64,000 nt of DNA, taken from positions 1-64,000 of the forward strand of contig NZ_JHWJ01000016.1 in the NCBI RefSeq assembly GCF_000687555.1. The letters run 5' to 3'. Of the stretch, positions 1 to 64,000 are shown one piece after another. Origin of the DNA: [Clostridium] aerotolerans DSM 5434. GTDB lineage: Bacteria > Bacillota > Clostridia > Lachnospirales > Lachnospiraceae. Position 1 is the stretch's first letter; every line of letters starts with the position of its first letter. A program made the translations under genes and the position numbers. The notes under the pieces are model-generated. The model had not been told where the DNA came from, did not search any database, and was given only the letters and a program-made list of their open reading frames with translations.

Positions 1-17
1 CGCAGTTTAACTAAAAC
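1..17 (+). repeat. Left inverted repeat of recombinase element
   Basis: CGCAGTTTAACTAAAAC is the exact reverse complement of bases 1405-1421. It contains the small dyad AGTT-T-AACT, as expected for paired recombinase arms. The left limit is set by the window edge. Confidence 0.85.
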
Positions 18-53
18 CACGCCGCAACTTTCAGACAAATTTCGACATCTTTC

Positions 54-83
54 ATTATATAATACCAGCTTATTGTTTGTCAA
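54..83 (-). promoter_or_regulatory. Consensus sigma-A promoter pointing out of the element
   Basis: On the minus strand TTGACA (83-78) is followed by an 18-base spacer and TATAAT (59-54), both perfect consensus. Transcription would start near base 47 and run through the left inverted repeat, away from the recombinase gene. After inversion of 1-1421 the -10 box would sit near 1363-1368, directed at the chemoreceptor gene. Confidence 0.8.
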
Positions 84-205
84 TCCTAACAAAAATAGTG
101 TTGATGATAGAATTCAAACGCTTAAAAATGAAAGATGCAAAGCATTTTGAGCGAAATTCACAACATTCGCCGTCAAAAATTACGTCAAAAAGGAGAATTA
201 TAGCA

Positions 206-1366
206 ATGCCGCGCAGAGGTGAAAATATATATAAGCGAAAAGACGGGCGCTGGGAGGGCCGACAGCAAAAATCCACTGGCAAATACCAGTACTTTTACGG
301 AAAAAGTTATCGAGAAGTGAAAGAGAAAATGAGATTCTTTATAGAAAACAACAAATTATCAGACGATGCTCCGGGAAGTTCTACTCCTAATGCGGTAGAA
401 CTCTTCTGCAACTGGTTGGAATGCGAGGCAGTTAACCGTGTAAAGCCTTCAACTTATGAAAGTTATTATAATTGTTTGAATAAATATATTATTCCATTCT
501 ATTCAAAAAATCACTGCGAAGAAATTACAGAAGGATCTGTAACGTTATTCGTAAAAGAAATGAAGGAGGAAACCTCAATCTCCGATGCTTATAAGAAAAA
601 GATTCTCGCTGTTTTTAAAACAGCATTAAAAGAAATTCTTATAAACCACAACGACTCTTCTATCATTCTTCAGGCAGTGAAACTACCTAAAACAGAACAA
701 AAAGAGGTAGAGATCTTTACAATGAAGGAACAAAGAAGTATAGAATGGGCAGCCATTAATTATGAAGATAAACGTGCACTCGGGATCATACTCTGCATAT
801 ACACCGGCATTCGTCTTGGAGAACTTTGTGCTTTAAGGTGGAGTGATTTCGACTTAGATGCTGCAACTATGTCCATAAAGCGTACCGTGACTCGAACAAA
901 AAACTTCAACAAGCAGGAAAGCAAAACTCTGCTGAATGTTGGTACTCCGAAAAGCCGTACTTCCATAAGAAAAATACCCCTTCCAGCGTTTCTTGTAACA
1001 ATTGCAAAGGATTATATCTTAACTGGAGATAAGGAAGATTATTATATATTATCGGGCAGCAATGCCCCCATTGACCCCAGGGCATACCAGAAGTTATATA
1101 AAAGGGTTCTTAAAAGAGCCGGTGTCAAGGACCGGAAATTTCATTCAACCCGTCATACCTTTGCTACCAGGGCACTGGAACTTCACGTGGATATTAAGAC
1201 TGTCAGCGAAATATTAGGCCATTCTAATGTAGCAATTACCATGAATGTCTACGCACATTCCCTTATGGAGCAGAAAAAAATAGCCATTGATAAGTTTAAT
1301 GATATGCATCTTACCAGTATGAAGCAACATACATTCGCCGTCGAATCCTCCGTCATTACCGCATAA
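206..1366 (+). CDS. Tyrosine recombinase/integrase
   Basis: This 386-aa protein of the phage integrase family cuts and rejoins DNA through a tyrosine nucleophile. Catalytic residues are visible: Arg203 (TGIRLGE), Lys249 (TPKSR), His313 and Arg316 (HSTRH), His339 (LGHS) and Tyr349 (NVYAH). The N-terminal half (about 60-160) fits a SAM-like core-binding domain, preceded by a short basic arm. The frame is open from 77, but ATG 206 is preferred because AAAAGGAG lies just upstream. The gene is flanked by inverted repeats and has no excisionase or cargo gene. Its bases are more A/T-rich than those of its neighbours, which suggests acquisition. A role as a DNA invertase is inferred from the repeats. 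Confidence 0.9.
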   Translation: MPRRGENIYKRKDGRWEGRQQKSTGKYQYFYGKSYREVKEKMRFFIENNKLSDDAPGSSTPNAVELFCNWLECEAVNRVKPSTYESYYNCLNKYIIPFYSKNHCEEITEGSVTLFVKEMKEETSISDAYKKKILAVFKTALKEILINHNDSSIILQAVKLPKTEQKEVEIFTMKEQRSIEWAAINYEDKRALGIILCIYTGIRLGELCALRWSDFDLDAATMSIKRTVTRTKNFNKQESKTLLNVGTPKSRTSIRKIPLPAFLVTIAKDYILTGDKEDYYILSGSNAPIDPRAYQKLYKRVLKRAGVKDRKFHSTRHTFATRALELHVDIKTVSEILGHSNVAITMNVYAHSLMEQKKIAIDKFNDMHLTSMKQHTFAVESSVITA

Positions 1367-1404
1367 AACTATGTAAAATCCAGGTATTTCACCATAGTGC
1401 CACA

Positions 1405-1421
1405 GTTTTAGTTAAACTGCG
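1405..1421 (-). repeat. Right inverted repeat of recombinase element
   Basis: GTTTTAGTTAAACTGCG is the exact reverse complement of bases 1-17. It lies 39 bases after the recombinase stop codon and 90 bases before the chemoreceptor start. Confidence 0.85.
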
Positions 1422-1511
1422 AATCCCATATGCACGCAATCTAATTTTTCTTACAGAGCAAATTGAAACAATCGTACATAAGAAAAAGACCAATAACAGG
1501 AGGTTCAAAGC

Positions 1512-3236
1512 ATGAAAAATTTCAGGGATTACAGTATTACAAAAAAACTACTCACCGCTTTCCTTAGTGTAGTGCTGATGATGCTAGTCGTTGGAGGCGT
1601 GGGTATCTTTGGCATGATCCGCATCAATCAAATGGATACCTATTTATATGAGGAGCAGACAGCACCCATCACCGAACTATTTGCATCAACCAAAAACCTT
1701 TACACTCTTCGTACAGATATTAATGCCATGGTTGTTCATTCAGGAAGCCAATCTGAGCTGACTAAACTAGAGCAGGAATATCAGAATTCAAAAAAAGCAT
1801 TTCTTGACAACGCAGCAGTATACCGTAAAAGTATAAAATCTGATTCAACTTTGGCATTGCTTGATGAAGCGACCCAATTGTTTGAGCAGTCATACGATCC
1901 GATGATACAGGCGTGTCTGGAGGCTGCTAAATCTGGAGATAGTATCTCTGCCTTATCTGCACTGAACCGTGATGCTGAAGCCATTCAGAAAATTTACGAC
2001 AACATGGATAAGCTTATCACCCTTCGTATGGATGCAGCGAAGGAGACAAGCCAAGGCAACGACAGCACCGCTATGGTTCTAACCGTGATCCTCTGCATCA
2101 TCGTGGCTTTGGGAACAATTGCTGCTCTCTATTTAAGCTTTAAAATCTCTAAGATGATCAGCGAGCCGATCGGCCAGGTAGTACTTGCTGCAAGGAAAAT
2201 CGCTCTTGGTCATGTGGATGTGGATTTAAAAGACATAGATTCCAAGGATGAGACCGGTCAGCTTGCCGATGCATTTACCCAGATGCTGAGTGGAATCAGG
2301 GAGCAGGTAATGATTGCAGAAGAAATCAGCAATGGTGATTTCACTCAGGAAGTCCCCCTCCGTTCCGACGAAGATGTTCTTGGACTTGCTCTTCGAAAGA
2401 TTGAAAATGACCTCAACCGCACCCTTCTTCTTATTAATATTTCAGCCGACCAGGTAAATACCGGCGCGGAGCAGGTATCCTCTGCTGCCCAGGCCTTGGC
2501 TTCTGGTTCCACCGAGCAGGCGGCTACCGTAGAAGAGCTGAATGCTTCTATTACTACCATTGCAAAACAGGCAGAGCACAACGCAGACAACGTCCGTCTT
2601 GCTTCCACTTATGTAGAACAAAGCAGCAGCGGAGTCCTTGCAAGCAATGAATTTATGGAGAACTTAAACGAATCCATGAATAAAATTGGTACTGCCTCCG
2701 CAGAAATCTCCAATATTACAAAGGTAATTGAAGATATCGCTTTCCAGACAAACATCTTAGCCTTAAATGCAGCCATAGAAGCCGCACGTGCCGGGGATGC
2801 CGGTAAAGGCTTTGCAGTCGTTGCTGATGAAGTACGAAACCTTGCCATTAAGTCTGCAGAAGCTGCCAAGGAAACCGGTGTCCTAATCACTCATTCCGTA
2901 GAAGCCGTTTCCGAAGGGGAACAGATGGCTACTGAAACTTCCAGAATCTTAAAAGAAGTACAGGAGAAATCCAGACTGGTGGAGCAGGCAATACAGGAAA
3001 TCGAATCAGCCTCAAGCAACCAGGTGGCAGCCATCGAAGAGATCAATCAGGGTCTGTCACAGGTATCTGCTGTCATTCAGACAAATGCAGCAACCGCAGA
3101 AGAAAGCTCTGCCTCCAGTGAAGAGCTGGCCGCACAGGCACAGACGTTACAGCAGGAAGTCGGAAAGTTCAAGCTCAATAAAAACACTTCCTTACAATCT
3201 AGTTTATCCCCTGCTTTCGGTTTGGGAAAATACTAA
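1512..3236 (+). CDS. Methyl-accepting chemotaxis protein
   Basis: This is a 574-aa transmembrane chemoreceptor that signals to CheA/CheW. Membrane segments lie at about residues 13-35 and 188-212. They bracket an extracytoplasmic four-helix-type sensor region and are followed by a HAMP linker. The cytoplasmic signalling domain carries the conserved hairpin tip ([21 protein letters not shown], then [13 protein letters not shown]). Ribosome binding site ACAGGAGG lies 8-10 bases before ATG 1512. I found no convincing sigma-A promoter between the right inverted repeat (1421) and the start. Expression may therefore depend on the invertible promoter or on read-through from the recombinase gene. The ligand cannot be told. 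Confidence 0.95.
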
Positions 3237-3276
3237 TAGTGAAATAGCAGGATAATTAATACATATATATCACATA

Positions 3277-3320
3277 AAAGCGTAGAATCCCGGCCCTTAA
3301 CGGCCCTTATTCTACGCTTT
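3277..3320. terminator. Bidirectional terminator between convergent genes
   Basis: A 12-bp stem (AAAGCGTAGAAT / ATTCTACGCTTT) lies between the chemoreceptor stop and the ABC-F stop, with T-rich tracts on both sides. Confidence 0.85.
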
Positions 3321-3322
3321 CT

Positions 3323-5209
3323 TTATACCATGTCTTCTCCAAACGCAGTCTCAAACCATTCCATACACCATCTGGTCCATTCTTCCTGAGCCTTATCCCG
3401 TTCCTCTGCAATCTGCTGATAAAGAAGGGCCTCCTCCCACTCCATACCATTCCAGTACTCCTGAGAATTGATCCAGGCCGTTTTTAATTCTTCCAGACGC
3501 TCTGACAGTTCCTCCACCCTGTCTCTTGCCGGTACCAGCTTTTCAAGGACAAGGCCCAGCTTCCAATCCATATATGCTTCCTCTGTGGAAATCTCCTTTA
3601 ACCGATGTCGTTCGGCTTTTGGTACTGCCCTCATGCCAGCGATCAAGGCCTGCTCTTCCGCCTTCACCCTGGCTGCGATTCCTTCCCCATTCTCTGCTTT
3701 TCGGCTTCGTTCCAGATAATGCTCATACCCAAAGGGATAATAAAATACAGATTGCCCTTCAAAAAGCAGAATGGATTCTGCCAGGCGGCTTAAAAAATAC
3801 CGGTCATGAGATACAAATAAAATAGTTCCCGTATAACTCATAAAGGCCGATTCCAGTGTTTCCTTCGCCTTAATATCCATATGATTGGTGGGCTCATCAA
3901 GTATCAGAAAATTGGGTCTGCTCTGCAGCAGCTCCATGAGCACAAGCCTCGCCTTTTCTCCGCCTGATAAGGAATTTACTGGCTTCATGGCCTCTTTTCC
4001 GCCAAATAGATAAGCCCCCAAAATACTCCTCACTTCTTTCTCCATCAGAGAAGGAAATAAATCGTGGAAATGCTCTGCCACACTTTTTGAAGAGGTTATT
4101 TCTGAAGAATGCTGATCAAAGTATCCAATGGTGATTTGATTGCCAATAGAATACTCCCCGGACACCTTTGGGATCAGTCCGGCGACTGTTTTTAAAAAGG
4201 TGGTTTTTCCGGCTCCATTTGGTCCAAGAATGCCAATCTTCTGCCCCCTGCGGATTCTCATGGTCAGTTCCGCAATCGGTCTGTCATATCCTATTTTAAG
4301 ATGCTCTGATTCAAAGACCCACTTACTGCCCAGGATTGCCGGTTCTATGGCACCGGTAAATATATGAGCTTCATCCTCCATGGGCTTTTCTACCAGTTGA
4401 ATCCGCTCCGCCGCCTTTTTCTTGGCTCTTGCAAAGGCTGCCTTGCTTGGCTTATTCTTAAACCGCTCCACCAATGCATTTAAGCGGTTGATTTCCTCCT
4501 GCTGCCTCTCGTATTCTTTCGTTTTGATTCGAATATACTTTTTCTTCTCTTCCCGGTAATGAGTGTAGCTGCCGGGATACTTCGTAAGCCTTTTTCCTGA
4601 AAGTTCATAGACCACCGACACCGTCTGGTCCAGAAAAAAGCGGTCGTGAGATACCATTACCACAGATTTCTCATAATGCTTCATATACTGTTCCAGCCAT
4701 TCCACGGTCTGAATATCCAGATGATTGGTGGGCTCGTCCAAAAGAAGAATATCAGGCTTTTGAAGCAAAAGGCTGATCAGTGCAATCTTTGTCTGCTCGC
4801 CCCCGGAAAAATCGGCTATTTTTCTTTTTTTGTCCTCTTTTATAAATCCAAAGCCTGTAAATAACCTGTCATATTCCCGCTCATATGCAAACCTCTCCAT
4901 GGAGAAGGTATCTTTATAAGGACAAGAGGATAACAGTTCTTCCTCCACAGTCCTGTCTTTCTCTATAAAAGCCTGCTGCTTTAAATATCCAATGGTAGGT
5001 TTTCTGGAGGTAACAATACCCGGACCGTTTCTCTTATCATCCCGGTCCAAGGTAATTTCCCCGGCAATCAATTTTAAAAGGGTGGTTTTCCCGGCCCCAT
5101 TGCTGCCCACCACCGCTATTTTTTCATTTCCCCGTATCTCAAAATCGATATGTGACAAGATCAAATTGCCGCCTGCGCTCACTGTCCCGTCTATGATTTG
5201 ATACAACAT
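3323..5209 (-). CDS. ABC-F family ATPase (ribosome-associated)
   Basis: This 628-aa protein has two tandem ABC ATPase domains and no membrane segments, the ABC-F layout. Walker A motifs are GSNGAGKTT (about residue 35) and GPNGAGKTT in the second half. Signature motifs are FSGGEQ and LSGGEK, and both domains have DEPTNHLD/DEPTNHMD Walker B regions. A charged linker sits between the domains and a Glu-rich helical extension follows the second. ABC-F proteins act on the ribosome, either as translation factors or as antibiotic-protection proteins; the sequence does not decide which. ATG 5209 is chosen over an upstream in-frame ATG at 5314 because AGAGGAAATTAAA precedes it. Confidence 0.9.
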   Translation of the reverse strand: MLYQIIDGTVSAGGNLILSHIDFEIRGNEKIAVVGSNGAGKTTLLKLIAGEITLDRDDKRNGPGIVTSRKPTIGYLKQQAFIEKDRTVEEELLSSCPYKDTFSMERFAYEREYDRLFTGFGFIKEDKKRKIADFSGGEQTKIALISLLLQKPDILLLDEPTNHLDIQTVEWLEQYMKHYEKSVVMVSHDRFFLDQTVSVVYELSGKRLTKYPGSYTHYREEKKKYIRIKTKEYERQQEEINRLNALVERFKNKPSKAAFARAKKKAAERIQLVEKPMEDEAHIFTGAIEPAILGSKWVFESEHLKIGYDRPIAELTMRIRRGQKIGILGPNGAGKTTFLKTVAGLIPKVSGEYSIGNQITIGYFDQHSSEITSSKSVAEHFHDLFPSLMEKEVRSILGAYLFGGKEAMKPVNSLSGGEKARLVLMELLQSRPNFLILDEPTNHMDIKAKETLESAFMSYTGTILFVSHDRYFLSRLAESILLFEGQSVFYYPFGYEHYLERSRKAENGEGIAARVKAEEQALIAGMRAVPKAERHRLKEISTEEAYMDWKLGLVLEKLVPARDRVEELSERLEELKTAWINSQEYWNGMEWEEALLYQQIAEERDKAQEEWTRWCMEWFETAFGEDMV

Positions 5210-5331
5210 TTTAATTTCCTCTGTTTTCTGATATTCCTTATTGTAACATAAATTGACGTTTTTGGGGCTATATTTTTCCAATTCCCCAGGTTTGCAAAGC
5301 TCAGACGCTGGCACAGAATGAAATGGGAAGC

Positions 5332-6207
5332 CTATTTCCTTTCCACAGCCACCCAGATTTCACAGGTGTAGGCGGGATTATTTACATCAGCAGATGGGTA
5401 CACTTCAAAATCCGTACCTCCACAGGGACGATAATCGCTTCCCGGGAAGAATTCACTGTAAATCTGATGGTACAGCCTGTGAAATGCATCTGGCATTTTT
5501 CCATTGCACTTAAATACTACGTAAGTATGAGGCGGTATTTCCTCTACTGAAAATGCATCTTCCATTACCGATACGTTATGACAAGGAGTTCCTATGGCAT
5601 ATGGATGATTGGGATCCCCCGCGTCTTTCCCAAAGCTTGCACCAACAATGGAGTGGTTAAAAATAGAACTTTCCGGAATATATTGACTCAGAGCCTCGAT
5701 TGTTCCATCTTCATTGCATTGACGCCAAAAGTCAGAGATATGGGTAAAGGATAGCTCTTTTTCACTGGACAGACCTATCTTCCTGCAGATCATGGAAAAC
5801 CCTTCCTTCGTTTCCATCCTGTAATCTATAATCGTTCCTCCATCTAAGGATAACTTTACAGACAGACGGGAAAATGACTTTAAGCTGGCTCCATTTCGCG
5901 CCTGAGACGGGGATACTCCATGAAAGCGCGTAAAGGCACGGCTGAAGCTTTCCTGAGTGTCATATCCATATTTCACAGCGATATCAAGTACCCGAGTGTT
6001 GGAAGCCGCAAGCTCGCTACCAGCCAGAGACAGCCTTCTCATACGGATATAATCACCCAGGGTATATCCGCATAAAATACTGAACACCCGCTGGAAATGA
6101 AAGCTTGACGAGTACGCTTGTTTTGCTATTACATCAAATTTAAGTTCCTCGGTAATATGCGCCTCCATGTAATCCACAGCCTTTTGTATTCCGCTAATCC
6201 AATCCAA
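5332..6207 (-). CDS. AraC-type regulator with GyrI-like effector domain
   Basis: This protein of about 291 aa has an N-terminal AraC HTH pair (residues 5-105, with the typical YGYDTQESFSRAFTRFHG helix). A C-terminal AraC-effector-binding/GyrI-like domain follows, as in Rob- and SoxS-like regulators that sense small hydrophobic compounds. The frame is open to a GTG at 6216, but AGGAGG overlaps that codon. TTG 6207, eight bases downstream of AGGAGG, is the better start. It lies between the serine hydrolase gene and the ABC-F gene, all on the same strand, and may regulate either. Target and ligand are unknown. Confidence 0.85.
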   Translation of the reverse strand: MDWISGIQKAVDYMEAHITEELKFDVIAKQAYSSSFHFQRVFSILCGYTLGDYIRMRRLSLAGSELAASNTRVLDIAVKYGYDTQESFSRAFTRFHGVSPSQARNGASLKSFSRLSVKLSLDGGTIIDYRMETKEGFSMICRKIGLSSEKELSFTHISDFWRQCNEDGTIEALSQYIPESSIFNHSIVGASFGKDAGDPNHPYAIGTPCHNVSVMEDAFSVEEIPPHTYVVFKCNGKMPDAFHRLYHQIYSEFFPGSDYRPCGGTDFEVYPSADVNNPAYTCEIWVAVERK

Positions 6208-6237
6208 CGCATTCACCTCCTTTTATTAAGAACCTTT

Positions 6238-7209
6238 CTACTCAAACATGGGGATGATATGTTCTGTAACCAGTTCCAGTTTATTGTTCGGCTTAAGGGT
6301 GAAAAGAGCGGTAAGAGCCACCACCATTTTTTTATTGGGATGGACAAAAATCATGTTACCACCATCTCCGATCGCTGCAAAGCAAAGGCCACTCTTTGTC
6401 GGAATGATCCACCATAAATACCCGTAAGGCAGTTCTCCCCAACGGCTTTTTTCCTTTGTGCTCTCCTCAATCCAATTGGAAGATAATATCTGCCTGCCAT
6501 GATAAATACCGCCATTTGAGTACAATTGACCAACCTTAGCCATATCCCGTGGCGTTAAGCACAGGCCCCAGCCAGCCGTGTTGACTCCCGTTTTGTCCAC
6601 GATCCAGCCGCTGGAATACTTGCTTTTTATGAAGGAAATGTGTTCTTCCTTATCACGTACTTCCTTACTTTGAGGTACTGTTATGCCCAAAGGTACAAAT
6701 AGATTTTCTGCGGCAAAATCAAGGACGGATTTCCCTGTGGCTCTTACAAGAACCCCGGATAGTATCTGAGCTCCAACCGTAGAATACTTAAATTCACCTG
6801 TGATTCCAGACCTTCCTCCCAGCAGATCAAGAGCTGCTTTTGTCCAGTCATCGCTTGCATACACTCTGGTATATGGTTCGGACCTGTACTTATAGGGTGC
6901 AGTCATTGTCAGCATATGTCTAAGGGTTACTTCCTGAATTGTTTTTTCTCCACGCTTTATTGTATACTCCGGGAAGAATTCCAAAACCTTTTGATCCACA
7001 TTGTTAATAAATCCCTTGTCAATAGCAATGCCTATGAGGGCTGATATTATGCTTTTTGTAACAGACATCACATGTACCGTATCCTGAGAAGTATAGCCGT
7101 TAAAATACCCTTCGTATACCATTTCTCCGCCTTTTAATACGATGACGCCTGTAACATTATTATATTCTGTTTTAATTTGTTTTTCAAAGCCTATTATCTT
7201 TTCGTCCAT
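6238..7209 (-). CDS. Beta-lactamase-related serine hydrolase
   Basis: This is a 323-aa protein of the class C beta-lactamase/PBP-like family (COG1680). The nucleophile motif SxxK is visible as Ser49-Val-Thr-Lys52. The second motif reads Tyr142-Ser-Thr rather than the usual Tyr-x-Asn. No signal peptide or membrane anchor is present, so it is probably cytoplasmic and more likely an esterase or peptidase than a resistance enzyme. AAGGAGG precedes ATG 7209. It lies upstream of the AraC/GyrI regulator on the same strand with only about 30 bases between, so the two may be co-transcribed. The substrate is unknown. Confidence 0.85.
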   Translation of the reverse strand: MDEKIIGFEKQIKTEYNNVTGVIVLKGGEMVYEGYFNGYTSQDTVHVMSVTKSIISALIGIAIDKGFINNVDQKVLEFFPEYTIKRGEKTIQEVTLRHMLTMTAPYKYRSEPYTRVYASDDWTKAALDLLGGRSGITGEFKYSTVGAQILSGVLVRATGKSVLDFAAENLFVPLGITVPQSKEVRDKEEHISFIKSKYSSGWIVDKTGVNTAGWGLCLTPRDMAKVGQLYSNGGIYHGRQILSSNWIEESTKEKSRWGELPYGYLWWIIPTKSGLCFAAIGDGGNMIFVHPNKKMVVALTALFTLKPNNKLELVTEHIIPMFE

Positions 7210-7322
7210 GGTTCCTCCTTAAAATTTCTTGTATCATTCCTATTGTAAGGAAAAAGAGCTTTTATTACCTGATTATTTGTGCGGAGCAGTGACAGGTATC
7301 TTACCTGTAATCTCTTATATAC

Positions 7323-7357
7323 AAAAAGACTCTACGGAGTTCCCATAGAGTCTTTTT
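7323..7357 (-). terminator. Terminator after P-type ATPase
   Basis: The 12-bp stem AAAAAGACTCTA / TAGAGTCTTTTT starts 13 bases after the ATPase stop codon, with a run of five T in the minus direction. Confidence 0.85.
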
Positions 7358-7369
7358 GTATAATTCTTA

Positions 7370-9979
7370 TCAATTACTGTTCTTTATTATTTTTGAAATC
7401 TGAATGATAACCGTAGGAATGAATGATAATCCATAGATCATTCCCAGCTGGCCTCCGCTTAATGGTGCCACGGAAAAAAGTCTGGAAAGCAGAGGCACAA
7501 ACATTACCATATGAAGCAATACCACTCCGGCGAAAAATGCACCGAGGCTGTACCAGTTGGTGGAGAATCCGATTTTGAAAAGGGAATATTTGCTTCTGCA
7601 GTTAAACCCGTGGAACAACCGGGATAAGGTCAGTGTAGCAAATGCCATGGTACTGGCTACTGCCGGGCTTCCTGTTTTCAGTCCCATGTGGAAAGCTGTC
7701 ATGGTACAGGCTGCGATTAAAGTACCTTGCATCAGAAGCTTTAAGAGGAAACTTTTTGTGAGAATCCCTTCTTTTGGATCTCTTGGCTTTTCTCCTAACA
7801 AATCATGCTCTGCAGGCTCCATACCAATGGCAATGGCCGGAAGGGAATCTGTAAGCAGATTGATAAAGAGCAGATGCACCGGAGCAAATGGAATTGGAAG
7901 CGCCATCAGGGAGGTGTAGAGAACCGATAGAATTCCGGCTGTATTGCCTGACAGCAAAAACTGAATGGCATTTTTTATATTCCGGTACACATTTCGTCCA
8001 TTGGCAACGGCTTTTATAATCGTGGCAAAATTATCATCGGAGAGAATCATGGATGCGGCATCTTTTGAAACCTCGGTACCGGTAATTCCCATGGCTACGC
8101 CGATATCCGCCTTTTTTAAGGCGGGAGCATCGTTAACGCCGTCTCCGGTCATGGCAACAATATTGCCTCTTCTCTGCCATGCATCTACAATCCGAATCTT
8201 ATTTTCCGGTGATACTCTGGCATAAACGGAGGTTTTTGTAATCTTCTCATCCAGTTCCTTATCCGTCATACCGTCAAGCTCCGCCCCTGTCACAGCCAGA
8301 TCCCCTTCTTCAAAGATACCGATCTGTTTCGCGATGGCTGTAGCTGTGATCTTATGGTCTCCAGTGATCATGACCGGACGGATTCCTGCACGCTTTGCAT
8401 CGGAAACAGCTGCCTTCGACTCTTCTCTTGGCGGGTCCACCATGGATACCAGTCCAAGGAATATAAAGCCATTTTCCGAGTTTAAAGAAAGGACGTGATC
8501 CTTTTCCACTTCCTTATAGGCAAATCCCAGAACACGCAGACCATTTTCGGAAAATCTCATGTTCTGATTTATAATTTCTTCCCGGTCCTTTTGGTCAAGC
8601 TCTCTGATGCCTTCTGACGTACGGATATGAGTCATACGGTCTAATAAAACATCAACGGCTCCTTTGGTCAAGACAGTTGGAACTCCGTGTAGATGGTATT
8701 TGGTACTCATAAGCTTACGATCTGAATCAAAGGGAAGCTCTTCCAGACGGTGCATTAAATCCCTTAAATAATGGTGGCTTACTTTTATTTTCCCGGTCAT
8801 CTCAAGGAGGGCATATTCCGTGGGATCGCCGATTCCCTTTCCTTCCACAATGGCAGAGTCATTGGTAAGGACTGCATCGTAGATTAAATACCGGTGAAGC
8901 TGGCTGCTGATATCAAGGTCCTCCGGTGTCATGGTTGTTCCGTCGATATAGATATCCTGTACCGTCATTTTATTCTGGGTCAGGGTTCCTGTCTTGTCGG
9001 AGCAGATGACAGAAACACAGCCAAGACTTTCCACTGCTTTTAATTCTTTAATAATGGCATTCTCTTTAGCCATTCTCTGCGTTCCCATGGCCTGAACAAT
9101 GGTTACAATAGAGCTTAATGCCTCTGGAATGGCTGCTACTGCAAGTGCTACTGCAAACATGAGAGAATCCAGAACCGGCATTCTGCGGTAAAGGCTTAAG
9201 AGAAATACCAATCCGCATATGATCATAATCACAAATGCAAGCCGGCTGGAAAACTGGTCCATGCTGGCCTGGAGGGGTGTCTTCTTTTCTTTTGTGGCAT
9301 TCATGAGGCTGGCAATCTTACCGATTTCCGTATCCATACCCGTACCGGTAACTGCAACTACGGCTCTTCCATAGGTCACAAGACTGCCGGAATAGACCAT
9401 GTTGGTACGGTCTGCCAGGGGCATATCCAGTTCAAATACGGTATCTTCTTTATCTACATTGGTGGATTCTCCAGTCAGGGAGCTTTCATTGACCTGGAGG
9501 GAATAATTATTTAAAATTCTGCCGTCAGCCACCACCATATCCCCGGCTTCAAGGAGCAGGATATCTCCTGGAACTACGTTCCTGGAATCAATCTCGATTT
9601 TCTGACCATCCCTTATGACCTTTGCCGTTGGTGAGGACAATGACTTTAAGCTTTCCAGTGATTTCTGGGCCTTTTCATGCTGTACGGTTCCTAATATGGC
9701 ATTTAGTAAAATAACCGCCACAATGACAACCGTGCTTTCCACATTTCCGGATAACATGGAAATGGTGGCAGCCACAATGAGTATAATGACCAGGAGATCC
9801 TTAAACTGTTCGGCAAAGACCTGGAGCGTACTTTTCTTTTTGCCTTCTTTAAGAACGTTTTCTCCCTTTTTTAAAAGTTCGGCGGCTTCCTCTGAGCTTA
9901 ATCCTTCTTTTTTCGTATGAAGCTCTTTTAAAACCTCTTCACCATTTTTTTGATACCAATCCTTCAAACTTTCCTCCAT
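7370..9979 (-). CDS. P-type cation-transporting ATPase (Ca2+/Mn2+ type)
   Basis: This 869-aa P-type II ATPase should export divalent cations. The phosphorylated Asp328 lies in SDKTGTLT. The actuator motif LTGES is at 168-172, TGDHK and GDGVND mark the P domain, and M4 carries PEALS (285-289) in place of the commoner PEGLP. It has the N-terminal cation-ATPase domain and about ten membrane segments. It is preceded by a perfect sigma-A promoter and a yybP-ykoY riboswitch with a terminator. That riboswitch class turns genes on when Mn2+ is high, so Mn2+ (or Mn2+/Ca2+) export is the likely role. Ion specificity is inferred from the riboswitch. Confidence 0.93.
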   Translation of the reverse strand: MEESLKDWYQKNGEEVLKELHTKKEGLSSEEAAELLKKGENVLKEGKKKSTLQVFAEQFKDLLVIILIVAATISMLSGNVESTVVIVAVILLNAILGTVQHEKAQKSLESLKSLSSPTAKVIRDGQKIEIDSRNVVPGDILLLEAGDMVVADGRILNNYSLQVNESSLTGESTNVDKEDTVFELDMPLADRTNMVYSGSLVTYGRAVVAVTGTGMDTEIGKIASLMNATKEKKTPLQASMDQFSSRLAFVIMIICGLVFLLSLYRRMPVLDSLMFAVALAVAAIPEALSSIVTIVQAMGTQRMAKENAIIKELKAVESLGCVSVICSDKTGTLTQNKMTVQDIYIDGTTMTPEDLDISSQLHRYLIYDAVLTNDSAIVEGKGIGDPTEYALLEMTGKIKVSHHYLRDLMHRLEELPFDSDRKLMSTKYHLHGVPTVLTKGAVDVLLDRMTHIRTSEGIRELDQKDREEIINQNMRFSENGLRVLGFAYKEVEKDHVLSLNSENGFIFLGLVSMVDPPREESKAAVSDAKRAGIRPVMITGDHKITATAIAKQIGIFEEGDLAVTGAELDGMTDKELDEKITKTSVYARVSPENKIRIVDAWQRRGNIVAMTGDGVNDAPALKKADIGVAMGITGTEVSKDAASMILSDDNFATIIKAVANGRNVYRNIKNAIQFLLSGNTAGILSVLYTSLMALPIPFAPVHLLFINLLTDSLPAIAIGMEPAEHDLLGEKPRDPKEGILTKSFLLKLLMQGTLIAACTMTAFHMGLKTGSPAVASTMAFATLTLSRLFHGFNCRSKYSLFKIGFSTNWYSLGAFFAGVVLLHMVMFVPLLSRLFSVAPLSGGQLGMIYGLSFIPTVIIQISKIIKNSN

Positions 9980-10048
9980 TCCGCTGTCCTAAATCAAACA
10001 GCCACGTCAAAATCCTCTACAGGCTACTTATAGCATCTCGAAAAAGTA

Positions 10049-10114
10049 TAAAAAAAAGACCATTAATGCATTCTTTTATGGATGACGTATCCACAAATAA
10101 ATACATTAAAAGTC
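10049..10114 (-). terminator. Riboswitch expression-platform terminator
   Basis: In the minus-strand leader, GACTTTTAATGTATT (10114-10100) pairs with AATGCATTAATGGTC (10072-10058) and is followed by eight U. A smaller hairpin (TGGAT/ATCCA) sits in the loop. The 5' arm overlaps the 3' strand of riboswitch helix P1, so the two structures exclude each other. Confidence 0.8.
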
Positions 10115-10197
10115 TGGTAACCACCTTTGGGCATGCACCACCAGGCTGCTTTTAAAAGCCGGATGTTGACAGTGCATTAAAACTACTCCCTCTTAAC
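10105..10197 (-). ncRNA. yybP-ykoY (Mn2+) riboswitch aptamer
   Basis: The ATPase leader contains the hallmarks of this class. GGGAGTAG (10190-10183) follows the 5' strand of P1, and TGTCAACAT lies inside a stem formed by ATGCAC/GTGCAT. AGACTTTTAAT closes the element. GUUAAGAG (10197-10190) can pair with CUUUUAAU (10112-10105) to form P1. That pairing would block the downstream terminator, giving an ON switch, as known for this family with P-type ATPases. The match was made by eye, not with a covariance model. Confidence 0.8.
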
Positions 10198-10244
10198 GAA
10201 TCTGATATTCAGTTGTTTGTTTTCATTTCTTTTTGAGTAAGGAC

Positions 10245-10273
10245 ATTATACGTTGAAATAATTCATTTGTCAA
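10245..10273 (-). promoter_or_regulatory. Sigma-A promoter of P-type ATPase
   Basis: On the minus strand TTGACA (10273-10268), a 17-base spacer and TATAAT (10250-10245) are perfect consensus. The start near 10238 leaves a leader of about 260 bases that holds the riboswitch. Confidence 0.9.
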
Positions 10274-10405
10274 TATGGATTTCCTGACATAAATTTCCTG
10301 GTTTGGTAAGAAGAAAACAATGTGCAGAAAACCAAAGAATAAAATCATATATAAGGTCAATAATACTTAAATCGGTATAAAATATTCCGATTTTCCATTT
10401 TATTC

Positions 10406-10433
10406 TTGTCAACAGGGTAAAATGTGCTACTAT
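10406..10433 (+). promoter_or_regulatory. Promoter of AAA ATPase/TOPRIM operon
   Basis: TTGTCA (10406-10411), a 16-base spacer and TACTAT (10428-10433) lie 33 bases before the ATPase start. An inverted repeat AAATCGG-N11-CCGATTT (10369-10393) sits just upstream of the -35 box and could be an operator. Confidence 0.55.
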
Positions 10434-10465
10434 AGAATTAATTATATGGAAAGGAAACCAGGCAT

Positions 10466-11869
10466 ATGAATGATACCTCCGTCCGAATCAGTAAAATTGA
10501 AATATCGGGATTTAAAAATACACAATATGGGCAGATTGAGATGCCCTCTGCCATTGAAAAGAACTTCTTTTCCTCATCAGCTGACATACTTGGAATCTAT
10601 GGCCAGAACGGCTCCGGGAAAACAGCCGTGATCGAGGCCATGGCTCTCCTACAGATACTCCTTACCGGAAAATCTCTTCCCAAAGAAACCGGCCATTATA
10701 TTTCAGAGGACATGGATTCTTTAAAAATCAGTGTAACCTTCATGATTCAGGCTCCTGATAAAGCCTCTCTGGCTGAATACTCTGTCATTCTGGGAAAATT
10801 ACCGGAAGGGGAAATTGAGATTTCAAAGGAAACACTGACTGCCTCCCTATGGACCGGAGAGAAATTTGAAAACAGGAAGAATTTAATCGACTACTCCTCT
10901 TCCTCCAAAGGTCCCGTTTTTACTCCAAAATACCGCTTTGACCAGTTGGTACGGTGCAATGAAGAAAACAAAATCAACTTAAACGTTGCAAAACGGCTGG
11001 CTCAGAAAAATATGGTCTCTTTTCTCTTTGGAAGTGAAGGAAGAAATATATTCCTTTCTGCTCCCCATGATATTTCAGAAGAATACGCCTACATCATCAA
11101 GGCGCTGCACCAGTATGCCAGCTATAACCTGTTTGTCATCACTAGCGCCCATTCCGGTTCCATCAGCATGAACTTCATGCTCCCCTTTGCTTTCCGGCTC
11201 CAGGTGGGAAAAAAGGTGGAAAAGGGCGAGCTTCCCATACGCCTTGACGGCCCTTCCATCATCACCAAGGAACAATACCGGATTGTGAACCAGATTATAG
11301 AGGATATGAATGCCGTCATTTCAGCAATGATCCCCGGACTCTCCATCGGCATTCACAACTTTGGGGAGCAGCTGCGGGAAAATGGCTCAGAGGGCTATAA
11401 GATTGAACTGATTTCCAAACGGGATGATATTATTATTCCTTTAAAATACGAGTCCGAAGGAATCATTAAGATCATATCGGTTTTAAATGTCCTGATGTGC
11501 ATCTATAACCACCCCTCCATGTGCCTGATTATCGATGAACTGGATGCCGGTATTTATGAATACCTTCTTGGAGAGCTGCTTTCCGTCATGGAAAAGGGAG
11601 CCAAGGGACAGCTGATCTTTACCTCCCACAATCTGCGTGCTCTGGAAATGCTCCATAGAAAAAGCATTGTATTTTCCACTACCAACCCTTTAAACCGCTA
11701 CATCCGCCTCCAGAACGTGAAAAGCAGCAATAACCTGAGAGATCTTTATTTAAGAAGCATCACCTTAGGCGGACAGCGGGAAGCCGTTTACGCGGAAACA
11801 GATACCGTGGAGATTGGGCGGGCCTTTCGAAGAGCTGGAAAGGGGGCTTTCCATGATATCCAAAAGTAA
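10466..11869 (+). CDS. AAA family ATPase (OLD/RecF-like), partner of TOPRIM protein
   Basis: This 467-aa ATPase has an SMC/RecF/ABC-like head without a long coiled coil. Walker A is GQNGSGKT (46-53), Walker B is LIIDELD (354-360) and an H-loop TSHN is at 386-389. The N-terminal strand (ISKIEISGFKNT) is typical of AAA_15/AAA_21 proteins. The next gene overlaps it by 17 bases and encodes a TOPRIM-type protein. Such ATPase/TOPRIM pairs include RloA-RloB, PARIS AriA-AriB and Gabija, several of them anti-phage systems. A defence role is inferred. AAAGGAAACC precedes ATG 10466. Confidence 0.85.
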   Translation: MNDTSVRISKIEISGFKNTQYGQIEMPSAIEKNFFSSSADILGIYGQNGSGKTAVIEAMALLQILLTGKSLPKETGHYISEDMDSLKISVTFMIQAPDKASLAEYSVILGKLPEGEIEISKETLTASLWTGEKFENRKNLIDYSSSSKGPVFTPKYRFDQLVRCNEENKINLNVAKRLAQKNMVSFLFGSEGRNIFLSAPHDISEEYAYIIKALHQYASYNLFVITSAHSGSISMNFMLPFAFRLQVGKKVEKGELPIRLDGPSIITKEQYRIVNQIIEDMNAVISAMIPGLSIGIHNFGEQLRENGSEGYKIELISKRDDIIIPLKYESEGIIKIISVLNVLMCIYNHPSMCLIIDELDAGIYEYLLGELLSVMEKGAKGQLIFTSHNLRALEMLHRKSIVFSTTNPLNRYIRLQNVKSSNNLRDLYLRSITLGGQREAVYAETDTVEIGRAFRRAGKGAFHDIQK

Positions 11870-12548
11870 AAAAGTCCTCCTCTTTATTGCAGAAGGGCCT
11901 ACGGATGAAGACACCCTAAGCCCTGTTTTAAAGAAAATATTTCATAATGAAGAGGTACGCTTTCATATTGTCCACGGTGATATGACCAGCAACTGGGCGG
12001 TCTCTGTGAATAATGCAGTGAAGACCGTATATCAGCATGTGGAAACAGAAAGAAAGCGGTATGGTTACCAGAGAAATGATATTTTAAAGGTCATTCATCT
12101 GGTGGATATTGACGGGGCATTTATTCCCCCCGACAAAGTCATGTATCAAAAGGTAAGAGACATTCAATACTTTGACGACCGGGTAGAAGCATCGAACCCC
12201 AAACGGGTCCAGGAACGAAATGAAAGGAAATCACAGATTTTAAATAAGCTGTCTGAAACCGGTAAAGTGGGTACCCTACCATACCGTGTGTATTATTTCT
12301 CCCGAAACCTAGAGCACGTGTTTCATGACAGGAATGGTAATCTTTCCGATGAAGATAAGGTGAACTTTGCAGATTCCTTTGCAGATCATTACCTCACAGA
12401 TCCGAAAGGATTTGTGTCCTTTTTATCAAACAGTGATTTCACGGTCCCCGGTGATTATAACGATACCTGGACATTCATTGGAAAAGGCTTAAATTCCCTT
12501 CATCGCCACAGCAACTTTCACTTATTATTTCAGGCCATTGAATTATAG
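11853..12548 (+). CDS. TOPRIM-domain protein (RloB/AriB-like), putative nuclease
   Basis: This 231-aa protein has TOPRIM-like acidic motifs: FIAEGPTDE with Glu14 after a first beta strand, and LVDIDG with Asp85 and Asp87. The pattern matches metal-binding TOPRIM folds in OLD nucleases, RloB and DUF4435 proteins. ATG 11853 follows AAAGGGGG and lies inside the end of the ATPase gene, so translational coupling is likely. A longer in-frame start at 11814 lacks a good ribosome binding site. The 3' end overlaps the convergent amidohydrolase gene by 19 bases. It is probably the effector of the two-gene system; whether it cuts DNA or RNA is unknown. Confidence 0.75.
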   Translation: MISKSKKVLLFIAEGPTDEDTLSPVLKKIFHNEEVRFHIVHGDMTSNWAVSVNNAVKTVYQHVETERKRYGYQRNDILKVIHLVDIDGAFIPPDKVMYQKVRDIQYFDDRVEASNPKRVQERNERKSQILNKLSETGKVGTLPYRVYYFSRNLEHVFHDRNGNLSDEDKVNFADSFADHYLTDPKGFVSFLSNSDFTVPGDYNDTWTFIGKGLNSLHRHSNFHLLFQAIEL

Positions 12549-14161
12549 ACGCATATGCCGTTTAAAAAGGTCTGACAAACAGAAACGTTTGATATCCTTT
12601 CCGGATGGCATTTGCGGATATCCTCAGATAATACGGTAAAATCTGCCGCCATTCCGGGCAGGAGCATGCCTTTTTCCTCTTCCTCAAAGCTGGCTCTTGC
12701 TCCCATGGCTGTAAAGGTATGAAGAGCTTCTTCCGCCGTAAGAGACTGTTCCCGTAAGAAGGTCTTTCTTCCATCTAATGTGGTTCTTGTGACCGCGCAC
12801 TGGATTCCTGCCAGCACATCTCCATGCTCCACCGGAGCATCAGAGCCATTGGATACCGTAACTCCCGCATCCATTAAGGTCTTAAATGCATAGGTGCTGG
12901 CAGCCCGTTCCCTTCCTACACGATTCTCAACAATATCATTATCATGATCCATAAATATGGTCTGCACATAGGCATGGAGATTCCACTCCCGAAAGGTTTT
13001 CAATAGCTCTGGTGTGGTAATCTGGCAATGAACGATTCCATGGCGCATGGGATTGTCCTTCTTTCCTTCAAGTGCCTTTATGATAGACCTTGAGGTCATT
13101 TCCATGGCCTTGTCTCCGATGGCATGAACAGCCACCTGCATTCCATAAGAGGCTCCGTAGCTTATCTTTTGATCTAACTCTTCTTGACTGTAGATAGAGA
13201 TACCGCAGTTATCAGGGTTTTCTATATCATCAGCGTAAGGGCTGTTTAATGAGGCTGTTCTCGCTCCAAGAGAGCCATCTCCTATTATCTTTAAGGGGCC
13301 TATGGTAAAAAACTCACTTCCTTTTCCTGTCCTATAACCATCCCCTAAAAAATTATCTAACTCATCTTGATCTGACAGAAGGCACTGTTCATATACCTTT
13401 ACGGTCAGACGTCCCTCTTTCTCCAGTTCTTCATAGGCTTCTATCACCGTCTTATAAGAAAGTCCGGGAAAAGCCCCAAAATCGTCACTTTGTACGGAAG
13501 TGATTCCATAAGAATTTAACCGCTTCATGGCCCGTATCATATGAGCCTTTACAACCTCTATATCTGGCGGCGGTATCTTTGTGCTGACCAGATTGATTGC
13601 ATACTCTCGAAGAATGCCAGTAGGCTCTCCCGCCTCATCCCTATCAATGGAACCTCTTTCCGGGTTCCTCGTTTCTTTTTTGATACCAGCCGCTAAAAGA
13701 GCCGCGGTATTGGCACACGCAATGTGTCCGCAGGAGCGGTAAATGAGTATGGGACGGTCCTTGGACACCAGATCCAGGTCCTGACGGGTAGGCAGCCGCT
13801 TGTCACCAATAAATTGCTCCTGATTCCAGCCCCTTAAAACAATCCAATCTCCTGATTTTTTCTGACCTTTCTCTTGAAAGGTATGCAAAGCCCCAATGAT
13901 TTCCTCTATGGATGAGGTATGCCTTGAAAGGTCAGGACAGCTTAATACATAACCGTACTGAAGAAGGTGTAAGTGGGAATCAATGAAACCAGGGACTAAG
14001 AAAGCCCCTTTCATATCATGCCATACCGTTTCTTTATCCTGAGCCCATCTTTTGGCTTCAGAAAGGTCACCAGTGAAAACCACTCTTCCACCCTCAACGC
14101 CCATTGCCTCTGCATCCTGGCCCTTTTTTACAAATATGACACCATTATAATAGATATCCAT
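12530..14161 (-). CDS. YtcJ-like metal-dependent amidohydrolase
   Basis: This 543-aa member of the amidohydrolase_3 family carries the metal site GFIDSHLHLLQYGY near residue 65. It also has a later IGDKAM region and a C-terminal SNGSDAPVEHGD segment with the conserved Asp. Family members hydrolyse N-substituted amides or formyl groups, but the physiological substrate of YtcJ proteins is mostly unknown. There is no signal peptide. ATG 14161, after GCGAGGATAG, is preferred over ATG 14188, which has no ribosome binding site. It is a single gene, convergent with and overlapping the TOPRIM gene by 19 bases, with no clear terminator between them. Confidence 0.85.
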   Translation of the reverse strand: MDIYYNGVIFVKKGQDAEAMGVEGGRVVFTGDLSEAKRWAQDKETVWHDMKGAFLVPGFIDSHLHLLQYGYVLSCPDLSRHTSSIEEIIGALHTFQEKGQKKSGDWIVLRGWNQEQFIGDKRLPTRQDLDLVSKDRPILIYRSCGHIACANTAALLAAGIKKETRNPERGSIDRDEAGEPTGILREYAINLVSTKIPPPDIEVVKAHMIRAMKRLNSYGITSVQSDDFGAFPGLSYKTVIEAYEELEKEGRLTVKVYEQCLLSDQDELDNFLGDGYRTGKGSEFFTIGPLKIIGDGSLGARTASLNSPYADDIENPDNCGISIYSQEELDQKISYGASYGMQVAVHAIGDKAMEMTSRSIIKALEGKKDNPMRHGIVHCQITTPELLKTFREWNLHAYVQTIFMDHDNDIVENRVGRERAASTYAFKTLMDAGVTVSNGSDAPVEHGDVLAGIQCAVTRTTLDGRKTFLREQSLTAEEALHTFTAMGARASFEEEEKGMLLPGMAADFTVLSEDIRKCHPERISNVSVCQTFLNGICVYNSMA

Positions 14162-14254
14162 TATTTCTATCCTCGCCATAATTTTCAAGATAAGAATTTT
14201 GCCTGTCAGACGATAACGCTGCCGACTTTACGTTAGTAACAATTTTTTATTCCA

Positions 14255-14293
14255 CAAAAAAGTAGCAGACAAAGCCTGTAAGGTCTGTCTGCT
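14255..14293 (-). terminator. Terminator after pnp
   Basis: The stem AGCAGACA / TGTCTGCT (14286-14293 with 14264-14271), followed in the minus direction by a T-rich run, lies 24 bases after the pnp stop codon. Confidence 0.8.
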
Positions 14294-14316
14294 GCCTGTC
14301 ATACGGCTAAGCCGTT

Positions 14317-16464
14317 TTATTCGTTTTCTTTTACTTCTTTTTCTTCTTTGGCTTCTTTGGCTTCTTCTGCCTTTGCAGTCATATCACTTGGCTTCATGCT
14401 TAAGTTGATTCTTCCCATCTTATCAACCTCAACTACCTTAACGGTAACTACATCGCCGATATTAACCACATCTTCTACCTTGGCAACTCTCTTCTCAGAC
14501 AGCTTGGAAATGTGAATCATACCATCTTTATTCGGTGCAAGCTCTACGAAAGCACCAAAGTTCATGATTCTCACTACCTTACCTGTCATGATCTGACCAG
14601 CCTCGATTTCAGTTACGATGCTCTTAATGATCTGAATAGCACGATCGATCATATCCTGATCGGTTCCGCATACAGAAACGCTTCCGTCATCAGAGATGTC
14701 GATCTTAACGCCAGTCTCTTCAATAATCTTATTGATAACCTTACCCTGCTTACCAACAACATCACCGATCTTCTGAGGATCAATGGAGATCTGGTCAATC
14801 TTAGGAGCATACTTACCAACTTCTTTTCTTGGCTCGCTGATGGCTTTTGCCATTACTTCGTCAAGAATATAAAGTCTTGCTTCTCTTGTGGTACGGATTG
14901 CTTCTTCAATGATTGGTCTTGTTAAGCCGTGGATCTTGATATCCATCTGAATGGCTGTGATTCCCTTATGAGTACCGCCTACCTTAAAGTCCATATCGCC
15001 AAAGAAGTCTTCCAGTCCCTGAATATCTGTAAGAACGATGTAATCATCATCAGAATCTCCAGTAACCAGACCACAGGAAATACCTGCAACGGCTGACTTA
15101 ATTGGAACACCTGCTGCCATTAATGCCATAGAGGAAGAACAGATGCTTGCCTGAGAAGTAGAACCGTTGGATTCCATGGTCTCAGATACAGTACGGATTG
15201 CATATGGGAACTCTACTTCTGATGGAAGTACAGGAACCAATGCTTTTTCAGCCAATGCACCATGACCGATTTCACGACGTCCCGGACCTCTGGAAGGTCT
15301 TGTCTCACCTACAGAGAATGATGGGAAATTGTAGTGGTGCATATATCTCTTGGAGGTTTCCATGTTATCGATGCCGTCTAATCTCTGGCTTTCAGATAAT
15401 GGAGCAAGAGTACAAATATTTAAAATCTGAGTCTGACCACGGGTGAACATAGCAGAACCGTGAACTCTTGGAAGCATATCTACTTCAGCTGCCAGATGAC
15501 GGATCTGATTCATAGCACGGCCATCAGGACGTTTGTGATCCTTTAAGATCATCTTACGAACAGTCTTTTTCTGGTACTGGTAAATTGCCTCTCCCAGTAC
15601 AGAAAGCCATTCTTCATTCTCTGCAAATGCTTCCTGAAGCTTTGCGGTAATGTTCTTGATATTCTCTTCTCTTACCTGCTTTTCATCGGTGAAAACAGCA
15701 ACTTCCATCTCTGCGGGAGGTACTACTTCACGAATGGCAGCAAATAATTCATCTGGAACTGCACAGCTTGTATAGGTGTGCTTTGGTTTTCCGCACTCTG
15801 CTACAATGGTATCAATAAACTTGATGATTTCCTTGTTTACTTCGTGAGCTTTAAAGATAGCTTCAATCATTAAATCCTCTGCTACTTCATTAGCACCTGC
15901 TTCAATCATAATGACTTTATCTCTTACAGAGGCTACGGTAAGAGCCATGTCAGAAGCCTGCTTCTGAGCCTGAGTCGGATTGATTACTAACTCTCCGTCA
16001 ACAAGACCTACCTGAGTGGTGGCACAAGGACCATCAAAAGGAATGTCGGAAATAGAGGTAGCAATGGCAGAACCTAACATAGCGGTAAGCTCTGGACTGC
16101 AGTCCTGGTCAACAGACATTACGATGTTATCTAACGTAACATCGTTACGGTAATCTTTTGGGAATAAAGGTCTCATCGGACGGTCAATAACACGGGATGT
16201 CAGAACGGAGTTCTCAGAGGCTTTTCCCTCTCTTTTGTTAAAGCCGCCTGGAATCTTACCTACGGCATACAGTTTCTCTTCATATTCCACGCTCAGAGGG
16301 AAGAAATCAATTCCATCCCTTGGCTTGTCGGAAGCAGTTGCGGTAGCCAATACTACGGTGTCTCCGTAATGCATGAATGCCGCTCCATTTGCCTGCTTCG
16401 CTACTCTGCCGACTTCAACGGTTAACGTTCTGCCGGCCAGTTCCATACTAAAACTCTTGTACAT
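14317..16464 (-). CDS. pnp: Polyribonucleotide nucleotidyltransferase (PNPase)
   Basis: This 715-aa PNPase degrades RNA from the 3' end using phosphate and belongs to the RNA decay machinery. Two RNase PH-like domains (about 1-225 and 300-530) are linked by a helical region. KH (about 555-610, with GKQGKVINKI) and S1 (about 620-690) RNA-binding domains follow. The C-terminal tail is rich in Lys and Glu. The length is normal for the family, and TAAAGGAG precedes ATG 16464. It lies downstream of rpsO, a widely conserved order, with a strong hairpin in between that may allow RNase III control. Confidence 0.98.
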   Translation of the reverse strand: MYKSFSMELAGRTLTVEVGRVAKQANGAAFMHYGDTVVLATATASDKPRDGIDFFPLSVEYEEKLYAVGKIPGGFNKREGKASENSVLTSRVIDRPMRPLFPKDYRNDVTLDNIVMSVDQDCSPELTAMLGSAIATSISDIPFDGPCATTQVGLVDGELVINPTQAQKQASDMALTVASVRDKVIMIEAGANEVAEDLMIEAIFKAHEVNKEIIKFIDTIVAECGKPKHTYTSCAVPDELFAAIREVVPPAEMEVAVFTDEKQVREENIKNITAKLQEAFAENEEWLSVLGEAIYQYQKKTVRKMILKDHKRPDGRAMNQIRHLAAEVDMLPRVHGSAMFTRGQTQILNICTLAPLSESQRLDGIDNMETSKRYMHHYNFPSFSVGETRPSRGPGRREIGHGALAEKALVPVLPSEVEFPYAIRTVSETMESNGSTSQASICSSSMALMAAGVPIKSAVAGISCGLVTGDSDDDYIVLTDIQGLEDFFGDMDFKVGGTHKGITAIQMDIKIHGLTRPIIEEAIRTTREARLYILDEVMAKAISEPRKEVGKYAPKIDQISIDPQKIGDVVGKQGKVINKIIEETGVKIDISDDGSVSVCGTDQDMIDRAIQIIKSIVTEIEAGQIMTGKVVRIMNFGAFVELAPNKDGMIHISKLSEKRVAKVEDVVNIGDVVTVKVVEVDKMGRINLSMKPSDMTAKAEEAKEAKEEKEVKENE

Positions 16465-16503
16465 ATTGGATCTCCTTTAAAAATTTATAAATTTATATTA
16501 ATT

Positions 16504-16602
16504 GCAGAAGATGCCGAAACTACTGATCTACACGTAAGCCATTCTAACGGGTCAAAATCCAAATATTACGCGCACATCAGCGGTCTCGGGGGAAACTTCT
16601 GC
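16504..16602 (-). promoter_or_regulatory. Long-range stem in pnp leader
   Basis: GCAGAAG (minus strand, 16602-16596) can pair with CTTCTGC (16510-16504), enclosing about 85 bases directly before the pnp ribosome binding site. In other bacteria the pnp leader is folded and cleaved for autoregulation. This fold is proposed by eye. Confidence 0.35.
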
Positions 16603-16632
16603 CTTTAACTATCTTTTCATATATAGACAGAT

Positions 16633-16655
16633 AGGGTGGAGAAGTTCTCCACCCT
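16633..16655 (-). other. rpsO-pnp intergenic hairpin, possible RNase III site
   Basis: Eleven-base arms AGGGTGGAGAA / TTCTCCACCCT form a near-perfect hairpin 11 bases after the rpsO stop. No T run follows in the minus direction, so it does not look like a simple terminator. It may be a processing site between rpsO and pnp. Confidence 0.55.
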
Positions 16656-16665
16656 AAATGGTCTA

Positions 16666-16932
16666 TTATTTTCTGATTCCTAATCTTTCGATTAAAGCAC
16701 GATAGCCCTCTAAGTCTGTCTTCTTTAAGTAATCAAGAAGACCTCTTCTCTGTCCAACCATCATCAGAAGACCTCTTCTGGAGTGATGATCTTTTTGGTT
16801 CTTCTGAAGATGCTCTGTTAATTCTGTAATTCTCTCTGTGAGGATTGCGATCTGTACTTCAGGTGAACCTGTGTCGCCAGGCTTTCTGCCAAATTCTGCG
16901 ATAATTGCTGTTTTCTTTTCCTTTGAAATCAT
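16666..16932 (-). CDS. rpsO: 30S ribosomal protein S15
   Basis: This 88-aa ribosomal protein binds 16S rRNA early in small-subunit assembly. It has the family hallmarks GDTGSPEVQ and HHSRRGLL near the middle and a C-terminal LGIRK. The normal length is 88-89 aa. ATG 16932 follows AAAGGAGG; the frame is open to 16974 but that start adds residues not found in S15. It is the first gene of the rpsO-pnp unit, with its own sigma-A-like promoter about 90 bases upstream. Confidence 0.98.
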
Positions 16933-17028
16933 GTTGATTTCCTCCTTTATTAAATGATTCTTACCGTATACCAAGCAACGGCTGGAGTGGCCAAAATACC
17001 GGGTATCGGCGCAAATTTTTACCTATAT

Positions 17029-17057
17029 AGTTTAACACAGGGATATAGGCTTGTCAA
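17029..17057 (-). promoter_or_regulatory. Promoter of rpsO
   Basis: On the minus strand TTGACA (17057-17052), a 17-base spacer and TAAACT (17034-17029) precede rpsO. The resulting leader of about 90 bases can fold (ATACC/GGTAT pairing) and could hold an S15 autoregulatory site. Confidence 0.6.
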
Positions 17058-17077
17058 CATTTCTGCCCCTGTGAAAA

Positions 17078-17335
17078 TTAAATCTTTGATAAGAGGAACC
17101 GGGCCTTTTCTTCCTGTTCTTTGGAAGTATACAGCATATAGATGGCTTCTTCTCTCCCAGCTCTAACTAACAGTCTTCTCTGATTTGGAAAATTTCTCAT
17201 GAATGAAGTCAGATTACGGCTGAATGCGTTGGTTTTATAAGTAATCCCATGCTCCCTCAGACAATTCTCTGCTTTATACATGGTTTCCAATTTTACACCA
17301 GAGTAAACCAAAAACCATTTCTTTTTAAAAATCAT
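17078..17335 (-). CDS. Conserved-looking small protein, unknown function
   Basis: This 85-aa protein has ACAGGAGG seven bases before ATG 17335. It is basic, with no signal peptide or membrane segment. It starts with a hydrophobic strand (WFLVYSGV), and helices such as LETMYKAENCLREHGI suggest a small alpha/beta fold like DUF2007-type putative signal proteins. That match is tentative. It stands alone upstream of rpsO and downstream of the deaminase operon, with about 100 bases on its upstream side. I do not recognise a function. Confidence 0.65.
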   Translation of the reverse strand: MIFKKKWFLVYSGVKLETMYKAENCLREHGITYKTNAFSRNLTSFMRNFPNQRRLLVRAGREEAIYMLYTSKEQEEKARFLLSKI

Positions 17336-17434
17336 GGCACAATCCTCCTGTTAAAAAACACCGGAGCCTGATCGGCTGATATGTACCATTTCATCATACT
17401 CTCTCGGCAGGGAAAATGCAATCCGTATCTTCTC

Positions 17435-18769
17435 TTACTCCGTCTTTTCCATGTGCTTTTGAAAGTCTGTGCGTTTCATCTTCTTGATCAGCTCATTTCT
17501 TAAGTCGTCCAGATTTGTTTTTACCAGCTTTTTATCCTTAACAAGACATTCTCCTGCCACGAATACAGCTTCCACATTGGATGGGTTTGCACTGTAAACA
17601 AGAGCAGAATACGGGTCATAGACCGGGAACATATTGGCTGACCGGGTTTCTATTAATACAAGGTCAGCCTGTTTACCTGGCTCCAAAGAACCGGTCACCA
17701 AATGGAGTCCCATGGCTCTCGCTCCCTCTATGGTAGCCAGAGAGACAATGGTCTCTGCCGGAAATGCGCTTCTATCCTTTGTTTCATTTTTATGAAAGTC
17801 AGCACAGAGCTTCATCTGGGTCAGGATATCCAGGGTATTACCGCTGGCTGGGCCGTCCGTTCCAAGTCCAACCGGAATGTTTCTTTTGAGCATTTCAGTC
17901 ACGGGAGCCACACCCTTTGCGGCCTTTGTATTGGAACCGATGCAGTGAGCTACCCTGGCTCCCCTTTCTTTAAAAAGGTCTAAGTCTTTCTCCGTCATAT
18001 GAATGCAATGAGCCGCCAGAGTGTCCCTTCCAAGGACTCCGATACTGTCTAAATACTCTGCCGGTGTCATGGAGTATTCTTTTTCAAAAAAATCCATCTC
18101 ATAATCCATCTCAGCCGTATGAAGGGTAAATGGAACCTCATAAGAGGAATCAATGGTATAAGCAGCCTTTAATACCTCACTGGAGCAGGTACTGGTGCCG
18201 TGAGGCGCAATACAGGCAGAGATTCTGGGGTGGGACTGATATTTTTTAATCAGCCGCTCTCCATAGGAAATGGACTCATAAGGATCGGAAAAATCACATG
18301 CCCCCTCATCCATCACCGTCTGACCGGCAATTCCCCTGATTCCCATCTCATCCATGGCTCTTGCTGCCTCTTCTTCATAGTAGTACATATCTAAAACAGA
18401 AGTCACACCAGAAAGAAGCATCTCACCTGCGGCGTAACGGGTGGATAAATAGACCATTTCCTCGTCCATGGCCTTATTTTCCATGGGAATTAAAAATACA
18501 CGAAGACGATCCTTACAGTCATCTCCAAGTCCCCTGAATGGAATCATTCCCATATGAGTATGGAGATTGACCATTCCAGGCATGAGTATTCCTTGTTTCC
18601 CATCGATTTGACTGGCACCTGCCAAGGTTTCCTCTGTCAGCTCTTTCATTGGTCCAGCTGCTACTATCGTATCATGTTCAAACAAAAGGTAACCAGGATT
18701 AAAAATATCTCTTGCCTCATTCATGGTTACCACAATTACATTCTTAATTACAGTTCTCACACTTATCAA
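17435..18769 (-). CDS. Amidohydrolase of the SAH/MTA deaminase-like group
   Basis: This 444-aa TIM-barrel metallo-enzyme of the TRZ/ATZ group has metal ligands His70 and His72 (VNLHTHMG), His217 (LHTAEMD) and Asp305 (GLGTDGPASG). The catalytic Glu220 and His254 (AAHCIHM) are also present. The pattern fits deaminases of adenosine-type compounds, S-adenosylhomocysteine/methylthioadenosine, or guanine. The start is TTG 18769 or GTG 18760, after AAGGGAAAAGG, and only nine bases follow the ade stop. It is the last gene of the ABC transporter/ade operon, so a purine-like substrate is likely. The exact substrate is unknown. Confidence 0.88.
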   Translation of the reverse strand: MISVRTVIKNVIVVTMNEARDIFNPGYLLFEHDTIVAAGPMKELTEETLAGASQIDGKQGILMPGMVNLHTHMGMIPFRGLGDDCKDRLRVFLIPMENKAMDEEMVYLSTRYAAGEMLLSGVTSVLDMYYYEEEAARAMDEMGIRGIAGQTVMDEGACDFSDPYESISYGERLIKKYQSHPRISACIAPHGTSTCSSEVLKAAYTIDSSYEVPFTLHTAEMDYEMDFFEKEYSMTPAEYLDSIGVLGRDTLAAHCIHMTEKDLDLFKERGARVAHCIGSNTKAAKGVAPVTEMLKRNIPVGLGTDGPASGNTLDILTQMKLCADFHKNETKDRSAFPAETIVSLATIEGARAMGLHLVTGSLEPGKQADLVLIETRSANMFPVYDPYSALVYSANPSNVEAVFVAGECLVKDKKLVKTNLDDLRNELIKKMKRTDFQKHMEKTE

Positions 18770-18778
18770 CCTTTTCCC

Positions 18779-20479
18779 TTAGGCCGGATTATAGCGTTCC
18801 ACCAAAGGGACCTTCCTTTTCGTCCTTACATCAAACAACCCCTTATCGCTCAGCTTTAATTCCGGCGATACCAAAAGAGTCAAGGTGGAGATAGACATTA
18901 TCACATTGCTGTTTTCATATCCCATAGCTTCTATTTCACATCTGACTGCGGATAAGGCTTCAGAAAGAGTCGAAAGACTGCCATCCCATAAAATACCCCC
19001 CACAGGAAGAGCAGCCGAAGACGTTACCTTTCCATCTCTTGCAGTGACATATCCCCCCTGCATATGAACTACCTGGTTCTGGGCAAGCACCATATCCTTT
19101 ACCGAATTGCCTAAAACCAGCAGATTATGGCTGTCATGGCTCCAAGTGGTGGCAACCGCTCCCGGCAGTTTAAATCCATTTTCCACCAGTCCGTAGGCCA
19201 CACCCCCAGTCTTTCCATACCGCTCATATACTGCAGCCAGACAAAGACCTGCTTCCCGCCAGCGCAGGGAACCGCCCTTAACTGGAATCTCCCGTTTAAC
19301 ATGGCATATCCTGGTGCCAAAGCCTTGAATCTGCATTACATTGACGATTGCTGTGCCTTCTAAGATCTCACAATGATTTAACTTAAAATCAGAGGCCAGG
19401 GCCAGACGGCATTTCACAGACTGATAAAAATGATCCGGGAATTCTGGCTTTTGAACCGTGGTTTCTTTTATATGCTCTTTTCCGTTCTTAAAGACACGTT
19501 CCGGAATAAAGTCTGTCAGGTTATCATACACAGCAAAATCCGCCAGTTTTCCAGGAGCAATCATTCCCCGGTCATGAAGTCCCATTCTTCTTGCCGGAGT
19601 AAAGGTTCCGCAGTAGATCGCCTTCTCTGCCGGCATGCCGCATTCCACCGCAAGCTTTAAAATCAGGTTTAAATGACCCTTTGCCAGATGATCCGGCATG
19701 GTATCATCGGTTACGAGTGCTACATTTTCATAAAGATTATGTGTAACCACCGCTTCTACCACTTCTTTTGTCAGGGATTTTTTCTGTAATTCCAGAAACA
19801 TGCCCATGTCTGTTTTTTCAAGAACGGATTCCGGTGTCTGCTGGGTATGGTCTGCATCCACACCGCTACCAATAAACGCTGCCAGCTCCTCTTTTGTGAG
19901 CGCCGGGCAATGACCTTCGATGCGGAGTCTTCTGCCCTCTTTTTTACAAAGAGCCACGATGCGTTTAATCAGAGTATCTTCCTCAGAAAGGAGATCGGTT
20001 TCATTCATTACCTCGCCAAGACACAAGACACGGTCATCTTTTATCAGTTCCAAGACCTCGGCCTCTCCGATGATTCCACCGGAGGTTTCAAGCTCCGGGC
20101 TTGTGGAGGGGACACAGGAGGGAATGCCGTAAAAGATATCCAGTTTTGTTTCCTGAGAAAGAAAGCTTTTAATGCCTTCCAGACCAAAGACATTCCCGAT
20201 TTCATGGGGGTCTGCTACGACTGCAGTGACTCCAAAAGGCAGCACTGCCGCTGAAAATTCACCGGGATAGGTCATAGAGCTTTCGATATGCATGTGGATA
20301 TCAATAAGTCCTGGAATAATATATTTACCGCTTGCATCCACTTCGGAGTCTGCCTCATAACAGGAAGCAGGGGAAATGTCGTAAAACCTTTCCCCCACTA
20401 CTGCAATGTCCGCCTGTTCAAAACATTGCCTGTATGTCCGGTAGACCCATCCATTTCGGATTAATAAGTCAACCTTCAT
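18779..20479 (-). CDS. ade: Adenine deaminase
   Basis: This 566-aa adenine deaminase converts adenine to hypoxanthine and ammonia. The N-terminal metal site PGLIDIHMHIESSM (about 55-68), followed by VADPHEIGNV, and a C-terminal adenine deaminase domain with GGVAYGLVENGFKLP are typical. Length is as expected (560-600 aa). It sits directly behind a substrate-binding lipoprotein gene (15 bases) and before a second deaminase-type amidohydrolase (9 bases). The transporter of this operon may therefore bring in a purine-like compound for deamination. Confidence 0.95.
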   Translation of the reverse strand: MKVDLLIRNGWVYRTYRQCFEQADIAVVGERFYDISPASCYEADSEVDASGKYIIPGLIDIHMHIESSMTYPGEFSAAVLPFGVTAVVADPHEIGNVFGLEGIKSFLSQETKLDIFYGIPSCVPSTSPELETSGGIIGEAEVLELIKDDRVLCLGEVMNETDLLSEEDTLIKRIVALCKKEGRRLRIEGHCPALTKEELAAFIGSGVDADHTQQTPESVLEKTDMGMFLELQKKSLTKEVVEAVVTHNLYENVALVTDDTMPDHLAKGHLNLILKLAVECGMPAEKAIYCGTFTPARRMGLHDRGMIAPGKLADFAVYDNLTDFIPERVFKNGKEHIKETTVQKPEFPDHFYQSVKCRLALASDFKLNHCEILEGTAIVNVMQIQGFGTRICHVKREIPVKGGSLRWREAGLCLAAVYERYGKTGGVAYGLVENGFKLPGAVATTWSHDSHNLLVLGNSVKDMVLAQNQVVHMQGGYVTARDGKVTSSAALPVGGILWDGSLSTLSEALSAVRCEIEAMGYENSNVIMSISTLTLLVSPELKLSDKGLFDVRTKRKVPLVERYNPA

Positions 20480-20494
20480 ATTTTTTTTCTGTCC

Positions 20495-21547
20495 TTAATT
20501 ATTGATGATACGGTTCCACTGGTCGATCCAGTCACTTAAAACCGGATTTACGAAGGAATAGTCAAGAACCTTTGCATTTTCTGCAACTGCACCGTAAGTC
20601 ATGTTTTTCGCATTTTCTTCTGCAACGGTTACCTGGTTGTTGGTAGGAGCTTCGTTTAATGCCTTTGTTGTCTTCTCCTGTAATTCCTTGCTTAAGCGAT
20701 AATTAATGTATGCATAAGCAAGTTCTTTATCCTTGCAGTTTTTGGTAATGCTTATGGTGTTAAAGTTTGCATAGGTCACTTCTGGTGTTACGAATACCAG
20801 ATTTGGATTTGCCTTCTGAATGGTAGGTACGCCGAAATCGCCCACAATGGCAGCTTTGATTTCTCCGGAAGTAAACATATTAATTAAGTCAGAGGATTTT
20901 GCATAAGTCTTAACCAGGTTTGGCTTTAATTCCTCTAATGCCTCAAATGCAGCTTTTCCATTGTCGCTCTTTATGTCTACATTTTTATAATCACTTGCCA
21001 TATAGACCATAGCTGGACCAAAGGTAGTTGTAATATCAGGAATTGCAATGCTTCCTTCTAATTCTGCTTTCCATAAATCATCAAAGCTCTTGATCTCAAA
21101 TCCAACGGCTTCGGGATCGTACATGATTCCAATGCTGTTGATGGTGTAAGCAACACCCTGGCCAGCCTCTGCCATGGTTTTAGCTGTACTGATCAGATTC
21201 TTGCTGTTTTCAATCTTAGATAAATCAAGAGGCTCGAAAAGACCTTCTTCGATGCCCTTTGCTGTCATAGCCTGAGACAGCTCGATGACATCAATGGTGC
21301 TTTCCGCATTGGCAGAAAGCTTTGTATAACGCTCATTGGTGCTTCCTGTCTCGGTCACGATCTTACAGTTAAACTGATCCTCAAAAGGCTTATATACTTC
21401 TTCAGCAGAAATATCTTCGCTTAACCCATAAGTAGATAAAACCAGTTTCTTTTCTTCTGTGCTCTTGTTTTCTCCCTTTGGAGCAGCGCCTGCGCAGCCG
21501 GTCAATGCCATGGCAGCACATAAGGATAAGGCTAATACTTTTTTCAT
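20495..21547 (-). CDS. ABC transporter substrate-binding lipoprotein (spermidine/putrescine type)
   Basis: This is a 350-aa extracytoplasmic binding protein of the PotD-like family. A lipoprotein signal ends in LTGC with Cys18. The mature part has the two-lobe pattern of periplasmic binding proteins (VVTETGSTNERYTKL early, a late SLVNPVLSDWIDQW-like end). The ribosome binding site GAGAGGAAC precedes ATG 21547. It works with the ATPase and two permeases encoded just upstream. PotD relatives bind polyamines, but also phosphonates, thiamine and others. The neighbouring adenine deaminase argues for a nucleobase-like ligand. Confidence 0.88.
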   Translation of the reverse strand: MKKVLALSLCAAMALTGCAGAAPKGENKSTEEKKLVLSTYGLSEDISAEEVYKPFEDQFNCKIVTETGSTNERYTKLSANAESTIDVIELSQAMTAKGIEEGLFEPLDLSKIENSKNLISTAKTMAEAGQGVAYTINSIGIMYDPEAVGFEIKSFDDLWKAELEGSIAIPDITTTFGPAMVYMASDYKNVDIKSDNGKAAFEALEELKPNLVKTYAKSSDLINMFTSGEIKAAIVGDFGVPTIQKANPNLVFVTPEVTYANFNTISITKNCKDKELAYAYINYRLSKELQEKTTKALNEAPTNNQVTVAEENAKNMTYGAVAENAKVLDYSFVNPVLSDWIDQWNRIINN

Positions 21548-21593
21548 AATTTAGTTCCTCTCTCTTTTATCATTCTTCGGCAATATGCCGCTG

Positions 21594-22631
21594 TTACCTG
21601 TTTACTAAAATCAGCTTTGTCTCTGGAAGATAAAGACGGACGGTGCTTCCCTCTTCATAGGCTTCATCTGCCGGACGGCTTACCAGGAACTTGCCGGCTT
21701 CTGTCTCCACCTCGTACTGATAGCTTTTTCCAAGGAACGTTCTGACCCCGATGGTGCCTGTCAGAATATTTTCTGTCTGGCCTTCTTCTGCTACCCGGAT
21801 ATCCTCCGGACGTATGGTTCCAAGAACCGAAGCCTCTCCATTGCTGCCTTCTACGGTAAATACTGCGCCAGCCTCTGATTTATATACATCTCCCTGCTTA
21901 TTTAAAGGAAGGAAATTTTCAAATCCGATGAATCTGGCTACAAATTCTGTTTTGGGTCTGTGATAGATGGTTTCAGGCGTGTCAAACTGCTCGATCACTC
22001 CCTGGTTCATAACCGCCACTTTATCAGAGATGGAAAAGCATTCTTCCTGGTCGTGAGTTACGAACAATGTGGTAATGCCAAGCTGTTTCTGGATTCTTTT
22101 GATTTCCACACGCATATTGATACGCAGCTTGGCGTCCAGATTGCTTAATGGCTCATCCAGTAAAAGCAGCTTTGGTTCAATGACAAGGGCTCTTGCAAGC
22201 GCTACCCTTTGTCTCTGCCCGCCGGACATCTGCTGAGGGAACCGGTCTTTCAAATCCGTAAGGCCGCATACCTCAAGAATATTTAATACCTTTTTGTCAA
22301 TTTCGGACTTTGAAAGCTTTCTCATCTTAAGACCAAAGGCTACATTATCATAGACGCTTAAATGAGGGAACAGGGCGTAGCTCTGGAACACGATACCAAA
22401 GTTTCTCTTATGAACAGGAACCTTTGTTAAATCTTCTCCATCCAGGCTAAATACACCGTTTTCCGGTTCTATAAATCCGGCAACCACCCGAAGTGTGGTG
22501 GTCTTGCCGCAGCCACTGGGACCTAAAAGAGAAACCAGCTCTCCCTCTTTTACTTCCAGATCAAGGCCTTTTAATATTTGTTTCTTCTTATCATAACGGA
22601 CATCAATGTCCTGTAATGTCATAAATGCCAT
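21594..22631 (-). CDS. ABC transporter ATP-binding protein (PotA-like)
   Basis: This 345-aa ATPase has Walker A GPSGCGKTT (about 37-45), signature MSGGQRQR, Walker B LLLLDEPLSNLD, the H-loop THDQEE, and a C-terminal TOBE domain (about 270-340). This is the PotA/FbpC layout of importers in the spermidine/iron/thiamine group. ATG 22631, with AGGAGG upstream, is chosen over the 16-residue longer frame. It lies 10 bases after the permease stop, in the middle of the transporter operon. Confidence 0.93.
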   Translation of the reverse strand: MAFMTLQDIDVRYDKKKQILKGLDLEVKEGELVSLLGPSGCGKTTTLRVVAGFIEPENGVFSLDGEDLTKVPVHKRNFGIVFQSYALFPHLSVYDNVAFGLKMRKLSKSEIDKKVLNILEVCGLTDLKDRFPQQMSGGQRQRVALARALVIEPKLLLLDEPLSNLDAKLRINMRVEIKRIQKQLGITTLFVTHDQEECFSISDKVAVMNQGVIEQFDTPETIYHRPKTEFVARFIGFENFLPLNKQGDVYKSEAGAVFTVEGSNGEASVLGTIRPEDIRVAEEGQTENILTGTIGVRTFLGKSYQYEVETEAGKFLVSRPADEAYEEGSTVRLYLPETKLILVNR

Positions 22632-22641
22632 GGTTTTCCTC

Positions 22642-23424
22642 CTATTTTGCCAATGCTGCAACGCCCAGTGTTTTATCAACGATTACCATGAGAAGTACGG
22701 TGACTGCCATTAAAATAACAGAAACAGCTGACACAGTAGGGTCATAATTGTATTCAATGTAGTTCATCAGGGTCGCCGGAAAGGTGGAAACTCCTGGACC
22801 TGAGAGAAACATGGAAACCGGAATGTTGTTAAATGAGTTGATAAAGGCCAGCATGAATGCAGCCGAAATTCCAGACGTTATATTCGGCAGAACTACCCGG
22901 AAAAAAGCACCGGTTTTTGTGCAGCCCAAGCTCCAGGCTGCTTCTTCCACAGAAAAATCGAATTGGTCCAGACTGGAACCTACCACTCGGATTACGTAGG
23001 GGAGGGTCACCATAAAGTGTCCGGCTAAAAGTCCTACAAAGACTGGAATCCGTAAAGTGAGTACAAGGAACTGATAAAGGACAAAACCGATTACGATTCC
23101 CGGAACAATGGTAGGAGATAAAAATACAGATTTTAAAAATCCTTTTCCCTTCATTCCAGACCTCGCCAGGGCATAAGCCGCAGGAATTCCTACCAAAAGG
23201 GCGATTAATGTGGCAAGCAGGGCTATTTGAAGACTGGTGAGAAAGGAAACCCGAAAGGATTTTAAGGCGAACACATTAACAAACCATTTGACGGAAAAGG
23301 ATTTAATTGGGAAAGTAATGGCGCTGCCTTCTCCAAATGCGGTAACCGTAATTATGATAAGTGGTGCGATCATGAATACAAATACCAGCAGTGCAAATGC
23401 AGTCAGAAGTTTATTTTTACGCAT
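22642..23424 (-). CDS. ABC transporter permease (PotC-like)
   Basis: This 260-aa inner-membrane permease has about six transmembrane segments and the binding-protein-dependent loop EEAAWSLGCTKTGAFFRVVLP near residue 160. It is the second permease of the spermidine/putrescine-type importer. ATG 23424 with GAGGAGG upstream overlaps the previous permease gene by 8 bases (ATGCGTAA), which suggests translational coupling. Confidence 0.92.
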   Translation of the reverse strand: MRKNKLLTAFALLVFVFMIAPLIIITVTAFGEGSAITFPIKSFSVKWFVNVFALKSFRVSFLTSLQIALLATLIALLVGIPAAYALARSGMKGKGFLKSVFLSPTIVPGIVIGFVLYQFLVLTLRIPVFVGLLAGHFMVTLPYVIRVVGSSLDQFDFSVEEAAWSLGCTKTGAFFRVVLPNITSGISAAFMLAFINSFNNIPVSMFLSGPGVSTFPATLMNYIEYNYDPTVSAVSVILMAVTVLLMVIVDKTLGVAALAK

Positions 23425-24250
23425 GGTCTCCTCCTCTTTGGTCCAGTCTTTTCGCCAGAGCATTAAAGCCCTTGATTACGGCCAGGGTCACCACGATCAT
23501 GATTAAGGAAATCACGGCGGCTCCATTCCAGTCTCCCACGCTCATCGCTCTCTGATAGATGAAGGTGGCAAGGACCATATTTTTATTTCCTCCTAAAAGC
23601 TGTGGAGTGGTATAAGCGGTCAAGGTTCCTGTAAATACTAAGATTCCGCCTACAATGATGCCCGGAAGACTCATGGGGAAAATGACCTTCATAAATGCTT
23701 TCAGCCGGTCGGCTCCAAGACTAAGAGCTGCCTCCATCATATCGTCTCCGATGTTTTCCATCACACCGGCTACGGTTACGATCATGAGGGGGAGAAATAA
23801 GTATACAGAACCGATGATAATGGCAAAATCCGTATATAAAAGCTTTACAGGCTTTTCCACAAGACCAGCTGTCATCAGAAACTTGTTTATGATTCCATTG
23901 CTTCCTAATATATTAATCCAGGCAAAGCTTCGGATCACGGAATTAGTCATCATGGGGAAAATAGAAACAGAAAGAAGAATCCCTCTCCATTTTTTATCGC
24001 ACCGGCTGATAAAGTAAGCAGTCGGAACCCCTGCGGCCATGCATACGGCAGTGGTGATCACAGCGACCTTAACAGTTCGTATAAAGATTTTTAAGTAATA
24101 CCCATCCTTAAAGAAGTCTGCATAGGCGCTAAACAGATAATCTCCGGTGTAAAATGTGGGCACCAGAACTCTTAAAAGCGGTAGAAACAGACAAATTGCC
24201 AGGATCACCAGTCCCGGCACCACCATGATAAATGCACTACTCTTCTTCAT
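23417..24250 (-). CDS. ABC transporter permease (PotB-like)
   Basis: This 277-aa permease with about six transmembrane segments carries the EAA-type loop MEAALSLGADRLKAF near residue 170. It is the first gene of the transporter/deaminase operon. GGAGAGG precedes ATG 24250. It is transcribed divergently from a LysR gene, probably from the TTGACG-N17-TATAAT promoter at 24338-24366. Confidence 0.92.
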   Translation of the reverse strand: MKKSSAFIMVVPGLVILAICLFLPLLRVLVPTFYTGDYLFSAYADFFKDGYYLKIFIRTVKVAVITTAVCMAAGVPTAYFISRCDKKWRGILLSVSIFPMMTNSVIRSFAWINILGSNGIINKFLMTAGLVEKPVKLLYTDFAIIIGSVYLFLPLMIVTVAGVMENIGDDMMEAALSLGADRLKAFMKVIFPMSLPGIIVGGILVFTGTLTAYTTPQLLGGNKNMVLATFIYQRAMSVGDWNGAAVISLIMIVVTLAVIKGFNALAKRLDQRGGDHA

Positions 24251-24293
24251 CTTTACCTCTCCATGCGTTGAAAAACGTAATTCATTGGTTTTT

Positions 24294-24311
24294 CTTATAA
24301 TTATTTATAAG
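24294..24311. promoter_or_regulatory. Palindrome in potB-like gene leader, candidate operator
   Basis: CTTATAA-TTAT-TTATAAG lies about 20-37 bases downstream of the predicted transcription start of the transporter operon. A T-N11-A dyad of this kind is what LysR-type regulators bind, and the neighbouring gene is a LysR regulator. Its position would suit repression. Confidence 0.4.
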
Positions 24312-24337
24312 TTTTATTAATTTATCTCTATACATTT

Positions 24338-24366
24338 ATTATAATTTATGATATACTCTACGTCAA
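24338..24366 (-). promoter_or_regulatory. Promoter of transporter/deaminase operon
   Basis: On the minus strand TTGACG (24366-24361), a 17-base spacer and TATAAT (24343-24338) give a start near 24331, about 80 bases before the first permease gene. Confidence 0.7.
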
Positions 24367-24441
24367 ATACATATAATCTATATTTTCTATGCAGTAAAGC
24401 TATAATATGCAAACTGTTTGAATCAAGAGGGGACACTCATT

Positions 24442-25386
24442 ATGGAACTAAAAGAAGCAAGATATATTCTGGCCATTGCAAGAGAAAAAAATATCAGCAA
24501 GGCGGCCGAGACACTTTTCATCTCCCAGCCCTCCTTAAGTAAGTATTTAAAAAACCTGGAGCAGCAGCTTGGAACCCGCCTTTTTGACCGGATCGGAAGC
24601 AGCTATCACCCTACCTACCTCGGAGAGCGCTATATTCACTATGCGGAAAAGATCGTGGAATACGGAATGGAATGGGATATTGAATTCGATGATATTATGC
24701 ACCAGAACCACGGCCGGCTAAACATAGCCATCCCAATTATGCTGGGAAACAGCCTGATCGGTCCCACTCTTTTGCAGTTCCATAAGCGATATCCTCATGT
24801 CACGGTGAACATGATGGAGGAAGTAAACTTTGTAGCGGAGCACACGCTGACAGACCATACCGTGGATCTGACCTTTTATAATGTCCATGAATTTCCCACA
24901 GATCTTGATTATGAGATCATTGGTAGGGAAGAATTGGTGCTGGTCCTTTCTGCCGAAAATCCTCTCGTTTCCATGGCTGAAAAAAAAGAAGGCTTCGGGT
25001 ATCCCTGGATTGATTTAAGTCATCTATCCAATGAACCTTTTATCCTTCTCTATCCGGACCAGAATACCGGAGGTCTGGCCTTAAAGCTATTTAAAGATTA
25101 TAACATGGAGCCAGAGATCCTTTTGCACACAAGAAACAGTGAAATGTCCATTTGCCTTGCCATGGAAGGCCTTGGCGCTGCATTTGCACCGAAGAGCTAT
25201 TACCACTATTTAAAAAAACGGGAACCAAAGGAATCCGTCTGCCTCTCCATTGGAAAGGAGCGAATGGAAAATACTTTGATTGCTGCCTATCAAAAGAACC
25301 GGTATCTGCCCAAATATGCAAAAGCATACCTTGAGATACTGAAGACTTATTACAGGAAAGCTCATTACGGAGCTTCTTCAACATGA
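24442..25386 (+). CDS. LysR-type transcriptional regulator
   Basis: This 314-aa regulator has an N-terminal winged HTH (residues 1-60, ARYILAIAREKNISKAAE then FISQPSLSKYLKNLE). A LysR substrate-binding domain follows from about residue 90. ATG 24442 follows AGAGGGG; the frame is open from 24418 but that start has no ribosome binding site. Its divergent position to the transporter/adenine deaminase operon makes that operon the obvious target. The inducer is presumably the transported compound or a product of it. Confidence 0.93.
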   Translation: MELKEARYILAIAREKNISKAAETLFISQPSLSKYLKNLEQQLGTRLFDRIGSSYHPTYLGERYIHYAEKIVEYGMEWDIEFDDIMHQNHGRLNIAIPIMLGNSLIGPTLLQFHKRYPHVTVNMMEEVNFVAEHTLTDHTVDLTFYNVHEFPTDLDYEIIGREELVLVLSAENPLVSMAEKKEGFGYPWIDLSHLSNEPFILLYPDQNTGGLALKLFKDYNMEPEILLHTRNSEMSICLAMEGLGAAFAPKSYYHYLKKREPKESVCLSIGKERMENTLIAAYQKNRYLPKYAKAYLEILKTYYRKAHYGASST

Positions 25387-25423
25387 ATTTATGATGAATG
25401 ATAAACAGGATTTAGAAAGCAAA

Positions 25424-25466
25424 AAATACGCCTTGATATGGATGTTCATCCTATCAAGACGTATTT
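25424..25466. terminator. Bidirectional terminator
   Basis: Arms AAATACG-C-CTTGATA and TATCAAG-A-CGTATTT form a long stem between the convergent LysR gene and the small coiled-coil gene, with A/T runs on both flanks. Confidence 0.75.
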
Positions 25467-25482
25467 TAACTTAAGTCCTTAC

Positions 25483-25686
25483 TTAAGCCTGCCTTGCTAA
25501 AAGCTGCCTTGCAAGCTCTGCCGGTGATAACCCGTTTTTCTCTGCTGTCTCTACAAATCTCCGGAGCTCTTCCCGCTCCTTAGCCACCATCAACTGTTTT
25601 TTTCTCTCCTGTAAATCAGTGATCTTTGTATCAATTTCTTTGATCTGTTCTTCCAGACTTATTTTACATAGTTCCTTAAGCATCAT
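25483..25686 (-). CDS. Small coiled-coil protein, unknown function
   Basis: This 67-aa protein is predicted to be mostly helical. Residues 10-40 form a charged coiled coil (IKEIDTKITDLQERKKQL), followed by a short helix-turn element ending GLSPAELARQLLARQA. The layout resembles small DUF4315-like proteins of Firmicutes, but I cannot assign it. GAAGGG precedes ATG 25686. It lies alone between a terminator and the PRD regulator. Coding status rests on length, the ribosome binding site and a sensible protein sequence. Confidence 0.55.
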   Translation of the reverse strand: MMLKELCKISLEEQIKEIDTKITDLQERKKQLMVAKEREELRRFVETAEKNGLSPAELARQLLARQA

Positions 25687-25770
25687 CTTTACCCTTCATA
25701 ATAAGTATTTATATTACTTGAGGCCAAAATCAAGATATAGCTCATTTACCCTAATTTCCTGACTGGCCCG

Positions 25771-27873
25771 CTATATGATCAGCTGGTGCAGCTCTTCTAC
25801 CGTATCTGCCTTCATAAATTTATCATAAGCTGTCCCATCAGAAAATATGGCTGACAGCTCTTTCAGTGCATCCAGATGACTATTTCCATCTGTACTCGCC
25901 AGTACAAAAAACAGATTGGCATATTTTTCTTCCGTAAAATAAACCTTTTCTTTTACCTTCAGCAATGACATGGACATCCATCGGACACCAGCTTCCGGTC
26001 TGGCGTGGGGAAGCGCAATTCCAGGAGACAGTATTATAAAGGGACCTTCGCTTTCTACTGATAATATCATAGCTTTTGTATAAGCAGGTTCAATACTTCC
26101 GTCTTCCTCCAAAGGTTTCGCTGCAAGGTAAATCGCCTCTCTCCAGTCCTTGACTGAATCCTTGACTGTGATCCTGCGTTCTGTCAGCAATTCCTTTAAT
26201 ATCTGGCTTTTTTCTATTCCATATTTAATTCTGACCCTATTTGACTTAATATATTCCTCTATTTTACCCCTCAGATGGATACTGTCCTCAAAACAGACCA
26301 CTTCTCTTGAAATATCTGTAAAATCTGTGAGAAAACGTGACAGCGGCTCATCCTCGGAAAATTTATGCTCTGTCAGTCTTTTAATTCGTTCTTTGTCACA
26401 TTCGGTCAAAAACGTGTTTACCACTACTACTGGAATCCCATGCAATTCAATTGGTATGGTGGATACAATCATATCCATATATTCCGTAAACCTGGTCAAA
26501 TCCTGAAACAGGGAAGCCGTCAGGACTCTTGCCCCTGGCAAAAGATTTTGTATCTGCCCCTGAAGCAGAATGCTGGAATCGGAATTTCCCGCATATACCA
26601 CCAAAATGCGGGGAGTTCGAACTGTGACATGTCTTACCTTATATAATCCTCCCAGAAAATTAACACTGAGGAGAATACAGTCACTTTCTGTCATTGATTC
26701 TTTGAGTTCATCAATTTCTTCCATTGCTAATTGTGTCATTCCAACGATATGAATGTAATGTTTTTTTACTTCCAGACCTAAGGCATTACAGATCCGAAAT
26801 CCATACTTTTTCCTTAAAAAAACGCATTTTAAGCTAAGGGCCACGCTTTTTATTAATTCGTTCTTATTCTCAAAAAACATCCCAATGAGAGTTTCAAATT
26901 TTTGCATGATCCTGTCCGCATAAATGATTAATTTTTCTTCCTTTATGTGAATCGAGGTAACATCTTCCCCCGTCTCTCCCAAGACACAAACAAGCATCCT
27001 GGCCAGACATTCTGCCATCCCATTTCTGACCGCATCAAAAAATGGCTTGCCAAATGAGGAGGCTTCGTGCTGTAATACAGTGTCCACCACATCTGACTGA
27101 TACAGAATGCTGCGTATCCGGCAGTTATAAGCACACATTCGGTGATAATTAGGTATCATATCCTGAGAGATCATATGACCAAGACGTATTCTTCTTGTGA
27201 CCAGGGTGCAGGAAGCACAAAAAATGTAAAGAGCTTCACGATTGAGAGAAAGGGTGAATTGTTTCGATGCGTTGATGAGCATTTGACCAATGTTCTCAAT
27301 ATCCTTTGCTGGGAATTCAAATAAGGACATAGCCATCTCATAATTTTTAGGAAACAATTCAGAAAAAATCTTTGAGACCACCCATAAGCAGAGCCGGTAT
27401 ATATCATACTCTTCTCCAGTCAGAGAATAGCCATGATTACCAGCTGTATATCCAAGATTGAATTTATCCAGCAGACGATTGACTCCGGCAAGATCCAAAA
27501 TACAGGTATTTCTGCTGATGCGGAACCGCTCCATGATTTCATGAGTGGAAACAAATTTTTCTCGGATAAGCAGTACGGTGATATAGATTCTTCGCTCTCT
27601 TGGAGAGTAGTCAAATTCCTCATAATTGGATTTTGACAGTAGTTTTTTTAATTTTTCTTTTGAATCTCCTTTCCTTATGTAGAGTTCTCTCCGCTGATGT
27701 AAGGAATCCTCCCCCAAATGATTCTCAATCAACCAGATCTGGCAATTTTGTATAAGAAGATATGCTGCGCTTTTTGATATATTCAAATATTGCATTACCT
27801 CGTGCACACCAATGGGCGTATCACTATTTTTTGAGGCTTCAAGAACAATCCCCATTTGATAATTCAAACGCAT
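25771..27873 (-). CDS. PRD-domain transcriptional regulator with EIIB/EIIA-like domains
   Basis: This 700-aa regulator of the MtlR/BglG-like group has an N-terminal pair of HTH domains (about 1-150), then PRD regions and an EIIB-like domain. It ends in a type-2 EIIA domain with ALPHARPE carrying the phosphorylatable His. The EIIB-like segment reads VYAGNSDSS where a Cys is normally phosphorylated, so that site seems lost. ATG 27873 after AGAGAGGAAAA is preferred over ATG 27969. No PTS transporter or sugar enzyme lies next to it, so its target is not evident. Confidence 0.85.
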   Translation of the reverse strand: MRLNYQMGIVLEASKNSDTPIGVHEVMQYLNISKSAAYLLIQNCQIWLIENHLGEDSLHQRRELYIRKGDSKEKLKKLLSKSNYEEFDYSPRERRIYITVLLIREKFVSTHEIMERFRISRNTCILDLAGVNRLLDKFNLGYTAGNHGYSLTGEEYDIYRLCLWVVSKIFSELFPKNYEMAMSLFEFPAKDIENIGQMLINASKQFTLSLNREALYIFCASCTLVTRRIRLGHMISQDMIPNYHRMCAYNCRIRSILYQSDVVDTVLQHEASSFGKPFFDAVRNGMAECLARMLVCVLGETGEDVTSIHIKEEKLIIYADRIMQKFETLIGMFFENKNELIKSVALSLKCVFLRKKYGFRICNALGLEVKKHYIHIVGMTQLAMEEIDELKESMTESDCILLSVNFLGGLYKVRHVTVRTPRILVVYAGNSDSSILLQGQIQNLLPGARVLTASLFQDLTRFTEYMDMIVSTIPIELHGIPVVVVNTFLTECDKERIKRLTEHKFSEDEPLSRFLTDFTDISREVVCFEDSIHLRGKIEEYIKSNRVRIKYGIEKSQILKELLTERRITVKDSVKDWREAIYLAAKPLEEDGSIEPAYTKAMILSVESEGPFIILSPGIALPHARPEAGVRWMSMSLLKVKEKVYFTEEKYANLFFVLASTDGNSHLDALKELSAIFSDGTAYDKFMKADTVEELHQLII

Positions 27874-28123
27874 ATTTTTCCTCTCTAAGGTCCAAGTCCA
27901 AATAAGGTCATGGATGCTATTGTACATTACATCTACAATAATGTTATATTCAAAACTATGGTTCGTCAATATTATTCCATTAATTTGTTCTTTTAACTCA
28001 AAATATGTATTTTACTATATATTACTCTGTTTTTTTTAGATTTTTTTATATATTTTGCTCAATTTATGTTTTTATTTACGTCAAATTGTCCTCAGATGTT
28101 GAATTTTCAGGAATCCAGATATA
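27874..28123. other. A/T-rich intergenic region
   Basis: About 250 very A/T-rich bases separate the PRD regulator start from the terminator of the next gene. I see no ORF with a ribosome binding site and no strong promoter. TTGACG-N15-TATAAC on the minus strand (27969-27943) is a weak candidate for the regulator. Confidence 0.4.
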
Positions 28124-28172
28124 AAAATCCTGAAAGATTCACATACATTCTATGCTGTCCTTTCAGGATTTT
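28124..28172 (-). terminator. Terminator after membrane protein gene
   Basis: The 13-bp stem AAAATCCTGAAAG / CTTTCAGGATTTT is followed by T-rich sequence in the minus direction. It lies 35 bases after the stop of the 28208-28690 gene. Confidence 0.8.
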
Positions 28173-28207
28173 ATTTTCCCTCTTATTGGCGGTTTCACAA
28201 GTGTATC

Positions 28208-28690
28208 TTATTGAGAGAGATTAAAAGTCAGGAACAGGAACAGGATCTGGAGAATCAATGCAACGGCTGCCAGTCCAATGCATATTGGCTTTGGATTGTC
28301 TCGTTTCGGCGATACGGACTGTGTAATCAGCATAATACCGAAAATAACACCGATCAACAATCCAATCAATCCGCCTGTTGCCATTCCAGACAGAAGCAAA
28401 GCTCCTGATAAGATATTGATCCAGGAGGGAACGGTCTTAAATGGGGTATAAGGCTTTTTGGAATTCACGTATATCCCGTCGACTGCAAGATCAACTTTGT
28501 TGCCAATGGCCGTAAGATGAAGGGTCTTGCCATCCACCTCAAAAGCTTCATCAAAGAGCCGCATGAACCAGTTGGTATTCTGCACGATAGTTCCAACACC
28601 GTCTACGGTTCGCTTTCCTTTTATAAAGCCAGGTGTGTATATAATCTCATGTTGATTCCCATCAATCGTAACGTTCCATTTGTTCTTCAC
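28208..28690 (-). CDS. Membrane protein with FAIM-like soluble N-terminal domain (tentative)
   Basis: This 160-aa protein starts with a beta-rich segment of about 85 residues (KWNVTIDGNQHEIIY, then GKRTVDGVG, VDGKTLHLT, DLAVDGIYV). The spacing recalls the FAIM1 beta-sandwich family; this is a pattern match by eye, not a search. Three hydrophobic segments follow, at about 90-105, 107-125 and 138-158. An AGGTTAAAT-like sequence precedes ATG 28690. It shares orientation with the SGNH gene upstream (25 bases) and may be co-transcribed. Function unknown. Confidence 0.6.
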   Translation of the reverse strand: MKNKWNVTIDGNQHEIIYTPGFIKGKRTVDGVGTIVQNTNWFMRLFDEAFEVDGKTLHLTAIGNKVDLAVDGIYVNSKKPYTPFKTVPSWINILSGALLLSGMATGGLIGLLIGVIFGIMLITQSVSPKRDNPKPICIGLAAVALILQILFLFLTFNLSQ

Positions 28691-28715
28691 AATTTAACCT
28701 CCAAATATGTTGTTC

Positions 28716-29558
28716 TTAATTCATTCCTGCCGCTATCTTCTGCAGCTTTAGTGCGGTAAACCCATCAAGCTCTTCCGGATAGCTAAGTCCCTCCGGAGAT
28801 TGTTCATAGAGAACCTTATATAAGGTGCATGCTGCCAGATAAGTCCCGGCAATGGACGGATGGGTTCCGTCTGCATCCCATAGTTCAATGTCCGGATTGG
28901 TATTTGCACACCTCATAAATGCGATTCCAGCTGGTGCCAGGAGCGCGTTCCGCTCTTTTGAAATATTTAAATAATTCTCTGCCATCAAGGTCTGCATCTC
29001 TTCCCTTGTATTCCCCACTTCACTGCCAAGCAGCTTTCGGGATACGCCATCCTTATAAGCCCAGGTCATCAGAAATACAGACTGTCCGCCGCCAGCCCGG
29101 ACCTTATTATCAAGAGCCCTTGCCGCCGGAAACATAACCTCCTGCCCAAAGGCAGAAATTCCGCTCTGTTCCTGCATCACCACATAATCCCAGGTATAAT
29201 TTTCAATGGCATCCAGTGCCTCGGCACCTATCTCATCCGTCTCATCTGCAAAATACGCCAGGCGATAGCTTCCTTCCGTCAACTCATAAATTTCGGGAAC
29301 AAATCCACCGCTTAAGCTCAGCCTTTCAAAAACCGTGGGAAGGTCATTGACATAGGTCATGCTGTTTCCAAGAAATAAAATAATGGGTTTCGTCTTTACC
29401 TCAGCCGGTTTTTTCAAATTCAATTCCTGGTCAAAGTTCATGACATTAACCTTTAAGCTGTTGGCACAACTGGAGATAAAGAAGAAAACCCCGGCAAAAA
29501 CTACGCCGACAAGAATTATAATTCCTATCCCGGCTTTCATCCATACAGATTTTTTCAT
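28716..29558 (-). CDS. Secreted or lipid-anchored SGNH/GDSL-like hydrolase
   Basis: This protein of about 280 aa has an N-terminal hydrophobic segment (residues 9-30) ending in ISSC, which could be a lipobox with Cys31 or a plain signal anchor. The hydrolase part starts LFLGNSMTYVND (block I with the nucleophile Ser) and ends with DGTHPS (Asp/His pair of block V). VMQEQSG in the middle fits proteins annotated as DUF4886/SGNH. It probably removes acyl or acetyl groups outside the cell. ATG 29558 after GGGGTG is preferred over 29582. Confidence 0.8.
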   Translation of the reverse strand: MKKSVWMKAGIGIIILVGVVFAGVFFFISSCANSLKVNVMNFDQELNLKKPAEVKTKPIILFLGNSMTYVNDLPTVFERLSLSGGFVPEIYELTEGSYRLAYFADETDEIGAEALDAIENYTWDYVVMQEQSGISAFGQEVMFPAARALDNKVRAGGGQSVFLMTWAYKDGVSRKLLGSEVGNTREEMQTLMAENYLNISKERNALLAPAGIAFMRCANTNPDIELWDADGTHPSIAGTYLAACTLYKVLYEQSPEGLSYPEELDGFTALKLQKIAAGMN

Positions 29559-29687
29559 ACTTACACCCCAAAATAAAATCATTTATATAGTTATCGACCG
29601 AATGCTCCGAAATTATAGTAAATATCGACAAAATTTTATTTTTTAACATTTTTTAACCATTTTTTTAGCCAAAAAGGCAAAATTCAG

Positions 29688-29725
29688 CGGCGGCTCCCTT
29701 GAATTTATGGTATCTGGAACCGCCG
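29688..29725 (-). terminator. Terminator after larC
   Basis: The stem CGGCGGCTCC / GGAACCGCCG lies 35 bases after the larC stop, with a T-rich but imperfect tail in the minus direction. Confidence 0.6.
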
Positions 29726-29759
29726 AAGCTGTAAATCTTTATTAAATTTATGCTCCCAT

Positions 29760-31310
29760 TTAGAGATTTTCAGTAATATGACGGATTCTGTCATATACGG
29801 TCTGAAAATCCATACCAGTCTGTTTGCATATACTTCTTACACTTTCATACTCGGGATAACAAAAGGTTCTTTCCTTCCAGGAGCAAACCTTAACTTCTGC
29901 CTCTCCCCACTCTGTCTTTATGAGCTTCTTTTCCCGGCCAAGAATCGTTCTCTCCACCGGATATCTCCTGACTCCGATGGTCGTTGTCTGAAGAAATAAA
30001 AGCTCTTCCATTGCCTTGACATCCTTTTGTTTACAGAGAACTGAAATCATATAGGCAGGCCGGCTCTTTTTCATATAGATGGGTGTATTCCAGACATCAG
30101 CCGCTCCTGCTTCCAGTAAAGCTTCCATGGCAAATCCTAACATCTCACCGCTGCAATCGTCAATATTCGCCTCCAGGACCCACATGGTTTCATTCGGCTC
30201 CTCTTCTTCAGGAACTTCAAGAATCATTGCCCGAAGGACATTGGCATGCTTAAAATCCTTTTTCCCCGCTCCCATTCCAGTTTTAAGGATGCGAAAGGTT
30301 TCTGGCAGATTCTTTCTGGTGTTAAGTGCGGCTGCAATGGCAGCGCCGGTAGGTGTCACCATCTCACCCATGGTGTCCGTAAACCGAAGCTTAAGTCCAT
30401 ACTGGGATGCTATATTTACTGTGGCCGGAACCGGAACCGGGATGACACCATGCTGGCAGCGTACATTACCAAACCCTTCCGAAAGGGGAGAGACCACCAC
30501 CTCTGTCACTCCCAGATTATCGATACAAACAGCCGCACTTATGATATCAACAATGGAATCTATGGCCCCTACCTCATGAAAATGGACCTGGCTGATTGGA
30601 AGCGCATGAGCCTTTGACTCTGCTTCTGCCACTATTTCAAACATGCGCTTTGCTATATGTTTTACATTGTTGCCGGCTTCCAGCCGGTCTATGATCTCAT
30701 AGATGTCTTGCAGATTGCGGTGGGGATGGCTGTGGCTATGGTTCTCACCATGGCTATGCCCATCACTATGGCTATGGTCTTGGCTGTGGTTATGTTCTTC
30801 ATTTTGATAGTGGTTGTATCCGTCACTGTGACTATGGTCCTCACCATGGCTATGGTCGTCGCTATGATCATGACTGTATTCGTTGCCGTGACTATGTTCC
30901 TCGCCATGGCTATGGTCATCGCTATGGTCATGACTGTATTCGTCGCCGTGACTATGTTCCTCGCTATGGTTATGGCTATATCCATCGCTGTGTCTTTGCT
31001 CTTCACCATGGCTATGTCCGTCACTGTGGCTATGCTCCTCGTCATGATTATGGCCTACATCATGGCTATGGCCTACATCATGACTATGCCCAATCATTTT
31101 GTCATGCTCATCCTCCAGGTGAACCTGAAAATCAAATGCATCAATCCCGCACTTTTTTGCCCGTCCAAATTGCAGATGGTATCCGTCCACCTTCAGGCTT
31201 TCCAAAGCTTTTAAAAGTACCTCACGGTCAGCACCAAGGTCTAAAAGCGCGCCTACGGTCATATCTCCGCTAATACCCGAATTACATTCCAAGTAAAGTA
31301 TTTTCTTCAT
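29760..31310 (-). CDS. larC: Nickel-pincer cofactor nickel-insertion protein LarC, with His-rich insert
   Basis: LarC inserts nickel into the pyridinium dithiocarboxylate cofactor used by lactate racemase-like enzymes. The N-terminal signature MKKILYLECNSGISGDM and the later FHEVGAIDSIVDI are typical. The protein is about 516 aa, longer than usual because residues 75-197 form an insert with 38 His, mostly as HSH, HNH or HDH. In some bacteria larC is made by frameshifting; here it is one open frame. A 60-bp tandem repeat encodes part of the insert. It follows larB with a one-base gap. larA and larE are not in the window. Confidence 0.92.
   Translation of the reverse strand: MKKILYLECNSGISGDMTVGALLDLGADREVLLKALESLKVDGYHLQFGRAKKCGIDAFDFQVHLEDEHDKMIGHSHDVGHSHDVGHNHDEEHSHSDGHSHGEEQRHSDGYSHNHSEEHSHGDEYSHDHSDDHSHGEEHSHGNEYSHDHSDDHSHGEDHSHSDGYNHYQNEEHNHSQDHSHSDGHSHGENHSHSHPHRNLQDIYEIIDRLEAGNNVKHIAKRMFEIVAEAESKAHALPISQVHFHEVGAIDSIVDIISAAVCIDNLGVTEVVVSPLSEGFGNVRCQHGVIPVPVPATVNIASQYGLKLRFTDTMGEMVTPTGAAIAAALNTRKNLPETFRILKTGMGAGKKDFKHANVLRAMILEVPEEEEPNETMWVLEANIDDCSGEMLGFAMEALLEAGAADVWNTPIYMKKSRPAYMISVLCKQKDVKAMEELLFLQTTTIGVRRYPVERTILGREKKLIKTEWGEAEVKVCSWKERTFCYPEYESVRSICKQTGMDFQTVYDRIRHITENL
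30841..30960 (-). repeat. 60-bp tandem repeat inside larC
   Basis: Bases 30841-30900 and 30901-30960 are near-identical 60-bp units, differing at only a handful of positions. The flanking 60 bases are more distant copies. They encode a 20-residue unit with HSH and HDH motifs. The reading frame is kept, so copy number could vary without breaking the gene. Confidence 0.9.
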
Positions 31311-31311
31311 T

Positions 31312-32055
31312 TTATTTCTCCGCAATCCGATTGATTTGTGTCGCAATGTATCCGGCTCCGTAGCCGTTGTCAATGTTTACAACGGAAATTCCGTTCGCAC
31401 AGGAATTGAGCATGGTTAAGAGGGCGGATAGTCCGTGGAAGCTGGCTCCGTAGCCTACAGAGGTTGGAACTGCCACCACCGGACACTCCGAAAGGCCAGC
31501 TATTACCGTACCTAAAGCTCCCTCCATACCGGCAACTGCAATAATACAATTGGCTTTTATCAGCCGTTCCCTTTGGGATAAGAGCCTGTGGATGCCGGCA
31601 ACTCCCACGTCAAAGACCCGGTCCACATGACAGCCGAAATACTCTGCCGTCTGTGCCGCTTCCTCTGCCACGGGAATGTCAGCCGTCCCGCCGGTACAAA
31701 CGGCGATACAGCCTTTCCTTTCTTTTTCCGGTTTTTCCGCTTTCAATATTCTGGAAATAGGATCGTAGGTTATTTGAGGAAGGACCGCTTTTACCAGTTC
31801 ATACTGTTCTTTCGTTGCCCTGGTTCCAAAGACCTCTCCATCCCGATCGTATAAGCGTTTATAGATTTCCACCAGGTAAGAGTCCGGTTTTCCCTGGCAG
31901 AATATGGTCTCTCCAAACCCGGAACGCAGTTTCCTGTGATGATCAAGCTTCGCATATCCAAGTTCTTCATAGGGAAGATCCTTTAACAGCTGTTCTGCCG
32001 TATCCATATCCATTTCTCCAGACTTAACCTGCAAAAGCATTTCTCTAACGTCCAT
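31312..32055 (-). CDS. larB: Nickel-pincer cofactor biosynthesis protein LarB
   Basis: This protein of about 247 aa, the normal LarB length, carboxylates and hydrolyses nicotinic acid adenine dinucleotide in the first step of pincer cofactor synthesis. The C-terminal PurE-like domain is clear (VCTGGTADIPVAEEAA, VAGMEGALGTVIAGL, PTSVGYGASFHGL). ATG 32055 is chosen because it matches the family N-terminus; the frame stays open to 32202. It stands one base before larC. A strong terminator hairpin ends only about 20 bases upstream of the start, which suggests attenuation or a promoter overlapping the hairpin. Confidence 0.93.
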   Translation of the reverse strand: MDVREMLLQVKSGEMDMDTAEQLLKDLPYEELGYAKLDHHRKLRSGFGETIFCQGKPDSYLVEIYKRLYDRDGEVFGTRATKEQYELVKAVLPQITYDPISRILKAEKPEKERKGCIAVCTGGTADIPVAEEAAQTAEYFGCHVDRVFDVGVAGIHRLLSQRERLIKANCIIAVAGMEGALGTVIAGLSECPVVAVPTSVGYGASFHGLSALLTMLNSCANGISVVNIDNGYGAGYIATQINRIAEK

Positions 32056-32076
32056 AAATCCCAACCTTTCCCCGAT

Positions 32077-32114
32077 AAAAAAGGTACCAGAAACTATCAT
32101 GCTTTTCTGGTACC
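32077..32114 (-). terminator. Terminator upstream of larB (possible attenuator)
   Basis: In the minus direction GGTACCAGAAA pairs with TTTCTGGTACC and is followed by six T (32082-32077). It lies 38 bases after the stop of the small membrane protein gene and 21 bases before the larB ATG. Confidence 0.85.
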
Positions 32115-32152
32115 TGCTTTTATTTATCACTGCCTGTCCGTATCCGCTGTCT

Positions 32153-32335
32153 TTATGAAGAATATCGTTCCGTTGTCTCTTCCAGCACAAGTACCTTGGC
32201 ACTTTTTACTGGACCCTTTATGTTTGCGCCTGACTTTTTTCCACTGAAATAACTGTAGGATCCGGCACACAGCAGAACTACGATCAGAACAAACACCAAA
32301 AGCATCAGCTTATTGTATAAATCCTTATCCTCCAT
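32153..32335 (-). CDS. Small single-pass membrane protein
   Basis: This 60-aa protein has one hydrophobic segment (residues 10-30, LMLLVFVLIVVLLCAG) and a short, polar, mostly basic C-terminal tail. AAAAGGGGAAA precedes ATG 32335. It lies between the GT51 gene and larB, with a terminator behind it. No family is recognised. It is judged real from the ribosome binding site and the clean membrane-segment pattern. Confidence 0.6.
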   Translation of the reverse strand: MEDKDLYNKLMLLVFVLIVVLLCAGSYSYFSGKKSGANIKGPVKSAKVLVLEETTERYSS

Positions 32336-32442
32336 ACTGTTTCCCCTTTTCCTTTGTAATCATACTATGAGGCAGAATTCCAATTAGAACGCCCTGTCTT
32401 TTCTATCATTATACCTTTTGTTGTATCATTGTTCAAGTAAAA

Positions 32443-33159
32443 TCAGTTGATTGATACAATCTGCTGGGCTACGGTCTCCACTTCATCTGAGGAAAAATAT
32501 CCACATGCCTCCATTCTTGCAAGCACTTTCTTCTGTCTCATCTGAGCCAGCTTTAAATTCTTTGTTGGGGCGTATTTGGAAGGGGCATTGGGTACTCCGG
32601 CTAAAAGTGTGCTTTCATAATCCGTCATTTCTTCTGGTGATTTATTAAAATATCCCATACTGGCATCACCGACGCTGTAATATCCTTCGCCGAAATAAAT
32701 GCAATTTACATATAATTCGAATATTTGATCTTTTGTATAATGTTTCTCTAATTCAAAGGCCATAAGCACTTCTGCGACTTTTCTGGTAAGCTCTTTATCC
32801 TGATTAAAATAGAGATTCTTTGCAAGCTGCTGAGTGATGGTGCTTCCTCCCTCTACAAAACGGCCTGCCTGAATATCATTTAAAACGGCACGGCCAATGG
32901 CAATTACATCAATTCCATTGTGCTTGAAAAAACGCTTATCTTCTACAGATACCACTGCATTTATATAAACATCAGGAAGATCTTTAATAGAGGTATATCC
33001 GTCTTTATCCTGTATGGCTTCCACACGTTCCTTCAGACTGTCCTCACTTAATACATCTCGGTAAAGCTCATAACCTTTATGTACCACAGTGAATCCGGTC
33101 AACAGACAAACTGTGACAAATAAAAACAATATTGTTCTTGTTATTTTTCCAAGTTTCAT
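32443..33159 (-). CDS. Monofunctional peptidoglycan glycosyltransferase (GT51)
   Basis: This 238-aa membrane-anchored enzyme polymerises lipid II into glycan strands. After one membrane segment (about residues 8-27) the GT51 domain shows VEDKRFFKHNGID with the catalytic Glu and GGSTITQQLAKNL, then the KVAEVLMAFELEKHY region. No transpeptidase domain follows, so it is MtgA-like rather than a class A PBP. ATG 33159 follows AAGGAGG; the upstream in-frame ATG 33225 lacks one. Confidence 0.92.
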   Translation of the reverse strand: MKLGKITRTILFLFVTVCLLTGFTVVHKGYELYRDVLSEDSLKERVEAIQDKDGYTSIKDLPDVYINAVVSVEDKRFFKHNGIDVIAIGRAVLNDIQAGRFVEGGSTITQQLAKNLYFNQDKELTRKVAEVLMAFELEKHYTKDQIFELYVNCIYFGEGYYSVGDASMGYFNKSPEEMTDYESTLLAGVPNAPSKYAPTKNLKLAQMRQKKVLARMEACGYFSSDEVETVAQQIVSIN

Positions 33160-33376
33160 ACGTTCACTGCCTCCTTTTTGGTTATTTCTCTTTGTTACTG
33201 ATTTGATTGTATCATAGACTTCCATTGAAATCAGGAATAATTCCTTATATTTCCCTAAAGTTTTCGGACTGTTTATAACAATTTTATTACATTTCTTACA
33301 AATACAGGAATTATATCATTTTATAAAGAGGTTTTCCTTATTTATTGAAGCGTTCCATGAGATTATAAAATAAAAA

Positions 33377-33410
33377 ACAGACAGCAAATTCGGCAAAATT
33401 TGCTGTCTGT
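33377..33410 (-). terminator. Terminator downstream of LytTR gene
   Basis: The 14-bp stem ACAGACAGCAAATT / AATTTGCTGTCTGT is followed by TTTTTTA in the minus direction. About 165 bases separate it from the LytTR stop. That gap holds no ORF that I trust. Confidence 0.8.
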
Positions 33411-33575
33411 CCTGATATGATAGAGATTTACAAGATATGATTGATAGAAATAAAATGCCGAAGAATGAATGAAATCAGTTGTTTTTCTGAATGGGACAAC
33501 AATATCATTTGTTTCATGCACCTGCAATGGGCTTTGCGCTTTTTGCTTGTTTTATTGCGCTTTTTCGACAATTTT

Positions 33576-34127
33576 CTACAAAAGCATGAAATTGATTTCC
33601 AGAAACTTAAGGTATTTTTTTTCAAACTTCTTTCTTCTTGTGTCATTTACATACAGAACATCACCGTTCTGCATCTCAATGGCCTCTCCTTTTACATTTT
33701 TCACGTATTGCATATTTACTATATTATGGCGATTGATCCGGATGAAGTGGTCACTTGGAAGCTTTCCTTCCTCTTCATCTAACTTTGCCCGAATCCGTAT
33801 TCTTTCATTTTCTATTACCACGCTTGTTTTCCGGTAATAGGATTCCAGAAAAAATATATCCTGGATGTCAAACACCCAGGTATGACCGTTAAAAAATGCA
33901 GTATACTTTTCTCTCATATCCACCTGCCTGATTATTTCCCCGCAGGAAGCCGTTCCCCCTTTTGGATAGATCACTATCACATCGTACGCGGCGCAATCCA
34001 ACATCGGAAGAAGCTTCTCTTCCATGGAAAAATAATCGACTTTTAACAAATGTTTTCTGCTGTCTGAAATTTCTTTTTCCTGTAATTCAGCCAGCTGTTT
34101 ATCATTTGCGAAAAAGGCAATTTTCAT
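33576..34127 (-). CDS. LytTR-type transcriptional regulator with degenerate receiver
   Basis: This 183-aa protein has a C-terminal LytTR DNA-binding domain (about 85-180, with YYRKTSVVIE and FIRINRHNIVNMQYV). The N-terminal part (1-75) resembles a shortened receiver, but where the phosphorylated Asp is expected it reads YDVIVIYPKGG, so phosphorylation is unlikely. LytTR regulators often control peptide, bacteriocin or quorum-sensing genes. GGAGGAAATGATAT precedes ATG 34127. It is divergent from a 69-aa protein gene, with LytTR-like direct repeats between them. No histidine kinase is adjacent. Confidence 0.85.
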   Translation of the reverse strand: MKIAFFANDKQLAELQEKEISDSRKHLLKVDYFSMEEKLLPMLDCAAYDVIVIYPKGGTASCGEIIRQVDMREKYTAFFNGHTWVFDIQDIFFLESYYRKTSVVIENERIRIRAKLDEEEGKLPSDHFIRINRHNIVNMQYVKNVKGEAIEMQNGDVLYVNDTRRKKFEKKYLKFLEINFMLL

Positions 34128-34184
34128 ATATCATTTCCTCCATCATTCTAAATTCTTTTCTGGACTAAATCGCCCCGCACTTTT

Positions 34185-34230
34185 TATAACGATGAAAGCA
34201 AAAAAATATAACGTAAATTATGGATATAAT
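34185..34230 (+). promoter_or_regulatory. Candidate LytTR direct repeats and -10 box
   Basis: TATAACG occurs at 34185-34191 and 34207-34213, 22 bases apart, which is two helical turns and the spacing known for LytTR operators. On the minus strand each reads CGTTATA, close to the GTT-containing LytTR half site. TATAAT at 34225-34230 has no matching -35, as expected for an activator-dependent promoter of the 69-aa protein gene. Confidence 0.5.
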
Positions 34231-34305
34231 TCCTCAATGAATAATAACTGTATTTTTCCTTACACTAAACAAATAAGAAATTCACCCATTGAAAGGAGAA
34301 ATCAT

Positions 34306-34515
34306 ATGAGTTCCAATAGCGAAGAAAAAGAGAAGGACATCATAAAATCAAAACTGGCCAAAAATAATTATGATATTGATATTCAGGCCTGTTCCTCTAT
34401 GGACTGTACCGGTCTTATTCCTGCCACACCAGGAACAGAGGAAGAACTGGAAGCATACCAGGATATTTATCACTACATTCCACATGCCAATGTAAAAAAG
34501 GACGAAACAAAATAG
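34306..34515 (+). CDS. Small conserved-looking 69-aa protein next to LytTR gene
   Basis: This 69-aa protein is charged at both ends, with a central segment QACSSMDCTGLIPATPG holding Cys29 and Cys34. An acidic stretch and YQDIYHYIP follow. There is no signal peptide or membrane segment. GAAAGGAG precedes ATG 34306; the longer frame from 34192 is not supported. The divergent LytTR regulator and the promoter arrangement suggest regulated expression. It might be a peptide precursor or a small regulatory protein. No modifying enzyme or exporter is adjacent. Confidence 0.65.
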   Translation: MSSNSEEKEKDIIKSKLAKNNYDIDIQACSSMDCTGLIPATPGTEEELEAYQDIYHYIPHANVKKDETK

Positions 34516-34527
34516 ATGAAATAAAAA

Positions 34528-34571
34528 AACAGCAATACCAAAAAGACAAAATCTGCTTTGGTATTGCTGTT
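34528..34571. terminator. Bidirectional terminator
   Basis: The 15-bp stem AACAGCAATACCAAA / TTTGGTATTGCTGTT, flanked by A and T runs, lies between the convergent 69-aa protein gene and the chemoreceptor gene. Confidence 0.85.
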
Positions 34572-34578
34572 ATTTATT

Positions 34579-36636
34579 TTATCGAATCTTAAACCGGCTC
34601 ATAAGCTGACTTAAATTCTCTGCCTGTCCGGAAAGCTCCTCACTGGCTGCAGCACTTTCTTCGGCTGTGGCGGAGTTGCTTTGAACAACGGCTGAAATCT
34701 GTTCAATTCCTGCGGTTACCTCTTTTACCTTTTCGCTCTGCTCTTTTAATTCCTCTGCAGACTGCTCAATGGCTGAAACCATGCTCTTTGTCTCTGCCAG
34801 AATTGTATTTAAGGAATCTCCGGTAGAACCTGCCAGCTGGGTTCCCTTGTTAACGGCCTGAATGGTATCGGCAACAAGGCTTGATGTATCCTTTGCTGCG
34901 TTGGCACTCTTACCTGCAAGGTTTCTTACCTCATCCGCAACGACTGCAAAGCCTTTTCCTGCTTCTCCTGCACGGGCTGCTTCTACTGCTGCGTTAAGAG
35001 CCAGAATGTTGGTCTGGAATGCGATGTCTTCAATCAGCTTATTGACCTTTTCAATCTCTTTGGACTTCCGGCTGATCTGATCCATGGACTCCATCATCTC
35101 ATGCATCTTCTCATTGCCTTCTTCCATTGCTTTACCAACATGTCCTGCCTGCTTATTCATGCCTACAACAGAACTTGCAGTATTCATGAGGCTGACTGAA
35201 ATTTCATTGACAGAAGAGGAAAGTTCCTCAACGGCTGCTGCCTGCTCTACTGCTCCCTGACTTAAGTTCTGAGCTCCAGAGGATACCTGGGCGCTGCTCT
35301 TTGCAACTTCGTCAGCAGAAATTTCTACAGTTTCCATGGTCTTTGCAAGCATATCTTCCGTTCTCTGGATTGCCTGCTGAACCATAACATAATCTCCCTT
35401 GAAGTCCGTTATTTCTGATGGACGGAAATCTCCGGAAGCAATCTTGTCTAAAACCTTTATGATGGTGTGATTTGTATTTCTTACGCTCTGCACGTAGTTG
35501 TTCGCTTCCTCTGCAAGAATACCAATCTCATCTTTTCTGTTAACAACTGGTACTTCACTGAATAAATCACCCTCAGATAAAGACTTCATACGCTTTGCAA
35601 TGGCTGAAATTGGTCCGGCAATTGGTGCAGCAAATCTAAATGCCATGATACAGCCTAATGCGATGGAAGCTATTCCCAGAATAATCATTGCAGCAACAAC
35701 GGTATAGATTGAAGTCGTTGTTTCATTCACCGGAGCAACAACTCCAAGTGCCCAGCCGTCTGCTCCTGTTACCGGACTGTAGTAACAGAATCTGGTGGAT
35801 CCATTTAATGTGTAAGTACCGATTCCTGTTTTTCCGGTAATCATGGTCTGATAGGTACGAGCGGCTGACTGATAAGATTTGTCTGTTTTAGACATCTCAA
35901 TAAAATTCTGACGCTGATTCACCACATCAGGTTCGATACATGCAATCATAGTTCCTGTCTTATCAATTAAGAATGCATTTCCGCTCTTACCAATACGAAG
36001 GTCCTGAATTAAGTTGCTTAATACAGCGCCATCGTAAGTGGCAACAAGAATACCAAGATCATAAGGTGCGGCAACACGGATTACCAGCTGATTATTGCTG
36101 TCGAGTTCTGTCGTTGAAACTGCTGTTTCTCCGTTTAAAGCCTTCTTTATGTATTCACGGTCGGAATAATTATCTCCCACGTGATCTCCGCTTGCGCTGC
36201 GGGTGACCACTCCCTGCTGGGTAATCACTTCCAGATCCTTATAGCCATAAAGCTTACACTGATTTGTTAAGTACTCGGTTACAACTCGTGAGTTAATGGA
36301 CTTTAAGCTTCCGCCCTGAGTACTGGCTTCGATGTTCGTCTTCATCTGGCTAAGATTCTGTACGATCAGGCTGTTTACCAGCTTCCCGGTGGATTCCAGA
36401 TCGCTTTTTACAACGTCCGTGATCCCTTTGTAGCTGACTGAGATGCTGATGACCATATTTGTTACAGTCAGTGCAAGAATAATTGAGATGATGAACATGA
36501 GCATCTTCATCTTCAATGATTTCATGGTAAGCTTAGCAGAAAACAGTGCTCCCACTTTTCTTTCCTTTTTCTTTTTTACTCCTTTCCCCTCTTTTTCACT
36601 TCTCTGAAACCATTTCTTTTCCCCCGAAGTCTTCAT
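34579..36636 (-). CDS. Methyl-accepting chemotaxis protein (Cache-type sensor)
   Basis: This 685-aa chemoreceptor starts with a lysine-rich cytoplasmic N-terminus of about 40 residues. A membrane segment at about 45-65 and an extracellular double Cache-like sensor (about 70-300) follow. The second membrane segment lies near 310-335, followed by HAMP and the signalling domain with [21 protein letters not shown]. Cache sensors usually bind amino acids or small organic acids. AAGGAG precedes ATG 36636. A consensus promoter lies about 60 bases upstream. The gene is single and convergent with the 69-aa protein gene. Confidence 0.95.
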
Positions 36637-36701
36637 AGTTTTGTGCTCCTTGTCTTGTCATTGGTGATGTGTACCATTACAAATTATACATGGCTTTTAC
36701 T

Positions 36702-36731
36702 ATTATATCCTATTTTGTAATATTTTGTCAA
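36702..36731 (-). promoter_or_regulatory. Sigma-A promoter of chemoreceptor gene
   Basis: On the minus strand TTGACA (36731-36726), an 18-base spacer and TATAAT (36707-36702) match consensus fully, giving a leader of about 58 bases. Confidence 0.85.
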
Positions 36732-36806
36732 CGTATCCATAAATTGACAATATATTACATATATTTCATTTATAGTACCAGTTGACGCAACTTCAAGGAA
36801 CATAAT

Positions 36807-36853
36807 AAAAAGATATCTCTTTTATCAAGAATGACAAAAAAAGATATCTTTTT
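36807..36853 (-). terminator. Terminator after uxuB-like gene
   Basis: Arms AAAAAGATATC / GATATCTTTTT, with T runs in the minus direction, lie about 60 bases after the stop of the SDR gene. Confidence 0.7.
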
Positions 36854-36913
36854 ATAAGGTATATTTATATGTTATTGAAAGACAGAATGCTCCCGGCTAC
36901 AGGGGACAGTCTC

Positions 36914-37762
36914 TTATACTCCGGAATAAGCGGAGAAACCACCGTCAATTGGGAGTACTACGCCTGTAATAAAGCTTGCTGCCTCATTGTTTAAGAAGAA
37001 TAAGAGTGCTCCATTTAACTCGCTGGCATCTCCGAACCGTCCCATTGGAGTTGCGGAAAGAATCTTTTCCGTTCTCTTGGTAGGAGTTCCGTCCTCATTA
37101 AATAAAAGCTTTTCATTCTGCTGTGTTACGAAAAATCCTGGTGCTATGGCATTCACGCGGATTCCTACCTTGGAGAAGTGAACCGCCAGCCACTGAGTGA
37201 AGTTGCTGATGGCTGCTTTTGCTCCGCTGTAAGCTGGAATCTTAGTCAGGGGGGTAAAGGCATTCATAGAAGAGATATTTAAAATGCTGCAGCCTTCTCT
37301 TCCGATCATATCCTTTGCAAAAATCTGACAGGGAAGCAGGGTTCCTAAGAAGTTTAAGTTAAATACAAATTCAACGCCAGACTGATCTAAGTCGAAGAAG
37401 GATTTCACATCTGCCTCTATATCTCCCATTTCAAAGTATTCTTTATCTGTGTTGGCTCTTGCATTGTTTCCGCCTGCACCGTTGATTAAGATATCACAAG
37501 GTCCCAGTTCTGCCAGAATGCTAGCGTGAACCTCTTCCAGGCTGCTTCGTTCCAGTACATTTGCCTTATATGCTTTAGCTGTGAAGCCTTCTTTTTCAAT
37601 GGTATCAGCGATTTCCTTTGCTGCCTGCTCGTTTAAATCAAGAACTGCAACCTTTGCTCCCGCCTCTGCAAGTGTCTTTGCAAACATGCCGCATAATACA
37701 CCGCCAGCTCCTGTTACAACTGCTACTTTTCCGCTTAAATCTGTTCCAAATGTCAATGCCAT
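36914..37762 (-). CDS. uxuB: SDR-family D-fructuronate (mannonate) oxidoreductase
   Basis: This 282-aa short-chain dehydrogenase has the NAD(P) motif VTGAGGVLCG, the NGAGG motif, catalytic Ser (NISSMNA) and a Tyr-x3-Lys pair in AYSGAKAA. Its position 17 bases behind uxuA fits the SDR-type fructuronate reductase that makes D-mannonate in hexuronate breakdown in Gram-positive bacteria. ATG 37762 after AGAAGGG is preferred over 37783, which overlaps uxuA. The name is given from context; the SDR fold alone does not set the substrate. Confidence 0.85.
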   Translation of the reverse strand: MALTFGTDLSGKVAVVTGAGGVLCGMFAKTLAEAGAKVAVLDLNEQAAKEIADTIEKEGFTAKAYKANVLERSSLEEVHASILAELGPCDILINGAGGNNARANTDKEYFEMGDIEADVKSFFDLDQSGVEFVFNLNFLGTLLPCQIFAKDMIGREGCSILNISSMNAFTPLTKIPAYSGAKAAISNFTQWLAVHFSKVGIRVNAIAPGFFVTQQNEKLLFNEDGTPTKRTEKILSATPMGRFGDASELNGALLFFLNNEAASFITGVVLPIDGGFSAYSGV

Positions 37763-37779
37763 GGTATCGCCCTTCTTTC

Positions 37780-38835
37780 TCATTTGCTTGTTTTTTCAAT
37801 CGCTTCCCATAAACCGTTTAAATAGGTAGCACCAAGGGCACGGTCATACAGTCCGTATCCAGCCCGTCCGGTCTCTCCCCAGATCATGCGTCCGTGATCC
37901 GGGCGCACATAACCATCGAAGCCATTGTCATGAAGAGCCTTTAAAATGGCAAACATATCGAGGGAGCCGCATTTGGATAAATGAGCACGCTCTTCAAAGC
38001 CCTTGTTATCTTCAAGAACTTTTACATTTCTGGCATGTACAAAGTGAACGCGTCCCATAGCTGCATACTTGGCTGCCATCTTAACAACGTCATTTTGGTT
38101 GGAACAGCCTAAGGAGCCGGTACAAAGAGTGATTCCGTTATGAGGATCGTCTACCAGCTTTAAGAAGCGGTCCAGATTCTTCTCATCGGTGATAATTCTT
38201 GGAAGACCAAAGATGCTCCAGCATGGGTCATCCTCATGAATGGCCATATTGATACCGCACTCTGCTGCCACTGGAATGATTTTTTCCAGGAAATACTTTA
38301 AGTTATTCCAAAGATCTTCCTCAGACATGGAATTGTATTCACTTACCACCTGCTTTAATTCTTCTCTTGTATAGCTGGAATCCCAGCCTGGAAGAGTTAA
38401 ATCGCCTTCTGACTCCAGAGGATTTACCTTATCCACCTGATCCTGATAATACACAAGAGTGGTAGAGCCATCCTCCAGCACATGATCAAGCTGGGTTCTG
38501 GTCCAGTCAAATACTGGCATGAAGTTATAGCAAACGCACTTGATTCCTGCTTCTGCCACTCTTCTGATATTTTCGCAGTAGTTTGCAATGTACTGTTCTC
38601 TGCTTGGTTTCCCTAATTTAATATCTTCATGAACCGGTATGCTTTCAATCACTTCAAAAGCAAGTCCTGCTTCCTCTGTTTCTTTCTTTAAATGTGCAAT
38701 GGTCTCACGGCTCCATACTTCACCAACCGGAACATCGTATACAGCGGTTACGATGGAATACATTCCTGGAATCTGTCTTATGTTCTGTAATGTAACCTTG
38801 TCATCGTCCCCATACCATCTGAATGATAATTTCAT
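37780..38835 (-). CDS. uxuA: Mannonate dehydratase
   Basis: This 351-aa UxuA family TIM-barrel protein dehydrates D-mannonate to 2-keto-3-deoxygluconate. Conserved segments include [12 protein letters not shown] at the start, [11 protein letters not shown] with metal ligands, CTGSLG, HFVHARN, and [10 protein letters not shown] near the end. Length is normal. AAAGGAGG precedes ATG 38835. It is first in a two-gene operon with the SDR oxidoreductase, divergent from an AraC regulator. It feeds galacturonate- or glucuronate-derived carbon to the Entner-Doudoroff route. Confidence 0.97.
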
Positions 38836-38926
38836 TAAAATACCTCCTTTTTTGTTCGGATCATTAGTATGGATTTAGTATATACAAAATACGGAAGTAA
38901 TACCATGGATTAATTTGCCGTTCACA

Positions 38927-38955
38927 TTGCAAATCTTGCGGTCATGTCCTATAAT
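38927..38955 (+). promoter_or_regulatory. Promoter of AraC regulator gene
   Basis: TTGCAA (38927-38932), a 17-base spacer and TATAAT (38950-38955) lie 36 bases before the AraC start. Confidence 0.7.
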
Positions 38956-38990
38956 GAAAACAATATAGGAATTTCAAAAGGAGGGATTTT

Positions 38991-39869
38991 ATGAAAAAAG
39001 AATTGTCCACCGGTTTTAATGACCGGCAGTATATGAACTCCGGAGAGTTTGAAGTGTTCTTTTATAAGGATGCCAATTTAAATCATATTGTGGATCACAG
39101 CCATCCTTATTATGAAGTGTACTTTTTTTTAAGCGGAGATGTGACTTACGATGTGGCTGGAAATCAGTATGACCTGCAATACGGCGACTATCTGCTCATA
39201 CCTCCCGGCACAAAGCATCACCCTATCTTTCATTCCACGGATAAGAATTATCAGCGCTTTGTTCTCTGGATCAGCCGAAGCTATTATGAATCCATGTGCA
39301 CCTGGTCTGAGGATTTTTCCTACAGCTTCCGGTATGCGGAAGAAAAAAAGAGCTACCGGTTCCGAACAGATTTTATCACCTTTCAAAACATTCAGGGGCG
39401 GCTTTTGGATCTTCTTGAGGAGCTTCATGGAAATAGAGCCTTTCATAAGCTGAACGCAGAGCTTTTAGTTCTATCCTTTCTTCTGCAGATTAATAGAATT
39501 ACCTACGATATGCTCCATCAGGTTCCAGTGGCCTATGAAAATGTGCTGTATTTAAATCTCTGCGACTATATCAACAATCATCTCAGTGAAGATTTATCCC
39601 TGGACAAACTGGCTTCCTTTTTCTATTCCAGTAAATATCATATTTCCCATGTCTTTAAAGACAACATGGGAATATCCATTCATCAATACATCATTAAAAA
39701 ACGGTTGAATGCAAGCAAAAATGGAATCCTTTCCGGGATTCCATTTACAGAGCTTTATCACCAATATGGATTTTCAGATTACACCAGCTTTTACCGGGCG
39801 TTTAAAAAGGAATTCGGCCTTTCCCCCAAAGAATTCAGGGAGCAAAAAGGATTGCCGGAAGGATATTAA
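38991..39869 (+). CDS. AraC-type regulator next to uxuAB
   Basis: This 292-aa regulator has an N-terminal cupin-like sensing domain (HSHPYYEVYFFLSG, then YLLIPPGTKHHP). A C-terminal AraC HTH pair spans about residues 185-285, with YGFSDYTSFYRAFKKEFG. AAAAGGAGG precedes ATG 38991. Its divergent placement beside uxuA-uxuB suggests that it controls hexuronate use in response to a sugar-like ligand. Its 3' end lies 10 bases from the convergent azlD gene, with no obvious terminator between. Confidence 0.92.
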   Translation: MKKELSTGFNDRQYMNSGEFEVFFYKDANLNHIVDHSHPYYEVYFFLSGDVTYDVAGNQYDLQYGDYLLIPPGTKHHPIFHSTDKNYQRFVLWISRSYYESMCTWSEDFSYSFRYAEEKKSYRFRTDFITFQNIQGRLLDLLEELHGNRAFHKLNAELLVLSFLLQINRITYDMLHQVPVAYENVLYLNLCDYINNHLSEDLSLDKLASFFYSSKYHISHVFKDNMGISIHQYIIKKRLNASKNGILSGIPFTELYHQYGFSDYTSFYRAFKKEFGLSPKEFREQKGLPEGY

Positions 39870-39879
39870 TTCCCGGCTC

Positions 39880-40215
39880 TTACCGGAAAATAAGCTGTGT
39901 CAGAATCATATAAAAGGCAGTTCCCGCTCCAATGCTTAAGAGGGAATTTCCTTTTATATGATGAAGGATGACAATCAGTACAACGGACAATGCCTCCGAA
40001 AGCCCATAGGGGTAAGACTGAAAAGAGACTCCCTTTAAGCAGTAGACCACCAAAAGACCAATGGTCGCATAGGGAAGCGTCTTACCAAGATAGGCTATGT
40101 ATGGGGGCGTTTCCTTGCCTGCGGGAAACATGATAAAAGGCAGAAACCGTGTGATTACAGTGGCAGCCACCATGGATATTACAATAAGCAGGTATGATAT
40201 CATTTCCTGATTCAA
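39880..40215 (-). CDS. azlD: Branched-chain amino acid exporter subunit AzlD
   Basis: This 111-aa membrane protein with about four hydrophobic segments and the motif RFLPFIMFP near residue 25 is the small partner of AzlC. AzlCD exports branched-chain amino acids and their analogues. Its ATG overlaps the azlC stop (ATGA), a mark of translational coupling. Confidence 0.88.
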   Translation of the reverse strand: MNQEMISYLLIVISMVAATVITRFLPFIMFPAGKETPPYIAYLGKTLPYATIGLLVVYCLKGVSFQSYPYGLSEALSVVLIVILHHIKGNSLLSIGAGTAFYMILTQLIFR

Positions 40216-40943
40216 GACTGTTTCTCCTTTCTCTTTTCCCTATAATAAGCGGAAGTGATGATTCCCAGAATAAGGATCATGGCTGGTACAATAAAGCCGC
40301 TGCTTCCAAATATCTTAAGACAAATTACAGAAGCTACAATTCCTGTGACCGCCGACCAATGCCCTTTTCCAGATTTCCACTGATCTACAAATATGACCAC
40401 AAACAGGGCTGTCAGTGCAAAGTCCATTCCCGCCGTATTAAATGTAATCATGCTTCCCGCAATGGCACCAAGGAAGGTTCCAGCCACCCAATAGAAGTGA
40501 TCGAGAAGGGATACAAAAAAATACACCATGTATTTTGGGATGTCCTTTGGGGGTTCTTCGTTGCATAAAACGGAAAATGTTTCGTCTGTCAATGCAAAGA
40601 TCAGATAAGGCTTTAATTTACCAGCCTCCCTGTATTTATCAAGCATGGATATTCCGTAAAACAAATGTCTGGCATTTAACATGAGAGACATAAAAAAAGC
40701 ATACCAGGGGTTCACCAATGCCACAAAAAATGTGATTCCCAGGTACTGCAGGCTTCCGGCATATACAAAAACGCTGATTAACAGCGGCCACCAGATTCCA
40801 TGACCATTGCCGCTCATAAGGATTCCGTATGCAGCTCCAAGCACCAGGTAACCTGCCATAACAGGCGCTGTTTTGGGAAATGCATAACGGAGGGCTGATA
40901 GATTGGGGGAATGTTGCTCGCAGATTTCTTCTTTGTAGCTCAT
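40212..40943 (-). CDS. azlC: Branched-chain amino acid exporter AzlC
   Basis: This 243-aa integral membrane protein has the AzlC family start (FPKTAPVMAGYLVLGAAYGIL) and segments such as NARHLFYGISMLDKY and FALTDETF. ATG 40943 is chosen because it matches the family N-terminus. The frame is open to 41003, and the spacing to GGAAAGGAA is rather long. It pairs with azlD immediately downstream. A TTGACA-N17-TAATAT promoter candidate lies upstream on the minus strand, near 41110-41140. Confidence 0.9.
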   Translation of the reverse strand: MSYKEEICEQHSPNLSALRYAFPKTAPVMAGYLVLGAAYGILMSGNGHGIWWPLLISVFVYAGSLQYLGITFFVALVNPWYAFFMSLMLNARHLFYGISMLDKYREAGKLKPYLIFALTDETFSVLCNEEPPKDIPKYMVYFFVSLLDHFYWVAGTFLGAIAGSMITFNTAGMDFALTALFVVIFVDQWKSGKGHWSAVTGIVASVICLKIFGSSGFIVPAMILILGIITSAYYREKRKEKQS

Positions 40944-41156
40944 AATGATATCAATGGTTCCTTTCCTTATTTTCTTTCTATGATTAAAGTAGAAAAAATT
41001 CAAAGTTTCTTATATAATTTCAAATATAGCTATCTGTTTTTTCCGTTTAAGGATTGATTTATAAAGCTAATCCCTGCTTTTTCTTATAAAGGATCAGCAT
41101 AATGTTTATTATATTAACGTACAAAAGTGACTTTGTCAACAACAGGAGAACCCATT

Positions 41157-42065
41157 ATGAATTACGACCATTTATATAAATCCTGCACCTTATGCCCAAG
41201 AAACTGTAAGGTAGACCGTAGCGCGACTACCGGTTACTGCGGCTGCTTAAGTACCATAAAGGCCGCCAGAGCCGCACTTCACCACTGGGAGGAGCCATGC
41301 ATCAGCGGAACCAGAGGAAGCGGTACTGTATTTTTCTCAGGCTGTACTCTTCGGTGCTGTTTTTGTCAGAACCATTCCATCAGTCAGGAGGGGGTGGGGA
41401 AAGAGCTATCGGTAGAGGAACTTTCCCATATCTTTTTAAAGCTTCAGGAAGAAGGTGCCCACAATATTAATCTGGTCACTGCCACCCAGTATCTTCCCTC
41501 TATTCTCTCTGCCCTTGACCTGGTTAAGAATAAGCTGTCTATTCCTGTGGTCTATAACTGCGGAGGTTACGAAACAGTGGAAACGGTAAAAGCGCTGGAA
41601 GGATATGTGGATATCTGGCTTCCGGATTTAAAATACGAAAGTACGGATCTGTCCATGCGTTACAGCGGTGCTAAGGACTATTTTCAGGTTGCTAAAAAAG
41701 CAATCCTCCAGATGATTCTCCAAACAGGAGCGCCTGAGTTTGAGGAAGATGGGACCATTATGAAAAAAGGAGTCATTATACGTCATATGGTTCTTCCGGG
41801 TGCTAAGGATGATTCCATAAGACTTCTTCATTTTATGAAGGAGGAGCTTCCTGAGGGTATGTATTATATCAGCCTTTTAAGTCAGTACACTCCCTTCTTT
41901 CGCAGCAAGGACTTTCCAGAAATCAATCGGAGAATCACCTCTTATGAATACAACAAGGTTCTTGACGAAGCCATATCCCTTTCCCTTGACAAGGGCTTTA
42001 TGCAGGAAAAGAGCAGTGCAAAGGAGGAGTACACACCTCCATTTGATTTGGAAGGGATTCTTTAA
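41157..42065 (+). CDS. PflX-like radical SAM protein
   Basis: This 302-aa radical SAM protein of the COG1313/PflX group has the [4Fe-4S] motif CTLRCCFC (Cys63, 67, 70). An N-terminal Cys-rich segment (Cys10, 13, 17 and Cys28, 30) may bind another cluster. Relatives are annotated as putative pyruvate formate-lyase activating enzymes, but no glycyl radical enzyme is nearby, so the role is open. ATG 41157 after ACAGGAG is preferred over 41127. The gene is single, divergent from azlC and followed by a terminator. Confidence 0.88.
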   Translation: MNYDHLYKSCTLCPRNCKVDRSATTGYCGCLSTIKAARAALHHWEEPCISGTRGSGTVFFSGCTLRCCFCQNHSISQEGVGKELSVEELSHIFLKLQEEGAHNINLVTATQYLPSILSALDLVKNKLSIPVVYNCGGYETVETVKALEGYVDIWLPDLKYESTDLSMRYSGAKDYFQVAKKAILQMILQTGAPEFEEDGTIMKKGVIIRHMVLPGAKDDSIRLLHFMKEELPEGMYYISLLSQYTPFFRSKDFPEINRRITSYEYNKVLDEAISLSLDKGFMQEKSSAKEEYTPPFDLEGIL

Positions 42066-42076
42066 ATCGTAAATAA

Positions 42077-42102
42077 GGGGTGCCGCTTTTATACGGCACC
42101 CC
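42077..42102. terminator. Bidirectional terminator
   Basis: The GC-rich stem GGGGTGCCG / CGGCACCCC, followed by GTTTTT, lies between the convergent radical SAM and deacetylase genes. Confidence 0.85.
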
Positions 42103-42125
42103 ATGTTTTTGCTTATAACTTTTCT

Positions 42126-42929
42126 TTACTTATAAATAGAAGAAAAATCTACTAACTCTACGTCGTGGTCAAGAAGCCACTGTTTGACTCCCGGGTCGCA
42201 TGCAGTCTGTAAATCTCTGCAACGGGCTGTGGTCAAGGATGAGTTATCCAGAATGTATGCGTCCACATATCCCGGATGCAAATGGATGATGTTGTATTCA
42301 TAAGGACTGTTAAGAATTCCAAACCGGTCCTCATAGATATCTTCCGGTCTCAAACCCCTGTCCAGGATTTCCATAAACAAAGGATTTCCCGTCATAATTT
42401 CATGAACCGGATGCCATTCTTCTGTCTCCACCTCCGGCTCTGTCATACAGTGGATATGAAACTCCATGGCTGCCCGATGAAATGCAGCAGAAATATTTTT
42501 ATTAATGACAGAATGGCCTTCAAAATGATTGGGATAATGGCCAGTCAATTCCCGGAAACGATTAAGCTGTGCCACCGTCTCCTTATAGCAGTCCTCCACT
42601 GTCACTACAATATCACCAATACATTTCTTATCAGAGGGATTGTCTCCCTTCCATTCATAGGAGCGGTAGAACTGCCCTTTTTCATTGACAAGACTCCTGA
42701 TGTGTTCTGGTTCGCTTACTGGTCTTCCCTGAACGAAATTGGTATGAAGTACCAGGTTAGCCTTTGGCACCTCCCGTTTTGCAAGGTTTACTGCATGGGG
42801 AGCGGAAGCCATATTGCTCATCAGGGATAGGACAGTTATGATTCCTTCCTGGTATCCTTTCACCGCTCCGTAATTATAAGCCTCACTGAATCCGAAATCA
42901 TCGGCAGAAACAATCAGCTTTTTCCTCAT
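42126..42929 (-). CDS. ChbG/YdjC-family carbohydrate deacetylase
   Basis: This 267-aa member of the YdjC family of metal-dependent deacetylases in E. coli removes one acetyl group from chitobiose phosphate. The N-terminal SADDFGFSEAYNYG and the later HTNFVQGRP and FEGHSVIN supply the metal-binding Asp and His. AGGAGG precedes ATG 42929. It is the last gene of the PTS/nagA operon, which points to an N-acetylated oligosaccharide phosphate as substrate. Confidence 0.9.
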   Translation of the reverse strand: MRKKLIVSADDFGFSEAYNYGAVKGYQEGIITVLSLMSNMASAPHAVNLAKREVPKANLVLHTNFVQGRPVSEPEHIRSLVNEKGQFYRSYEWKGDNPSDKKCIGDIVVTVEDCYKETVAQLNRFRELTGHYPNHFEGHSVINKNISAAFHRAAMEFHIHCMTEPEVETEEWHPVHEIMTGNPLFMEILDRGLRPEDIYEDRFGILNSPYEYNIIHLHPGYVDAYILDNSSLTTARCRDLQTACDPGVKQWLLDHDVELVDFSSIYK

Positions 42930-42930
42930 T

Positions 42931-44112
42931 TCACACCTCCTTTTGCCTCCATTCCCTTAGGAAATCAGGATTAAAGACAGGACCTTCTTTTGCATCGTAA
43001 ACCTTTTTTCCCATGGAATAGGTGGCAATGGTATGGTACTCATCGTTTATTACCACAAAATCTGCATCTTTTAAAGCCTTCAAGGAACCTTTGTTCCTTT
43101 CAAACCCATACTTTCGGCTGGGGTTTAAGGAGAACATGGGCCATACCTTCTCCATTGGCATGTGAAGCTTTTCCACCAGATTGCCGATTCCATATAAGAC
43201 CGGCTGGCTGGAGCCCATGAGTCGCCCGGTATCTGTAAGGACAAACCCCTCTTTGGATACGTGAATGGTCATTCCTTCTTCAAATCCACGATAGCTGCCT
43301 TCAGGTGCACCGGAAAATGGAGTACAGTCGGATATCATCATAAAATGCTCTGTTGACTTTATCCGGAAGAAAATTTCCAGCATTTCCAGGGAGATATGCA
43401 TGCCGTCGCAAATCACTTCACAATCCACTTGGTCATTTAGAAGAGCTGCTCCAAGGCCGCCCACGTCTCTGTGGTGCAGTCCGGTCATAACATTGCCTGT
43501 ATGGGTGGAAACGGAGAAGCCATTTTCATAGGCTCTCTTTGCTTCTTCATAATTACTGTCACTGTGGGCCATGGCCAGTACCACTCCCTGGTTTAAAAAA
43601 TATTCTGTCAAAGGAGCAATTCCCGGTATCTCCGGGGCCATGGCTACCAGCTTTAAAAGTCCCTGTCCATGAGAAACCATTTGCTTTGCTGTCTCTAAGG
43701 AGACCTCCGGCCAGCCGGTTCGCACTCCTTTTTCTCCGGTCCGGTTTAACCAGGGGCCTTCACTGTGAATGCCAAGAATGGAGGCCCCCTCATAATGTTC
43801 TTTTGCTGCCCTTGCAACGGCGGCAATGGCAGCTCGTTCTGCGGTGGGAAACACATTGGTGATTCCCTGGGAAGCACAGCCTTTTAGATAGCCTTTGATT
43901 TCTTCCTGGGTTACGTCGCCAGAGAGACCAAAGCCGCAGGTTCCATGATTATGGGTATCGAAGATTCCTGGAATGATACGCATATCCCCATAATCTATGA
44001 CTTCCTGATTATCTGTACGGGGCAAGAATTCCTTTATGATTCCATCTTCCACTACCAGAAACCCATCTTTTAAGCCGTCTTCCATGTAGATTCGTTTCGA
44101 TTTTACAATCAT
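42931..44112 (-). CDS. nagA: N-acetylglucosamine-6-phosphate deacetylase
   Basis: This 393-aa amidohydrolase releases acetate from GlcNAc-6-P or GalNAc-6-P. Conserved pieces are the first metal site PGIFDTHNHG, HSEGPWLN, AHSDSNYEEA, CDGMHIS and SDCTPFSG with the catalytic Asp. GGGAGAGG precedes ATG 44112. It lies 17 bases after the IID gene of a mannose-family PTS and one base before the ChbG-like gene. Since the PTS resembles Aga-type systems, GalNAc is as likely as GlcNAc. No glucosamine-6-P deaminase gene is in the cluster. Confidence 0.94.
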   Translation of the reverse strand: MIVKSKRIYMEDGLKDGFLVVEDGIIKEFLPRTDNQEVIDYGDMRIIPGIFDTHNHGTCGFGLSGDVTQEEIKGYLKGCASQGITNVFPTAERAAIAAVARAAKEHYEGASILGIHSEGPWLNRTGEKGVRTGWPEVSLETAKQMVSHGQGLLKLVAMAPEIPGIAPLTEYFLNQGVVLAMAHSDSNYEEAKRAYENGFSVSTHTGNVMTGLHHRDVGGLGAALLNDQVDCEVICDGMHISLEMLEIFFRIKSTEHFMMISDCTPFSGAPEGSYRGFEEGMTIHVSKEGFVLTDTGRLMGSSQPVLYGIGNLVEKLHMPMEKVWPMFSLNPSRKYGFERNKGSLKALKDADFVVINDEYHTIATYSMGKKVYDAKEGPVFNPDFLREWRQKEV

Positions 44113-44129
44113 GTTTCATCCTCTCCCTT

Positions 44130-44948
44130 TTAGAATATTCCAATAAAGGCTCCAATAAAGGCAAAGGCAAAGATTCCAACAATCAGCTGTACCGGGCGTC
44201 TGCCCTTTTTAATCAGTCGCATCAGGAATAATACAAGAATGATGCTCAAAATACCAGGAAAGATGGAGTTTAATACATCTAAGATCACCACAGAGGTCTT
44301 TCCCATCTGAATGGTCCAGTTAAGAGGAACATTAACAATGCCTGCCGTCATCGCTCCCACCATGGTAACTCCCAGAATAGATGCTGATTTTCTAAGAGCC
44401 GGCATGAGTCCGGAGCTGAATATCTTATCAATAAATGAAGTTCCGTAAATATAACCGTATCTGACACCAAAGTATTTTAAAATTGACTGGGTGATTCCAT
44501 ACAGGAAGATAAATATGGGGACTCCCAAAAAGTTTCCCTGGGAACAGAGTCCGATGGCAACGCCTGCTGCAATGATTCTTAAGCAGTTAAAGAACAAGGA
44601 ATCGAACATGCCTGCCGTAGGTCCCATTAAAGCTGCCTTAATGCTTTCAATGGTCTTTGCATCAACGGATTGTTTCTCCTTGTGCTCCTTTTCCATGGCA
44701 TAGGATAGTCCTGCGATAAAGGAAAATGGAACAGCGTGTGTATTAAAAAAGTTCTGATGTCTGGCATAAGCCTCTTTTTTTCCTTCCTCATCGCCTTCGT
44801 AGGTTTTCTCGATGGCTGGCTGCATGGTGGCGGTAAAGCCATTGGCCTCCATCTTGGTCATATTAAAGGACAAAAAGGTCAAATGAGAACGGATAAACAT
44901 AGATTTTAAGACTTTCTTTTCTTCAATGCTTAAATTTTTCTTTTCCAT
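44130..44948 (-). CDS. PTS system mannose-family IID component
   Basis: This 272-aa membrane subunit of a mannose-family phosphotransferase transporter has typical segments NMTKMEANGFTATM, a large cytoplasmic loop with ARHQNFFNTHAVPFSFIAGL, GPTAGMFDSLF, and C-terminal hydrophobic helices. GAGGAGG precedes ATG 44948. It overlaps the IIC gene by one base (TAATG). With IIC it forms the sugar channel. Confidence 0.93.
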   Translation of the reverse strand: MEKKNLSIEEKKVLKSMFIRSHLTFLSFNMTKMEANGFTATMQPAIEKTYEGDEEGKKEAYARHQNFFNTHAVPFSFIAGLSYAMEKEHKEKQSVDAKTIESIKAALMGPTAGMFDSLFFNCLRIIAAGVAIGLCSQGNFLGVPIFIFLYGITQSILKYFGVRYGYIYGTSFIDKIFSSGLMPALRKSASILGVTMVGAMTAGIVNVPLNWTIQMGKTSVVILDVLNSIFPGILSIILVLFLMRLIKKGRRPVQLIVGIFAFAFIGAFIGIF

Positions 44949-45754
44949 TAGAAAAAATCCTCCTCATCGTCTGATGGCTTCTGTTCCGATGCCACCATGG
45001 AATTTTTAACATCAATCAATTGCTTTTCGTAGAAGAACATGGTAATTGCAATGGCTCCTCCAATGATTGCGATGGATAAGGAATCCATTTTAAGGATTTT
45101 AGCCATTACATATCCAACAAAGAAGAAGCTGGCTACGTCTTTGGACCAGATCATGGAGATTAGGATGGCAAATCCAACTGCCACCATCATGCTGGAAGCT
45201 GCGGTTAAACCAGTCATGACAAATGGAGGAAGTGCTGCAAGGGCACTATTTAAACCAGTAACTCCAAAAGCGATTCCCAAAAAGATGATGATTACATTGG
45301 GAAGGGGATAGATTAAGCCGGAAAAGATTAAGTTCTGTGTAAGGAACTTTCCAGGCTTTCCGGATACGGCAAGCTTTTCCCAATAAGGAGCCAGTGCAGA
45401 GCTAAAGGATAGGACGATGCTTGACAAGGAGGCCATAACGGTTCCAATAGGAAGTGCAATGGCAAGGCCTGTTTCCACATCAGAGCCGGTCAAAACGGTA
45501 TAACATACTGCCACGATACTGGCGGAAAGCGCATCTGCCGGAACAGAACCTCCGATGGCTGAAATTCCCATGAAGATAGATTCCAGAGAAGCTCCCATGA
45601 TAATGCCCGTTTGAAAATCACCTAACAGCAGGCCGAGAATGGGGGCAACCACAATGGGACGATTTAAACACTGCCAGGAAAGAATATAGGGATCTAATAC
45701 AAAAAAGATCCAATAGGTCAGAGTACCAATGAGTGCAACTGTTAATACGGACAT
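44948..45754 (-). CDS. PTS system mannose-family IIC component
   Basis: This 268-aa integral membrane sugar-binding subunit is of the ManY/AgaW type. It shows multiple hydrophobic segments and the family pieces RPIVVAPILGLLLGDFQTGI, GASLESIFMG and VPADALSASI. AGGAGG precedes ATG 45754. It lies 13 bases after the IIB gene in the operon IIA-IIB-IIC-IID-nagA-ChbG-like. Confidence 0.94.
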   Translation of the reverse strand: MSVLTVALIGTLTYWIFFVLDPYILSWQCLNRPIVVAPILGLLLGDFQTGIIMGASLESIFMGISAIGGSVPADALSASIVAVCYTVLTGSDVETGLAIALPIGTVMASLSSIVLSFSSALAPYWEKLAVSGKPGKFLTQNLIFSGLIYPLPNVIIIFLGIAFGVTGLNSALAALPPFVMTGLTAASSMMVAVGFAILISMIWSKDVASFFFVGYVMAKILKMDSLSIAIIGGAIAITMFFYEKQLIDVKNSMVASEQKPSDDEEDFF

Positions 45755-45767
45755 AATTCACTCCTCC

Positions 45768-46259
45768 TTATTCCAATATTTTTGATAGTTCCTCCGGAGC
45801 ATCATCCGGAACCGTCTGGTAATTACATTTGATACCGGTTTCTATTACTTTCTTTAATACAGCAACCTCTTCGTCGTAGGCGTATAAGTTTTTCCGGTAG
45901 GATTTTCTTGGTTCTGCATTGATCTTTGCTGCTACCCTGCCGTAATTTCCTACATTCACAAGGGGGATATCAGGTACTTGCGTAACAATCCGAAAGAGGT
46001 CTGAAGGAGTGCTGACAATGATCAGTATCTTATGCTCCGCTGCCTTTGGATTTTTAAGAAGTTCAATGGAAGAATTCACATCCTTAATGGCTGTTTTCGC
46101 CGTACTGGGGGCTGCCATCATCAGGGATTTTTGAATCAGCGGATTGTTTGCCGCCTCATCGTTGGCTACAATGATCCGGTCCACTTCTGTGTGTCTTGAC
46201 CACTTGATTGCCACCTGTCCGTGTATCATTCGTTCATCAAGTCTTACCATAACAATCAT
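45768..46259 (-). CDS. PTS system mannose-family IIB component
   Basis: This 163-aa cytoplasmic phosphocarrier has the IIB active-site segment RLDERMIHGQVAIKW with phosphorylated His near residue 12. IVANDEAANNPLIQ and MAAPSTAKTAI follow. ATG 46259, after AAGGAG, is chosen because it gives the normal 160-aa size; the frame is open to 46352, overlapping the IIA gene. Confidence 0.93.
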   Translation of the reverse strand: MIVMVRLDERMIHGQVAIKWSRHTEVDRIIVANDEAANNPLIQKSLMMAAPSTAKTAIKDVNSSIELLKNPKAAEHKILIIVSTPSDLFRIVTQVPDIPLVNVGNYGRVAAKINAEPRKSYRKNLYAYDEEVAVLKKVIETGIKCNYQTVPDDAPEELSKILE

Positions 46260-46275
46260 GTTTTTCACGCTCCTT

Positions 46276-46683
46276 CTAAAAAAAGTCATCCTCTGGTGTC
46301 TTATCATCCTGCTCCAAATGAACGATACAAAGCATTTCCCGGCTCTGCTCAATCAATTGGTTTAATTCCTCTTCTGTGACGGAGTCTCTGCCCATGAGTC
46401 CAATTAAAAATGCCAGATTCGCTCCTGCCACAAGAGTGGTATTGGGTCGATGCAGATGCATGCTCATGGCCTGGTTGACACTGCTTCCATAAAGATCGGA
46501 AATCAGAAGAACCTGCTCTCCTTCCTTTACTGTTTCAAAAAACAATTCCAGTTGTTCCTGTACGGAATTTTCATCTACATATGCATCAAATACTGTAATA
46601 TTTTCACAGTTCCCATAGAGTATTTCCAGGGAACTCTTTAATCCGCTAGCTAAATGGCCATGAGACGATAAGAATATTTTCAT
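46276..46683 (-). CDS. PTS system mannose-family IIA component
   Basis: This 135-aa phosphocarrier of the EIIA-Man type has SSHGHLASGLKSSLEIL, with the phosphorylated His at residue 8, and LISDLYGSSVNQA. AAAGGAGG precedes ATG 46683. It is the first gene of the PTS operon. TATAAT lies about 15 bases upstream of the Shine-Dalgarno sequence without a good -35, which suits activation by the upstream PRD regulator. Confidence 0.92.
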   Translation of the reverse strand: MKIFLSSHGHLASGLKSSLEILYGNCENITVFDAYVDENSVQEQLELFFETVKEGEQVLLISDLYGSSVNQAMSMHLHRPNTTLVAGANLAFLIGLMGRDSVTEEELNQLIEQSREMLCIVHLEQDDKTPEDDFF

Positions 46684-46767
46684 ATGCTCTCTCCTCCTTT
46701 GATACGTTTATTATAATACGGATGCTGCATTTTTTCCATGTCGGTATTTGTTTGTAAAAAGTGAAAA

Positions 46768-46793
46768 GCACTAATTCTGCTTCGAATTAGTGC
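46768..46793 (-). terminator. Terminator between PRD regulator and PTS operon
   Basis: The 10-bp stem GCACTAATTC / GAATTAGTGC, followed by CTTTTCACTTTTT in the minus direction, begins 20 bases after the PRD regulator stop. Confidence 0.75.
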
Positions 46794-46812
46794 AAATATT
46801 TGCATAGATCTA

Positions 46813-48789
46813 TTATTCACTTTTTATACAGGTTTCAATCATTTCCAAAAGAACCGGGCGGCCCCTGTCGGAAAAAGCCTTCATGCTTCTATAGTCAGAA
46901 AAAAGCTGGCGCAAGCAGTTCTCCATTGCCTTTACTTTCTTCCAGTCATTGTTCCAGTCAATGGATAAAAGAAGGAGGAATTCAATCTCCTTCCCTTTCC
47001 AGGTTCCAGGGGACTGTAGACAATATAATTCCATGCAGTCCTCTTTGCATAGGGAAAAAGGAAGATATAATACGGCAAGTCTGGCAGGAAATTGTTGCCC
47101 GGAGTCGTAACGGCTGATGGTTTTTAAATGCTTTAACACTTCCTCCCGCTCTTTCGCTGTTTTTCCATGACGAAAAGATAAAAACTGAAGAAACTGAAGT
47201 TCATCCGTATAGTGATAGTTTTTATTTATTTCAATCTGACTCTCCGGTAAGACCAGATCATCCGTCTGAAAGGCTTTAATCAGGCTCCGGTTAAATAAGA
47301 TATCCATCTCTTTTTCGCTGCTTAAGGTGTGGATGACACAGCATGGCAGATCATAATGATAGGCAAGCTCTGTGGTATCCGTAAGGACTACATCGTATTC
47401 CTCCTGATTCATCCCTCTGATCTCATATAATTCTACGATTGTAAAAGACTCTATCAAAGGCTTGTACCTTTTTAAAATCCTTTTTATGATAATTTCATTC
47501 AGTCCAAGACCATTGGAATTAACCAAAAGCAGCTTCTGCCCCTTAATCTCATATTCCGCAAGTGAAGCCATCTTAAATACAAAAGATGCCAATCTGGAAT
47601 AAAAGGATGTAGAAAGAGAAATCTGAAATCTCTCTTTTAAAAATTCCGACGCAATGGAGGCTATGGCACAGGACACCGGGCTTTTAAAGGCCTGATTTTC
47701 ATAATCATACCAGAACCGGTCAATGCTTTCTAAGCCAAAGTGAATGTGGATGATGAGTGAAATAAGTAGACTTATCAATTCCTTTTTCGCCCATGGCTGA
47801 GCGAAAAAATCCAGTCTGCACGTATCCCTTATCACATCACACAGCTCTTCATATATAAGGCTTGCCTCTCCATAATAAGAGGCGTACTCTATCTCCGGAT
47901 GATCCACGTTCCACATATCCCTGCAGGCCATTAAATAGACGGCCAAAAATATGGTCTCCTCTTCCACAAGGTCATACCCCTCAAACTGAGCCCTGAGATT
48001 TTCATAGATCTTGCCTGCCAGACAATATTCTTTGGAATCTTTTATCTCTCCCTTCCACTGTGACGGCAGCTTAAGCCGGTAGCCTGCCTGGCAGCGGTTT
48101 CTTACGATAATAAAATAAATGGCAAGGCGCTGAGTGTTGACATCCGATATCTTGATTTCCGTTTCCCGCAGTGTCTTTAAAAATACGTGGCGAATGTCCT
48201 GCCTCTCCTCATAATCACAGGTGGTCCATTTGGCATAATCCATTCCTGCGTTATCTAAAAGCACCTTATGAAAATGTACTGCAAAGAGCTCTGTCATGGC
48301 AAGTCTCATGTGATATTCTGTTCCAAATGCCCGAATGCCAAGGCCCGGTTTGCTTTCTGTTTCCAGATGATAGCTTTTTAAAAAGTTCATCACATGATTG
48401 ACCGCTTCCCGTATGGCGCTTCTTGATAAGTAAAGTTCATTTGCGATGTCTTCCAGTCTGGAAAAACGTGAGGAGGAAACCAGCTTTCTTGCAATATAAA
48501 GAAACCTGGCATTGTCGTCGGAGCCGAAGTTATTGGCAAGACTGGATTGAAATCCGATGGGCTCTAAATAGCGTTGAAACAACTCCTGGTCAATAACATG
48601 TAGGGAGTAGCCTTCATTCCGCTTTGCAATGAGCTCGGCTCCAATGCTTCTAAGATGTTCTCTGACCTCGGTCATCTCATATTTTATGGTACGGGAACTG
48701 ACTGACAGTCGTTTCGCCAGTTCATCGGTCGTCAGCGGCCTGTCGCTGACAGCCAGTTGGTATATAATGCTTTCCTGTCTGCGCTTCAT
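46813..48789 (-). CDS. PRD-domain regulator of the mannose-family PTS operon
   Basis: This 658-aa MtlR/BglG-like transcription factor has two N-terminal winged HTH domains (about 1-170; LTTDELAKRLSVSSRTIKYEM). PRD regions (about 180-400) and an EIIB-like domain follow, the latter reading VNSNGLGLNEII with no Cys. The end is a poorly conserved EIIA-like domain. There is no AAA/sigma-54 domain, so it is not LevR-like. CAGGGGG precedes ATG 48789. It lies directly upstream of the PTS genes on the same strand and probably activates them when phosphorylation of its PRDs signals sugar. Confidence 0.88.
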   Translation of the reverse strand: MKRRQESIIYQLAVSDRPLTTDELAKRLSVSSRTIKYEMTEVREHLRSIGAELIAKRNEGYSLHVIDQELFQRYLEPIGFQSSLANNFGSDDNARFLYIARKLVSSSRFSRLEDIANELYLSRSAIREAVNHVMNFLKSYHLETESKPGLGIRAFGTEYHMRLAMTELFAVHFHKVLLDNAGMDYAKWTTCDYEERQDIRHVFLKTLRETEIKISDVNTQRLAIYFIIVRNRCQAGYRLKLPSQWKGEIKDSKEYCLAGKIYENLRAQFEGYDLVEEETIFLAVYLMACRDMWNVDHPEIEYASYYGEASLIYEELCDVIRDTCRLDFFAQPWAKKELISLLISLIIHIHFGLESIDRFWYDYENQAFKSPVSCAIASIASEFLKERFQISLSTSFYSRLASFVFKMASLAEYEIKGQKLLLVNSNGLGLNEIIIKRILKRYKPLIESFTIVELYEIRGMNQEEYDVVLTDTTELAYHYDLPCCVIHTLSSEKEMDILFNRSLIKAFQTDDLVLPESQIEINKNYHYTDELQFLQFLSFRHGKTAKEREEVLKHLKTISRYDSGQQFPARLAVLYLPFSLCKEDCMELYCLQSPGTWKGKEIEFLLLLSIDWNNDWKKVKAMENCLRQLFSDYRSMKAFSDRGRPVLLEMIETCIKSE

Positions 48790-48868
48790 TTTAATTCCCC
48801 CTGTTTGCCCCTATTATATCAGAAATTCCAAGGTGGTGCTTCCTGTTTTTTAAAGCTTTTTTTATCTG

Positions 48869-48897
48869 TTACAATATTAGGAATGTTATAGTATAAT
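48869..48897 (+). promoter_or_regulatory. Promoter of saccharopine dehydrogenase-like gene
   Basis: TTACAA (48869-48874), a 17-base spacer and TATAAT (48892-48897) give a leader of about 130 bases before the start at 49037. Confidence 0.6.
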
Positions 48898-49036
48898 GAA
48901 CTTATAATAAAACTACACCAACCAGATTGATTCTCTGATCCATGGGAATCATAAAAGTATATGCGATTACACGATAACAGACGTATTCCTGTGTTGTGGT
49001 TTAAAAACAAAATTGAAAGGAGACTGATACATTCCT

Positions 49037-50035
49037 ATGAGAGATAAAATAATGATCGTGGGAGGTCATGGCCAGGTGGGCCAATATATTTCCCGGGCCT
49101 TAAACGGCGAAAACCTTGTGCTGGCTGGACGAAGCCAGGAAAAAATTGCTGCTTTCTTAAAAACCAGTCACATCAATGCAGAAATCCGGGTCCTGGACAT
49201 TCACAATCCGGACTGGACACTTCTTGAGGATATCAGAGCCCTGATTGTATGTGTGGACCAGACAGACACAAAGCTGATTCAATACTGCAACAAAAATGAT
49301 ATGGCCTATATGGATGTCACCGCTAACTCTGATTTTATACAAAAGGTCTATGAATTAAACATTGACCGGGCTTCCATTGTTCTTGGAATCGGCCTGGCTC
49401 CTGGAATTACCAATCTCCTGGCCCATGAGCTCACCAAAAAGCTGACTCCTCCTGCCGAAGTGCGGCTTCACGTAGTTCTTGGTATGGGGGACAAGCACGG
49501 AGATGAAGCCATTTCCTGGACGCTAAAGCAGTTTATCACTCCCTATGCCCACAAAAAATACAGCCAGCTAAAACCGCTTTCCCTGGCTTCTTCTACCAGA
49601 TACAAAAACAAGCAGCTGCCAACCTACAATTTTAATTTTGTAGATCAGCACATGTTAAACAGAAACAGGGAAGATTTCGTTTACACCACATACTTGGGAT
49701 TTGATGTGGCCTTTTTAAGTCGGCTCCTCCATCTTATGCAAAAAGTAAACGTAATGGGGGTATTCAAATGGCCCTTCCTTCAGTCCGGGATTAGAAAGAT
49801 GATGAAAAAGCCATTTATGGGCTCTGATATGTTCATGGCGGCAGCAGAAGCCCAGGGGAAAGCCTTAAAAGTGGTGGGAAAAGATGAAGCTAAATTTACC
49901 GGGCTTGTGGCAGCAGAAGTTGCAAAGGTTCTGGCAAGCACCAAGCTAAGACCAGGCTTACTTGGAATTGAAGATGTGGTCACCTTAGATCAGCTCAGTA
50001 AGGCAATTGGCTTTAAGATAATTAAAAGAGAATAG
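49037..50035 (+). CDS. Saccharopine dehydrogenase-like NAD(P)-binding protein
   Basis: This 332-aa protein has an N-terminal Rossmann motif (MIVGGHGQVGQYIS). YMDVTANSDF and LGIGLAPGITNLLAHEL, typical of saccharopine dehydrogenase-like reductases, follow. The AAGGAG sequence lies about 14 bases before ATG 49037, a rather long gap, but no earlier in-frame start exists. It is a single gene with its own promoter and terminator. The substrate cannot be told; a lysine pathway role is not supported by neighbours. Confidence 0.82.
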   Translation: MRDKIMIVGGHGQVGQYISRALNGENLVLAGRSQEKIAAFLKTSHINAEIRVLDIHNPDWTLLEDIRALIVCVDQTDTKLIQYCNKNDMAYMDVTANSDFIQKVYELNIDRASIVLGIGLAPGITNLLAHELTKKLTPPAEVRLHVVLGMGDKHGDEAISWTLKQFITPYAHKKYSQLKPLSLASSTRYKNKQLPTYNFNFVDQHMLNRNREDFVYTTYLGFDVAFLSRLLHLMQKVNVMGVFKWPFLQSGIRKMMKKPFMGSDMFMAAAEAQGKALKVVGKDEAKFTGLVAAEVAKVLASTKLRPGLLGIEDVVTLDQLSKAIGFKIIKRE

Positions 50036-50036
50036 A

Positions 50037-50080
50037 AAAAAGAAAGCAAAGAATAAGGCGACTCTCTTTGCTTTCTTTTT
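50037..50080. terminator. Bidirectional terminator
   Basis: The 16-bp stem AAAAAGAAAGCAAAGA / TCTTTGCTTTCTTTTT lies between the convergent saccharopine dehydrogenase-like and GH112 genes. Confidence 0.88.
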
Positions 50081-50093
50081 ATTTACCCGCTGC

Positions 50094-52250
50094 TTACAGC
50101 TCGATCACCGCTGTATCAAATGGCTCCAGTCTTATTTCTGAAATACCATCCTCAGTTTTAATACAGGTGTTTTGCACTAAAGCACTGTTGTTGATGACGA
50201 CCAGCTTTCTACTGTTAGGATACCAGGCACATTCCGTTTGAGGATTATCTGTCAGATACTTTTGATCCAGCTCCATCTTTCGTCCCAGGAGCATGAGATT
50301 TAAGAGCAGCCTTGTGTTCTCATTGGTCACCTGGAAGCTGCTTAAAAAGATGCCGCAGCCCTTTCCAAAGGCATGATATGTAATCAGCGGCTGCTTATCC
50401 TTAGCCGCCAGCACTCTGGTGTCCAAATCAGTCAGGTAAAGATTGGTTCCTTCTTTTATCCTGGCTCCATCAGGAATCAGTCCTGGTATTTCTTCTTTTA
50501 TAAAATCATATCGGCCATGACATACTCTGGCACCTGTGTCCTTATCAAGCCCCAGAACATGAGACATACGTAAGAAGGTGTGATATCCCTCTATGGCAGA
50601 TGGCTCATTGACTCCAAGGAATACTCCTCCCTGAGAGACAAAGCCGGATAAGGCTTCCACAATACCAGCATCGGACCATGCCTCGCCGCCGCTCCAGGCT
50701 GTGCCTGCTGCACCTGCATTGATGACTACATCAATATTCTTTAGTGCGCCTTGTCTGATATCATCAAAGTTAATAAAATCCACCGTAACAGGAAGGCCGG
50801 ATAAGGCTTCATTGATATGAATTAAATCATGCATAAAGGTTTCATGAAAATGGCCGGATAAGGTCCAGGACCTGAGTTTTCCCCAGGAATGAAGGACTGC
50901 TACCCGGATTGGCAGGCAGTATACCTCTCCATCCTCATGAAAGGATTTAAGGCTTCTAAATTCATCAGCCACCTTTTCCATGTAGCTGCAAAAATCCGGA
51001 TAACCTTCCACCAGATGAAGATATCCGCCGAGACCAATTCGGTCGATCTTTTCCCGCAACAGGGCACGTCGTACCCGAATCCAGTATTCTTTTGCATCCC
51101 TCACAGGATCTCCCCCTTCACAGAAGGTTGGAGCACCGCCAAGACCAACGGGAAAGAGGTAGGGGTGAAGCCTTAGCTCATGGGTGTCAACAAGAGCGCC
51201 TGCACACAGTCTTGCTTCATAGCCGGAGAATACACATTTAATGAGTCCGTCAAAGCCAAACTCTTTAAATCGACTGCCATAGGGCTCCAGGCCGATCCAG
51301 CTGTCATCGTAAAATACATAAGCCTTTTTATGATAGGTATGGACCAGCTCTACAAGCTCTTTTCCGAATTCCACTACAAACTTATTTACAAAATCCATAT
51401 AATCAAGCTGGTGTTTGGAAGGCGGCATATGAGTCACATGGAATTTTCCCTGATTAATAAAATCCTCTGCGGTCAGAGCATAGCCATATTCCGTTTCAAA
51501 CTCCATGAGCGCTCTGGGACTTACGGTAAAATCATAGGAGCCCCAATCGCTGAACAGATTCCGTTTTCGATCACTGCTTCCCCACATCCAAACAAAATTA
51601 TAAAAGAGCGAGGTAAATCGAACTACGGTTGTAGAGGGATGTTCTTCACACCATGTTTTAAGCCATTGGTATAAATAATTCCTGGTCTCTTCATGTCTTG
51701 GGTCCAGGGGCATAAGATGCTCTTTCTCCCAGTGATTTGTTACATGGTTATACATGGATATCTCTTCCCATATCCGGTATGCCAGGAAGCTGACCGTATA
51801 CTGATGAAAAGGAAGGACGCTATTAATCTCTACTTCTTTTGTTTCAGGACGATAGGACCATAAATCATGAGGCATCTCCTCATTGACGGTGCGGTCATAA
51901 ACCTGCCAGTATTTCATGGAATCAGAAGTTTCGTTGATCTGAAACTGATCCTCATAAAAATCTTCCATCAACGGAATTCTTAATTGGCCTTTGAATGCCA
52001 CCCTTGGCTCCGTGACCAGAAAGGTCTGCTGAAGATGTTCTGTATGGGAACTTGCCCATTCATTGTGATCACGAATCAGACAGATGGTAGAATAAATTCC
52101 GTAGCCAGCTTCTGTTATCTCATCGGATAGGGCAGTTCCGTCACTATCACGGATCACATCCGCTCCCCAGCGGTCCGCCAGGGTAAGGGTCAGTTCTTCA
52201 TAGCCGGATTCTCCCGGAAGGGTAAAGCTTCCTCTCTTTGTCTCTCTCAT
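50094..52250 (-). CDS. GH112 beta-galactoside phosphorylase, probably D-galactosyl-1,4-L-rhamnose phosphorylase
   Basis: This 718-aa GH112 family enzyme has normal length. The catalytic Asp lies in YVFYDDSWIG (Asp315/316), and FTLPGESGYEELTLTLADRWGAD at the start is typical of the family. GH112 enzymes split galactosyl-GlcNAc/GalNAc or galactosyl-rhamnose with phosphate, giving galactose 1-phosphate. The gene upstream is a rhamnogalacturonan acetylesterase, overlapping by ATGA, so galactosyl-rhamnose from rhamnogalacturonan I is the more likely substrate. No signal peptide, so it acts on imported disaccharide. Substrate choice is inference from context. Confidence 0.9.
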   Translation of the reverse strand: MRETKRGSFTLPGESGYEELTLTLADRWGADVIRDSDGTALSDEITEAGYGIYSTICLIRDHNEWASSHTEHLQQTFLVTEPRVAFKGQLRIPLMEDFYEDQFQINETSDSMKYWQVYDRTVNEEMPHDLWSYRPETKEVEINSVLPFHQYTVSFLAYRIWEEISMYNHVTNHWEKEHLMPLDPRHEETRNYLYQWLKTWCEEHPSTTVVRFTSLFYNFVWMWGSSDRKRNLFSDWGSYDFTVSPRALMEFETEYGYALTAEDFINQGKFHVTHMPPSKHQLDYMDFVNKFVVEFGKELVELVHTYHKKAYVFYDDSWIGLEPYGSRFKEFGFDGLIKCVFSGYEARLCAGALVDTHELRLHPYLFPVGLGGAPTFCEGGDPVRDAKEYWIRVRRALLREKIDRIGLGGYLHLVEGYPDFCSYMEKVADEFRSLKSFHEDGEVYCLPIRVAVLHSWGKLRSWTLSGHFHETFMHDLIHINEALSGLPVTVDFINFDDIRQGALKNIDVVINAGAAGTAWSGGEAWSDAGIVEALSGFVSQGGVFLGVNEPSAIEGYHTFLRMSHVLGLDKDTGARVCHGRYDFIKEEIPGLIPDGARIKEGTNLYLTDLDTRVLAAKDKQPLITYHAFGKGCGIFLSSFQVTNENTRLLLNLMLLGRKMELDQKYLTDNPQTECAWYPNSRKLVVINNSALVQNTCIKTEDGISEIRLEPFDTAVIEL

Positions 52251-53488
52251 AAATGTTCTCCTTTTTCATATGATAACCAGGCATTCCCCCTGGAGGGTAC
52301 CCATACCGGTAATTCCCTCCCCAAAGCAGATATTACACCTAAATTAAGCAGCTCTTTCCAAACGTAACCAGCCATATGAAAAGCCCCATAATCATTGGTG
52401 TGTGTATAATCAAGTGGATAGAACCATTGTTTGGCTCCTTCCATTCCATGTTCCTTCATAAGCTCCATGCTCTTTCCATGAAGGTCAACAACTGGAACGC
52501 CCAAGATTGTTCCAAGGTTTATAACTTCTTCTGCATAATCTTTTAGCAGATCATTATAAGTAGTTCCATTGTCGATCCAGCTATTTCTCGCAAGAGGTGT
52601 GACAAGTACGGGTAAGGCTTCCTTTTCCTGTATCTCCTTCACAAATTCCATTAGATTTTTACGGTATCCGCCGTCTGCTTTTAGATGGTCAAGCTTCTGG
52701 TCGTTATGACCAAACTGGAACAGGCAGATATCTCCTTTGCTGATTCCTTCCATCATGATCTCATGATGGCCCTCCGCCCGAAAGCTTTCTGTGGTCAGAC
52801 CGGAATGGGCATGATTGGATACTGTATACTCTCCTTCTAAATAAGCATGCAGCATCTGCCCCCAGCCACCGTAGCAGACATTGGGAGCATATGGATACTC
52901 TCCGGTTTGGTCTGTTAATGTGGAGTCTCCGGCAAGGAATATTGTTTTTCCAATCCAAGGCTCTACCTTCAGTTTTTTTATACGAACAGACCTGCTGATG
53001 ACCGATATTTTTACTCCCTGATCCGGGAACCGTTCTGTCTGTCCTCTGGGTATAAAGTCACAGACCGATACAGGAAATGCTCCGTTCCATTCTTCCATTA
53101 CCTTAAGGCTTCCCTGATAGACCAGCTGCCTCCTCCCAACGAAAACCAGGACCTCAGGTTCTTCTTCCCCTGCGCACAGAGTGACAGACAGGAGATAATT
53201 CCCCTGAGTCTTAACACTGGCCTGAAAGGATAAGGGAATATCTCCATACGTTGATTTAGAATCCACGTAGCAACCCAATTTATCCTGCTTGATTCTAATT
53301 TCTTCCCCAAAGCCAGCAGATGGAACAAAACCAGTATTAATCTCAGGCAGGCTGAAAGAAAGAGAGGAACCATGAGATTTCTCTGTAAAAAACCCATACT
53401 CAGAACCAGGCATATAAATCTCGTCTGGCTTTACAAGAATTCCATCCTTACCCTTTTGTTCTGTTTGATGAAACAAATATTCTGTCAT
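52247..53488 (-). CDS. Rhamnogalacturonan acetylesterase-like SGNH hydrolase (CE12 type)
   Basis: This 413-aa protein has an N-terminal beta-rich domain of about 170 residues. A CE12/SGNH esterase domain follows, with IFLAGDSTLTDQ (nucleophile Ser), GWGQML, GHND and DYTHTNDYG (Asp and His of the triad). Such enzymes remove acetyl groups from rhamnogalacturonan. There is no signal peptide, so it probably works on imported acetylated oligosaccharides. It sits between the sugar-binding protein gene and the GH112 gene, overlapping the latter by four bases. Confidence 0.88.
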   Translation of the reverse strand: MTEYLFHQTEQKGKDGILVKPDEIYMPGSEYGFFTEKSHGSSLSFSLPEINTGFVPSAGFGEEIRIKQDKLGCYVDSKSTYGDIPLSFQASVKTQGNYLLSVTLCAGEEEPEVLVFVGRRQLVYQGSLKVMEEWNGAFPVSVCDFIPRGQTERFPDQGVKISVISRSVRIKKLKVEPWIGKTIFLAGDSTLTDQTGEYPYAPNVCYGGWGQMLHAYLEGEYTVSNHAHSGLTTESFRAEGHHEIMMEGISKGDICLFQFGHNDQKLDHLKADGGYRKNLMEFVKEIQEKEALPVLVTPLARNSWIDNGTTYNDLLKDYAEEVINLGTILGVPVVDLHGKSMELMKEHGMEGAKQWFYPLDYTHTNDYGAFHMAGYVWKELLNLGVISALGRELPVWVPSRGNAWLSYEKGEHL

Positions 53489-53515
53489 AGAAAACTCCCA
53501 TTTTGTTTTTAAGAA

Positions 53516-53544
53516 AGGGCTGCTGCCAGATCTGCAACAGCCCT
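53516..53544 (-). other. Stem-loop between binding-protein and esterase genes
   Basis: AGGGCTG / CAGCCCT arms with further inner pairing lie seven bases after the binding-protein stop, followed by CCTTTCTT in the minus direction. Such hairpins behind binding-protein genes often act as weak terminators or mRNA stabilisers that raise binding-protein output. Confidence 0.55.
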
Positions 53545-53551
53545 CACATTC

Positions 53552-55219
53552 TTATTGCGCAATAAAGTCTCCGGAATCAATCAGCTTCTGCTTTTCATCA
53601 AGAATTTCCTGATATCCGTTGTCTAAATATTCCTTACAATACTTTTCATACTTGGCATCCAGCTCTTCTGGTTTACAGGTGATCATATCCACATAGAACT
53701 CCTGCCACATGGCTGTTAAATCTGCTGCATACTCTCCAGTGGATTCAACGCTCTTTGTAAAGATCGGGCTGATCAGTCCATACTGCTCCACTTCTTTTGT
53801 ATAATCATAGGACTGCTTTACTAGATCCTCGTATCCGGCTGGGGCAAGGGTTCTGATATTTGCTTTCAGATTTTTCTCTTCGTCCCCGTAATCCGCCATT
53901 TCCGTTACCAGACACCAGTAGTCTTTGTTATTGTTATTGGAAAGCTTGCTTTCTCCTTTAAAATCCTTGACGGGTTCTGCAATTCCATCGGAATCCAGGG
54001 TATAATTAGCTCCCTCCACACCATTTTGCAGGAAGAAAAGATTATCAGGCTGTGACATCCAGTTTAAGAACATAAAGACTGCTGCTCTTTGCTTTTCGTC
54101 TGTCTTTGAGTTGATACCCATAATCATTCCGTAGGGCGGGTATTTATAATAGTAGGCGTGACTGTCCTTTGGTACACCAGCGGTTGGACTGATGACTGAA
54201 ACCTCTGCTTTTGGATCGTTGGCCTTTAAGCTATTTATTACATCTGTATTGGCAGAAATATAAAAAGAGTAGGTTCCCACATTACCGGCCACGAAGTCTG
54301 CCTTCCATGCTGCATCATCCGTATTTAAGTAAAATTCCGGGTCAAGGATTCCGTCATTGAATTCCTGGTTTCTCGCTTTTAGATAATCCTTGGTCGCACT
54401 CCAGGTAAGAGGTGCCACATTTAAGTCAAGATACAGGTTTAAATCCTTTTTATCTGGTGATGAACCGATAAATGGATATTCGTAGGTGTAGCTCTTATTA
54501 ATGATCTGGTCTCCCAGTTTACCAAGACCAGCTTCCTTCCAGGCCTTAGCCGCCTCCTGAAGTTCCTCTCTTGTTGTTGGCTTTTCTTTTCCTACCTGAT
54601 CCAGCCAATCCTGACGGATGAGAGTGACCCAGTTGTAATAGATGGGATTACGCTCTGCAAAAAAGAAGGTATTCTTTCCATCTAATTTTCCGTATGTATT
54701 GATGTTTTTTTCGGCTTTCTTATAATAGTCAGGAGCATAATATTTCATCTCCTCTAAATTAAGCTCCTGCATGGCGCCCTCAGAATTATAGTTCACTGCC
54801 TGGGGCATATCGTAATGATAAATGATATCAGGTGCGTTACCAGCAGCAATCATCTGCATATAATCTGCAATCTCATTCTGCCGGTTAATGGCCACATACT
54901 GAACCGTTACATTGTATTTTTCGCCAAATTCTTTCTGAATCCAGCGAGTGTAATAATTATTGGCCGGATCCCAGCCTTCAAAGCCTCTGTCATATACCGG
55001 GATTTTTATGGTCACATTTTCAGGAAATCCTTTGGAATAATCGGTGAATCCATTGCCCTCCGTCTTTGATGCTTCTGTCTGGTTCCCCTCTTCTTTTTTG
55101 TCATTTGCCGTAGTAGCAGAAACCTTGACTTTTGCGCCACATCCTGACAGAACCCCCGCTGCCATCATGGATGCAAGACCAAAGGCTGCTGCCCGTTTGA
55201 AACCCTTCCCTTTTCTCAT
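53552..55219 (-). CDS. Extracellular oligosaccharide-binding lipoprotein (LplA-type)
   Basis: This 555-aa family 1 solute-binding protein has a lipoprotein signal ending in LSGC with Cys27, then a Thr/Lys/Glu-rich linker to about residue 65. The mature two-lobe domain is as in LplA-type proteins that serve YtcQ/LplABC importers. ATG 55219 after AAGGAGG is preferred over 55252, which overlaps the permease gene. It is the third gene of the transporter operon. The ligand is probably a rhamnogalacturonan-derived disaccharide, inferred from the esterase and GH112 genes downstream. Confidence 0.93.
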   Translation of the reverse strand: MRKGKGFKRAAAFGLASMMAAGVLSGCGAKVKVSATTANDKKEEGNQTEASKTEGNGFTDYSKGFPENVTIKIPVYDRGFEGWDPANNYYTRWIQKEFGEKYNVTVQYVAINRQNEIADYMQMIAAGNAPDIIYHYDMPQAVNYNSEGAMQELNLEEMKYYAPDYYKKAEKNINTYGKLDGKNTFFFAERNPIYYNWVTLIRQDWLDQVGKEKPTTREELQEAAKAWKEAGLGKLGDQIINKSYTYEYPFIGSSPDKKDLNLYLDLNVAPLTWSATKDYLKARNQEFNDGILDPEFYLNTDDAAWKADFVAGNVGTYSFYISANTDVINSLKANDPKAEVSVISPTAGVPKDSHAYYYKYPPYGMIMGINSKTDEKQRAAVFMFLNWMSQPDNLFFLQNGVEGANYTLDSDGIAEPVKDFKGESKLSNNNNKDYWCLVTEMADYGDEEKNLKANIRTLAPAGYEDLVKQSYDYTKEVEQYGLISPIFTKSVESTGEYAADLTAMWQEFYVDMITCKPEELDAKYEKYCKEYLDNGYQEILDEKQKLIDSGDFIAQ

Positions 55220-55251
55220 GAATATCCTCCTTTTCATTTTGTTCCATATCA

Positions 55252-56169
55252 TTAGCCCTTCACTGCACCTATCATGGTTCCCTGAACAAAATATCTCTGT
55301 ACAAAGGGATAGATACAGATAATTGGCAATGTTGCAAATATAATACAGGAAGCCTTTAACACCTCAGGACTTGTAATCTGCCCCGCCATTGCTCCTCCCT
55401 CCGCCTTAAAGGATTCACTGGCCGCTACCACAAGGTAATAAAGCTTTAACTGCAAAGGCCGTAAATCCACACGCTGCTTGATGTAGAACAGAGCATCGGA
55501 ATAAGCATTCCAGCGCCCTACCGCGTAAAACAGGGAGATGGTCGCTATAATTGGTTTTGATAAAGGAACCACTATATGGCTTAAAATCTTAAAATGGCTG
55601 GCTCCGTCAATAAGGGCGGATTCAATCAGGCTGTCAGGAATGGAGGCCTTAAAGTTATTTTTCATAATCAGAAAATTATAGGCCGCAAAGGACAAGGGCA
55701 AAATCATGCACCACCAGGTATCCAGCATACGAAGATTATTCATCAGCAGGTAATCCGGTATGGTCCCAGCCGTAAAATACATGGTAAACATAATGAAAAA
55801 GGTCATGACCTTTCTTCCCTTTAGCTGGACTCTGCTTAAGGCATAGGCAGAGCTTATAGTAAGGAAGGTTCCTATGGCTGTGAAAGCAGCCGTCACAACA
55901 ACGGATACATATAAGGACCTTACAATGGAAGCATCCTGAAAGACCTTCTTATACGCATCGAAGTTAATGCCCTTGGGAATCAGAAAAATCTTGTTTGCAA
56001 TGACATAGGCTTCTTTGCTGATGGACTTTGCAAAGATATGGATAAATGGCAAAAGACAGGTCATAGCTATGGCAAGGAGCAACGCGTAAAAAAAGAAGTC
56101 TACCAGCAAATTCTTTGCTCTGGCCCTGGTCCATGCTCTGTGCCTCTGGTTCTTACTATACTGCATCAT
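55252..56169 (-). CDS. Sugar ABC transporter permease (LplC-type)
   Basis: This permease of about 305 aa has six membrane segments and the loop IESALIDGASHFKILSHIVVP near residue 180. The C-terminal end YFVQGTMIGAVKG is typical of LplC/YtcP proteins. Two ATG codons (56169 and 56166) follow ATAAGGAGGG; the second has the better spacing. No ATPase gene is in the operon, as usual for this transporter group, which shares an MsmK-like ATPase from elsewhere. Confidence 0.93.
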   Translation of the reverse strand: MMQYSKNQRHRAWTRARAKNLLVDFFFYALLLAIAMTCLLPFIHIFAKSISKEAYVIANKIFLIPKGINFDAYKKVFQDASIVRSLYVSVVVTAAFTAIGTFLTISSAYALSRVQLKGRKVMTFFIMFTMYFTAGTIPDYLLMNNLRMLDTWWCMILPLSFAAYNFLIMKNNFKASIPDSLIESALIDGASHFKILSHIVVPLSKPIIATISLFYAVGRWNAYSDALFYIKQRVDLRPLQLKLYYLVVAASESFKAEGGAMAGQITSPEVLKASCIIFATLPIICIYPFVQRYFVQGTMIGAVKG

Positions 56170-56178
56170 CTTCCCTCC

Positions 56179-57135
56179 TTATATGAGACCGTCTTCTCCA
56201 AGACGTTTGGCTATGTAGTCAGCGAGAACAACAAGGAAAAGGCCAATGACAGACTGGAACAAGCCCAAAGCCGTGGCTTCACTGAATTTGCCGCTTTCAA
56301 TACCCCAACGGTATACCAAAACAGGTATGGTGGTGGTAAATTCTGTTGCCTTCGCATTGGCCAAAGCGTAAATCCGTTCAAAGGAGCCTCCCATCAGCTT
56401 TCCTAGATTCATGATTAAGAGTGTGACAATGGTGCTCCGGATGCAGGGAAGTGTTACATGAAGGCACTGCTTTAATCTCCCAGCACCATCTACCCTGGCC
56501 GCCTCATAAAGTTCGGAATTCACACCGGTAATGGCCGCCAGATAAATTATCGTCCCCCAGCCCATGGACTGCCATACTCCAATCAGCACATAGCTGATCA
56601 GCCACCAGGTATTATCCTGCAAAAATGGAATGGGACTGTGGCCCGCATTCTGGATTAAGACATTTACCACTCCACTGCTGATGGAAAACAGGGAATAACC
56701 GATTCCTCCGATGATGACCCAGGATAAAAAATGAGGGAGGTATAAAAGAGTCTGCATGACGCTTTTGAAATATCTGTTTTTAATTTCATTGAGAATTAAG
56801 GCTAAAATCACTGGCATAGGAAATGAAAAAACCAGGTCCAGAATATTTAAAAGCAGCGTATTGCCTACGGCCTGACCAAAATCCCGTTTTCCAAACACCT
56901 TCTGGAACACAGAAAATCCCACCCAGGGACTTCCGGAATACCCTTTTGCCACCTTGTAATCCTTAAACGCTATAGATAACCCGCTGTAAGGCAGAAATTT
57001 AAATACCAGAATAAAGAGCATGGGAAGAATCATGAGTACATAAAGCTGCCAGTCTCTTTGCAAATAACGAAGGAACCCATTCTTTTTTCCCCGATTCGTT
57101 CTGATCTGATTCGTCATTCTTTCCGAATTTTTCAT
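56179..57135 (-). CDS. Sugar ABC transporter permease (LplB-type)
   Basis: This 318-aa permease has six membrane segments and the loop YEAARVDGAGRLKQCLHVTLP near residue 205. The start RDWQLYVLMILPMLFILVFKFLP is typical of LplB/YteP proteins. ATG 57135 after GGGGGG is chosen over ATG 57156. It is the first gene of the five-gene operon LplB-LplC-binding protein-esterase-GH112, divergent from the AraC gene. Confidence 0.93.
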   Translation of the reverse strand: MKNSERMTNQIRTNRGKKNGFLRYLQRDWQLYVLMILPMLFILVFKFLPYSGLSIAFKDYKVAKGYSGSPWVGFSVFQKVFGKRDFGQAVGNTLLLNILDLVFSFPMPVILALILNEIKNRYFKSVMQTLLYLPHFLSWVIIGGIGYSLFSISSGVVNVLIQNAGHSPIPFLQDNTWWLISYVLIGVWQSMGWGTIIYLAAITGVNSELYEAARVDGAGRLKQCLHVTLPCIRSTIVTLLIMNLGKLMGGSFERIYALANAKATEFTTTIPVLVYRWGIESGKFSEATALGLFQSVIGLFLVVLADYIAKRLGEDGLI

Positions 57136-57358
57136 AATATCCCCCCATAGGTGCAAATATTGTTACATCTATTATAAAAAATTCATAAATCCGTTTCCAA
57201 TCAATTACCTGTTAAAACTATGCAATTTCAACCTTTTATTTATTCTGCCTGCCTTATTATCCCTACTGTTTTTCTTCCTGTTTCGAGTTTATTTGCATTT
57301 TCAACTAGTACAGAAGGATTTATTACATGCAAAATCACTTATTTAAAATGATTTTTGG

Positions 57359-57388
57359 TTGAAATGAGAATTATATATCATGTATAAT
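57359..57388 (+). promoter_or_regulatory. Promoter of AraC regulator gene
   Basis: TTGAAA (57359-57364), an 18-base spacer and TATAAT (57383-57388) lie 33 bases before ATG 57422. The in-frame ATG at 57380 overlaps the -10 box, which supports the downstream start. Confidence 0.75.
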
Positions 57389-57421
57389 AAAAGGAATAAA
57401 ATCAGGAAGGATTCAGTACAT

Positions 57422-58375
57422 ATGCCTAAACGCAAAAAGACAGTGATTGAATTTAGAGATTATGATCTACCCACTCACTTTCCTGTCCTTCTTTTGACTG
57501 GAGAACATTGGAGGATTTCCGATGTACCTTCCGGGCGGCTTCATATTCACAACTGCCTGGAAATCGGTATATGCGAGACAGACAGCGGCACTATGATTTT
57601 TGAAGATACCTCCTACCCCTTTCAGGCTGGTGACATCACCGCCGTATCCTGTGACATCCCCCACACCACCTGCAGCGCCCCCGGCACCTGCAGCAAATGG
57701 TCTTATTTATTCGTTGATATGGGGGAGCTGCTTCACCCATTTTTCTCTGGTGCAGATCTTCATAATATGGAGCTTTTCTCGGTCTCAGAGCACCATCTAA
57801 GTCTGATCATGGGAAAAAGGGAGTATCCGGTCATTCATTCTCTTGTCACAGAAATCATAGAGGAGCTTAAAAGGAAGGAACCTGGGTTTGAGCTGGCGGT
57901 CCGGGGATTGTTTCTGACCCTGGCTTCCAATCTTATGAGAATTTCTGTCCTCCATCATCAAAAAAAAGACCAGCCCCCGGAAAATGCACTTGTCATTGCG
58001 CCGGCACTGGAATTTATCCGCTACCATTATATGGAGGACTTCCCTATGGAACATCTGGCCGCATTATGCGGTCTAAGTCCTACCCATTTTCGAAGGCTGT
58101 TTTCCTCAATTACAGGAACGAGACCGCTAGAGCATCTTAATACCACACGCATCCGAAAGGCGTCTGATCTGCTGCGCGTGACAGAGGAATCCGTCTTAAG
58201 CATTTCGGAACGGGTGGGGTTTCATTCTATCTCAAGCTTTAACCGGCATTTCCTTTCTATAACAGGAAAATCACCAAGGGATTGGCGCAAACAGATGTCA
58301 ATTCTAAAGGACCAGTCCTTGTATAAGTATAATGGCTGGATGTATGCAGAAATCCTGAAAAAATCAGATACTTAA
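57422..58375 (+). CDS. AraC-type regulator of the rhamnogalacturonan locus
   Basis: This 317-aa protein has an N-terminal cupin-like sensing domain (LHIHNCLEIGI, then FQAGDITAVSCDIPHTT). A C-terminal AraC HTH pair spans about residues 205-300, with GFHSISSFNRHFLSITG. AGGAAGG lies about 11 bases before ATG 57422. Its divergent position from the LplB-type permease gene suggests control of the rhamnogalacturonan operon, probably sensing an imported sugar. Confidence 0.9.
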   Translation: MPKRKKTVIEFRDYDLPTHFPVLLLTGEHWRISDVPSGRLHIHNCLEIGICETDSGTMIFEDTSYPFQAGDITAVSCDIPHTTCSAPGTCSKWSYLFVDMGELLHPFFSGADLHNMELFSVSEHHLSLIMGKREYPVIHSLVTEIIEELKRKEPGFELAVRGLFLTLASNLMRISVLHHQKKDQPPENALVIAPALEFIRYHYMEDFPMEHLAALCGLSPTHFRRLFSSITGTRPLEHLNTTRIRKASDLLRVTEESVLSISERVGFHSISSFNRHFLSITGKSPRDWRKQMSILKDQSLYKYNGWMYAEILKKSDT

Positions 58376-58377
58376 AA

Positions 58378-58404
58378 GACCGCCTGTATTTTTTCCAGGC
58401 GGTC
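58378..58404. terminator. Stem-loop between convergent AraC and anti-sigma genes
   Basis: GACCGCCTG / CAGGCGGTC forms a GC-rich stem immediately after the AraC stop. The T tract after it is weak (TCTTCG), but AAAAG before it would serve the minus-strand gene. Confidence 0.65.
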
Positions 58405-58425
58405 TCTTCGCGTTCTAGCTATGAT

Positions 58426-59205
58426 TTATTTCATATCAATGATTCCCCTGGCCATTCCGCTTAAAGAATCCAGATCAAAATCATCAAAGGTATACAGCAA
58501 ATAATCAATTCCATTCTCTGACCAGCTTACCATTTTGAATACCTTTCGCTGTTCCTCACTGCTTCCATAACTAATCATCAGTTTTCCTTCCTCTTCAAGC
58601 TTTTTATCTTCTGCAGAAGGTTCCTGATCCGGGGGAAGGAACAGATAGTTCAGAGTTGAAACTGTTATGGTTACGTTATGATAAACTTCTTTTTTAGCAG
58701 CCTGGTCGTTCTCCTCTGCCAATGCCTCCTGATGAACATGACTGGTAAGTGTTACCCGCTTTGTATTTCCATAGTCAGCACAAACCTCTGGATATTCGAG
58801 CACCTGATTATTGTCATCGCCCAAGCCTTTAACGTTCGTAATATATCCTTCCTTAAAGCTCATTTCACTGGATAATGATTCTGGAATTTTGGGAGAGGCT
58901 TTCATCTGATCCACTGCCTCTTCACGAAGTTGTGCTATGGTATAAGTATCCGTGTTATTTGAACTACTGATCAACCTTGTAATTTTACCTGAGGCAACTG
59001 CGGTTACCGTACCTAATACCGTAATAACTGCCACTGCCATAAATGCTGCTGCCAGCTTATTTGTTCTTAATTTCATATGACCACTCCTTTGATTGCATTT
59101 TTTATGGATTTCTATCAGGCGCCGTTCCCCATCCATGTCGGGCTCCAAGGAATCCAATTCCGTTTTTATCTTATCTCTTAAAAAATCATCCAGATTTTTA
59201 GCCAT
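58426..59205 (-). CDS. Membrane-bound anti-sigma factor-like protein
   Basis: This 259-aa protein has a cytoplasmic N-terminus of about 48 residues, one membrane segment (about 50-72) and an external domain of about 185 residues resembling the DUF4367/DUF4179 type. ATG 59205 after AAAGGGG overlaps the sigma gene by 8 bases (ATGGCTAA), so the two are coupled. The layout matches anti-sigma factors that hold an ECF sigma at the membrane. The signal is unknown, and no zinc anti-sigma motif is seen. Confidence 0.78.
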   Translation of the reverse strand: MAKNLDDFLRDKIKTELDSLEPDMDGERRLIEIHKKCNQRSGHMKLRTNKLAAAFMAVAVITVLGTVTAVASGKITRLISSSNNTDTYTIAQLREEAVDQMKASPKIPESLSSEMSFKEGYITNVKGLGDDNNQVLEYPEVCADYGNTKRVTLTSHVHQEALAEENDQAAKKEVYHNVTITVSTLNYLFLPPDQEPSAEDKKLEEEGKLMISYGSSEEQRKVFKMVSWSENGIDYLLYTFDDFDLDSLSGMARGIIDMK

Positions 59206-59809
59206 GACAGATTCCCCTTTCCTCTTCCTCTCTGCTATCATCCTCCAGCAAATCCTTTAACAGCTTCCTGGCCTTATATAGGCGGGATTTTACAGTTCCC
59301 TCCAAGGTTCCGGTCACTTTGGCTATTTCTTTTGTACTTAGCTCATTGTAATAATACAATAGAACAACTGTCCTGTATTTTACGTCAAGGCACTGGAGTG
59401 CACTTTGAATCTCTAAAGCAGCCTCTGCTTCTAAAACCGTCCCAAGGGGACCTTTATTCATTTCATCTTCCAGAATCCGCTCCGCTCCCATTTTATCCTC
59501 TTTATTATCCAGAATCCCTTCAAATGAGAGCTCATACCTTCCCTTTTTTCTTTTCTCATACCGCCAGGCTGTTCTCACCATAATCTGGTAGAGCCAGGGC
59601 TCAAACCGTTCTGGCTCTTTTAACGTGGCTCTGTGGAGAAAGCATTTCACAAATGTTTCTTGAATGATATCTTCACTGTCGCTTCGGTTTCCAGTAATGA
59701 AATATGCCATTCTGTAAAGCTTCGCGAAGCAGGAACGGTATAATTCATCAAACGCTGTCTCGCTGCCGGCAAGCATGCTTTCAACCAATGTCTTTTTCGC
59801 TTCGTCCAT
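59198..59809 (-). CDS. ECF-type RNA polymerase sigma factor
   Basis: This 203-aa sigma-70 family protein of the extracytoplasmic function group has region 2 at about 20-90 (AYFITGNRSDSEDIIQETFVKCF). Region 4 is at about 135-190 (LDVKYRTVVLLYYYNELSTKEIAKVTGTLEGTVKSRL). ATG 59809 follows AAAGGAAAGG; upstream in-frame sequence to 59941 overlaps the ftsH terminator and is not coding. It is coupled to the membrane anti-sigma gene downstream. Confidence 0.92.
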   Translation of the reverse strand: MDEAKKTLVESMLAGSETAFDELYRSCFAKLYRMAYFITGNRSDSEDIIQETFVKCFLHRATLKEPERFEPWLYQIMVRTAWRYEKRKKGRYELSFEGILDNKEDKMGAERILEDEMNKGPLGTVLEAEAALEIQSALQCLDVKYRTVVLLYYYNELSTKEIAKVTGTLEGTVKSRLYKARKLLKDLLEDDSREEEERGICHG

Positions 59810-59914
59810 AGCCTTTTCCTTTCCTTTTTTGATGCATCTATATACTAAGAGCCAGCAACGACTCCATTGGTTCATTTTTGATGGAATCTTTTTGAATTTT
59901 TTTCCAGCCCAACG

Positions 59915-60014
59915 CAAAAAAAGAACCAGAGAGTGAAACAACTGGCTGCAGTCTTACGGCATTCGTAATCCTTGTTCCTACGCTGCAGTCAAAGCCGTTT
60001 CGTCTCTGATTCTT
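59915..60014 (-). terminator. Terminator after ftsH
   Basis: In the minus direction AGAATCAGAGA (60013-60003) pairs with TCTCTGGTTCT (59932-59922), followed by seven T. Additional inner pairing is possible around the two CTGCAG sites in the loop. Confidence 0.7.
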
Positions 60015-60020
60015 TTTTAT

Positions 60021-61886
60021 TTATCCTTGTACCGCTTCTTTTCGGAAGATTTCCATAAACTCTTCCCCGGTAATGGTCTCCCGTTCTAAGAGGTATTCTG
60101 CTATTTCATGAAGCTTAGTAATGTTATCCTTTAGTATCTTATACGCCTTCTGGTGCTGCTCACGGACAATTCCAATCACCGCCTCGTCAATCCGCTTTGC
60201 GGTCTCAGGGGCACAGGCAAGTGATGTATCTCCGCCCAGATATTGATTGGTCACGGTCTCAAGAGCTACCATGTCAAATTCATCGGTCATACCGTAGCGG
60301 GTGACCATGGCTCTGGCAATTCTAGTCGCCTGCTCGATGTCGTTGGAAGCACCGCTGGTAACTGTTTGAAAGATCAGTTCTTCCGCTGCTCTACCTCCGG
60401 TAAAGGTGGCAATCTTATTGAGAGCTGCCTCCTTTGTGAGAAGATGACGTTCTTCTTCATCTACCTGCATGGTGTAGCCAAGGGCTCCTGAGGTTCTTGG
60501 GATAATCGTAATCTTATGAACTGGAGCAGACTGTGTCTGGGAAGCGGCTACCAGTGCATGTCCCACCTCGTGGTATGCAATGATCTTCTTCTCTTCCACA
60601 TTGACAGAGGCATCCTTTTTCTGATAGCCAGCGATTACCACTTCCACGCTTTCTTCCAAATCCCTTTGTGTTACGGTTTTTCTTCCCAAACGAACGGCTC
60701 TTAATGCAGCCTCGTTAATAATATTGGCAAGCTCCGCTCCGCTTGCTCCAGAAGTAGCAAGAGCGATACCTCTAAAATCCACATCATCAGACAGCTTTAC
60801 ATTCTTTCCATGAACCTTTAAGATGGATTCTCTGCCATTTAAATCCGGCAGCTCCACTGGAATACGTCTGTCAAACCGGCCTGGACGTAGCAGGGCTTTG
60901 TCAAGAGAATCGGGACGGTTGGTGGCTGCCAATATAACGACACCCTTCTTTCCGTCAAACCCATCCATCTCAGCCAGAAGCTGGTTCAAGGTCTGTTCTC
61001 TTTCATCATTACCGGAAAAGCCGCCTCCATCACGCTTCTTTCCTATGGTATCAATCTCATCAATGAACACGATACAAGGTGCTTTGTCATTGGCCTGCTT
61101 AAATAGATCCCTGACCTTAGCCGCACCCATACCTACAAACATTTCCACAAATTCCGAACCGGAGATGGAGAAAAACGGTACATGGGCCTCTCCTGCCACT
61201 GCTCTTGCAAGAAGTGTTTTACCAGTTCCAGGAGGTCCTACTAAAAGGGCTCCCTTTGGAAGAGAGGCACCGATTTCTGCATACTTCTGAGGATTATGGA
61301 GAAAATCCACGATTTCTTTTAAGGCATCCTTTGCCTCTTCCTGTCCGGCAACATCACGGAAGGTCTTACCTGTCTCAGATTCCGCATAAATCTTTGGATT
61401 TGATTTTCCAAAGGACATGGTATTGGGACCGCCCATACGCTTTTGAAGCTGCCTTGACAGGAAGTTACCTAAAAATACAAAAATCAGAATCGGTATGATC
61501 CAGGTAAGCATAAAAGAAAGAATGGGTGACATCTGAGCAACGATGGTCTTTTCAAACTGAACGTTGTGAGAAACCAACCGCTGCGTTAAAGTATCATCCG
61601 GCCATGGTCCTGTTTTATATACCTGATATACCGGCTTTCCTTCCCAGTCCTTTTTCCCTGTATCGGATTTAAACTGAATCTCTGTTTCTGTTTTTGCCAC
61701 TGCCTGGACCTTACCCTGATCCACCATTTCCAAAAATGTACTGTATGGCACCTCTGTCATGGCTTTTGACTGAATCCACGGTACTGTCAGTGCGTTAAAT
61801 ATGATCATAAGCACTAAAACAATGGCGTAATAGTACATAAATGATTTTTTATTATTTCCAGAGTCTTTATCATCTTTTAACCCCAT
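60021..61886 (-). CDS. ftsH: ATP-dependent zinc metalloprotease FtsH
   Basis: This 621-aa membrane AAA protease degrades misassembled membrane and short-lived regulatory proteins. There are two membrane segments (about 15-36 and 120-141) around an external domain. Walker A is GPPGTGKT (217-224), Walker B is VFIDEID, the second region of homology is RPGRFDR, and the zinc site is HEVGH (439-443). GAGGAGG precedes ATG 61886. It overlaps the upstream flavodoxin-like gene by 17 bases. Confidence 0.97.
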   Translation of the reverse strand: MGLKDDKDSGNNKKSFMYYYAIVLVLMIIFNALTVPWIQSKAMTEVPYSTFLEMVDQGKVQAVAKTETEIQFKSDTGKKDWEGKPVYQVYKTGPWPDDTLTQRLVSHNVQFEKTIVAQMSPILSFMLTWIIPILIFVFLGNFLSRQLQKRMGGPNTMSFGKSNPKIYAESETGKTFRDVAGQEEAKDALKEIVDFLHNPQKYAEIGASLPKGALLVGPPGTGKTLLARAVAGEAHVPFFSISGSEFVEMFVGMGAAKVRDLFKQANDKAPCIVFIDEIDTIGKKRDGGGFSGNDEREQTLNQLLAEMDGFDGKKGVVILAATNRPDSLDKALLRPGRFDRRIPVELPDLNGRESILKVHGKNVKLSDDVDFRGIALATSGASGAELANIINEAALRAVRLGRKTVTQRDLEESVEVVIAGYQKKDASVNVEEKKIIAYHEVGHALVAASQTQSAPVHKITIIPRTSGALGYTMQVDEEERHLLTKEAALNKIATFTGGRAAEELIFQTVTSGASNDIEQATRIARAMVTRYGMTDEFDMVALETVTNQYLGGDTSLACAPETAKRIDEAVIGIVREQHQKAYKILKDNITKLHEIAEYLLERETITGEEFMEIFRKEAVQG

Positions 61887-62412
61887 TTTGATCCTCCTCT
61901 TCTTTTGTTACCTGCTTTAACACGGATTTTACGAACCGGCATACATTATCTAAATCCTGCTCATTGGGATGCAGCATGGCATCTTCGTAAGCAGATATCA
62001 AAGCCCTGATCTGCGGCGTATTGCTGACCGCCTGCATCTGTCTGTATTTTTCAAGTATAAAGGGTCCTAACTTCCCTCCACACAAAAAGCAGCCAAGATA
62101 TTTGTTGTCTTCCGGCAGAAAAACAGCGACCTGCCGCTCAACCTGTTTTAAATAATCTTCATTTCCCATCAGTCCGCAGGTTCCAAATAATGCAACCCGT
62201 TTTCCATGCAGACCGGAAAGAAAGTCCATCATCTCAGTCTCACAGGTTCCGCGGTTATTCCAGAAGCCAATAAAATACGTATCTGCTTCCTCCGCTCGCA
62301 ATTCCTCCAGTCTGACGATATCTTTGGACTTTCCGGGAAGGGATTCAAAAATTTTCATAGCTACCTTCTGAGTATTTCCGGTTTTACTAATATATACAAC
62401 CAAATAGTCCAT
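61870..62412 (-). CDS. Flavodoxin-like protein
   Basis: This 180-aa flavodoxin-fold protein starts with DYLVVYISKTGNTQKVA, the FMN phosphate-binding loop. YFIGFWNNRGTCETEM and VALFGTCGLMG, further flavin-loop segments, follow. It may carry electrons or act as an FMN-binding reductase. ATG 62412 after GAGGAGG is preferred over ATG 62475. It is translationally overlapped with ftsH, an unusual pairing, so co-expression is likely. The partner is unknown. Confidence 0.85.
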   Translation of the reverse strand: MDYLVVYISKTGNTQKVAMKIFESLPGKSKDIVRLEELRAEEADTYFIGFWNNRGTCETEMMDFLSGLHGKRVALFGTCGLMGNEDYLKQVERQVAVFLPEDNKYLGCFLCGGKLGPFILEKYRQMQAVSNTPQIRALISAYEDAMLHPNEQDLDNVCRFVKSVLKQVTKEEEDQNGVKR

Positions 62413-62527
62413 AGATTGAGCCTCCTCTATGAATAAAATATACCAGAGTTGGTTTTTTATCAATAGAAATTCCAAATGTTAATACAATTTATGTAATTTT
62501 TAGATTTTTAAAGAATTTGATCCTCAA

Positions 62528-62569
62528 GAAAAAAGACCGCAGAATGCAGGTTTCCCTCCTTCTGCGATC
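62528..62569 (-). terminator. Terminator after hemL
   Basis: The stem GACCGCAGAA / TTCTGCGATC (one wobble) is followed by seven T in the minus direction. It lies 15 bases after the hemL stop. Confidence 0.88.
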
Positions 62570-62583
62570 CCCTTCCACCTTCT

Positions 62584-63858
62584 TTATAGATGGCTGGCTG
62601 CTTCCTTTATAATATTGCAGGTCTTCTCTATATCCTCGTCCGTATGAGCTGCGCTTAAAAACAAAATCTCAAACTGAGACGGTGCTGTGTAAATGCCATG
62701 GTCTAACAGATAATGGAAGTAGGCTGCATATTTCTTCGTATCAGAGGTGAGGGCTGTTTCAAAATCCACCACCGGAGTTTTAGAAAAGAACACGCTGAAT
62801 AAGGAGCCTGCCTGATTAACTTTCGTGTCCGGCAGTGCCTCTTTCAGAGCCGATATAAGTCTGCCTGCCTTTTCTTCAAGCCCCTTATAAATTTCAGGGC
62901 GTTCCATTAACGTCTTAATGGTAGCGATTCCTGCCGCCGTTGCGATGGGGTTGCCGGAAAGGGTTCCTGCCTGATACACCTTTCCCACAGGAGAAACCGT
63001 TTCCATGATTTCCCTGCGTCCGCCATAAACTCCCATTGGCATACCGCCTCCTGCTATTTTACCAAGAGTGGTCATGTCCGGAATCACGCCATAATATTTT
63101 TGAGCTCCTCCGATTCCCATTCGGAATCCGGTGATGACTTCATCAAAAATCAGCAGCGCCCCATAGCGGGTGGTAATCTCTCTTAAGAATTCAAGGAATC
63201 CCTGACTTGGAGGAACCAGACCCATATTGGCAGCCACAGGCTCAACCACAACCGCGGCAATTGACTGCGGGAATTGTTCAAACAAGGTCTTAACGGATTC
63301 TTCCCCATTGTATGTGGCAAGCAAAGTATGCTCCGTATAGGAAGCCGGTACACCGGCACTGTCTGGTGCCGATCCGGTCAAGGCGCCGGAACCTGCTTTC
63401 ACCAAAAGGCCGTCAGAATGACCGTGATAGCAGCCTTTAAATTTAACTATTTTATCTCTTCCCGTAAATCCTCTGGCCGCACGAATGGCGCTCATCACTG
63501 CTTCTGTGCCGGAGCTTACCATTCTCATCATCTCCATAGAAGGAATGCATTCCCGGATGAGCCCGCCAAGGACCAGCTCCTTTTTCGTCGGCGCCCCAAA
63601 GGACAGGCCATCAAGACAGGCCTCTCTGACTGCATCTATGACAGGTCCGTAACCATGGCCTAAGATACTTGGCCCCCAGGAATTTACGTAATCAATATAT
63701 TCATTGCCATCTTCATCAAAGATATGGGAACCTGATGCCCGTTTTACGAACACAGGGGCCCCTCCAACGGATCCAAAGGCACGGACCGGACTATTTACCC
63801 CTCCCGGGAAATAGTTCCTGGATTCCTCAAATAATGCTTCTGATTCTTCAAATTTCAT
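62584..63858 (-). CDS. hemL: Glutamate-1-semialdehyde 2,1-aminomutase
   Basis: This 424-aa PLP enzyme makes 5-aminolevulinate in the C5 pathway of tetrapyrrole synthesis. The PLP lysine is Lys267 (TTLGKIAGGG). GGVNSPVRAFG near the start, MVSSGTEAVMSA and LLIFDEVITGFR are typical. GGAAAGGAG precedes ATG 63858 and overlaps the end of the upstream hemD-like gene, so it belongs to a tetrapyrrole operon that continues beyond the window. Confidence 0.97.
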   Translation of the reverse strand: MKFEESEALFEESRNYFPGGVNSPVRAFGSVGGAPVFVKRASGSHIFDEDGNEYIDYVNSWGPSILGHGYGPVIDAVREACLDGLSFGAPTKKELVLGGLIRECIPSMEMMRMVSSGTEAVMSAIRAARGFTGRDKIVKFKGCYHGHSDGLLVKAGSGALTGSAPDSAGVPASYTEHTLLATYNGEESVKTLFEQFPQSIAAVVVEPVAANMGLVPPSQGFLEFLREITTRYGALLIFDEVITGFRMGIGGAQKYYGVIPDMTTLGKIAGGGMPMGVYGGRREIMETVSPVGKVYQAGTLSGNPIATAAGIATIKTLMERPEIYKGLEEKAGRLISALKEALPDTKVNQAGSLFSVFFSKTPVVDFETALTSDTKKYAAYFHYLLDHGIYTAPSQFEILFLSAAHTDEDIEKTCNIIKEAASHL

Positions 63859-63861
63859 TTG

Positions 63862-64000
63862 TTAAACTCCTTTCCTGCCATTGGTCTTATCACTCCAGTC
63901 CTGGCATATAGCCTTTGCCACTCCCTGGATGCTGTATTCTTTTGCAATCAGATCTGCTTTTCTTCCACTTGCCTCCAACGCCTGTGCCGTGATATCGCCG
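63862..64000 (-). CDS. C-terminal end of uroporphyrinogen-III synthase-like protein (partial)
   Basis: The last 45 codons of a minus-strand gene enter from the right edge and stop at 63862. The readable peptide GDITAQALEASGRKADLIAK, followed by EYSIQGVAKAICQDW, matches the C-terminal pattern of HemD proteins or of CobA-HemD fusions. It lies three bases before hemL, consistent with a tetrapyrrole operon. The N-terminal part is outside the window, so fusion status is unknown. Confidence 0.75.
   Translation of the reverse strand, partial: GDITAQALEASGRKADLIAKEYSIQGVAKAICQDWSDKTNGRKGV

Follow-up and report, generated by a model that had tools for sequence, protein, structure and literature searches.

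Sequence evidence for a self-contained invertible promoter with its own tyrosine recombinase at a clostridial chemoreceptor gene

The genes for the fim recombinases lie outside the element that they invert, whose target differs from the one considered here, and RecV acts on cwpV from elsewhere. Hin, a recombinase of the serine type, has flagellin as its target. The element described in this study lies at the start of a stretch of 64,000 nucleotides of [Clostridium] aerotolerans DSM 5434, here called the window, and comprises a promoter and a tyrosine recombinase gene between inverted repeats, followed by a chemoreceptor (MCP) gene. It resembles the fim switch of Escherichia coli, in which a tyrosine recombinase inverts a short element and thereby connects or disconnects an operon (PMC9993118, in the part available), and the Hin switch of Salmonella, in which the recombinase is likewise encoded inside the invertible segment (PMC5903667, in the part available). 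For cwpV of Clostridioides difficile, the accessible part of PMC2784873 presents a model in which inversion to the OFF state makes an intrinsic terminator where repeat and inverted region meet, 60 to 70 nt downstream of the start, much like the OFF-state terminator predicted below. In contrast, the cwpV promoter is described there as located upstream of the inverted region, whereas in the window both the promoter (83-54) and the recombinase gene lie inside, with the recombination site in the stem.

A link between DNA inversion and chemotaxis was already known in Clostridia, since inversion signatures detected in sequencing reads lie beside MCP or chemotaxis genes of Anaerotignum propionicum and Clostridium thermocellum (Sekulovic et al. 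2018, PMC5903667, in the part available). The anatomy of recombinase, promoter and terminator, which is given here for the element in the window, is not given for those sites in the same part of the paper, which also describes a fimbrial invertible site of Providencia enclosing a recombinase gene. The original prediction of a recombinase that rides inside its own switch holds for the present locus, but its novelty does not, as Hin and the Providencia site precede it (PMC5903667, in the part available). Inverton group 139 with invertase group 35 from a gut community comprises 33 invertons, 32 of them from Clostridia, with tyrosine-type recombinases (PMC11892184, in the part available); the term 'chemotaxis' is absent from the main text as available. 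In the literature searched, which covered few subscription papers, we found no description of the recombinase family, of a recombination site that also forms the stem of a terminator in an element containing both promoter and recombinase, or of descendants in which such a switch is frozen.

Anatomy of the element and its left flank

The features of the element are listed in Table 1. The two inverted repeats are identical at 17 of 17 positions and enclose 1387 nt, and the MCP gene starts 90 bases outside the right repeat. A perfect pair of 17-bp repeats around a single tyrosine recombinase gene had been proposed originally and was borne out by the repeat search and the Pfam matches. The same holds true for the full-consensus promoter, which is enclosed by the repeats, as expected of an inverton, and points out through the left one; its score of 12/12 was equalled in 1 of 200 shuffles. 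The good ribosome binding site noted for the MCP gene is AGGAGG. The 90-base gap upstream of the MCP gene had been described as devoid of a convincing promoter, in agreement with best sigma-A-like and sigma-28-like scores of 8/12 each from the recombinase stop codon to the MCP ATG, obtained with consensus motifs of both types.

Table 1. Positions of the element's features and of the adjoining chemoreceptor gene in the window
Feature	Position	Strand	Sequence or basis
Left inverted repeat / recombination site	1..17	+	CGCAGTTTAACTAAAAC; core CAGTTT-AACTA-AAAC
Promoter-proximal part of predicted OFF-state terminator	1..23	-	GGCGTGGTTTTAGTTAAACTGCG; presumably completed by CC-TTTTTT starting contig C22
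TGTC-N6-TGTC direct repeat, between promoter and left repeat	34..47	-	seen in window; relatives by eye
Outward promoter TTGACA-N18-TATAAT	54..83	-	consensus score 12/12
Putative arm-type-like direct repeat, copy 1	163..187	+	CGCCGTCA...CGTCA; repeat family D1; relatives by eye
Tyrosine recombinase, 386 aa	206..1366	+	Phage_integrase, E 3e-27
Putative arm-type-like direct repeat, second copy (80% identity), within recombinase 3' end	1331..1355	+	repeat family D1
Right inverted repeat / recombination site	1405..1421	+	GTTTTAGTTAAACTGCG; repeat search
MCP ribosome binding site AGGAGG	1498..1503	+	sequence
Chemoreceptor (MCP), 574 aa, 4HB_MCP_1 + HAMP + MCPsignal	1512..3236	+	MCPsignal, E 7e-42

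Position 1 of the window is also the first base of contig C16, one of the 50 contigs into which the 4.73-Mb genome was assembled. The exact 17-mer is found three times in this genome, once in each arm and once at the very start of contig C22. Because reversed C22 and C16 share exactly the 17-bp repeat, the left flank of the window is probably contig C22 in reverse, with the assembly broken at both edges of the repeat. Inspection of the gene to the left of base 1, as originally suggested, revealed a methyltransferase gene on C22 that is oriented towards the element, opposite in strand to the outward transcript. The proposal that flipping would turn off this left gene therefore fails, as the outward transcript runs into a predicted, repeat-built terminator and the gene is encoded on the other strand.

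Assembly word lengths usually exceed 17 bp, and a mixed population would thus be a natural reason for the break between C16 and C22, although the assembly is unbroken at the right repeat. In genome G012, the right repeat marks the exact start of contig C13, and contig C15 ends 38 bp past the left repeat; the sole recombinase homologue found in that genome is one without repeats, located elsewhere. The chance that one of 100 contig ends hits one of eight arm edges is about 2 in 10,000.

A second complete element of this genome lies outside the window (C16:118412-119835, locus L008 of G000). Its recombinase is 56% identical to the first and is directly followed by another MCP gene, and its arms read CGC(A/T)GTTTATCCAAAAC, with the same type of promoter and a different spacer. 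Its OFF-state promoter runs into a separate predicted terminator (-25 kcal/mol). The first base of contig C12 lies 4 bp inside the repeat of this second switch, and C12 is an exact duplicate of C16 over 1730 bp. The third recombinase of the genome (L010, on C11) lacks such repeats, and no MCP gene was seen by eye in the 14 kb fetched around it.

As a control for the missing promoters, the 21 MCP loci of this genome were scored for sigma-28-like motifs; 15 MCP frames were recognized by motif and 10 had enough upstream sequence. The two switched MCP genes scored 8/12 each, L227 and L229 scored 10/12, and L228 and L239 carry a sigma-A-like motif of 11/12. This result fits the absence of a promoter at the switched MCP genes, with a sample too thin for proof.

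Recombinase family and recombination sites

The R, K, H, R, H and Y positions of the recombinase, which we take to be the catalytic ones, are invariant across 12 aligned relatives, as in tyrosine recombinases. Homologues were found in all 25 genomes of the genus searched. The 38 loci fetched fall into copies flanked by inverted repeats beside an MCP gene (L046-L064) and copies without such repeats (L065-L083). Close recombinases were counted in evenly drawn samples, with the own genome included and at most four candidates scored per genome: at E 1e-100 the family sample yielded them in 2 of 397 genomes, and at 1e-115 the class sample did so in 3 of 391 and the order sample in 8 of 392. The genus of G898 has one in four of eight genomes.

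Further comparisons were based on 32 repeat-flanked loci, including that of the window, which were chosen for their repeats and chemotaxis neighbors and include near-identical strains, so that they are not independent. In 27 of them the gene to the right of the element encodes an MCP (a 122-aa fragment in L109). L099 has CheW and then MCP genes at this place, L114 has HD-domain, CheW and MCP genes, and L189 and L190 have an HD-domain gene, while in L108 a CheW-MCP pair lies to the left and is faced by the promoter. The MCP gene of L052 (G024) is interrupted close to its start by a premature in-frame stop.

A quick tree of 89 recombinases placed all 26 chemotaxis-linked, repeat-flanked rows within one supported group of 43, the remainder being 16 rows without repeats, of which 14 represent the Lacrimispora paralogue, and a single further repeat-flanked row. 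The recombinase of the window is a member of this group, whose chemotaxis-linked rows come from Lacrimispora and other Clostridia. Among the best 80 of 561 relatives, flanking repeats scored at least 15 in 54, compared to 0 of 800 shuffles, and the repeat-flanked relatives outside the chemotaxis group adjoin various other genes. Eight of the 20 repeat-less copies (L010, L065-L083) were placed in the tree, and all of these nest in the chemotaxis group.

The repeat scores of the 32 loci were at least 14 (median, 17), and those of 20 repeat-less paralogues were at most 11; 1600 shuffles gave a mean of 8.8 and a maximum of 15, so that the weakest loci overlap the shuffle extreme. The arms share the core GT(T/A)T-N5-A or G; in L049, L050 and L058 they agree over 14 bases, not 17. 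The 5-nt spacer occurs in 14 versions, and at all 32 loci the two arms have the same one, an agreement that is partly built in because the loci were selected by their repeats. Two spacers are found among 14 orthologous Lacrimispora loci, matched in both arms each time. Strand exchange by tyrosine recombinases needs a matching spacer between the partners, and arm-matched spacers are therefore the pattern expected of recombining sites. A third copy of the repeat is present 406 bp on in L048 (G001), where the right repeat and the MCP start were apparently duplicated in tandem.

These data also bear on the assumption that the element is a small mobile element of the Tn916/Tn1549 type, consisting of an integrase and terminal inverted repeats, which inserted before the MCP gene with its own promoter and switches nothing. 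The presence of one to four homologues in each of the 25 genomes would agree with this, as would the matches to phage integrase families and the best-scoring solved relatives, which are 'Int protein' entries (6emy, 6en0 and 6emz), presumably the Tn1549 integrase. However, instead of the varying insertion sites and changing neighbors of such transposons, we found a locus that is orthologous across the genus, with the same MCP gene and an ABC-transporter-type gene downstream. Moreover, the spacer agrees between the arms at every locus, 26 of the 27 repeat-flanked rows of the supported group adjoin chemotaxis or HD genes, and the MCP-facing promoter block outlives recombinase and repeats in the species described below. 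We regard a mere insertion as very improbable indeed.

Elsewhere in the wider recombinase family, L149 has the recombinase gene between inverted repeats of 466 bp, each with a copy of the start of the same gene, the left copy including a Cas12f1-like TNB domain. In several gut genera the same recombinase is found with 25-bp repeats (L141-L145, L147); the second frame after the recombinase in L141 encodes an rRNA adenine dimethylase (PF00398), which we take to be ErmB.

Promoter, terminator and proposed switching

The outward promoter scored 12/12 in 26 of the 32 loci and 9 to 11 in the other six. Compared with shuffles it was no better in L114 (113/200) and weak in L099 and L108 (23 and 21 of 200, respectively). 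The OFF transcript contains in this order GGCGTGG, the repeat, CGCC and U6, which are predicted to form a terminator with a 10-bp stem (-12.6 kcal/mol) that lies partly inside and partly outside the element and consists mostly of the repeat. Terminators of -11.5 kcal/mol or lower were predicted in 20 of 21 Lacrimispora loci, the exception being L049, and for these 20 an intrinsic terminator confined to the OFF state, as in the cwpV type, is predicted. Termination in the OFF state is predicted to come from a separate, adjacent terminator at the three loci that resemble the second switch. Flipping in silico left a weaker terminator or none in 21 of 21 Lacrimispora loci, seven of which keep a stem of -8 to -10 kcal/mol with a poor U-run. 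Among all 32 loci, the assembled orientation shows no clear terminator in six (L049, L100, L106, L190, L192 and L108) and a marginal one in L189 (-8.2).

We propose that the recombinase encoded inside the element would recombine the two inverted sites and thereby invert positions 1-1421. In the assembled orientation (OFF), the strong promoter would be directed away from the MCP gene, and its transcript would stop after no more than about 60-70 nt, at a terminator with a stem formed by the recombination site and its inner and outer flanks. Inversion (ON) would place the promoter ~143 nt before the ATG of the MCP gene and dismantle the terminator, and the MCP gene would be transcribed. The distance had originally been estimated at ~145 nt; such a flip is supported by the occurrence of both orientations, by the spacers and by the assembly breaks.

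Alternatively, recombinase and MCP gene might form a constitutive operon in which the MCP is expressed by read-through, with repeats that are regulator sites or relics of an inversion that is no longer active. The recombinase frame is directed towards the MCP gene at 21 of 21 Lacrimispora loci, and no strong terminator was predicted between the two genes, as expected for an operon. On the other hand, an inward promoter for the recombinase was not recognized at any of the 32 loci (best inward score, at most 10/12), the outward promoter has been retained in flipped orientation in seven species, assemblies break at the repeats in two genomes, and spacer drift is concerted between the arms. An operon of this kind appears very unlikely to us. 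For an invertible promoter, the lack of a recognized inward promoter and of a strong terminator before the MCP gene suggest that the OFF state may be leaky, with low rather than no expression.

Orientation of the promoter among relatives

Seven species (G004, G005, G007, G008, G017, G019 and G020) have the orthologous MCP gene without an adjoining recombinase gene, and the repeat pattern was not found anywhere in their genomes. Their MCP gene is faced by the same promoter with its flanks ('locked ON'), and all seven relics matched the flipped element (132-166) far better than the unflipped one (32-63). The four relics run through BLAST aligned in reverse to the element in the window (E 9e-29 to 1e-21); the alignments of L250 and L252 extend 3 bp past the outer edge of a left repeat, and those of L246 and L248 stop inside. 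Since the seven species form a single 100/100 clade nested among species with an intact switch, the relics are read as what would be one old freezing in the ON state.

Relics in OFF orientation are present in G010 and G003. In the latter the element measures 397 bp; its arms are perfect and share a spacer of their own, its promoter is intact, and only scraps of the recombinase are left. Oscillibacter valericigenes and Intestinimonas show opposite orientations at a CheW-MCP operon. The comparison of related genomes that had been suggested originally thus revealed the promoter block in both orientations at orthologous loci, as expected of an inverton: in the seven locked-ON species versus the OFF loci, and in L108 versus L099. 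L108 is the only one of the 32 loci with a recombinase frame (truncated to 331 aa in L064) whose promoter faces chemotaxis genes, and a flipped copy with a recombinase frame was found in 0 of 21 Lacrimispora loci (L050 being judged from the same locus, L091). The skew towards OFF in assemblies may be due to laboratory growth, a biased recombinase or the choice of the assembler.

Based on the anatomy, the conservation, both orthologous orientations, the spacer concordance and the assembly breaks at repeat edges, we are confident that the element in the window is a real self-contained invertible promoter (inverton) for a chemoreceptor. From the sequence we infer that inversion takes place in the sequenced strain, that the recombinase of the window would be its catalyst, that promoter and terminator would be active, and that chemotaxis would be phase variable. 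A real switch might instead have the short OFF-state RNA of about 60-70 nt as its main product, acting as a small RNA with the MCP gene as a bystander. The promoter-terminator unit is indeed conserved in the OFF orientation, but it had 0 Rfam matches at E values up to 1, and the locked-ON relics keep the promoter facing the MCP gene; we give this possibility hardly any credence.

For the invertible promoters as a whole, we lean slightly towards an old, dedicated and mainly vertically inherited clostridial family of self-contained chemoreceptor switches, each with its own recombinase, a spacer that would block cross-recombination, and a site that doubles as the stem of an OFF-only terminator. 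Genomes such as G023 have three switches with different spacers, which could give up to eight receptor repertoires within a single clone if this view is true. The fate of the switches would differ by lineage, as they can be frozen ON or cut down to a recombinase-less element of 397 bp. Chemotaxis is usually pictured as uniform sensing with a fixed receptor set, and a conserved DNA switch of a single receptor would make bet-hedging over swimming targets heritable and testable. A single short site for both recombination and termination would make for a compact genetic part. The occurrence of intact, frozen and reduced forms of the switch in the same genus would represent natural experiments on the birth and death of invertible promoters.

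The TGTC-N6-TGTC motif is an unproven candidate for an operator or a recombinase arm site. Just after the -10 box it is kept, by eye, in six of the seven locked-ON relics (L200-L206, with one change in L200). Its retention where recombinase and repeats were lost suggests an operator, and a role purely as a recombinase arm site sits badly with this survival. For elements that lack a recombinase, such as that of G003, the recombinases without repeats could supply the activity in trans.
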